DNA from: a virus
Direction: 5' to 3' (one strand)
Length of the DNA: 25,962 bases
IMG/VR virus record: IMGVR_UViG_3300030333_005778
Coordinates: 1-25,962 of that record
In this document: piece by piece, positions 1 through 25,962 of the stretch
Layout: every line of letters starts with the position of its first letter
How positions within the stretch are numbered: position 1 is the stretch's first letter
The notes under the pieces: generated by a model
Told to the model about the DNA's origin: nothing
Databases searched by the model: none
The model's input: only the letters and a program-made list of their open reading frames with translations
Translations under genes and position numbers: made by a program

Positions 1-429
1 CGAGTTTTAGAGAGAGAAGTAGAGAACTACAAGAAACTTGTCAAGGAAAAAAGAGCACTAGGAGAACTAGACCATCCAGAATCTTCTATCGTTAATCTTG
101 CTAATGCCTCCCACATTGTTACAGCGGTGTGGTTTGAGGGCAAAGATGTTATGGGCAAGATTAAAGTACTTGAGACACCAGCAGGAAAAACACTTCGAGC
201 GCTTGTTGAAGGAGGATGTCAAGTGGGCATCTCCTCCCGTGGTTTGGGAACCGTTGATGAGAATAATGGAGCCGCAAGAGTGAATGATGATTTTCAGTTG
301 ATTTGCTTTGACATGGTTTCTGAGCCATCCACAACTGGCGCTTTTATGATGAAAGAAAATAAAGAACCAAACATGTGGACCAAGGCGGACAAGATCAATA
401 GACTTTTAAATGATATTGTAAAGGACTAG
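1..429 (+). CDS. 21: Prohead core protein protease, T4 gp21-like (5' end cut off by window)
   Basis: This is the C-terminal 142 residues of a gene that begins before the window. Frame 1 is open from base 1 to the TAG at 427-429. The fragment shows GELDHP with the candidate catalytic His at fragment residue 25 (bases 73-75) and VGISSRG with the candidate catalytic Ser at residue 78 or 79. The His-Ser spacing of 53-54 residues fits T4 gp21, where the pair is about 55 residues apart. In this family the serine protease sits inside the prohead, cuts scaffold and capsid N-termini after short hydrophobic-x-Glu sites, and digests itself. The scaffold and major capsid genes that would be its substrates lie downstream at 4463 and 5489, in the same 21-22-23 order as T4 but with about 4 kb inserted between 21 and 22. 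Confidence 0.9.
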   Translation, partial: RVLEREVENYKKLVKEKRALGELDHPESSIVNLANASHIVTAVWFEGKDVMGKIKVLETPAGKTLRALVEGGCQVGISSRGLGTVDENNGAARVNDDFQLICFDMVSEPSTTGAFMMKENKEPNMWTKADKINRLLNDIVKD

Positions 430-430
430 A

Positions 431-847
431 ATGAAAAAGAGCGAATTTAAAGAAATGATTAAAGAAGGTGTCAAGGAGGTTCTCGTTGAGGAGGGTGTCC
501 TTAAGGGCGTTATTTCTGAAGTCGTAAAAGCAGTGGGCGTAATCCAAGCAGAACAAAAGCTGAACACCCCCGAACAAAGCTCCGCACACCAAGCCAGTGT
601 ACAGGCAGCAGAGAAGCAGAAACAAAAACTAGCCGAGACAAGAAAGAAAATGCTTGATGCGATTGGCAAAGATTCTTTTGGCGGTGTAGATCTTTTCGAA
701 GGAACAACCCCAATTAGTAAAGCAGGCAACCCATCCGCGCCATCTGGACCTTCATCTGCCCTTGAGGGGGTTGCCCCTGATGATGAGGGTGTTGATATTT
801 CTGGCTTTTTGGATGGGGCAAAAATATGGAAACAGTTGCTAAAATAG
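431..847 (+). CDS. Unknown charged helical protein, head module
   Basis: I do not recognise this 138-residue protein. It starts one base after the protease stop, so it is probably translationally coupled to it. Residues 1-40 (MKKSEFKEMIKEGVKEVLVE...) look like a Lys/Glu-rich amphipathic helix. Residues 41-80 are Gln/Ala/Lys rich and probably helical. Residues 95-125 are Pro/Gly/Ser rich and probably disordered, and the protein ends in a short hydrophobic helix (IWKQLLK). No cysteine, signal peptide or membrane segment is seen. A small, charged, helix-rich protein beside the prohead protease could be a minor core or scaffold protein, but that rests on position only. Confidence 0.75.
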   Translation: MKKSEFKEMIKEGVKEVLVEEGVLKGVISEVVKAVGVIQAEQKLNTPEQSSAHQASVQAAEKQKQKLAETRKKMLDAIGKDSFGGVDLFEGTTPISKAGNPSAPSGPSSALEGVAPDDEGVDISGFLDGAKIWKQLLK

Positions 848-854
848 GAAACCA

Positions 855-1091
855 ATGAGAAAGAGAGCCAAGCCGGTTAACGTAGAAGTTACACCAAGAA
901 AAAATGAATCTCCTGAGAGAATGATCAAGAGGTTTATTAAAAAAGTCAAAAAGGAAGGTGTCCTTGATGAGTGGCGAGAAAAACACATGTTCTTTGAGAA
1001 GCCAACAGACAAGCGCCGCAGAAAGAAAAAAGAGCGCAACAGAGTTTTAAAAAGGCTCCAAAGAGAATACAATGCTAAATATAGAGACTAG
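855..1091 (+). CDS. rpsU: Phage-encoded small ribosomal subunit protein bS21
   Basis: The 78-residue product matches bacterial bS21 along its length: an N-terminal strand (VNVEVTPRKNESPERMIKRF), a helix ending KKEGVLDEWREK, the signature FFEKPTDKRRRKKKER, and a basic C-terminal helix. Bacterial bS21 is about 70 residues, so this is full length. bS21 binds the 30S platform near the 3' end of 16S rRNA, close to the anti-Shine-Dalgarno. Some aquatic phages are known to carry bS21 genes, which are thought to replace the host protein on ribosomes and favour phage messages. Here it lies inside the head operon, with AGGA about 8 bases before the ATG and 11 bases before the next gene, so it would be made late with the virion proteins. 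Confidence 0.9.
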   Translation: MRKRAKPVNVEVTPRKNESPERMIKRFIKKVKKEGVLDEWREKHMFFEKPTDKRRRKKKERNRVLKRLQREYNAKYRD

Positions 1092-1102
1092 GAGAAAATA
1101 AA

Positions 1103-1606
1103 ATGTCGTTATACAATCCAAGAGCAAGCGGGCTAGGAAACTCAGCAGCATATCAAGTTTCGGGAAAGCCTTACTTAACAGGCTCAATTATTGAAGCAGA
1201 GGGGTCTGCTGCTTTTGCTTCAAGAAACGAATACAAAGTTGAGTTTCCAAATGTAACTAAATACGTTAAGGTTATTAATAATTGCACAGCTAGTGAGTTA
1301 GCAGTTTATTTTGTCCCAAAAGCAACTGCCCCAGCGGCGATTAACGGTATACACTATTATGTTATACCAGCAGCAATTACCAGCAACAATCCTACAACAG
1401 GCTCTTTTGACGCATATCTTAAGTGTAAAGAGTTGTACATTACAGCAGCACCTATTGGTGGATTAGTTTCGGGACCCGCCGCAGGTGCCGTTAACGCAGG
1501 ATCATTTGCTGTATATGCTGAACTTACTCATATTCCTGCCGAAGATATGTACGCTTTAACTGGATCTGGAATTAGTGTTTCTAGATATAGTGATGGTCAA
1601 CACTAA
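1103..1606 (+). CDS. Probable small virion protein (head decoration or accessory)
   Basis: This 167-residue protein starts MSLYNPRASGLGNSAAYQVS and follows a clear AGGAG. It is rich in Ala, Gly, Ser, Thr and Tyr with alternating short beta-strand-like stretches, no signal peptide, no membrane helix and only two Cys. That composition is typical of small beta-rich virion proteins such as decoration or fibre-adaptor proteins. It closes the protease-ORF-bS21 block, is followed by a terminator, and precedes the fibre-like gene. I do not recognise a named family; the head-surface role is an inference from position and composition. Confidence 0.6.
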   Translation: MSLYNPRASGLGNSAAYQVSGKPYLTGSIIEAEGSAAFASRNEYKVEFPNVTKYVKVINNCTASELAVYFVPKATAPAAINGIHYYVIPAAITSNNPTTGSFDAYLKCKELYITAAPIGGLVSGPAAGAVNAGSFAVYAELTHIPAEDMYALTGSGISVSRYSDGQH

Positions 1607-1688
1607 TATTTTTTATCAATCCTTTCCTGTGATTATGACAAAATACTTGAATAAGTAATTTTATCAAGTCACAAATCTCACTTTCAAA

Positions 1689-1699
1689 ACTATTTATAT
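1689..1699 (+). promoter_or_regulatory. Shared intergenic motif copy A (ACTATTTATAT)
   Basis: The 11-mer lies 102 bases before the fibre-like gene, upstream of the terminator at 1721. The same word occurs at 13279 and 15092, with close variants at 4407, 10185 and 7408. On the - strand it contains TATAAATA, the T4 late promoter core. Whether it acts on the + strand, the - strand or as RNA is not known. Confidence 0.45.
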
Positions 1700-1720
1700 G
1701 TGAGCACAATCTCGTGCTTC

Positions 1721-1745
1721 AAGCGCCTTCTGGCGCTTTTTCTTT
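1721..1745 (+). terminator. Intrinsic terminator after the bS21 block
   Basis: A perfect 6-bp GC-rich stem AGCGCC/GGCGCT (1722-1727 with 1732-1737) and a TTCT loop are followed by TTTTTCTTT. It ends transcription from the protease/bS21 block before the fibre-like gene. Confidence 0.85.
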
Positions 1746-1790
1746 AACTTAATCTAAAATTTAATAATAAATCTATGGGAGGATTTACAT

Positions 1791-4055
1791 ATGGCTGCAT
1801 TTACTGTATCTCAATACGGAAAATTTGTTTCTCTCCAGAATAATTCTGGATCTGCCGATGCTGCTGCCCCAAACGGAGGGATTTATCTCTTCGCCTCTGG
1901 TGCTGTTGGATCTGCTAGACTTTACCTTCAAAACGAGGGTGGTACTGTTACCGACCTCGCTAAAGCTGTAGACATTGATGCGTTTACTGCTGGCTCAAGC
2001 CTTCACCAGACACAAGACCACTTCTTGTTCTCTGACAATGGAACTGAGAAGAAAATTACCTTCTCCGATCTTGAAGACGCTATCTTCGGGAATGTCTCCG
2101 GCGATGCCGCAATCGCTGCTGGCGGTGCTTTGACAATTGCTAATGACGCTGTTGAGCAAGCAATGATTGCTGATGACGCTGTTGGAGCTGATCAATTAGC
2201 TGCTAACGCTGTTGTCAATGCCTCTATTGCTTCCAATGCTGCAATCGATATGGACAAGCTTGATGGTGGATCTTTGGCTTCTTCTTTAAGTGACCTTGCT
2301 CAAGGTGACTTGCTTTATGCTGGAGATGTTGATGATTCTAACAACATCAAGTCTATCACGTTCTCTGACCTCGAAGACGCTATCTTCGGAAATGTCTCCG
2401 GCGATGTCGCAGTCGCAGCAGGTGGTGCTGTCACCATCCAAGCTGATGCTGTTGAAAGCGGAATGCTCAACGACAATGTTATTTCTGGTCAAACAGAATT
2501 AGCTTCTGACGGACTTGCTGCTGCCGATGAGATGATGATCTCTGACGGTGGAACCCTTAAGAAGATCGGCGTTGACAATCTTATGAAAGATGCGCCGGGA
2601 CTTCTTGCTGCTGCTGATGTGGCTGTCGGCGATGACCACTTCATGTTTCTCGATGGCGGCGCAACTGGCGATGCTAAGACTGAATCTGTTGCAGACCTTA
2701 TGACTGCTGTTGCAGGTGATGGTCTTGCTGCTTCTTCTGGTGTTCTTGCCGTTCAGGCTTCTGGTTCTGTAGTACTCAGCTCCGATAAGCTTGGGATTTC
2801 CGGATCCATTGCTGGCGATGGTCTTACCTATGCCGGAGGGGTTAACAGTATTTCAAGCCTTAAACTCGACATCTCCGAATACAGTGATGTTGCAGTCGCC
2901 TCTGGTGACAAGTTCTTAATGCTTGATTCTAATGGGTCTACCCACCAACTTGAAAGCGTTGATGATATTTCTACTTTTATGGCAGGTGATGGTCTTGCTG
3001 CTTCTTCTGGTGTTCTTGCTGTTCAAGTTGACGACACTGGTATTGAGCTTAACTCTGATGCTCTCCGCCTCAAGGACAATGGTGTTACTCTTGCTAAGAT
3101 GGCAGGTATCACTAGAGGTTCTATCATCGTAGGTGATTCATCTGGTGACCCTTCACTTCTTGCAAAAGGTTCTGCTGCCCAGTTCCTCCAATCTGATGGA
3201 ACTGATCCGTCTTATGTAACAATTTCTGGTGACGCTACTGTGGCTGCTGGTGGTGCTCTTACAATCGCTAACGACGCTGTTGAACAAGCAATGATTGCAG
3301 ACGACGCTGTTGGTGCTGACCAATTGGCTGCTAACGCTGTTGTCAATGCTTCTGTTGCATCTAACGCCGCTATTGAGGGAACAAAGTTGAACCTCAACGT
3401 TGATATGGGCGGAAACTTCCAAATCGGTAACCAGTCTGACGATGTTGCTGCTTTTGGTGGACCAATCAAGGTTGGCGGAAACTCAATCTTTGACGGCGGA
3501 AGCAATAGCTCCATCACATTCGATGGCTCCGGAAACACTCAGGCTGTTAATAACCTCACTGTTGGTACTGACGGCGGTGGAAAGCAGTTCACTGTTCACG
3601 GCGCAGCTGCAAATGAGTTTATGCGTTACGTACCGGGCGACAACCAGTTGAAATTCCAAGACTCTTCCAGTGGAACTATCTTGACTCTTGGTGGTGATGC
3701 AACTGGCGAGTACGCTGTGGATGTTACAGAGGGGTCAAACAACATTAATAAGATCCGTGCTGCCGCATTCGTTACTTACTCGGATGAAAGTTTAAAGCAA
3801 GATGTTCAAACAATGAACACTGCTCTTGATACTATCATGTCCTTGAATGGTGTTGAGTTTACTTGGAAAAACTCCGGTGAAAGAGACTTCGGTTTCATCG
3901 CTCAAGACGTTCAAGCTGTGCTTCCAAAGGCTGTTCACGTAGCATCTGATGGAGTACAGGGGGTTGACTATTCAAGACTTACTTCGGTTCTTGTTGAGGC
4001 TGTTAAGGCACAGCAAGTTCAGATTGAAGAATTGAAAACACTCCTCAAGAAGTAA
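1791..4055 (+). CDS. Fibre- or spike-like virion protein with C-terminal Peptidase_S74 chaperone domain
   Basis: The protein has 754 residues and a GGGAGGA site 7 bases before the ATG. The shaft (about 60-570) is low in charge, rich in Ala/Gly/Asp/Ser, and built from repeated units such as SDLEDAIFGNVSGD and AGDGLAASSGVLAVQ, as in trimeric phage fibres. The last 91 residues are an intramolecular chaperone domain: SDESLK places Ser664 five residues before Lys669, the Ser-Lys spacing of the autocleavage site in endosialidase-type S74 domains. GFIAQDVQAVLPKAV and the helix-rich end (residues 735-754) also fit the family. In known members the domain directs trimer folding and then cuts itself off. 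The gene lies in the head module rather than beside tail-fibre genes, so it could be a head fibre or a tail fibre encoded away from the baseplate block. The receptor is unknown. Confidence 0.85.
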   Translation: MAAFTVSQYGKFVSLQNNSGSADAAAPNGGIYLFASGAVGSARLYLQNEGGTVTDLAKAVDIDAFTAGSSLHQTQDHFLFSDNGTEKKITFSDLEDAIFGNVSGDAAIAAGGALTIANDAVEQAMIADDAVGADQLAANAVVNASIASNAAIDMDKLDGGSLASSLSDLAQGDLLYAGDVDDSNNIKSITFSDLEDAIFGNVSGDVAVAAGGAVTIQADAVESGMLNDNVISGQTELASDGLAAADEMMISDGGTLKKIGVDNLMKDAPGLLAAADVAVGDDHFMFLDGGATGDAKTESVADLMTAVAGDGLAASSGVLAVQASGSVVLSSDKLGISGSIAGDGLTYAGGVNSISSLKLDISEYSDVAVASGDKFLMLDSNGSTHQLESVDDISTFMAGDGLAASSGVLAVQVDDTGIELNSDALRLKDNGVTLAKMAGITRGSIIVGDSSGDPSLLAKGSAAQFLQSDGTDPSYVTISGDATVAAGGALTIANDAVEQAMIADDAVGADQLAANAVVNASVASNAAIEGTKLNLNVDMGGNFQIGNQSDDVAAFGGPIKVGGNSIFDGGSNSSITFDGSGNTQAVNNLTVGTDGGGKQFTVHGAAANEFMRYVPGDNQLKFQDSSSGTILTLGGDATGEYAVDVTEGSNNINKIRAAAFVTYSDESLKQDVQTMNTALDTIMSLNGVEFTWKNSGERDFGFIAQDVQAVLPKAVHVASDGVQGVDYSRLTSVLVEAVKAQQVQIEELKTLLKK
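2103..2246 (+). repeat. 48-codon internal repeat, copy 1
   Basis: This encodes DAAIAAGGALTIANDAVEQA... and matches the copy at 3231-3374 in 45 of 48 residues, while many third codon positions differ. Just upstream, the FSDLEDAIFGNVSGD unit starting at 2058 recurs exactly 300 bases later at 2358. These are shaft repeats of the fibre-like protein. Confidence 0.85.
2712..2749 (+). repeat. 38-bp exact direct repeat, copy 1
   Basis: The 38 bases are identical to 2982-3019, in the same frame, and encode AGDGLAASSGVLA. The spacing is 270 bases (90 codons). Unlike the 48-codon repeats, this pair has no synonymous differences. Confidence 0.9.
2982..3019 (+). repeat. 38-bp exact direct repeat, copy 2
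   Basis: Identical to 2712-2749 and in the same reading frame. Recombination between the two would delete exactly 90 codons in frame, shortening the fibre shaft without breaking the gene. Confidence 0.9.
3231..3374 (+). repeat. 48-codon internal repeat, copy 2
   Basis: Second copy of the unit at 2103-2246, offset by 1128 bases (376 codons). The protein is nearly identical but many codons are synonymously changed, so the duplication looks old and held by selection on the protein. Confidence 0.85.
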
Positions 4056-4070
4056 TACTTTTTGATAACC

Positions 4071-4110
4071 GAGGGCAGGGATCTGCGGATCTCTGCCCTC
4101 ACCTTCTTTG
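4071..4110 (+). terminator. Strong hairpin after the fibre-like gene, possible terminator
   Basis: A 13-bp stem (4071-4083 with 4088-4100, one G-T pair) with a TGCG loop lies 15 bases after the fibre stop codon. The tail ACCTTCTTTG is a poor U-tract, so termination may be partial. The hairpin ends 12 bases before the next ATG, where a ribosome binding site would be, so it may instead protect mRNA or control translation. Confidence 0.6.
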
Positions 4111-4112
4111 TT

Positions 4113-4367
4113 ATGAAAATTAAAGAGAGAACTGACATTATTCGATATCTTAAAGAAAACGATCCCAGTTATCGTATTGAAGACAATATCGTGTTCGCTC
4201 CCAAAGCTTTCCTTATTAACACCGTTATTCAATGGTGCTATCATCAAATAAATGCAAACAAAATGCAACCCAATGAGATGGAGTTTTATCTAGTGTCTAT
4301 TGAAGGTTTTTTGCAAGATAACAACAATCTTTATTGGGATAAAGATGGTAACTTAGTGATTTCATAA
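4113..4367 (+). CDS. Small orphan protein between two hairpins
   Basis: I do not recognise this 84-residue product (MKIKERTDIIRYLKENDPSY...). I chose the ATG at 4113; an upstream in-frame TTG at 4062 would translate through the 13-bp hairpin. No Shine-Dalgarno is visible before 4113. The sequence looks globular: a charged N-terminal helix, a mixed hydrophobic/aromatic middle (INTVIQWCYHQINANKM) and an end with Asn/Asp turns (NNNLYWDKDGNLVIS). It has one Cys and no membrane segment or signal peptide. It stands alone between the fibre and scaffold genes, with a terminator-like hairpin before it and a terminator across its stop codon, so it seems to be a separate expression unit. Confidence 0.6.
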   Translation: MKIKERTDIIRYLKENDPSYRIEDNIVFAPKAFLINTVIQWCYHQINANKMQPNEMEFYLVSIEGFLQDNNNLYWDKDGNLVIS

Positions 4368-4386
4368 ACTAAGTTATTATTTTTTT
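4349..4386 (+). terminator. Intrinsic terminator spanning the stop codon of the small orphan gene
   Basis: A perfect 9-bp inverted repeat TAACTTAGT/ACTAAGTTA (4349-4357 with 4368-4376) has its 10-base loop holding the TAA stop. It is followed by TTATTTTTTT. The stem is AT-rich but the T-run is good. Confidence 0.7.
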
Positions 4387-4406
4387 GTATTTTTGCTTTT
4401 TTTACA

Positions 4407-4417
4407 ACTATTTACTA
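4407..4417 (+). promoter_or_regulatory. Shared intergenic motif copy B (ACTATTTACTA)
   Basis: It sits directly after the terminator at 4349-4386 and 56 bases before the scaffold ATG, where a promoter for the scaffold/capsid unit would be expected. The 11-mer is identical to the copy before the sheath gene at 10185. TTGTAT at 4385 lies 18 bases before TATTTA, but the other copies mostly lack a -35-like partner. Confidence 0.5.
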
Positions 4418-4462
4418 CGACGCAAAACGTCTATTTGCGACCAAATATTAGGAGATTATATA

Positions 4463-5467
4463 ATGTCATCAATGTTAGATCAAGCAATTGTCGATGCAAA
4501 GGCACTCAAAGAAGCAGCTATTAAAAGCGCAGAGTCAAGTATTGTTGAGAAATATTCCCAAGAGATTAGGGAAGCGGTTGATATCATGCTCAACCAAGAA
4601 GAGGTAATCAGCGAGGAAGAACAAGGCGCAGTTTCGGATATGCCCTTGGCAGCTTCCGACACCTCTACCCCACCAACTAGTGGAGAGGGAGAAATCATCG
4701 AGCTTGATTTTCAGGAGCTAGAGCAAATGATTGATCAGGAGCTGAACGGAGAGGAAGAACCGGACGAAATGACTGATCGCCACGAATTTTCTGATGAAGA
4801 ACTTGAAGATGACGAGGACCTTCAAGAGGGCAGTGAGATTGATTTAACTAATTTATTTGAGGATGAAGAGATCGACCTAAAAGAGGATTCCTCTGAAGAA
4901 TTGGATGAAAAACTAACACTTGACCTCCATCCAGAAAAGTCTGGCTTCTTAGGAACGCCAACCTCCCAAGTCGATGATGCTTACGAAGAGTATAAAGCTC
5001 TGAAGGCACACGCTGAAGATGATATGGGTGATGAATTAGACAAACTCAAAGAATCTGTCGAGGCACTTGAAGTAGAAAAGAGAGAACTTCAAGACAAACT
5101 CCAGACGCTTCAGTCCAACACCAAACACATTGAGGACGTTGTTCTCAAATTAAAAAATGCTCTGAACGAAACCTCAGTTCAGAACGCAAAGCTACTTTAC
5201 ACAAACGAAGCATTAACTAGCGACTCGTTGAATGGGCGACAAAAAGATAAAGTTGTCGAAGCTATCTCAAATGCGAAAACTGTTGAAGAAGCAAAGGTAA
5301 TCTTTGAAACCCTTCAAAGCACGGTGAGTGGTGCTCAAAAAGAGTCCCCGAAAACACTAAGCGAGGCGGTTAGTAGGAAATCTACTTTATTACCACAAAC
5401 TAAAGAGGCTAAACAACCTGTTGATCCACGTATCAATAGAATGCGTAGATTAGCCGGATTAAACTAA
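4463..5467 (+). CDS. 22: Prohead core scaffold protein, T4 gp22-like
   Basis: The product is 334 residues from the ATG at 4463, which has TAGGAG before it; an in-frame TTG at 4385 would add 26 residues from terminator-proximal sequence and is unlikely. The N-terminal half is very acidic (Glu/Asp runs around residues 90-160). A coiled coil covers about 190-235 (LEVEKRELQDKLQTLQ). The region LYTNEALTSDSLNGRQKDKV followed by EAISNAKTVEEAKVIFETLQ is the conserved part of gp22-type scaffolds. In T4, gp22 forms the inner core on which the capsid assembles and is then digested by gp21. The gene lies 21 bases before the major capsid gene, matching the T4 order 22-23. It probably starts a transcription unit at motif copy B. 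Confidence 0.85.
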   Translation: MSSMLDQAIVDAKALKEAAIKSAESSIVEKYSQEIREAVDIMLNQEEVISEEEQGAVSDMPLAASDTSTPPTSGEGEIIELDFQELEQMIDQELNGEEEPDEMTDRHEFSDEELEDDEDLQEGSEIDLTNLFEDEEIDLKEDSSEELDEKLTLDLHPEKSGFLGTPTSQVDDAYEEYKALKAHAEDDMGDELDKLKESVEALEVEKRELQDKLQTLQSNTKHIEDVVLKLKNALNETSVQNAKLLYTNEALTSDSLNGRQKDKVVEAISNAKTVEEAKVIFETLQSTVSGAQKESPKTLSEAVSRKSTLLPQTKEAKQPVDPRINRMRRLAGLN

Positions 5468-5488
5468 CTTTAAAGGAGAAATAAAACT

Positions 5489-7321
5489 ATGTCAGTTTTA
5501 GATAAATTAACAGAAGGCATTGTTAATCGTGACCTCCAAAAAGAAGGTGCAGCCCTACTCAACAAGTGGGAAAAAACCGGACTTTTAGAGGGTATTGACA
5601 GTGACCAGAAAAAAGACGGAATGGCTCGTTTGCTTGAAAACCAAGCAAAAGAACTACTTCGTGAAGCAGCGTCATCCATGGCAGGTGGAGATGTTGAGGG
5701 TTTTGCATCAGTTGCATTCCCAATCGTTCGCCGTGTATTCGGTAACTTGATCGCTAACGACCTTGTGAGCGTTCAACCAATGAGCCTCCCATCGGGACTC
5801 ATCTTCTTCCTTGACTTCACCTACGGAGCACCAGCTCAAAGACTTGGTAATGTTAATGGAGATTCACTTTACGGTGGTGGAGTTGTTGGGCAACAGTTGA
5901 CCGGAGGTGTTGACTTGGATGGCAGAGACAATACATATGGTCTCCTCAACCAAGAAAAAGGACCATACGGTCTCAACAATGGCTATTCTAGCCCAACAGC
6001 ATCTGCAACAATCGAACTCGAAGCTGATGGAACAAGCGACGGTATGTTCCTTGTTGCTTCTGGTACCGTTGGAGCTACAGCAGGAGAGGGAGATCACCCA
6101 CTCAGCGCAGCAAACCAAGACAAGCTTAATAAGTTGGCTCGTTACGATGCTGACCTTCAAGACAAAGCCGTTGTCATTATTGAGATCACAGGTTCTTCTC
6201 AGTTTGCTCAACTTGATGTTAACAATCTCGTTTCTCTTAACACAACAACAAAGAAGACTACTTGTGATTTAGTTAGAAGACTAACTGAAGTTGCTTCTGG
6301 TTCTGCTGGAAGTGATCCATCTGTATCTACGTTTAAGCTTAAACTTGTTTTTGCTTCTACGGCTTCCGCTGGAGCAACAGTTTCTCTTGCGGGTGTTGCT
6401 GAAAACGCAGCGCAGATGGTAAACAACATTACAGGTTCTGACACCGCTCTTGGATTCGCAATTGATGATAACTTCACTAATTCGACATTCGGAAATCCGG
6501 GCGCAGTTGTTGGTACAAGCACTTGGGAACTTGAAGATCAGGCAGAAATCCCAGAAATCGACATCAAGGTTGATTCTGTTGCGGTTACTGCTCAGACAAA
6601 GAAGCTCAAGGCTAAGTGGACTCCAGAATTGGGTCAAGACCTCAACGCTTATCATAACCTTGATGCAGAAGTTGAGCTTACAAGCATTCTCTCTGAGCAA
6701 ATTGCTCTTGAGATTGATCGTGAGATTCTTGAAGACCTTATTAAGGGTGCCACTGCTGGAACTCAATACTGGTCGCGCCGTCCGGGTAAGTTTGTAACAC
6801 GTAACTCAGGTGCTCAGGTTGGTGGAAACCAGTCGAACGAGTCCTTGATGGGTGCTGACTTCACCGGTACTGTTTCTGAATGGTATGAAACCCTTGCAGA
6901 AACCATTAACGATGTATCGGCTCAAATCCACAGAAAGACACTTCGCGGTGGTGCAAACTTCGTTGTTGTATCTCCAGAGGTTGCTAACATCCTTGAGTTC
7001 ACTGCTGGCTTCAGAGCAAGCGTAACTCACGATGCTGACCGTGGATCTATTGGAGCTGTTAACGTTGGATCCTTGAGCAAGAAGTATGACGTATACGTCG
7101 ATCCTTACTTCCCAAGAAACGTTGTTCTTGTTGGGCGTAAAGGTGGATCATTCCTCGAAAGTGGATATGTGTACGCACCATATGTACCGCTTCAGGTAAC
7201 TCCAACTATCTTCGGTGTAGAGGACTTCGTACCTCGTAAGGGTGTAATGACCCGTTACGCTAAGAAGATGGTTAGACCTGATATGTATGGTCTCGTTATC
7301 TGCCAAGATCTTAACGGATAA
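5489..7321 (+). CDS. 23: Major capsid protein, T4 gp23-like (HK97 fold)
   Basis: The protein has 610 residues and a strong AAAGGAG site. The N-terminus resembles the gp23 propeptide (LLNKWEKTGLLEG; ARLLENQAKELL), followed by VRRVFGNLIANDLVSVQPMS, the gp23 entry to the capsid fold. The C-terminal third has RGGANFVVVSPEVANILE, YDVYVDPYF and APYVPLQVTPTIFGVEDF, typical of gp23. T4 gp23 is 521 residues, so about 90 residues are inserted, mainly in the Gly/Ser/Thr-rich region around 120-300. The protein should form the hexameric shell and be trimmed by the gp21-like protease; LLEG near residue 33 and LLREAAS near residue 57 contain plausible hydrophobic-x-Glu cut sites. A strong terminator follows. 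No separate gp24-type vertex protein is seen in the window. Confidence 0.93.
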   Translation: MSVLDKLTEGIVNRDLQKEGAALLNKWEKTGLLEGIDSDQKKDGMARLLENQAKELLREAASSMAGGDVEGFASVAFPIVRRVFGNLIANDLVSVQPMSLPSGLIFFLDFTYGAPAQRLGNVNGDSLYGGGVVGQQLTGGVDLDGRDNTYGLLNQEKGPYGLNNGYSSPTASATIELEADGTSDGMFLVASGTVGATAGEGDHPLSAANQDKLNKLARYDADLQDKAVVIIEITGSSQFAQLDVNNLVSLNTTTKKTTCDLVRRLTEVASGSAGSDPSVSTFKLKLVFASTASAGATVSLAGVAENAAQMVNNITGSDTALGFAIDDNFTNSTFGNPGAVVGTSTWELEDQAEIPEIDIKVDSVAVTAQTKKLKAKWTPELGQDLNAYHNLDAEVELTSILSEQIALEIDREILEDLIKGATAGTQYWSRRPGKFVTRNSGAQVGGNQSNESLMGADFTGTVSEWYETLAETINDVSAQIHRKTLRGGANFVVVSPEVANILEFTAGFRASVTHDADRGSIGAVNVGSLSKKYDVYVDPYFPRNVVLVGRKGGSFLESGYVYAPYVPLQVTPTIFGVEDFVPRKGVMTRYAKKMVRPDMYGLVICQDLNG

Positions 7322-7348
7322 TTCCGCTAGACTTAGCTAACGCAAGGA

Positions 7349-7380
7349 GCCTCGCCATTCTTTGGCGGGGCTTTTTTGTT
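7349..7380 (+). terminator. Strong intrinsic terminator after the major capsid gene
   Basis: A 9-bp stem GCCTCGCCA/TGGCGGGGC (7349-7357 with 7363-7371, one T-G pair) and a 5-base loop are followed by TTTTTTGTT. It lies 27 bases after the capsid stop. Confidence 0.92.
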
Positions 7381-7407
7381 TTATAGCTGCTTTAAGTTAT
7401 AAACACA

Positions 7408-7418
7408 ACTAATTATTA
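7408..7418 (+). promoter_or_regulatory. Diverged shared intergenic motif (ACTAATTATTA)
   Basis: It matches ACTATTTACTA at 9 of 11 bases and lies after the capsid terminator, 41 bases before the next ATG. TATGAT at 7417-7422 is a possible sigma70 -10, without a convincing -35. A transcription start is expected here on position, since the capsid unit ends at 7380. Confidence 0.3.
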
Positions 7419-7448
7419 TGATACGATTACGCCAAGGAGACAAAGTGA

Positions 7449-8741
7449 ATGGCTTACCCTACTTTAACACCATCAAGCACAACTAGCGTTTCTAGGTTGC
7501 CCATAACTGGTAACGTAGACAATGTTAATGCTACAGATAATCCACTTCCATATGGGGTGTATGTTGACCACGCCTCGTCCCACCATGCACTCCAAGGTTT
7601 TGTAACTGGTGCAGTAGACCAAGTTGCATATGTTTATAAAAAGCTTGGTGGCGATGTATTGGATATAGAGATTACGGAATACCAAGTCTATGCTGCTTAC
7701 GAAGAAGCTTGTCTTGAGTATTCTTATTTGGTGAATGTCCACCAAGCGAAGAACGTCCTTGGTAGTGTCTTGGGAGCTAGCACAGGATCATTTGACAATG
7801 ACGGACAACTTTCTGGATCGCATTCATTAAGCGGATCAAATATATCTTTGAGGTATCCAAAATATAGTTTTGATTATGCACTAAGGGTGGGGGAGAAGGT
7901 TTCAACGGAGATTGGCATCGGAGGATCTACACCTATCTATTCAGCCTCCTTCGATGCTGTTGTAGATCAACAAGATTATGATCTTCAGGAATTAATTTCT
8001 GGATCAGCAGCCCTTTCTTCTAGCTTTCCCTATTTTGAGAAAGTGGGAGACAAAAGAGTTACAATCAAAAAAGTGTATTACAAGACTCCAAATGCAATGT
8101 GGAGATTCTATGGGTATTACGGAGGTCTCAATACAGTAGGCAACTTATCTTACTATGGTCAATATGCGGATGATTCAACCTTTGAGGTCATTCCTACTTG
8201 GCAAAACAAATCTCAAGCTATGGCATTTGAAGATGCAATATACACAAGAACATCACACTTCTCCTATGAGATCAAAGATAATAATCTTAGGCTTTTTCCA
8301 AAACCATATAGGGGTGGTCCTGAGCAATACTGGGTAGAGTTTACAGTAGAGACAGATCCTTGGACAGAAGAAGCGAGAAAGGCTGACGGCGCACAGGGCA
8401 TAAACAATATGAATACGTTGCCATTTGAAAATATACCATATGATAATATTAATTCAATTGGCAAGCAGTGGATCAGAAGATTTGCCTTAGCTCTAAGTAA
8501 AGAGATGTTGGGCTTGGTGAGGAGCAAATTTGCCACGATACCAATTCCTAACGAGAATGTAACACTAAATGGTCCAGCATTGGTGAGCGAGGCAAAAGAA
8601 GAACAGAATTCCTTAAGGGAAGAATTAAAAACAGTTCTTGATGAACTTACGTATGAAAAACTTGCCGAGAAAGACAGCAATATTGCTGATTCCTCTCAAA
8701 ACGTACTGAAGAACGTACCGCCTTCAGTGTATGTGGGATAA
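7449..8741 (+). CDS. Putative neck / head-completion protein (gene 13 position)
   Basis: A 430-residue protein with AAGGAG 8 bases before the ATG. N-terminal residues 1-45 are Thr/Ser/Asn rich. Residues 48-110 are helical (HHALQGFVTGAVDQVAYVYK; EITEYQVYAAYEEACLEYSY), and the middle is beta-rich with aromatic clusters (MWRFYGYYGGLNTVGNLSYY). The C-terminus is again helical (LREELKTVLDELTYEKLAEK). I do not recognise the sequence with certainty. It lies between the major capsid gene and a gp14-like gene, where a gp13-type neck or head-tail adaptor is expected. It is longer than T4 gp13 (309 residues). Portal and terminase are not in this window. The connector role is inferred from position. Confidence 0.5.
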   Translation: MAYPTLTPSSTTSVSRLPITGNVDNVNATDNPLPYGVYVDHASSHHALQGFVTGAVDQVAYVYKKLGGDVLDIEITEYQVYAAYEEACLEYSYLVNVHQAKNVLGSVLGASTGSFDNDGQLSGSHSLSGSNISLRYPKYSFDYALRVGEKVSTEIGIGGSTPIYSASFDAVVDQQDYDLQELISGSAALSSSFPYFEKVGDKRVTIKKVYYKTPNAMWRFYGYYGGLNTVGNLSYYGQYADDSTFEVIPTWQNKSQAMAFEDAIYTRTSHFSYEIKDNNLRLFPKPYRGGPEQYWVEFTVETDPWTEEARKADGAQGINNMNTLPFENIPYDNINSIGKQWIRRFALALSKEMLGLVRSKFATIPIPNENVTLNGPALVSEAKEEQNSLREELKTVLDELTYEKLAEKDSNIADSSQNVLKNVPPSVYVG

Positions 8742-8746
8742 TATAA

Positions 8747-9235
8747 ATGGCAGACAATAAATGGTCACAACCAACAAATCCGCCTCCTCCCTTGTTTACT
8801 GGGGAGAAAGAGCGCAATTTAGTCAAGCAGATCAATGATGAGGTAATCGAGCGCGTCATTGGTCAGACTATATTATATTATCCTATAAGCCAAGATAAAA
8901 CAAACTTTCATTCTTTGTATGGCGAGAGTATACAGAAGAGCTTCTTGCCCCCGGTAAGAGTATATGCTTTAATAGGCTGGCAAGGGCAAGAGACAACAAA
9001 TAGTTCGTTTGGTGTTGACAAAAGATCTAACATAGAAATATATTTTCATAAGAGAAGGCTTACTGAGGATCAAAACCTTTTTGTTCGTGAGGGAGATTTT
9101 GTTTTATATGGAAAATTTCATTACGAAATTGTAACACTAAATGAGCCAAGAGAACTTTTTGGGCAAGTAGATTATAAATATGAAATTGCTGCCACATGCA
9201 GAAGGGCAAGAAAGGGAACGTTTAACGCTTCATAG
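8747..9235 (+). CDS. Neck protein / head closure, gp14-like
   Basis: The 162-residue protein starts 6 bases after the previous stop. It contains IGQTILYYPIS, the stretch VYALIGWQGQETTNSSFGVD, and IYFHKRRLTEDQNLFVREGD followed by FHYEIVTLNEPRELFGQVDY. This resembles neck/head-closure proteins of T4-like phages, whose core is a beta-barrel with an EGDxxxxG turn and a closing FGQxDY-type strand. T4 gp14 is longer (256 residues), so this is a minimal version. Its place between the possible gp13-like and gp15-like genes gives the T4 order 13-14-15. I recall the motif pattern from related phage proteins; I could not align it. Confidence 0.55.
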   Translation: MADNKWSQPTNPPPPLFTGEKERNLVKQINDEVIERVIGQTILYYPISQDKTNFHSLYGESIQKSFLPPVRVYALIGWQGQETTNSSFGVDKRSNIEIYFHKRRLTEDQNLFVREGDFVLYGKFHYEIVTLNEPRELFGQVDYKYEIAATCRRARKGTFNAS

Positions 9236-9245
9236 GATATAGAAT

Positions 9246-10160
9246 ATGTCTAATTATACAGGTATACCAGCAGAAGAAAAGACAAGAGAGGATAGAGACC
9301 TCAACTTCTCTCCGTCTACGTTGGAGACAGTTGACTATGCAATGTATGACTATATCAACGACACGCTGGGATTGAGTACTATTACCAATGAAGGTAGAAA
9401 AAAAGTGCCAGTCATCTGGGCATCCGCTGAGAGATCTTTCCAAATTAAGAATGATAAAGAATACAGAGATAACGAAGGTCTTATAATCTTGCCAGCCATC
9501 ACTATTGAGAGAACTGGTGTTGAAAAGAACTTGTCTAGAAAAGGACCTTATTATGGAGGTATGTTTCCCCTTAGTCCCCAAAAAGAAAAAGGTGGATCCC
9601 TTGTTATTGCTAGAAGAATAAAGCAAGATAAAACATCTAATTTTGCTAATGCTGATGCGGCTATAAGGCATCACGATACTGGAGCGCCAAAATTCGTAAG
9701 AAGAGCAACGGAAAAAGTTGTCTACGAAACAATATCAATACCTCCAATTGTGTATGTTTCTGTTAATTACAACGTAAAGATAAGAACGGAATATCAGCAG
9801 CAGATGAACGAGCTAGTGTTGCCATTCATAACCAAGCCGGGATTTATAAACAGCTTCCTTGTCAACCGTGACGGTCATAAGTACGAAGCCTTTGTGAACT
9901 CAAGTTTTGAAAGCCAAAACAATATTAGTTCAATGGAAAACGAAGAAAGAAAATATGAAACTTCTATAAAAATTGAGGTCTTGGCTTACTTGGTTGGGCA
10001 GGGCGACAATCAAGAGACACCCAAATTCTCTATTAGGGAAAACGCGGTCCAAGTAAGAATCCAGAGAGAACACGTTGTATGGGACGATCCGTTAGTTGTA
10101 GGCGGACCCGATGGAGATGACAAGAAAAACTTTGGAGTGGATGGCAAGTATAGAGAATAA
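9246..10160 (+). CDS. Tail terminator / tail sheath stabiliser, gp15-like
   Basis: A 304-residue protein with AGGA 9 bases before the ATG. Two regions match the T4 gp15 layout: VPVIWASAERSFQIKNDKEY followed by LPAITIERTGVEKN (residues 57-98), compared with VPITYASKEHF and LPRINLHLVDF in gp15; and VSVNYNVKIRTEYQQQMNEL with VLPFI (about 180-205), compared with YELSIFTRYEDDMFQIVEQI in gp15. Length is also close (T4 gp15 272). gp15 forms a hexamer that caps the tail tube and sheath and docks the neck. The gene sits directly before the sheath and tube genes. The C-terminal 50 residues are Asp/Gly/Lys rich and probably flexible. Confidence 0.65.
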   Translation: MSNYTGIPAEEKTREDRDLNFSPSTLETVDYAMYDYINDTLGLSTITNEGRKKVPVIWASAERSFQIKNDKEYRDNEGLIILPAITIERTGVEKNLSRKGPYYGGMFPLSPQKEKGGSLVIARRIKQDKTSNFANADAAIRHHDTGAPKFVRRATEKVVYETISIPPIVYVSVNYNVKIRTEYQQQMNELVLPFITKPGFINSFLVNRDGHKYEAFVNSSFESQNNISSMENEERKYETSIKIEVLAYLVGQGDNQETPKFSIRENAVQVRIQREHVVWDDPLVVGGPDGDDKKNFGVDGKYRE

Positions 10161-10184
10161 TTTTGGACTTTCATAAAACGTAGG

Positions 10185-10195
10185 ACTATTTACTA
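10185..10195 (+). promoter_or_regulatory. Shared intergenic motif copy C (ACTATTTACTA)
   Basis: Identical to copy B and 62 bases before the sheath ATG, in an 86-base gap. TTGGAC at 10163 is 18 bases before TATTTA, which could be a weak -35/-10 pair. The rest of the gap holds an AAAGGAG ribosome binding site and AT-rich leader. Confidence 0.45.
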
Positions 10196-10246
10196 AAGAA
10201 ATAATATCGTCGTATTCATATATACGGTTTAAAGGAGAAATCGATA

Positions 10247-13200
10247 ATGTCAGCGAAAGATTACAAGTTTGTATCCCCCGGAGTTTTTATTGAAGAGATT
10301 GACAACTCCCAACTGCCAGATGTGGCTGTCGCAATTGGACCCGTGGTGATTGGTCGCTCTAGAAGAGGACCAGCATTTAGACCAGTTAGAGTACAATCAT
10401 TTTCCGAATTCATCACCCTTTTCGGTGACCCCGTTGCAGGACAAGAAAGTAGTGATGTATGGAGAGGCGGAATCCCAACCGCCCCAACATTCGCTGCATA
10501 CGCCGCTCAAGCTTGGCTTAAAAATAACGCTCCTTTAACTTTTATTCGCCTCCTTGGAGATCAACACCCACAGGCTTCAACAACAGATGACAATGCTATG
10601 GCAGGGTGGAAAATGGCTGCACAGTCTGGCGCTAGTTCTCCAAACGGTGGTGGAGCCTACGGACTTTTCCTATTTAACTCCGGTGCCGCAGCGGCTACTG
10701 AAGTAGTCGATGGAGCGCTGGCTGCTATTTTTTACTGTACCGAGGGTGCTCCTACGTTATCAGGTTCAATCAGAGATTCTGCCGGTGGATTTAATACCGG
10801 ATCTAAACTTACAGGATCTTCAGCGATGATATGTTCGCTCGACTCCAACCAGACTTTCAAAGTTAGAGTTTATAATAAAGCGGGAAATCGATTGATTACC
10901 TCTGAAGGCAATTCCGTAAAAGAAACAATTTTTAATTTTAGCAATTCATCTCAGAATTTCATTAGAAAAGTTTTTAATACAAATCCGACAAAAACAAATT
11001 CCCAGCTGATCAATACAGATATTGATTCAACAAATACATTCTTCTTGGGTCAAAGTTATGAAAGACACCTCAAGGACGTTCTCACCGAAGGAGCAAATAC
11101 CTATGGGTGTATAATGAGAATTGGTAATGGAACTACAATGGCAGATGGTGGTAACTTTAAATTCGCCACCACCATAGCTCAAACTGGATGGTTCTTCTCT
11201 CAAGACTTAAGAAACACCGCAGCAGATGCAAATCCGGATCTCAACGCTACCTTGAACCCGCAGTATAATCCAGAAAACAGCAATACGGTTACGAAGCTAT
11301 TTAAGCTTCACACTCTCTCTTGTGGAGAAGAAGAACAGCGACAGTTCAAGATATCTATTGAAGATATTAGATACTCCAAGAATGATAATAGCCCATATGG
11401 ATCTTTTACTCTTGCTATTAGAGATATTAGGGATACCGATGGGGCTAAGAAGTATGTTGAAAGATATACGGAGTGTAACTTGGATCCATCTAGTCCAAAC
11501 TATATTGCCAAGCAAATTGGAGATATGTATGTAGAATGGGACACCAGCAAGAAGAGATTGGTTGAGTACGGCTCTTATCCCAACATATCTAAGATTGTTC
11601 GCGTTGAAGTAGCATCAGCAGTTGAGTCTGGTCAGACAAATCCAGAACTTCTTCCATTCGGTGTTTACGGACCAACAAAATTAAAAGATTTCACAATGAT
11701 GAGCGACCAAGGAGTCGCTATAACAGGCAGTCAGGTAATCCAAACTCCAGCAAAATTTTTGAATGCGGGATCCGCTTCTGCCGCTACTTGTTTCGGTGCT
11801 GTTTCAGGGGCTGCTGGCGAAGGTCGTGTCCTGCTCGATGAAAATTCACATACAATCCCATTCACTGGTTCTGTAAAATTCCCTGCGCTGCCATTGAGAG
11901 TAAGCGCAACCGTAAATGAGTTATCTGACCCAACAGAAGCTTACTTCGGAGCGCAGTTTACAAGAGATACTGGCTCAGTAGTATTTGATCCAAGCACCCT
12001 TGATGTTCTCTATTCGCTCCCAAAAGGTGCTGGTGGTGCAGACGGGTTCTCCGCAGTCACTGATACAACTCAGGTATCTTGGTATTTCAGCTTGGATGAC
12101 CTTCAACACGCAGGCTTGGGCGGAGAAAACGGAGGAAACACATCTGGTTCCGTTTATTACGCATCTGGATCTAGATCTAGAGGAACTTCGATTACTGCTA
12201 TGACAGGATCTTACAAGGCAATTCTTGATAAAGGATACGATAGATTTACGTCACCGCTCTACGGAGGATTCAATGGGTTTGACATTACAGAAAAAGAACC
12301 GTTTAATCAGAGGGCTCTCCTTGAGACATCGACTCCAATTGGCTATGCTATGAACTATTCTGTCAAAAAAGCAGTCGATATGTACGCAGACGCAGAGTTC
12401 ATTGAGGGTAACATCTTGGCTGCTCCGGGTATAGTCAACGAGGGTCTTACAACTTCTATGGTTGAGGTTGCCGAGGGTCGAGGAGACACACTGGCTATTA
12501 TTGACCCGAGAGGCGGGTACACCCCTTCTTCCGAAAATTACAAATCAGAGAAAGAAAGAATCGTAACAAACCATGTTAACGATGTTGTTAACAAAATGAC
12601 TTCTCGTAACCTAAACTCAAGCTATGGTGCCGCTTACTATCCTTGGGTTAGAATCACAGACACGATTTCAGGTCAGGGAATTTGGGCACCACCTTCCGTG
12701 GCAGCTTTAGGAGCATTGTCTTTCTCGGAAAGACAATCAGACCTCTGGTTCGCACCAGCAGGATTCAACAGGGGCGGATTAACTCAAGGCGCAGCAGGAA
12801 TCCCAGTAACGATGGTAAGAAGCAAATTAACTTCCAAGGAAAGAGACGAGCTTTATGATGCAAACATTAATCCTATCGCTACTTTCCCGAATGAAGGCAT
12901 TGTGATCTTTGGTCAGAAGACGCTACAAGTTACTCCTTCTGCCTTGGATAGAATTAATGTAAGAAGATTGATGATCTTTGTGAAGAAAGAAATTTCTAGA
13001 ATCGCAACAAACTTGTTGTTTGAGCCTAACGTTGATGCTACTTGGAATAGGTTTAAAACACAAGTTAATCCATTCTTGAATAATATCAAGAATAACTTTG
13101 GATTAGATGCCTTTAAGGTCGTCTTGGACAAAACAACAACCACGCCAGACCTTATTGATAGAAACACAATCTATGCTAAGATTTTCTTAAAACCGACCAA

Positions 13201-13264
13201 AGCTGTTGAATTCTTCGCAATTGATTTTGTTATTACAAACTCTGGTGCTGGGTTTGAGGATTAA
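10247..13264 (+). CDS. 18: Contractile tail sheath protein, T4 gp18-like
   Basis: A 1005-residue protein with AAAGGAG 9 bases before the ATG. The N-terminus is diagnostic: FVSPGVFIEEIDNSQLP, GPVVIGRSRRGPAFRPVRVQ, FSEFITLFGDPV. The C-terminal sheath domain (about 690-1005) has YPWVRITDTISGQGIWAPPS, LINPIATFP-like NPIATFPNEGIVIFGQKTL, RRLMIFVKKEISRIATNLLF with EPNVDATW, and a final KPTKAVEFFAIDFVIT strand pair used in the interlocking mesh between subunits. T4 gp18 is 659 residues, so about 350 extra residues lie in the middle (about 130-620), Gly/Ser/Thr rich and beta-like. These are probably surface domains on the sheath. Motif copy C lies just upstream. Confidence 0.96.
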   Translation: MSAKDYKFVSPGVFIEEIDNSQLPDVAVAIGPVVIGRSRRGPAFRPVRVQSFSEFITLFGDPVAGQESSDVWRGGIPTAPTFAAYAAQAWLKNNAPLTFIRLLGDQHPQASTTDDNAMAGWKMAAQSGASSPNGGGAYGLFLFNSGAAAATEVVDGALAAIFYCTEGAPTLSGSIRDSAGGFNTGSKLTGSSAMICSLDSNQTFKVRVYNKAGNRLITSEGNSVKETIFNFSNSSQNFIRKVFNTNPTKTNSQLINTDIDSTNTFFLGQSYERHLKDVLTEGANTYGCIMRIGNGTTMADGGNFKFATTIAQTGWFFSQDLRNTAADANPDLNATLNPQYNPENSNTVTKLFKLHTLSCGEEEQRQFKISIEDIRYSKNDNSPYGSFTLAIRDIRDTDGAKKYVERYTECNLDPSSPNYIAKQIGDMYVEWDTSKKRLVEYGSYPNISKIVRVEVASAVESGQTNPELLPFGVYGPTKLKDFTMMSDQGVAITGSQVIQTPAKFLNAGSASAATCFGAVSGAAGEGRVLLDENSHTIPFTGSVKFPALPLRVSATVNELSDPTEAYFGAQFTRDTGSVVFDPSTLDVLYSLPKGAGGADGFSAVTDTTQVSWYFSLDDLQHAGLGGENGGNTSGSVYYASGSRSRGTSITAMTGSYKAILDKGYDRFTSPLYGGFNGFDITEKEPFNQRALLETSTPIGYAMNYSVKKAVDMYADAEFIEGNILAAPGIVNEGLTTSMVEVAEGRGDTLAIIDPRGGYTPSSENYKSEKERIVTNHVNDVVNKMTSRNLNSSYGAAYYPWVRITDTISGQGIWAPPSVAALGALSFSERQSDLWFAPAGFNRGGLTQGAAGIPVTMVRSKLTSKERDELYDANINPIATFPNEGIVIFGQKTLQVTPSALDRINVRRLMIFVKKEISRIATNLLFEPNVDATWNRFKTQVNPFLNNIKNNFGLDAFKVVLDKTTTTPDLIDRNTIYAKIFLKPTKAVEFFAIDFVITNSGAGFED

Positions 13265-13278
13265 AAACACATAAAACA

Positions 13279-13308
13279 ACTATTTATATTAAATGACTTT
13301 TTAATATA
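13279..13308 (+). promoter_or_regulatory. Shared intergenic motif copy D overlapping a small hairpin
   Basis: ACTATTTATAT is at 13279-13289, 44 bases before the tail-tube ATG. It overlaps a perfect 9-bp AT-only inverted repeat TATATTAAA/TTTAATATA (13285-13293 with 13300-13308). The hairpin sits just before the GGGGAA stretch that precedes the tube start. Confidence 0.45.
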
Positions 13309-13322
13309 GGGGAACTTAAGAA

Positions 13323-13934
13323 ATGGCAAATAAGAATTTTTGGGCTAGCGAGGCAGCGGAAGCAAAAAGAAAATATAGATATATATTGAGGGTCACCAAA
13401 GACTCAGGCGTCGGACCTACAAATACAGGATTTGAAGAGTGGTTAATCTCTAAGGTCACTCGACCAAGTTTTAGCATTAGTGAAACTAGCCATTCATACC
13501 TAAATCATACCTTCTACTTTCCCGGCAGATTGACTTGGAATGATGTTTCTTTCACTGTTGTTGATGCAATCAATCCAGATTCAACTGGTATTTTGATGGG
13601 AATGCTGGCTGCTTCTGGTTATGTGTTGCCTAAAAACGTCGCCGATAATTCAGCGAAAGGAACAATCTCGAAACAAAGCTCCATTATACACTTTACTCTT
13701 CAATCCATCGATGCGAGTGGTGACCCAATCGATGAGTGGTCTCTTAAAAATGCTTGGATCACCAGCACTAGCTTGGGAGAATTTGATTACACAGGCGACG
13801 ATCTCATGTCTTTTGATGTTACCTTGAAGTATGATTATGCTACATATGAAATAAAGAAAGGAACCGGTGGATTAACATCGAAGCAGACCAAACAGCTTAA
13901 GAAGCTTGAGAACCCCGGCAACGAAGTCACTTAA
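13323..13934 (+). CDS. 19: Tail tube protein, T4 gp19-like
   Basis: The 203-residue protein has the tail-tube order of elements: an N-terminal segment with KYRYILRVTK, a strand pair around WLISKVTRPSFSISETSHSY, FYFPGRLTWNDVSFTVVDAI, a helix (STGILMGMLAAS), and late strands IDASGDPIDEWSLKNAWITS and LMSFDVTLKYDYATYEI. T4 gp19 is 163 residues; the extra length is mostly a Lys/Thr-rich C-terminal tail. Hexameric rings of this protein form the inner tube through which DNA passes. It follows the sheath gene as in T4 (18-19). Confidence 0.9.
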   Translation: MANKNFWASEAAEAKRKYRYILRVTKDSGVGPTNTGFEEWLISKVTRPSFSISETSHSYLNHTFYFPGRLTWNDVSFTVVDAINPDSTGILMGMLAASGYVLPKNVADNSAKGTISKQSSIIHFTLQSIDASGDPIDEWSLKNAWITSTSLGEFDYTGDDLMSFDVTLKYDYATYEIKKGTGGLTSKQTKQLKKLENPGNEVT

Positions 13935-13940
13935 AAATAT

Positions 13941-13969
13941 TTAACATTTTTTTTAAACTAGCCTATAAT
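13941..13969 (+). promoter_or_regulatory. Sigma70-like promoter for the gp26-like gene, with an inverted repeat in the leader
   Basis: TTAACA (13941-13946), a 17-base spacer and TATAAT (13964-13969) form a near-consensus promoter. The start point would be near 13976 and the ATG is at 14000. An inverted repeat GTACC/GGTAC (13974-13978 with 13993-13997) covers the GAGG ribosome binding site. It could act as an operator or mask the start in mRNA. Confidence 0.65.
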
Positions 13970-13999
13970 TATCGTACCACATAACACAAAGAGGTACAG

Positions 14000-14872
14000 A
14001 TGAGTTCTAGAAATAATCAAGACCGTTTCGGAAGCGGATTAGCTCCCGATTCGGAACTACCCCCACCAGATACATATAGCCAACAAGAAGTGGCAACCCC
14101 AACAATGTCTTACGTTGTTCCCACGGAATTGGTTGACCTTCCATCAAGAGGAAAATTATATGCTCCCGATCACCCTCTCCACAAAAAAGAGGCACTAGAG
14201 ATAAGGCATATGACAGCAAAAGATGAGGACATACTTGTCAACCAGTCTTATTTGAAGAAGGGTGTTGCGATTGATAAATTACTTGAAAGCGTTATTGTGG
14301 ATAAAACAATCAAGATTCAAGATTTACTAGTAGGCGATAAGAACGCATTGATCGTAGCAACAAGGATAACAGGATATGGAGAGGAGTACATAACAAATGT
14401 TTCTTGCCCATCCTGCGGTACTGTAACTGAAAACGAATTCGATCTAGACGAGGCTACAACGATTAATGATCCGGATCTATCTTCATTCGGAGCATCAATG
14501 ACAGACGAAGGGACGTTTTTAATCACGCTGCCAAAAACTGGAGCAGTCGTTGAGGTCAGAGCCCAGATTGGCGCTGATGAGAAGAGGATGGCTAATCAAG
14601 AGGCTTCTAGAAAAAAGCACCGCCTCCCACCTTTGGGTTTGACAGATCAAATAAAAAATTATGTTCTATCAATCACAATTAATTCAGAACCAATAGATCA
14701 TCTTTCGTTTATTGACAATATGCCTGCGATTGATTCAAAGTACCTAAGAACTACTTACAAAAATATTATGCCTAATGTTGAGCTTGTTCAGCATTTTGAG
14801 TGCCCCGAGTGTGGATTTGAACAAGACTTGGAGGTACCGTTTACCACTGACTTTTTTTGGCCTAAGCAATGA
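14000..14872 (+). CDS. gp26-like baseplate / tail-assembly protein with zinc ribbon
   Basis: A 290-residue protein. The N-terminal 35 residues are Pro/Ser/Gln rich and flexible. VDLPSRGKLY (about 45-54) and IRHMTAKDEDILVNQSYL (about 68-85) are typical of the T4 baseplate hub gp26 group (the T4_baseplate family, as I recall it). Two Cys pairs, CPSC at 136-139 and CPEC at 268-271, should bind one zinc ion. The last codons TTT TTT TGG form a T-run, beyond which a second frame looks conserved (see 14852 and 14859), so this short product may be one of two. A tail-chaperone pair with a frameshift just before the tape measure gene is a very widespread arrangement in tailed phages. The gene lies between tail tube and tape measure, as that arrangement predicts. 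Confidence 0.75.
   Translation: MSSRNNQDRFGSGLAPDSELPPPDTYSQQEVATPTMSYVVPTELVDLPSRGKLYAPDHPLHKKEALEIRHMTAKDEDILVNQSYLKKGVAIDKLLESVIVDKTIKIQDLLVGDKNALIVATRITGYGEEYITNVSCPSCGTVTENEFDLDEATTINDPDLSSFGASMTDEGTFLITLPKTGAVVEVRAQIGADEKRMANQEASRKKHRLPPLGLTDQIKNYVLSITINSEPIDHLSFIDNMPAIDSKYLRTTYKNIMPNVELVQHFECPECGFEQDLEVPFTTDFFWPKQ
14852..14858 (+). other. Probable programmed frameshift site (seven T)
   Basis: In the gp26-like frame the codons are GAC TTT TTT TGG, four codons before the TGA at 14870. The downstream frame is shifted by +1 (equally -2). A P-site Phe-tRNA on TTT can re-pair perfectly on TTT after a +1 or a -2 slip. A simple -1 slip would not reach the downstream frame. Confidence 0.6.
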
Positions 14873-15047
14873 TTATATTCAAGGAGTGTATGAAGAGATA
14901 TTTCTCTTGAAGTATCATGGCAAGTGGAGCTTCATCGAGGCTTATAATCTTCCAATTCAAATTCGTCGATGGTTCTTAAGAAGACTACAAAAACAATTTG
15001 ATCAAGAAAACAAAGAAGTAGAGAAAGCTAGAAATAGATCAAGATAG
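14859..15047 (+). CDS. Frameshift extension of the gp26-like protein (gp51- or chaperone-T-like)
   Basis: This 62-codon frame has a protein-like sequence (GLSNDYIQGVYEEIFLLKYH, SFIEAYNLPIQIRRWFLRRL) ending in a charged helix. It has no credible start of its own. The in-frame ATG at 14775 is inside the gp26-like gene and would add 33 unnatural residues. The GTG at 14886 overlaps the only AAGGAG. The ATG at 14869 is in a third frame and gives 13 codons. Reading through by +1 at the T-run gives a 348-residue fusion. The YNLP...R..W pattern resembles C-terminal parts of tail-assembly chaperone fusions. In other phages such fusions recruit the tape measure and tube proteins. The coding evidence is good; the frameshift is inferred. 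Confidence 0.6.
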   Translation, partial: GLSNDYIQGVYEEIFLLKYHGKWSFIEAYNLPIQIRRWFLRRLQKQFDQENKEVEKARNRSR

Positions 15048-15081
15048 CCATAACCAACGGCTTATTTTGATCTTTTTTTTT
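15036..15081 (+). terminator. Strong intrinsic terminator after the frameshift extension
   Basis: A 14-bp stem with one bulged T (AGATCAAGATAGCC at 15036-15049 with 15059-15073) and a 9-base loop is followed by nine T. The TAG of the frameshift extension lies inside the stem. Confidence 0.9.
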
Positions 15082-15091
15082 ATTATTAATA

Positions 15092-15102
15092 ACTATTTAT
15101 AT
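15092..15102 (+). promoter_or_regulatory. Shared intergenic motif copy E (ACTATTTATAT)
   Basis: The motif is directly after a terminator and only 25 bases before the next ATG. GGAGGAG (15104-15110) touches it. If it were a + strand -10-type promoter, the message would start within or after the ribosome binding site, which argues against the simplest promoter reading for this copy. Confidence 0.45.
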
Positions 15103-15116
15103 CGGAGGAGTGCGTT

Positions 15117-15446
15117 ATGAAAAACAATACATCTGAGGAATTTGCCCCTGTTGAGATTGACTTAAACCCAGAAACCGTAGATGAGGGATACCTAAGAGCA
15201 CTTGGTTCCCAAATAGAATATGTTCTGAAATCAATGTTTGGCGGCTTTAAACCTGTTGCAAAATTTAAGGGAACAAAAAAACAATTGGGTCTCTTTGCCC
15301 GAGCCTTGGGCAATGAGAAGAGATACCTCAAAGACTTTGAAAAACACGGTTTAACTGACCCAAAAACTTTGAATAATAGACATAAATTAGAAAAGGCTAT
15401 TGCTGCTTTTGAAAAAGCGACAAAGATTAAATGGCCTTTCAAATAG
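15117..15446 (+). CDS. Small conserved-looking protein before the tape measure gene, function unknown
   Basis: A 109-residue protein with a perfect GGAGGAG and 6-base spacing, so strong translation is expected. Residues 12-27 are acidic (PVEIDLNPETVDEGYL). A helical middle (LGSQIEYVLKSMFG) is followed by Lys-rich turns (KFKGTKKQLG), and a helical end finishes WPFK. No Cys and no membrane segment. I cannot name a family. It lies 12 bases before the tape measure gene and just after the chaperone-like pair, so a role in tail assembly is plausible but is inferred from position only. Confidence 0.75.
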   Translation: MKNNTSEEFAPVEIDLNPETVDEGYLRALGSQIEYVLKSMFGGFKPVAKFKGTKKQLGLFARALGNEKRYLKDFEKHGLTDPKTLNNRHKLEKAIAAFEKATKIKWPFK

Positions 15447-15458
15447 GAAACCTTTTAA

Positions 15459-18149
15459 ATGGCTGAAGGCGACAACACAAATACTCCTGAACAAGAAAGC
15501 GAAGTGACGGAGCAAAAGAAAGAACAGCTAAAAATACTACAGGATTTAAACTCTGCCATCGAAAAGCAAGTGAGGTATGAAACTCGCAGGGCTCGAATGC
15601 GAGGCGAAGAGATAAGCAATACTCAAACCTTGGTAAACTTGCATGGTCAACAAGCCGAAGTTCAGAGGGAGCTGTTGGATATAGCTTTAGCTAAAACAAC
15701 AGACGTAGAAAAGCTGTCAGATCTAACCCAGAAACATATTAATATGATTAATGTGGAAGTAGAGAAGGGTAGAATGATAGCTGAAAATGGCGAAGCACAA
15801 AAGGCTATAGCTAATGAGATTTTAAATCTCAAAAGAGAAATACTGCAAAACACCGAGGAAGACAATACACAGCAAGTCGAAAAGTTAAAATTATTAACTC
15901 AAGAATTAAACAAGCAACAAGAAATATCTAAGGCACAAGAGGCAGGAACCCGAGCCGGAGCAAACTTGGTCAATAGCCTAGGATCTATGATCGGCTTTAA
16001 ACCAAACCCAGCGTTTAATGATTTCTTCCAGAGCCTGACAACCAGTGAGGGAGCAGCCGCAGGAGTTGGGAGTGCCTTCCGAGGCATTGCATCCCAAGCA
16101 GGAGAAGTTTTCTCCCTAGGAAATGTTCTTGGATTTGTTGCCGAAAACTTGTTTGAACTCGGTGTAGCTTTTGACGAAGTGACATCCAGCGTAACCGCAG
16201 CGACTGGTGCGAGTAGAGAATATGCATCTCAACTAGCTGCTGTAGCCTCTCAGAACGCAAAGTTGGGAATAACATTTCAAGAAACTGGACAAGCACAAAT
16301 AGCGCTTCTTTCCGATTTTCAACACTTCTCGGAACTCTTAGATGAGAATGGAAATCGAAATGTTGATTTGCAAAACAAAATTACAGCTACAGCATCTCAA
16401 CTATCTATGCTTGGAGTCAACGCCAGCACGACAGCAGGAAATTTAAATTTCTTGGTAACAAGCTTGGGATTAACTGCGGAACAAGCCGACACGACATTCC
16501 GAACTATGATTGAGCAAGGGGCTAATTTAAATATCCCCCCCGACCAACTTGCACAGGCATTTCAGACATTGCAACCAAGACTAGCACTTTTCGGTAAAAG
16601 AGCACCAGATATTTTTCAGAGAACAGCAGCAGCCGCAAAAAGCCTAGGTCTTAGTGTGGCAGATATGGGATCTTCTCTTTTCGCTCTAAGTGATGGATTC
16701 GATGAATTCGATGAAGCTGCTGGAAAAGTAGCCGCAGCTAACTTAATACTTGGTGGTTCTTTTGTTAGTTCTTATGAGATGGTGATGGCAGCAGCAGAGG
16801 GTCCGTTTGCTCAATTGGAGCTTCTAAGAGACGGCTTTGATAGAGCAGGCAGATCTCTTGGGGACATGCCCTTCTTTGAAAAACAAATGATGGCTAAGAA
16901 TTTTGGTATGGAGATCGATACTTTAACTGCTCTTATCGATGGAGAGATTAAAAGTCAAGAAGAATTAAATGCAATGCAAGCGGAGAATTCTAAATCAATT
17001 GAAGACATGGTTCGAGATGCTACTCCTATGCTAAAGGACCTCCAAGCCTCCTTGCAAAACATATTTGGAGATTTGTCTAGTATTCTAGGACCAGTGGCTA
17101 ACATCATCAATGGTTTATCCAGCGCTTTAGGTAACGGACTCGCCCCAGTCTTAATGGGTATTGCGACGTTTAGTGGATTAAAGTTCATATCCTTCTTTAC
17201 CAAAGGTAGAAAAGCCGCCGAAGAACAAGCAGAAGCAATAAAAGATCTAGTTAGTGAAATGAAAAACCTCCAAAAGCATCAACAGATCGCCGGACTTCAG
17301 GCACAAATGGAAGAGGCTAAATCACTGGCACGAGCAGATCTTCTAACAAAAGCCTCCCAAGGCGCTATAGAGCTTGAGGGAGATACTGTTGCAGCAAGGC
17401 TTGAATCGATTGAGGCTTTAGCTGGAGAAAGCGAAGCCGTGGTTGGATTAAAAAATCAGCTAGATGCACTGACAACTGTCCAAGATGACTCGACTGATGG
17501 TTCTAAGAAGCAGAGTATCGGAATGGGAGAATTGACGGATGCCTTTGGAGCCGCTACAGCATCCTTTGGAATGACAATGGGCGTTTTGGAAATGTTTCCA
17601 GCCAGTATGCAAAAGGGTGCAGCAGCGGCTGCAATGGCGCTAGGTGCAGTGGCAATTGGTGTGGCAGCGGTCAAGGGCGCAGCCGCCGGTCCTGCTGGAT
17701 TATTTTTAGCAGCAGCAGGGGCAGGAGCGCTCTTGGCTGGCATTATGAAATTTGTTTCCGCTGGAGACGAAGCCGGTACCGGAGCAGGCGGAGTTACAGA
17801 CATCGGCGCACTGGGAGAGACCGGAGGTTTCAACATATCTGACGGCGTTGATGACGCTATAATTCAAAGGTCGGGCAATGGAACAAATATCACGCCAATC
17901 CACAGCAGCGATCAATTAATAGCTGCTAAACCCGGAGGTCCAGTTGCAAGAGCAAATGGCGGAAATCTAGGCGGCGGCTCACAGATACCAGAAAGATTAA
18001 TAGCAGCACTTGAGACTTTGGCAGCCGGGATGAGGGGTCCTCAATCAACAGGCGGATCCGGCGCGGTAAATGTTACTATTGAATTGGATAAGAGAAAAAT
18101 GGGTCAAGCAGTTGTTGATATTATGAACAAGGAAATGTCTTTGACTTAG
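15459..18149 (+). CDS. Tail tape measure protein
   Basis: An 896-residue protein starting 12 bases after the previous stop. Residues 1-160 are predicted long helices rich in Glu, Gln and Lys (coiled-coil-like). The centre is Ala/Ser/Gln rich and helical. Two hydrophobic stretches, about 545-580 (IINGLSSALGNGLAPVLMGI) and about 720-770 (an Ala/Gly-rich run including VAIGVAAVKGAAAGPAGLFL), look like the membrane-active segments of tape measures. The C-terminus is Gly-rich and ends with a strand-helix (VNVTIELDKRKMGQAVVDIM) common at tape-measure ends. Length, composition and place after tube and chaperone genes support the call. No lysozyme or peptidase motif was noticed. The protein would set tail length and leave with the DNA. 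Confidence 0.75.
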   Translation: MAEGDNTNTPEQESEVTEQKKEQLKILQDLNSAIEKQVRYETRRARMRGEEISNTQTLVNLHGQQAEVQRELLDIALAKTTDVEKLSDLTQKHINMINVEVEKGRMIAENGEAQKAIANEILNLKREILQNTEEDNTQQVEKLKLLTQELNKQQEISKAQEAGTRAGANLVNSLGSMIGFKPNPAFNDFFQSLTTSEGAAAGVGSAFRGIASQAGEVFSLGNVLGFVAENLFELGVAFDEVTSSVTAATGASREYASQLAAVASQNAKLGITFQETGQAQIALLSDFQHFSELLDENGNRNVDLQNKITATASQLSMLGVNASTTAGNLNFLVTSLGLTAEQADTTFRTMIEQGANLNIPPDQLAQAFQTLQPRLALFGKRAPDIFQRTAAAAKSLGLSVADMGSSLFALSDGFDEFDEAAGKVAAANLILGGSFVSSYEMVMAAAEGPFAQLELLRDGFDRAGRSLGDMPFFEKQMMAKNFGMEIDTLTALIDGEIKSQEELNAMQAENSKSIEDMVRDATPMLKDLQASLQNIFGDLSSILGPVANIINGLSSALGNGLAPVLMGIATFSGLKFISFFTKGRKAAEEQAEAIKDLVSEMKNLQKHQQIAGLQAQMEEAKSLARADLLTKASQGAIELEGDTVAARLESIEALAGESEAVVGLKNQLDALTTVQDDSTDGSKKQSIGMGELTDAFGAATASFGMTMGVLEMFPASMQKGAAAAAMALGAVAIGVAAVKGAAAGPAGLFLAAAGAGALLAGIMKFVSAGDEAGTGAGGVTDIGALGETGGFNISDGVDDAIIQRSGNGTNITPIHSSDQLIAAKPGGPVARANGGNLGGGSQIPERLIAALETLAAGMRGPQSTGGSGAVNVTIELDKRKMGQAVVDIMNKEMSLT

Positions 18150-18161
18150 GAGGGTTGAAAC

Positions 18162-18977
18162 GTGGCTCAAGATATAAAGAAAACGGCATATAGTGATTTG
18201 CCAAAACTGACCAGTATGTACGATAGCTTCCGTTCCTACGTAGGCGAGAAACTCATAACGGTAAAGCATATGCCATCAGGACAAAGTGTGGCATTTAATT
18301 CTGGAATTGTTGACGACTTTTCGGATAGTTTTAGAAGCAATTGGTCCTCAGAAGAGACATATGGCAGGATGGATCAAATTGCCAACTATTCAAACACAAC
18401 AAGGGCTATAAGTGTTAGGTTGATATTGATTGCCGAGGGCCCTAAACAAGCAGTCAGAAATATGGCGCAATTGGGAAAAATGAGTCAATTTATGTACCCA
18501 GCATATGAGGCTGGTGTTATAAAAGATAGACCTCTTCTATCTGTAAAATTATTAAATTTAATACAAGACACAAGCACGGGCGGCGGTCTTCTTGGGTATA
18601 TCACAACTCTCAACAATGCGTTTGATTTGAAAGAAGGTGTTTTTGAAGTGACCGATAGCGCTGGAGATGAGCAGGGGCAATTATTTTTGTACCCCAAATA
18701 CCTAACAATAAATTTTGACTTCACACCTTACCATGCTCAAAGATTAGGTTTTGATTCGACACCCGAAAGCACCCAAGGCTCATTTGCATATTTCCCGTAT
18801 GGCTCCGCCGAGGCAAACGCCGCAATCGAATCAAATCCAGATAGCGACATTCAAGCCGCCCCAAACAGCTCCGCAGCAGCCGCGCAAGAATACGAATCCG
18901 CCGTCGCCACCGCCGCTGCTGACGAAATACTCAAAGAACAAGATACTGGTGGTGAGTCAGGGTTTTTTGATGAATAA
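18162..18977 (+). CDS. Putative tail-tube cap / baseplate-tube junction protein (gp48/54 role)
   Basis: A 271-residue protein. I chose the GTG at 18162 because AGGAGGG (18148-18154) lies 7 bases before it; the first in-frame ATG would remove residues including the start of the YDSFRSYVGEKLITVKHMPS region. The core (residues 15-200) has SFRSNWSSEETYGRMDQIAN with YSNTTRAISVRLILIAEG, then GKMSQFMYPAYE. This pattern recalls tube-like baseplate proteins that start tube growth. The C-terminal 50 residues are Ala/Ser/Glu rich and probably disordered. It lies between tape measure and a gp53-like wedge gene, as expected for a baseplate-tube initiator. The specific T4 counterpart is a guess. Confidence 0.55.
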   Translation: MAQDIKKTAYSDLPKLTSMYDSFRSYVGEKLITVKHMPSGQSVAFNSGIVDDFSDSFRSNWSSEETYGRMDQIANYSNTTRAISVRLILIAEGPKQAVRNMAQLGKMSQFMYPAYEAGVIKDRPLLSVKLLNLIQDTSTGGGLLGYITTLNNAFDLKEGVFEVTDSAGDEQGQLFLYPKYLTINFDFTPYHAQRLGFDSTPESTQGSFAYFPYGSAEANAAIESNPDSDIQAAPNSSAAAAQEYESAVATAAADEILKEQDTGGESGFFDE

Positions 18978-18993
18978 TAAGGAAACATAAGAT

Positions 18994-19335
18994 ATGCCAA
19001 GTAGATACGAGAAAAGAACAATATCGCTAAACAATACATCTTTTTATTCAGACCTAATGTTTAAGAGGGGAACAGTCCAAATAAGACAGTTCTTGACAGG
19101 GGAGATTACTTATCCAACTGTTGAACAAATAAGGACTCTTACGATTAAAAATCACCATTGGAAAACTGGAGATCACTATTCTAAATTAGCTCACAAATTT
19201 TATGGCGATGCAACCTATTGGTGGGTCATAGCTATTTTTAATAAAAAACCCACAGAAGCTAGTATAGAATATGGAGATAGAATTTATATTCCATTGCCTC
19301 TATATAAAGTGGTGGAATTTTTTAATATAAAGTAA
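18994..19335 (+). CDS. Baseplate wedge protein with LysM-like domain, gp53-like
   Basis: A 113-residue protein with AAGGAAA about 13 bases before the ATG. After MPSRYEKRTISLNNTSFYSD it has a LysM-like domain: WKTGDHYSKLAHKFYGDATY, WWVIAIFNKKPTE and GDRIYIPLPLYKV. The W(K/R)xGDxxxxLxxxYYG...WWVIxxxN...GxxxxIP pattern is typical of phage gp53-like baseplate proteins and small tail LysM proteins. T4 gp53 is 196 residues and binds neighbouring wedges together around the hub; this one is a compact version. The domain in this context works as a protein-protein clamp rather than a cell-wall binder. It sits within the baseplate gene cluster. Confidence 0.75.
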   Translation: MPSRYEKRTISLNNTSFYSDLMFKRGTVQIRQFLTGEITYPTVEQIRTLTIKNHHWKTGDHYSKLAHKFYGDATYWWVIAIFNKKPTEASIEYGDRIYIPLPLYKVVEFFNIK

Positions 19336-19351
19336 CAGAGGATAGGGTAGC

Positions 19352-22300
19352 GTGGCAAGCAACGATAAAAAGTTAGAAGATTTAACGAGAAATCTTAGTT
19401 CAAAAAGTGGATATATAGATTTCATCGAAGCATCTCAGAGATTGTTATCCAGCAATACCATGAAGTTTGCCAACGCAGCAAGGTTCCTTTATCCGCTGGG
19501 GTACGACAGACACATTAGTATGGATTCTAACGCCTCAGACACCCTTATGTCTGATTTTTTTTCATACGGCTCCTCCGTTTCTGAGTTCATAGACTTCGGC
19601 GGACACCCCATTCTTGCATCAGCAAGGACACCCAATATAAGGCTTTACAAGCTTATTCGCGAAGGCAACAGAAAAAAAACAGTCTCAGCGGAAATAGAAA
19701 TGCCATTGTTTTTATACGGTAACAGAAATTCCGAAACAGTATTGAACCCTCAAGATAGAAGCAACGAGGCATACTTCCTCGGCTTGAATTTTGATATGAG
19801 AGACCAAACAGCGTTTGGTGCTAGTAGACACGTATACGCAACCTTGTCTTTGGGGTTTAACTCTTTTAATGCACTTAGCCGCATCTATCAAGCCCCCGGC
19901 AGAGGATCAGAAGACTCGTCTTCAATGCACAACTTTGCTTATGTTGATTTGATAAGAAGAACCAACGGGGCTTCTATAGACGCCTCTGCCTATGCTGATT
20001 ATTCAATAAGAATGGAAATCGGTTGGAACCCAGTCACGCCAAACGTAACAGAATTAGCGCCTGAACTTCAGGGAGCAAATGAATCTGGAGCTGAATATAA
20101 TAATCTCGTTTTATTATTAGAGTTGGAAGATTGGGAGCTTGACATTCAGCAGGACGGAAAAATTAAGCTAGACATTAGTTACCATGCTTTTGTTGAAAGG
20201 GAGTTGTCAAACAACTATCAATATGATGTTTTGAATAGTCCAGATATGCTTGATATAGGTGCGGACACCGGCTCTCCCGCTGACCCAACATACAGGAACT
20301 TAATTGAAGAATTAAAAAAACAAAATCAAGACAGAGTTTTCAATGCTTATAAAACAGGAGCATATGATATTAACAAGCCTGCTGGCAGACTCGCGATGTC
20401 TCTGACTTCGGGTCAAAAAACAAGATTTAAACTTAACGATATGCAGTACGACAACGCCGTTACAACCGCAGCATCAGAGCTAAAAGCAGAATACATTGCA
20501 GAAAGTAGTGCAGGCGGTCAAGAGCTTGTAAATAATTTAGAGCAAAAAATCAGAACACTTGAGCAAAATCTCCAATCGATTGATACAAAGATAAGCGCTG
20601 CTGGTAACACAAAAGAAGTGGAATCTCTCGAAAATGAAAAAGCCGAGATACAGGAGCAATTAAGCGAGGAAAACAAAAAGCTAGGCAGTATTAAGGGCAA
20701 AGTTGAGGGAAACACAAAGGCGTCAGAGGAAGCAAAAAAGGGCTTAACTGAGTTGCTAGATAGAATTGATATGTATAATAAAGTAGAAAAATATCAAGGC
20801 TTCCTAAGAAAACTTTCTAAAAATGGTAAGATATACTCTATTGATATACCAAAAAAAGAATTGCTACTTTACTCTCCACAATTTACTGAGGATTTTGATG
20901 AGGCTTTTAGCAAGGACGACGCAGATTTTTTAAAAAAGAAAAAAGAAAGTCTAGCCGCCAAATCTCTCGCAAATCAGTCAGGTGTAGATAGGACCGAAAG
21001 TTTTTTGGAAAACCTTCAATCTTTGGACAAGGACATTAGCAAAACCTTTTCAGATCTGGAATACGCAGCAACCAAGGCTGCGGGTCTAACGTATCCAAGT
21101 GAATTGTCCGATAGCTCTGAGGATGTGAAGAAAAGATATCAAAAGGCTGTCGCAATAGGTCTTAATAAAAACTTAAATCGAGCACAAACACTAAGCACCA
21201 GTACACAAAGGATTCACTATGTTTATTTCGGAGACATTATTGAGACCATTGTGGGTCCAATTATGTTCGCGATAATGCAGAGTAGAAACCTAGGTCTCCT
21301 CATGGGCAGCTTTATATATGATAAAAAAATGAATATGATAACTAACCAAGAGGTAGCTGCAACGGGAACCAAATCTGTGATGGGGGCTATTAACTTTTCT
21401 GATGTGCCCATAAGTATAGAGATGTTTTCTAGATTCTTCTCGGAAACAATTATCAATAAAAATGTTTCGAAAATATCATTCCTCGATTTTATGAATGGCA
21501 TGGTCAATCAGCTAATAATACCATCATTAAATGAAGAGTTTGCTGGTATTTCAAACTATAATCCGGTTAAAGTAAAGACCACATTTTTAAGAACATCGAA
21601 TCCCATTTTGTTGTCCCCGGCAACTGAAGAGGCTTCCGTTGACCAAAAGGGGAAAGCAGAGAATAAATTAGCATCAGGAAGATACGACCTGACAAACCCG
21701 GATAATATAAAAAAAATAAGAAAACTAACTGACCCGAACTTTATCAAGCAAGCTAAAGCAAGCCAAATCTGGCACTATCTTTTTGTGTACGGAATACAGG
21801 AAAACAACATCGCAGGAATCACTGCGACGTATGAAGGAGATATGAAAAAGGGCATATATCACTTTACATATGGCGATTCTTCTGGATCTGGAACTGGAGG
21901 AAGGACAGATTTAATTAAAGACATAAAATTTATAAAAGTTAAGAAATCAGGGCAAAGAGAGATGATGGTGGAAAGGCACCTCAAGGGCGGTAGATCTGGA
22001 GGCTTTCTAGAGATATTTAATATCTTTGATATAGAGATGACAATGATAGGGAACAACCTATTACATCCGGGCAAGCACATCTATATAAGACCTGTTATTG
22101 CGGGATTCTCCAGACTTACCGAGGAGAGGTCAATCATTCAACAACTTGGTCTTGGTGGCTATTATATGGTTACAGAGGTTTCAAACGAGATAGGGTCAAC
22201 TGGCGAGTGGGTAACAAGCGTAAAGGCTGCTTGGCAGTCCAACGGTGGTGGCAACATAATCCGCCCCGGAGGAAAAACCATTAGCCAATCGGAGGCTGAC

Positions 22301-22390
22301 AAGCTTAGTGGGCAGTATTATGATGAAGGCGCACAGATGACCACTATGACGGGAGAGGAAGAATATCAAACCTCGACGGAGGAAAACTAA
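19352..22390 (+). CDS. Large baseplate hub-like structural protein
   Basis: A 1012-residue protein starting with GTG; the nearest purine-rich site is AGGGTAG at 19344. Residues 1-300 are beta-rich with aromatic strands (SAEIEMPLFLYGNRNSET, MRDQTAFGASRHVYATLSLG, NNLVLLLELEDWELDIQQDG). Residues about 385-470 are a strong coiled coil (NLEQKIRTLEQNLQSIDTKI, ENEKAEIQEQLSEENKKLGS). The C-terminal part contains HPGKHIYIRPVIAGF and LGLGGYYMVTEVSNEIGSTG followed by VTSVKAAWQ, a strand pattern typical of the end of gp27/gpD-type hub proteins, where the last domain positions a product over the tube. I see no lysozyme motif. It ends TAATG, overlapping the next gene by one base. Hub identity is an inference from the C-terminal pattern and the neighbourhood. 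Confidence 0.55.
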   Translation: MASNDKKLEDLTRNLSSKSGYIDFIEASQRLLSSNTMKFANAARFLYPLGYDRHISMDSNASDTLMSDFFSYGSSVSEFIDFGGHPILASARTPNIRLYKLIREGNRKKTVSAEIEMPLFLYGNRNSETVLNPQDRSNEAYFLGLNFDMRDQTAFGASRHVYATLSLGFNSFNALSRIYQAPGRGSEDSSSMHNFAYVDLIRRTNGASIDASAYADYSIRMEIGWNPVTPNVTELAPELQGANESGAEYNNLVLLLELEDWELDIQQDGKIKLDISYHAFVERELSNNYQYDVLNSPDMLDIGADTGSPADPTYRNLIEELKKQNQDRVFNAYKTGAYDINKPAGRLAMSLTSGQKTRFKLNDMQYDNAVTTAASELKAEYIAESSAGGQELVNNLEQKIRTLEQNLQSIDTKISAAGNTKEVESLENEKAEIQEQLSEENKKLGSIKGKVEGNTKASEEAKKGLTELLDRIDMYNKVEKYQGFLRKLSKNGKIYSIDIPKKELLLYSPQFTEDFDEAFSKDDADFLKKKKESLAAKSLANQSGVDRTESFLENLQSLDKDISKTFSDLEYAATKAAGLTYPSELSDSSEDVKKRYQKAVAIGLNKNLNRAQTLSTSTQRIHYVYFGDIIETIVGPIMFAIMQSRNLGLLMGSFIYDKKMNMITNQEVAATGTKSVMGAINFSDVPISIEMFSRFFSETIINKNVSKISFLDFMNGMVNQLIIPSLNEEFAGISNYNPVKVKTTFLRTSNPILLSPATEEASVDQKGKAENKLASGRYDLTNPDNIKKIRKLTDPNFIKQAKASQIWHYLFVYGIQENNIAGITATYEGDMKKGIYHFTYGDSSGSGTGGRTDLIKDIKFIKVKKSGQREMMVERHLKGGRSGGFLEIFNIFDIEMTMIGNNLLHPGKHIYIRPVIAGFSRLTEERSIIQQLGLGGYYMVTEVSNEIGSTGEWVTSVKAAWQSNGGGNIIRPGGKTISQSEADKLSGQYYDEGAQMTTMTGEEEYQTSTEEN

Positions 22391-23874
22391 TGGCTAGGTA
22401 TAAGATATACAACCAACAAGTTTATATAACTAACAACACCCCGACGAAAACTATATTCGATCAGAGGCAGAAGTTTGAGAGATTGTATCCGAAGGGGTTT
22501 GGGTTTCCTGAGCCAATCGACTTTTGGCAAGAAAAAAATAGAATGTATGGCTTTATGGATCAAAATAAAAATTTGATCCATCCCGATCCTGCCTTTATAA
22601 AACAATTAAAGGGTAGCAATAATGGAAATCTATTCGCCTTCGATTTTGTGTGCGATGCGTTTAATGGTATGCAGCACTACTTCAATGGTAAAAATACCCA
22701 AAAAATGATAGAAGACGGAGAGAGGGTTAAAAAACCCCTAAAAGCACACAAAGCTTGGGATGACCCCCTAGAGATCAGAAAGTCTCTAGATCATTCTATT
22801 TATAGAAGCTTTGTAAGAATATTCTTAAAGGGACAAAACAAACACAAGCTCATAACAAATCTGGAAGATTTCATTGAAGTGTTTTTTAATCTTTGTATGA
22901 AAGACATCATACCAGATACCCCCCTAACACTTTCAGGCTTAATGCTAACTAACCTTATTTCTCCGATGTCCAACGGGCTTTGCATTGAGGTTTCTTTGGA
23001 TGATCACTCCAATGTTCATAAATTTTATGACACTTACTACAACAACAAAAATTATAAAACCTATTTAATGATCGCCGCAAAGTACGGCTTTATGGTTGAT
23101 AAAAATGTTCCTTTTAGGTTGGTAGCGAACTTGGGCTCTCCAAAGATGTTGAACTTTATGAGGGCTCGTATGGAAGATTATTTGTCCATCCCTCGAACTG
23201 GACAAACAAACTTTTCTGTGAAAGATTTTGTAGTGAAGCCCGGAGACACACCGTTGGACCGACACACCCACGAATACGAACTAGATGAAGATGGCAACGG
23301 AGAAACAAGCATTTACACCGATTCTTACGGCACCCAGCACAAACATCAGGTAACAAACTTTATAATCACTGAGAATCAGGGTTGGAAAAAGATGCCGAGC
23401 TATCCATATCCTGTTGGGATTGGATACCACAATCACACAGAAAACTACAAAAAAGAACCTTTCCCAAAATCACAAAATCCAGTTGACCTATCTCTAGATA
23501 AATATTTTGAAAGATATTATATTTCTAACACATTGAAAGATATAGCACTTTTGCGATCTAAAGTGCTGGGTATGTACAATAAATATGTGAATGAATTTCC
23601 TAATTCTTCTTATTCGGTGCCTTGTGGACCAATAAGGAGCCAAAAGGTCACAGTAAATAGGATTAACATAAGCTATCAAAATATGTTAAAGGAAGGCTTT
23701 AACACTTTGTTCTATACAAAATTGTATTTTCTTGTGAGACTTAAAGAATTGAAAGCAGACGTAACCGATGAGTCCATAAAAGTGAATATAAAAAAAATAG
23801 ATACTTTGTGGAAACTAGTTGACAAATATGAAGCTATCCGGTATATTGATGTTTACTTAAAGCAATTTTATTAG
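22390..23874 (+). CDS. Probable virion protein with three HxH motifs
   Basis: The start ATG overlaps the previous TAA by one base, so translation is coupled. The 494-residue product has no family I recognise. Residues 1-280 are mixed alpha/beta and aromatic. Residues 289-350 hold a His-rich insert with HTH (292-294), HKH (317-319) and HNH (347-349), separated by DGNG and PYPVGIGY turns. Residues 375-494 are helical (NTLKDIALLRSKVLGMYNKY; VNIKKIDTLWKLVDKYEAIR). HxH groups bind iron in some phage fibres and spikes, so a metal-stabilised domain is possible. No signal peptide or transmembrane segment. Position after the hub-like gene suggests a baseplate or tail component. Confidence 0.6.
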   Translation: MARYKIYNQQVYITNNTPTKTIFDQRQKFERLYPKGFGFPEPIDFWQEKNRMYGFMDQNKNLIHPDPAFIKQLKGSNNGNLFAFDFVCDAFNGMQHYFNGKNTQKMIEDGERVKKPLKAHKAWDDPLEIRKSLDHSIYRSFVRIFLKGQNKHKLITNLEDFIEVFFNLCMKDIIPDTPLTLSGLMLTNLISPMSNGLCIEVSLDDHSNVHKFYDTYYNNKNYKTYLMIAAKYGFMVDKNVPFRLVANLGSPKMLNFMRARMEDYLSIPRTGQTNFSVKDFVVKPGDTPLDRHTHEYELDEDGNGETSIYTDSYGTQHKHQVTNFIITENQGWKKMPSYPYPVGIGYHNHTENYKKEPFPKSQNPVDLSLDKYFERYYISNTLKDIALLRSKVLGMYNKYVNEFPNSSYSVPCGPIRSQKVTVNRINISYQNMLKEGFNTLFYTKLYFLVRLKELKADVTDESIKVNIKKIDTLWKLVDKYEAIRYIDVYLKQFY

Positions 23875-23884
23875 AAGGTCAGCA

Positions 23885-25072
23885 TTGTTATTCCAAGCTC
23901 TAGATGAAAAAGAAAAATGCATCGGAATATGCATCAACGGACAAATTCACAAAAACCTACCAGAAGATATAAGTCGAACTTGGAAATATTCCACATTTCT
24001 TAAAAATTATAATGTTGAATACGCAAATATCCTTTGCGAAGGCAAGTCCTTGGGAGAAGTCTGCCCTGATGAACTTAAGGGTGATTACGACCGTATCTGG
24101 TCAAAACTTAAGGCATTTTACAAATCTTTTGCTATAGCAAAGATCTCAATGCAGGATCATTGTTTTTTCGATCTTGTACCCGAGGGCTTTTTAAAAGAAT
24201 TTTGTATGCTTAAAGATAAAATCACTCAACATGTTTTTGATAAATATGAGCGCCCCTCCAATTATACCAATATGGTGGAGATCACAAAACTAGTCACAGA
24301 AATTAAACACCAAAAGTTAAACATAGACTTATCAGTCCTCAACAATGATCTCGCTGATCATCGAACCAAAGAGTTTTATAAGAAAATTCATAGAATAGAG
24401 CCCTATATCAAATACAACCCCTTCGGAACAAAGACGGGAAGATTGACTACCAATAAGAATTCATTCCCAATATTGACAATGGATAAGAAATTTAGAAAGG
24501 TTATCAAGCCAACCAACGATTGGTTTGTTGAGTTTGATTATAACGCAGCAGAACTGAGGGTTCTCTTAGGGTTGCTCGGAGAAAAACAGCCCCCAATAGA
24601 CTTACACCAATACAATTCTCTTGAACTATTTGGTGGAAATATAAGCAGAGACGAAGCCAAGAAGCGTATTTTTTCTTGGCTATACAATCCAAATGCCAAA
24701 GACGAAACTCTCTCTAAGCTTTATGATAGGGAAGCTATAAAAAAAGAATATTGGGATGGTACATCGGTAAAGACTACATATCACCGAAATATTTTATCGG
24801 ACGAGTATCATGCTCTCAACTACATAATTCAAAGCACTTGCAGCGATTTGATTCTTGATAAAGCTATCATAATATCGGAGATGCTTGCGGGAAAGAAAAC
24901 AAAAATTGCATTTGTAATTCACGATAGTATTGTGCTAGACTATGCCAATGAGGATGGCACGTTTGTCAACGATGTATATTGGGAATTTATGGATACGCCG
25001 TTTGGAAGATTTAAAACTAACGTTGCTGGTGGAAGAAACTTTGGGGAAATGAAGGACTTATGGATATATTAA
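23885..25072 (+). CDS. Family A DNA polymerase catalytic domain without exonuclease
   Basis: A 395-residue protein starting at TTG, with AAGG 6 bases before; the first in-frame ATG is near residue 89 and would remove much of the N-terminal region. Family A residues, E. coli Pol I equivalents in brackets: TGRLTTN with Arg186 (R668), motif A DYNAAELR with Asp218 and Glu223 (D705, E710), motif B R255-x3-K259-x3-F263-x3-Y267 (R754/K758/F762/Y766), N312-x3-Q316 (N845/Q849), motif C IHDS with Asp347 (D882). The Glu after the motif C Asp is Ser. Motif A to C spans 129 residues, against 177 in Pol I, so fingers/palm insertions are reduced. I see no 3'-5' or 5'-3' exonuclease motifs. It lies in the same run as baseplate genes and overlaps the next gene by 13 bases. 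Confidence 0.85.
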   Translation: MLFQALDEKEKCIGICINGQIHKNLPEDISRTWKYSTFLKNYNVEYANILCEGKSLGEVCPDELKGDYDRIWSKLKAFYKSFAIAKISMQDHCFFDLVPEGFLKEFCMLKDKITQHVFDKYERPSNYTNMVEITKLVTEIKHQKLNIDLSVLNNDLADHRTKEFYKKIHRIEPYIKYNPFGTKTGRLTTNKNSFPILTMDKKFRKVIKPTNDWFVEFDYNAAELRVLLGLLGEKQPPIDLHQYNSLELFGGNISRDEAKKRIFSWLYNPNAKDETLSKLYDREAIKKEYWDGTSVKTTYHRNILSDEYHALNYIIQSTCSDLILDKAIIISEMLAGKKTKIAFVIHDSIVLDYANEDGTFVNDVYWEFMDTPFGRFKTNVAGGRNFGEMKDLWIY

Positions 25073-25899
25073 TAGGGCTTGGCTCTGTTGGACACAAGCT
25101 AGCAAAAGCGTTTACAAAGCATCCGCAGTACAGGGTAATTACAATAGATCACGAGGAGGGCTCAACTATACGCATTCCGAAGCAAGATCATCCCGAAAAG
25201 TACGAAGAAAATTTTCCAGACATTAGTGCTTCGCTGAAAGATATTAGTGGCGACGTTTTGTTTGTTGTTTCTGGGGCAAGCATTATTTCTGGCGCATCAT
25301 TGTGTATTCTAGAAAAAATACATAATTTCTGCGATATCAGCATTTTGTATATACACCCGGACGTTGAAACGCTTTCAGAAACCAGACGTTTGCAAGCAAA
25401 TTTGGTCTTCGGAGCACTCCAGCATTATGCAAGATCTGGTGTTTTCAAGCAGTTTTATGCGATTGATAATCAGCAGGTGGACAAAATCTTAGGGGGAGCG
25501 CCAATAATGGGATATTACGATAGTTTAAACGAGGTTATTGTCGCAACCATCCATATGATAAATGTGTTTAGCCACACCGAGCCAGTGGTGGGAACCCTAT
25601 CCGACCCAAAGGAAACCTGCCGCATTTCAACTTTCGGCATATTAAATCCAGAAACAGGCGAAGAGAGCCCGTTTTTTTCTCTTGACAATGTAAAAGAAAA
25701 GCGCTATTATTACGCCATTCCTGAAACGGAATTAAAAACTGATAAGACTTTGATGAACAAGATTATGTCACAGGTAAAAGATACGCCACAAGAAAAAGAT
25801 ACAAAAGTATCTTATGGTGTTTTTTCTACACAATACTCAGACAAATATGCTTATTTCATTTCGAGCACATCAGAAATACAAAATGAAAAAAGTTCTTGA
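25060..25899 (+). CDS. Putative FtsZ/tubulin-like protein, nucleotide loop degenerate
   Basis: A 279-residue protein overlapping the polymerase end by 13 bases. Its layout parallels FtsZ/tubulin: a first strand and loop IGLGSVGH (about 5-12, loop T1); GDVLFVVSGASIISGASLCI (about 64-83), placed like FtsZ DMVFIAAGMGGGTGTGAA (T4); a strand with Pro in YIHPDVE (T5) then ETRRLQANLVFGALQHYA; YAIDNQQV with Asn137 (T6 Asn); then NVFSHTEPVVGTLSDPKET (T7 region, Asp182). The end, VSYGVFSTQYSDKYAYFISS, resembles the second FtsZ domain. T4-T6-T7 spacing is close to FtsZ. The GGGTG(S/T)G loop is lost, so GTP binding is doubtful. An ordinary Rossmann NAD-binding protein (GxGxxG at 6-11) is the main alternative. 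Confidence 0.4.
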   Translation: MDILIGLGSVGHKLAKAFTKHPQYRVITIDHEEGSTIRIPKQDHPEKYEENFPDISASLKDISGDVLFVVSGASIISGASLCILEKIHNFCDISILYIHPDVETLSETRRLQANLVFGALQHYARSGVFKQFYAIDNQQVDKILGGAPIMGYYDSLNEVIVATIHMINVFSHTEPVVGTLSDPKETCRISTFGILNPETGEESPFFSLDNVKEKRYYYAIPETELKTDKTLMNKIMSQVKDTPQEKDTKVSYGVFSTQYSDKYAYFISSTSEIQNEKSS

Positions 25900-25924
25900 C
25901 TTTTATTTTTAGATAACTTATAGT
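25896..25924 (+). promoter_or_regulatory. Sigma70-like promoter for the next gene
   Basis: TTGACT (25896-25901), a 17-base spacer and TATAGT (25919-25924) differ from consensus at one base each. The -35 overlaps the stop codon of the tubulin-like gene. The start would be near 25931, 22 bases before the ATG at 25953. It probably marks a change from virion genes to a host-polymerase-driven gene. Confidence 0.75.
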
Positions 25925-25941
25925 GTGTGTATAACTTATAG
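25913..25941 (+). repeat. Direct repeat of ATAACTTATAG around the promoter start
   Basis: ATAACTTATAG occurs at 25913-25923 and 25931-25941, an 18-bp period. The first copy includes most of the -10 and the second covers the expected start of transcription. This layout fits a repressor or activator site, though a chance duplication in AT-rich DNA is possible. Confidence 0.5.
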
Positions 25942-25952
25942 AAGGAGAAAAA

Positions 25953-25962
25953 ATGGGTATCA
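25953..25962 (+). CDS. Start of a gene cut by the window edge
   Basis: ATGGGTATC follows AAGGAG (25942-25947) by 5 bases and a good sigma70-like promoter. Only three codons (Met-Gly-Ile) are visible, so nothing can be said about its product. Confidence 0.6.

Follow-up and report, generated by a model that had tools for sequence, protein, structure and literature searches.

The question raised by this locus is how a short open frame that lies behind a run of seven T residues, at the 3' end of a gp26-like gene, comes to be translated. The analysed DNA, referred to here as the window, is the whole of the 25,962-base virus record IMGVR_UViG_3300030333_005778. The initial annotation had described a 62-codon frame (hereafter frame B) with clear protein character and no believable start, which would be entered by slippage at the T-run; its coordinates and frame arithmetic are right, and the upstream ATG (14775) lies inside gp26 and is absent from many relatives. 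The reading that we favour, with a probability of roughly 0.9, is that the locus is the tail assembly chaperone pair (TAC-N/TAC-NC) of a T4-type myophage, the long form of which is made via a +1 shift. The features concerned are the following.

10247–13264: sheath gene, upstream of the tube gene
13323–13934, + strand: tail tube gene, upstream of the chaperone gene (phrog_4542, E 6.1e-21)
14000–14872, + strand: zero-frame ORF, gp26-like tail assembly chaperone, short form (TAC-N), 290 amino acids with two CxxC zinc-finger-like motifs
14000–15044, + strand: predicted frameshift fusion (TAC-NC), 348 amino acids, translated with one +1 step at the site
14852–14863, + strand: shift-site dodecamer TTT TTT TGG CCT, identical over four codons in 149 of 161 loci
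14855–14861, + strand: putative +1 shift core UUU_UGG_C, deduced from the sequence and from the variant sites CUU_U and UUU_C
14859–15047, + strand: frame B (TAC-C domain), 62 amino acids plus stop, from GGC 14859 to TAG 15045–15047 in the +1 phase
14870–14872, + strand: zero-frame stop TGA, end of the short form, three codons (CCT AAG CAA) past TGG
15036–15080, + strand: terminator-like stem-loop and T-run right after frame B (−17.6 kcal/mol, z −6.4)
15117–15446, + strand: small ORF of 109 amino acids in the interval between the chaperone and presumed tape measure genes, no family above threshold
15459–18149, + strand: presumed tape measure protein, 896 amino acids, assigned by position and size, no family match

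Over most of its length, the zero-frame product matches PF12322 (T4_baseplate; E 4.6e-14, 53.1 bits against a cut-off of 24.5) and phrog_150 (E 4.7e-16 in a profile search), both of the gp26/gp51 family. The label "gp26-like" in the initial annotation is correct, and tail assembly chaperone is the better name. Its position between tube and tape measure, likewise pointed out before, holds with the tape measure assigned by size and synteny: 15459–18149 is presumed to be the tape measure gene from its position and size and from synteny with annotated relatives, the equivalent gene carrying a tape measure annotation in Flavobacterium phage immuto and Bacillus phage SP-15. Since a strong terminator-like stem-loop, followed by nine T residues, sits 3' of frame B, the latter is probably part of the gp26 transcript; a consensus terminator scan of the window did not report this hairpin. 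No tRNA genes were found in the window. Elsewhere in it, a fibre-like ORF (1791–4055) carries a C-terminal Peptidase_S74 intramolecular chaperone domain (PF13884, E 2.2e-16), and a TTG-start ORF directly past the structural module (23885–25072) is matched by DNA polymerase profiles in a small central part only (phrog_17, E 6e-15).

The gp26-like ORF ends with GAC TTT TTT TGG CCT AAG CAA TGA, in which the T-run occupies 14852–14858 and the zero-frame codons are TTT (14852), TTT (14855), TGG (14858), CCT (14861), AAG, CAA and TGA. The +1 frame is already open from 14748, and a mechanical ORF call starts it at the ATG mentioned above; upstream of GGC 14859, protein conservation is absent from this frame. 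When IMG/VR was searched with the window gp26, 80 loci of 45–82% identity were obtained, in all 80 of which a homologue of frame B lies in the +1 phase as well, and a second scan with gp26 of Microcystis phage Mel-JY01 as the query yielded 80 more. In the set of 161 loci composed of both scans, the window, L082 and L083, less two second-set loci that have no gp26 stop, the P-site holds YTT with T as the next base, and the zero frame ends 3, 4 or 6 codons beyond the P-site. A third, independent scan with gp26 of immuto found the site in 75 of 80 loci and a variant site in 4 more, and among 12 MAG contigs fetched, the 11 long enough to be read all have the +1 arrangement. Overall, the pattern is kept in about 250 related loci, including the isolated phages Mel-JY01 and immuto; the comparison with related phages that the initial annotation had named as a check has thus found both the T-run and the overlap conserved. 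One gp26-like gene with the same +1 site (L245, 3001–3937) resides on a contig titled candidate division WOR-3 chromosome (CP070664.1), as a provirus or else as a phage fragment that was binned with, or joined to, the genome. A single homopolymer in one metagenome contig might point to a mistake of sequencing or assembly, or to a pseudogene in decay, and an error of one T that merges the two frames had been anticipated as a way for the proposal to fail; none of the approximately 250 assemblies merges them, isolates and homopolymer-free sites are among these loci, and frame B is under purifying selection, so that an artefact of this kind is practically inconceivable.

The 12-mer TTTTTTTGGCCT at the shift site is almost invariant, silent positions included, and the information content of the dodecamer is about 1.8–2 bits at every position. 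Because many loci are near-copies, the 161 loci were reduced to 114 representatives at 90% nucleotide identity. Among these, all 111 Phe codons at the P-site read TTT, compared with 74% elsewhere in gp26 (p ~5e-15), and the Pro codon after the site is CCT in 113 of 114, compared with 24% elsewhere in gp26. The CCT bias is partly due to the +1 frame, which reads GGC-CTN (Gly-Leu); in L244, the site carries TGG TCT, by which the Pro is lost and the Gly-Leu is retained. Across the collected loci, 190 of the 201 occurrences of TTTTTTTGGCC are at the shift site. Past the zero-frame stop, substitutions in frame B are distributed over the three codon positions as 6816/3273/13603 (554 pairs, which are not independent events), and those between the window and its close relatives as 63/17/120. 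The protein character ascribed to frame B at the outset is borne out by these third-position-dominated changes, on which the frame is under protein-level (purifying) selection. Taken at the level of sequence comparison, the conserved +1 overlap, the shift site, the direction and the selection on frame B are well supported.

Frame B might nevertheless be a separate small gene with its own start codon, translated by re-initiation after TGA 14870. An ATG stands 7–10 bases past the zero-frame stop in about half of the first-set loci, and TAATG or TGATG occurs in several phages of a −1 group described below; in a distant relative, a 595-kb uncultured huge phage (L088, at ~3271), the C-domain starts from an ATG of its own (TAATG), the gp26 ahead of it being longer and lacking the T-run site. 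However, the window has ATT at the position of that ATG, many relatives likewise have no start codon there, the G-L-x-x-x-Y residues ahead of it are conserved in frame B, and many loci have no start of any kind ahead of the domain: 31 loci have an upstream stop no more than six steps away, and in 12 of these none of the opening 25 frame-B codons is ATG, GTG or TTG. In 19 loci, a +1-frame stop lies three codons before GGC (four counting the stop itself), and entry therefore occurs within NNT TTT TTT GGC. Re-initiation is accordingly very unlikely and, for the +1 clade, we reject a separate gene on the startless loci and the conserved residues upstream of the ATG position. Homologues that start the second frame at an ATG of their own, which the initial annotation had regarded as evidence against recoding, are mostly absent, L088 being the one distant relative with a clear ATG and no shift site.

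With entry placed at the site, the direction of the shift has to be decided, as the seven-T run of the window by itself permits both +1 and −2, the two possibilities put forward originally. The +1 frame is kept at TTT CTT TGG (3 loci of the first set and 34 of the third), at TTC TTT TGG (3 loci) and CTT TTT TGG (3 loci), at TTT CTA TGG (4 loci) and at TTT CTA TTC (L087). The longest T-run is only 3 in 38 loci and 4 in 3 loci, in which frame and product are conserved. Re-pairing after a +1 step is full for UUU_U and UUU_C, and for CUU_U it includes a first-position G-U pair, known from prfB (PMC5009743). Slippage by −2, in which the ribosome would back up two bases to give a product with FFFGL, would be allowed by the seven-T run and has a precedent in antizyme expressed in yeast, where a −2 event mimics +1 (PMC10274946); the P-site tRNA would, however, be mispaired two bases back at TTT CTT TGG, TTC TTT TGG and TTT CTA, and the loci with short T-runs keep the same frame and product, which makes this course highly improbable. 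Slippage of RNA polymerase, producing mixed mRNAs some of which are in the fused frame, would be favoured by the run of seven T present in the window and most relatives, but is hardly credible when homopolymer-free sites (TTTCTTTGG, TTTCTATGG) keep the same +1 arrangement, since at such variant sites there is no homopolymer on which transcriptional slippage or a homopolymer error could act. Both transcriptional and −2 slippage are rejected on these non-homopolymer sites. Of the earlier proposal, programmed frameshifting at the T-run is strongly supported, and the variant sites of the relatives fit +1 and rule out −2; the accompanying remark that the shift departs from the usual −1 slippage of tail chaperones stands, the frame being +1 in all loci of the clade. 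In the gp26 tree, CTT sites occur on two or more separate branches, and TTT CTA arises twice inside CTT groups (bootstrap values only partly settle this), which suggests that functional shift sites were exchanged repeatedly.

In the predicted mechanism of the +1 shift, the majority of ribosomes would terminate at TGA 14870 and release the 290-amino-acid short form (TAC-N, gp26-like). A minority would slip forward when Phe-tRNA is on UUU 14855–14857 with UGG waiting in the A-site; the P-site Phe-tRNA would re-pair from 14855–14857 to 14856–14858, GGC (14859–14861) would be read as the next codon, and translation would proceed through frame B to give the 348-amino-acid long form (TAC-NC). From this arrangement we infer that cells would make the fusion, as the minor partner of the short form and with a chaperone function; such a role of the two predicted forms would follow from analogy and homology: as with lambda gpG/gpGT, the tape measure protein may be coated by many short and few long copies, with tube subunits recruited through the frame-B domain. 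The simplest mechanism would be that tRNA-Phe (or tRNA-Leu) slips of its own accord during the wait at a slow A-site codon. This codon is UGG, and sometimes UAC, UUC or CUA in relatives; natural +1 shift sites in prfB include UUU_U and CUU_U (PMC5009743). No Shine-Dalgarno-like element (purine-rich, −1 to −15) is conserved upstream of the site, and the downstream RNA at six loci folds no better than its shuffles (z −1.4 to +1.5), so that both types of stimulator are rejected. As neither was found, nothing other than the site itself accounts for the slip efficiency.

The short form and frame B were folded separately. AlphaFold gave a mean pLDDT of 83.9 for the short form and a three-helix domain with a pLDDT of 93.1 for frame B. 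The best hits of a structure search with the frame-B model are small phage proteins (TM-scores ~0.66–0.86, E-values 0.04–1), a resemblance that is suggestive only; searches of solved structures with both parts gave no convincing relative, the HK97 tail chaperone 2ob9 appearing with a non-significant E of 1.8. Against DUF6760 (PF20546), frame B scores 19.3 bits at best (E 0.0012), under the cut-off of 27. The −1-frame C-domains found in Kyanoviridae and other T4-like phages are matched by the frame-B profile (hhalign 96.1%, E 3.7e-9) and in turn align with the C-terminus of T4 gp51 (96.5%, E 9e-10). Direct hhalign of frame B with T4 gp51 is not significant, the link running through the −1 group, and the gp26 profile aligns weakly with T4 gp51 as a single sequence. 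T4 gp26 and gp51 both belong to PF12322, gp51 being a gp26-like part plus the C-domain in one frame; a fusion encoded in a single frame, for which the initial annotation had advised looking, therefore exists in T4 as gp51, beside the short paralogue gp26. From these homologies it follows that phages arrive at the same two products by three routes: +1 shift, −1 shift and duplication with fusion.

The phages of the −1 group, Kyanoviridae and other T4-like phages (Syn19, P-HM2, HTVC008M, phiN3, Ah1 and PG216), share with the window clade a homologous short form and C-domain with a T-run at the junction, but differ in shifting by −1 at U_UUU_UUY and in forming a separate clade of the gp26 tree. 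Of 28 representatives, 26 place the domain in the −1 frame behind NNT TTT TTY, and 8 lack any start codon as far as 30 bases beyond the stop. Some cyanophage and T4-like annotations of a "gp51 baseplate hub assembly catalyst" (among L171–L180 and L181–L233) start inside the −1-frame C-domain; the true product of such entries is probably the gp26 fusion.

The T4 short/long pair and the −1 group are rediscoveries of what was previously published. T4-like phages are described as having one short and one fused chaperone gene (Vladimirov 2022, as cited for PRFect, PMC10885494), and −1 poly-T signals are described in their TAC-N genes (Vladimirov 2022, Virology 566:9–15, as cited in PMC12846349). 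A 2016 review considers the G-T frameshift to be widespread in long-tailed phages except T4 (PMC5009743). As far as these citations convey, the T4-like chaperones of Vladimirov, Gautam and Davidson (2022) are a short/long pair of the same kind, with poly-T signals in some groups, and the signals are −1, whereas the window clade shifts by +1 at YUU_U or UUU_C. The part that appears new is the +1 form, with its wide distribution and its shift sites; no description of a +1 shift in the T4-type chaperone family was found in the open-licence literature. It seems quite probable that the direction of the shift changed from clade to clade within this family (+1 at YUU_U, −1 at U_UUU_UUY), T4 having an in-frame duplication instead, with the two products retained throughout, and that the +1 clade uses a minimal site without stop codon, Shine-Dalgarno element or RNA structure, having changed from UUU_U to CUU_U and UUU_CUA several times. 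These findings add a large group of T4-type phages, common in sea and lake water and for the most part uncultured, to those with a +1 tail-chaperone frameshift, and provide in one gene a natural series of +1 sites (UUU_U, CUU_U, UUU_CUA) useful for the study of forward slippage without a stop codon. They also correct the annotation of two deposited genomes of this clade, which either overlook frame B or list it as a hypothetical protein apart from gp26: in Mel-JY01 it is annotated as a separate hypothetical ORF, and in immuto a short downstream hypothetical is the only annotation there.

It is worth comparing this shift with those in other systems. The prfB gene (release factor 2) resembles the window clade in a P-site slip on CUU_U (sometimes UUU_U) into the +1 frame, but its A-site codon is a stop and a Shine-Dalgarno element stimulates the slip from upstream, in place of which the window clade has UGG, UAC, UUC or CUA and no conserved element. 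In three phages of Gram-positive hosts, SP-15 (L084, 2489–3229), Streptococcus phage GXN1 (L085, 2480–3229) and Listeria phage LIS04 (L086, 2438–3166), gp26 is followed by a startless +1-frame ORF without the T-run/TGG site; they share NCC CGA TTY, and their frame B is unannotated or shortened, which suggests a third type with a candidate +1 site at NCC CGA and CGA as the A-site codon. The tail chaperone of HSTV-2, a haloarchaeal myovirus, is very likely produced by a +1 shift (PMC5009743), and is thus similar to that of the window in being a +1 tail chaperone shift in a myovirus, the host of HSTV-2 being archaeal. Finally, lambda gpG/gpGT (PMC5009743), like the locus described here, makes its short and long forms from a single gene that lies shortly before the tape measure, with a shift near the end of ORF1. 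A further trait of the gpG/gpGT kind is that both products bind tape measure and tube subunits and do not occur in virions. The position, the startless overlapping frame under selection and the conserved site near the ORF1 end are all found here, and the −1 direction, usual in known tail chaperones and not defining for them, is not: lambda shifts by −1, whereas the window clade shifts by +1 and has a PF12322 N-domain with CxxC motifs.

Follow-up and report, generated by a model that had tools for sequence, protein, structure and literature searches.

The stretch of viral DNA analyzed here (the window, 25,962 nt) carries near its 3′ end an open reading frame (ORF) on the plus strand, at 25060-25899, that begins with an ATG at 25060, ends with a stop codon finishing at 25899, and encodes a compact 279-aa protein of the tubulin/FtsZ fold (P0001), as assigned with an AF2 model, Foldseek, and VIA. 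Coordinates and length agree with those of an earlier reading made from the sequence alone. This ORF is a real gene. Purifying selection was seen in seven of eight comparisons with close relatives (dN/dS 0.046 to 0.095, rough figures because dS exceeds 1 in six of the seven); the eighth comparison (L016) was saturated.

The compact gene and its replication neighborhood

Directly upstream, at 23885-25072 on the plus strand, lies the gene for a compact family A DNA polymerase (PolA) of 395 aa (PF00476, 1.7e-13; phrog_17, 6.1e-15), which overlaps the compact tubulin gene by 13 nt. This coupling to a polymerase gene, already pointed out in the sequence-only reading, is conserved, with PolA upstream of the compact gene in 62 of 63 loci and overlapping its start in 38 of the 62. 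Further upstream, at 22390-23874 (plus strand), a 494-aa protein is encoded that is found upstream in 48/50 loci with enough flank; it had no Pfam match at an E of ≤1 and a single weak PHROGs match (0.026). At the other side, the window ends within the first codons (ATG GGT ATC; 25953-25962, plus strand) of a gene that by synteny encodes a gp32-like single-strand-DNA-binding protein (SSB), and the copy of this gene at locus L099 matches phrog_1192 (1.2e-24). Among the first six ORFs 3′ of the compact gene, SSB and a UvsX-like recombinase are each present in 45 of 46 loci, a 5′-3′ exonuclease in 27, and a DnaB-like helicase in 8. The compact gene opens a replication module, between PolA and the gp32-like SSB. 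T4-like structural genes (T4-type capsid, sheath, and baseplate) are found upstream of this module; the earlier placement of the gene in a structural region therefore holds for what precedes it, but the gene itself belongs to the replication module that follows. Sigma-70-like hexamers (TTGACT-17-TATAGT, 25896-25924, plus strand) precede the SSB gene with 10/12 matches; this is a weak site, and the promoter scan, which found 20 sites where 12.3 were expected, was not counted as evidence.

Its position between PolA and SSB hints that viral DNA replication has recruited a protein of the tubulin fold. One version of this idea is a replication accessory factor built on the tubulin scaffold but without a cytoskeletal role, which would sense nucleotides or aid processivity as a partner of PolA or SSB. 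The overlap with PolA and the downstream SSB would fit such a factor, as would the genes of similar type that occupy the same interval in sister phages, an RNase_T exonuclease in one (L267; PF00929, 3e-17) and an HD protein in another (L264; PF01966, 1.6e-4). However, PolA and SSB are retained in the sister phages and in a Flavobacterium phage that lack the compact protein, and since the sister phages have PolA without it, PolA does not need the compact protein. We consider the accessory factor unlikely.

The carriers form a large set of tailed bacterial viruses that are apparently uncultured. An alignment search of IMG/VR gave at least 596 relatives (596 of 600 matched stretches confirmed), and the family is 41 to 87% identical to the window protein (alignment A2). 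A tblastn search of 50,697 phage records found no relative, and a search of GTDB contigs with one pattern matched 62 stretches, none of them a compact relative. The nearest isolate capsids among the matches listed are those of Flavobacterium phage immuto, Microcystis phage Mel-JY01, and Rhodothermus phage RM378. PF00091 (Pfam Tubulin) was found in none of these three phages, and none of 11 proteins around the PolA/SSB genes of immuto and Mel-JY01 matched A2 or A3. With the window PolA as query, all 152 matching records were Mycobacterium phage polymerases (about 29% over 55%); the SSB search matched 10 records.

Fold of the compact protein

The AF2 model of the 279-aa protein (pLDDT 94, pTM 0.92) and the whole-chain matches place in one chain an N-terminal nucleotide domain, helix H7, and a C-terminal activation domain, the last being the second domain that had been proposed from the letters. 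When the model was searched with Foldseek, the best 50 matches all belonged to the tubulin/FtsZ superfamily by title. Whole-chain alignment with VIA gave Z scores of 21.0 to 24.2 across 256 to 276 residues for the best 50 matches, which include CetZ (3zid_B; Z 24.2, 256 residues, 2.9 Å), plasmid TubZ (2xka_C; Z 22.9, 274 residues, 3.0 Å), FtsZ (2r6r; Z 22.2), and tubulin; the alignments to TubZ 2xka_C and 4ei7_A span 274 to 275 residues. Identity in these structural alignments is 11 to 17% among the matches listed. We regard the tubulin/FtsZ fold, the central claim of the sequence-only reading, as near certain. PhuZ structures are absent from the best 50 VIA matches, with 285 of Foldseek's 1000 top chains left unaligned; this absence is no evidence against kinship, and in BFVD the model matches PhuZ of phage Noxifer (E 8.9e-6).

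At the level of sequence, Pfam, NCBIfam, and PHROGs all fail to recognize the window protein. It has no PF00091 match at an E of ≤1, and this model matches 9 of 73 family members (best E 0.0043), sharing second place among the Pfam families matched; in 4 of the 11 compact-bearing records searched it detects the compact gene weakly, at 12.3 to 12.9 bits versus a cutoff of 33. PHROGs matches of family members are weak and scattered over 69 families. For five compact proteins tried, NCBIfam named no tubulin-type family, and two of the five matched unrelated models weakly; searches of PDB sequences with the window protein and with A1 returned no tubulin-superfamily member. The comparison of the compact family with FtsZ by hhalign scored 25.7 (E 0.013), whereas the 59 column-permuted controls reached at most 24.5 and the reversed control 13.5. 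The resulting register with FtsZ is suggestive, not proof, and is untrusted past H7 because the query residues MINVF are aligned with the FtsZ T7 loop but are modeled in H7.

Two other Pfam families, TrkA_N (16/73 members, best 8.8e-6) and Sacchrp_dh_NADP (9/73, best 0.0095), point to an NAD(P)-binding protein of Rossmann type, akin to TrkA_N or to dehydrogenases, and the GxGxxG motif together with Asp30 is compatible with NAD as well. The Pfam matches of the window protein span only residues 3 to 33 and 3 to 79, and neither Foldseek nor VIA gave a Rossmann dehydrogenase as the best full-length match, the outcome named beforehand as speaking against the tubulin fold. A Rossmann enzyme is rejected on the whole-chain FtsZ/tubulin fold, with H7 and a second domain, and we strongly disfavor any Rossmann-type reading as extremely improbable.

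The predicted nucleotide site and the T7 region

Conservation of the site was counted across 73 members of the compact family, in the numbering of the window protein. Several elements proposed earlier stood up well. The T1-like loop at residues 5 to 12 (IGLGSVGH; 25072-25095, plus strand) lies where the model has a strand (residues 3 to 7) and then a helix (8 to 20), with G6 in 72/73, G8 in 73/73, and G11 in 72/73 members; the strand-to-loop element at residues 64 to 72 is present, and the T5-like proline, Pro100, is found in 62/73. The T4 (phosphate) loop at residues 70 to 80 (25267-25299, plus strand) is degenerate, with GGGTG in none of the 73, which supports the earlier suggestion that this may be a non-GTPase relative. 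In S6/T6 (residues 131 to 138; 25450-25473, plus strand), the T6-like Asn137 is invariant, and hhalign, which used no structure, pairs it with the T6 Asn of FtsZ. The connecting helix H7, placed by the model at residues 152 to 171 (25513-25572, plus strand), holds a second invariant residue, Asn157 (73/73), which hhalign aligns with the Asp in the "AD" motif of FtsZ helix H7. By homology, Asn137 and Asn157 would be the guanine contacts.

The T7 region (residues 172 to 188; 25573-25623, plus strand) differs in that, by the model and the family counts, it has neither helix H8 nor an invariant acid. There is no helix between residues 171 and 189 in the model, and Asp182, earlier taken as T7-like, is not conserved, with D in 13 and E in 19 members (32/73 together); position 185 is E/D in 53/73. 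Mean identity in this region is 0.49, versus 0.57 for the whole protein. Conservation is high in some stretches of the C-terminal domain (0.71 in S8), and mere drift therefore does not account for this domain. In the model the last strand ends at residue 270 of 279, and the roughly 9 residues after it therefore leave no room for a PhuZ-type C-terminal helix with its acidic knuckle, as described for Pseudomonas phage TubZ/PhuZ in PMC3678025.

Given the invariant Asn pair, the absence of GGGTG, and the missing T7 acid and H8, the compact protein looks like a nucleotide-binding, probably nonhydrolyzing tubulin with a weakened bottom face. Weak hydrolysis may still be conceivable because T7-region acids, notably at position 185, are common though not invariant. 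With base-recognition residues kept and hydrolysis motifs missing, the family offers a test of the tubulin fold without a hydrolysis-driven polymer. These same features bear on whether the protein could form filaments in its own right, as a reduced cytoskeletal protein of the PhuZ/TubZ kind that homopolymerizes and positions or segregates phage DNA alone. It has the complete two-domain fold along the length aligned to TubZ; the authors of PMC2875224 state that all superfamily proteins characterized by 2010 form filaments; and phage tubulins that center the phage nucleus are already known (PMC13282480). On the other side are the lack of H8, of the invariant T7 acid, and of GGGTG, and the missing space for the C-terminal helix and knuckle. 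We doubt that it forms filaments by itself.

Comparison with known systems shows both likeness and difference. Like archaeal/bacterial CetZ and FtsZ, the compact protein has the two-domain fold with H7, glycines in T1, and the positions in T6 and H7 that contact guanine, but it has only 279 aa and lacks the T4 GGGTG, conserved T7 acids, and H8. TubZ, of plasmids and the Clostridium botulinum phage c-st, is likewise carried on mobile elements and has the same fold. It is a hydrolyzing filament former encoded next to a DNA-binding adaptor, whereas the compact gene is flanked by PolA and SSB. PhuZ, of the nucleus-forming jumbo phages (Chimalliviridae), is also a phage-encoded tubulin fold, but the carriers of the compact gene are T4-like and their protein has no room for the knuckle. 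A chimallin query, phiKZ gp54 (45648-47528 of AF399011, which we take to be chimallin), gave BLAST matches in 0 of 12 records, in a search run without a positive control. The compact family as a whole is large and uniform, is carried by T4-like phages, and appears linked to replication, not to a known phage nucleus. FtsZl1 of Makarova and Koonin is likewise a strongly diverged branch of the superfamily (PMC2875224); no filament-interface elements could be located in it, T6-H7 was not confidently identified, and the C-terminal part is without tubulin similarity. Unlike FtsZl1, the compact protein holds an invariant Asn pair in T6-H7 and has the tubulin C-terminal domain; FtsZl1 is cellular and membrane linked, whereas the compact family belongs to phage replication.

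A second FtsZ-like family and a possible adaptor

Seven records encode, besides the compact protein, a motif-complete FtsZ-like protein (the P0004 family), with GGGTG and the T7 residues D249 and D252 in 37/37 members. Its T7 region has a mean identity of 0.82, versus 0.74 for the whole protein, the reverse of the compact family. Homology between the two families is not shown by sequence: with an hhalign score of 21.8 (E 0.051), the pair ranks below one of the 59 permuted controls (23.2) and below the reversed control (22.9). Relatives of the P0004 family were found in two contigs of one Flavobacteriales metagenome-assembled genome, a weak hint of host because viral contigs can be misbinned.

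We tentatively propose, as an idea with somewhat less than an even chance, that the compact protein is a single-ended tubulin adaptor or cap through which the replication complex is attached to a filament of tubulin or FtsZ. It would bind guanine nucleotide at its "top" face without hydrolysis and, because the normal T7/H8 face is missing, would not build ordinary homopolymers. Instead, the top face may dock onto the T7/H8 end of a true filament-forming subunit, a step suggested by the loop loss in the model. Where a phage has a second FtsZ-like protein of its own, this could be the partner, an immediate candidate since it is coencoded and motif complete; elsewhere host FtsZ could serve. Through translational coupling to PolA, the anchor would be linked to the replication complex of the phage, and phage DNA under replication might in this way be positioned or concentrated within the cell. 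Several points given above count against an adaptor or cap: the common T7-region acids, the conserved stretches of the C-terminal domain, GxGxxG with Asp30 as a motif compatible with NAD, and the sister phages that have PolA but no compact protein. The partner is also not constant among records, no record being known to be complete: of the three longer than 150 kb that were found via the compact gene (G001, G002, and G003), only one shows a second tubulin. For four of the five large two-tubulin records, the second gene was the route by which they were found, and they thus cannot measure co-occurrence.

Records in which a second phage tubulin was not detected would also suit an early inhibitor of host division, whose tubulin-like top face poisons the T7 end of host FtsZ; the top-face Asn pair and T1 are kept and the T7 region is degenerate, as such an inhibitor might have it. 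Phage proteins that inhibit division are generally small and variable, but the compact family is 41 to 87% identical to the window protein and is locked into a replication operon, and we find this role very unlikely.

Where both proteins are present, the adaptor or cap might be part of an asymmetric two-tubulin system in which the P0004-family GTPase builds the filament and the compact pseudo-tubulin caps it or anchors it to the replication complex. Such a system seems distinctly unlikely at present; if true, it would give a viral parallel, beyond the nucleus-forming phages, to the sharing of tubulin work by two dissimilar subunits. The best viral structural match of the compact protein is A0A6J5RW92, annotated "FtsZ Cell division GTPase," from an uncultured Caudovirales phage (E 2.2e-11, TMq 0.76). 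It differs in having 452 aa and 15% identity, and it is far closer to the P0004 family (E 3.7e-23).

Fold and family of the compact protein

The compact ORF (window 25060-25899, plus strand, 279 aa) encodes a protein whose predicted structure has the tubulin/FtsZ fold. Its first 13 nt overlap the upstream gene, whose last base is 25072. The AlphaFold2 model was built on A2, an alignment of the window protein and 72 representatives (pairwise identity <82%), and reached a mean pLDDT of 94.0 and a pTM of 0.92; its elements run S1-H1-S2-short helix-S4-H4-S5-H5-S6-H6-H7-S7-short strand-S8-H10-S9-S10 (our labels on DSSP output). Foldseek against the PDB gave 694 matches at E<=0.001, and the best 50 of these were, by title, FtsZ, TubZ or tubulin-family chains, headed by S. 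aureus FtsZ (E 4.5e-12). With VIA-align, CetZ (3zid_B) matched at Z 24.2 over 256 residues (2.9 A), CetZ2 at 23.7, TubZ (2xka_C) at 22.9 over 274 residues (3.0 A), A. aeolicus FtsZ at 22.2 and tubulin at about 21.5; among the matches listed, model residues 1 to 271-279 were covered. Because models without a clear match typically top out at Z 7-8, a generic Rossmann-like resemblance does not explain these values. Among predicted viral structures, the best match was an uncultured phage "FtsZ" (E 2.2e-11), and PhuZ of phage Noxifer was also found (E 8.9e-6).

Sequence alone would lean to a Rossmann enzyme, since Pfam TrkA_N (Rossmann) matches 16/73 compact members (best 8.8e-6), compared to 9/73 for Pfam Tubulin (best 0.0043). 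Aligned by hhalign with 27 cellular FtsZ sequences, A2 scored 25.7 (E 0.013), against a maximum of 24.5 for 59 column-permuted A2 alignments. This support is weak, yet in register: the two T4 loops coincide, Asn137 falls on the T6 Asn and Asn157 falls on the H7 Asp.

The family is widespread in IMG/VR. A search with the compact protein alone gave 114 matched stretches, 112 of them confirmed, and the alignment-based search gave at least 596 relatives among the 600 matches listed. Retaining the best 80 loci per search left 159 loci, some sharing contigs, and 153 of these hold complete ORFs (272-299 aa, median 280). No match was found by tblastn of the window protein and one divergent member against 50,697 phage records. 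The gene is under purifying selection, with dN/dS of 0.046-0.095 in seven of the eight close relatives compared, values that are rough, with dS >1 in six of the seven; in the eighth comparison (locus L016), synonymous sites were saturated.

Tubulin motifs kept and lost

Several tubulin elements are kept across A2 (n=73): the T1 glycines G6 (72), G8 (73) and G11 (72), D30 at the end of S2 (72) and P100 in T5 (62). N137 (T6) and N157 (H7) are found in every member, as are Q121, Y123, R125, S126 and Y259. In FtsZ and tubulin, the T6 Asn and the H7 position contact guanine; by homology, N137 and N157 are putative guanine contacts. The T4 signature GGGTG was found in 0/73 members. The T7 region has no invariant acid (D/E at position 182 in 32/73, E/D at 185 in 53/73), nor does the model place a helix between residues 171 and 189, where H8 is expected. 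Since these features, which define the FtsZ/tubulin GTPase family, are absent, the compact family is a variant within the tubulin/FtsZ fold superfamily but outside that GTPase family.

Gene neighborhood and a possible role

Upstream in the window lie T4-type genes for a head maturation protease, major head protein, head-tail connectors, tail sheath, tail tube and baseplate. A ribosomal protein S21 homologue sits amid the head genes (855-1088; PF01165, 1.9e-14). Directly 5' of the compact gene, a 395-aa DNA polymerase of family A is encoded (PolA; PF00476, 1.7e-13). Among the 63 of 72 representative loci with >=600 nt of 5' flank, a homologue of this PolA was upstream in 62, overlapping the compact start in 38, lying <=50 nt away in 48 (including those 38) and 284-2623 nt away in 14; the sole exception, L149, has an upstream flank of just 750 nt. 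A conserved 494-aa protein with no assigned function (window 22390-23874) was upstream in 48/50 loci, where the tail and replication modules meet.

Downstream, we considered the first six ORFs of 46 loci with >=3 kb of flank. A gp32-like single-strand-DNA-binding protein (SSB) and a UvsX-like recombinase were each present in 45, with SSB as the immediately next ORF in 40; a 5'-3' exonuclease (27/46), dCMP-deaminase-like protein (16/46) and DnaB-like helicase (8/46) were also seen. Identities come from one member each by PHROGs, and for the recombinase, exonuclease and helicase also by Pfam; the SSB member had no Pfam match at E<=0.01. The window stops 10 nt into the next gene, which is assigned as SSB by synteny. 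In L099, an FKBP-type peptidyl-prolyl isomerase (5795-6307; PF00254, 4.5e-25) is encoded between the SSB and UvsX-like genes; its cluster is represented in 4/46 loci. This order places the compact gene within the replication module, where the structural genes adjoin.

In characterised protofilaments, the top-face nucleotide of one subunit contacts the T7 side of the next. PMC3678025 places T7, S9 and the base of H8 at this interface in phiKZ TubZ, FtsZ and tubulin. In the compact protein, the residues for base recognition remain, and the T4 signature, invariant T7 acids and H8 are missing; the simplest reading is that it is a cap, nucleator or tether. It would bind nucleotide, probably without hydrolyzing it, and its top face could dock on the filament end of a partner without being able to extend the filament. 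As its gene is coupled to PolA and SSB comes next, the cargo it would help to position may be the replication complex.

Phage tubulin-type proteins (PhuZ, TubZ) are known, and reviews and surveys link most of them to jumbo or nucleus-forming phages and a handful to other phages (PMC13282480, PMC10299810, PMC7824862, PMC11835377). Listings of openly licensed literature turned up no paper that describes the compact family or a tubulin-fold protein encoded between PolA and SSB.

A second, motif-complete family and a variable slot

A second FtsZ-like protein, P0004 (364 aa; L161 1027-2121, minus strand, in the 165,872-bp record G003), carries T1 GVGGGGGK, T4 GGGGGTGS and a T7-like DSKD. In IMG/VR, 126 stretches matched it and 107 proved to be relatives, in records up to 281 kb (80 loci retained); tblastn of the family against the 50,697 phage records gave no match. 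Its profile matched FtsZ/CetZ among PDB sequences (2.6e-10), hhalign to FtsZ gave 6.3e-11, and the predicted P0004 model matched CetZ2 at Z 32.4. All 37 members examined have the four T1 glycines, GGGTG, the T6 Asn, the H7 Asn and both T7 Asp. Mean column identity over T7 and H8 is 0.82 in this family, vs 0.74 overall, whereas the compact family has 0.49 in its T7 region, vs 0.57 for the whole protein.

The two genes sometimes co-occur. The second gene was found with P0004 in 1/29 compact-bearing records, the same single record being positive when 16 of the 29 were searched with the A3 profile; the compact gene was found with A2 in 6/28 P0004-bearing records (80 loci fetched). Both are held by seven records (G003, G033, G034, G035, G038, G044 and G046), or about five independent cases, since G034/G044 and G033/G046 look closely related. 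Among records >150 kb, the second gene was in 1/3 found via the compact gene and the compact gene in 5/10 found via the second, G003 being in both counts. As none of these records is marked complete, a gene that was not found may still be encoded. The window record, at just 26 kb, is too short to inform on the second gene.

Seven other records (G030, G031, G032, G036, G037, G039 and G042) have the second gene, with no compact gene found. They retain a PolA-sized gene and SSB with different genes in between, such as an RNase_T exonuclease (L267 5295-6131, G037) and an HD protein (L264 1400-1975, minus strand, G031), both by Pfam; in the near-identical pair G030 and G039, the polymerase was unmatched by BLAST and assigned by position. 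The PolA-SSB interval is thus a variable slot for replication-linked genes. Flavobacterium phage immuto has the same order, with two small ORFs separating PolA from SSB, which is followed by recombinase, exonuclease and helicase.

Two contigs of the Flavobacteriales MAG SZUA-1004 (L274 and L275) encode the second family. Together with the cultured Flavobacterium phage, a close relative judged by its capsid, they give a weak hint of Bacteroidota hosts.
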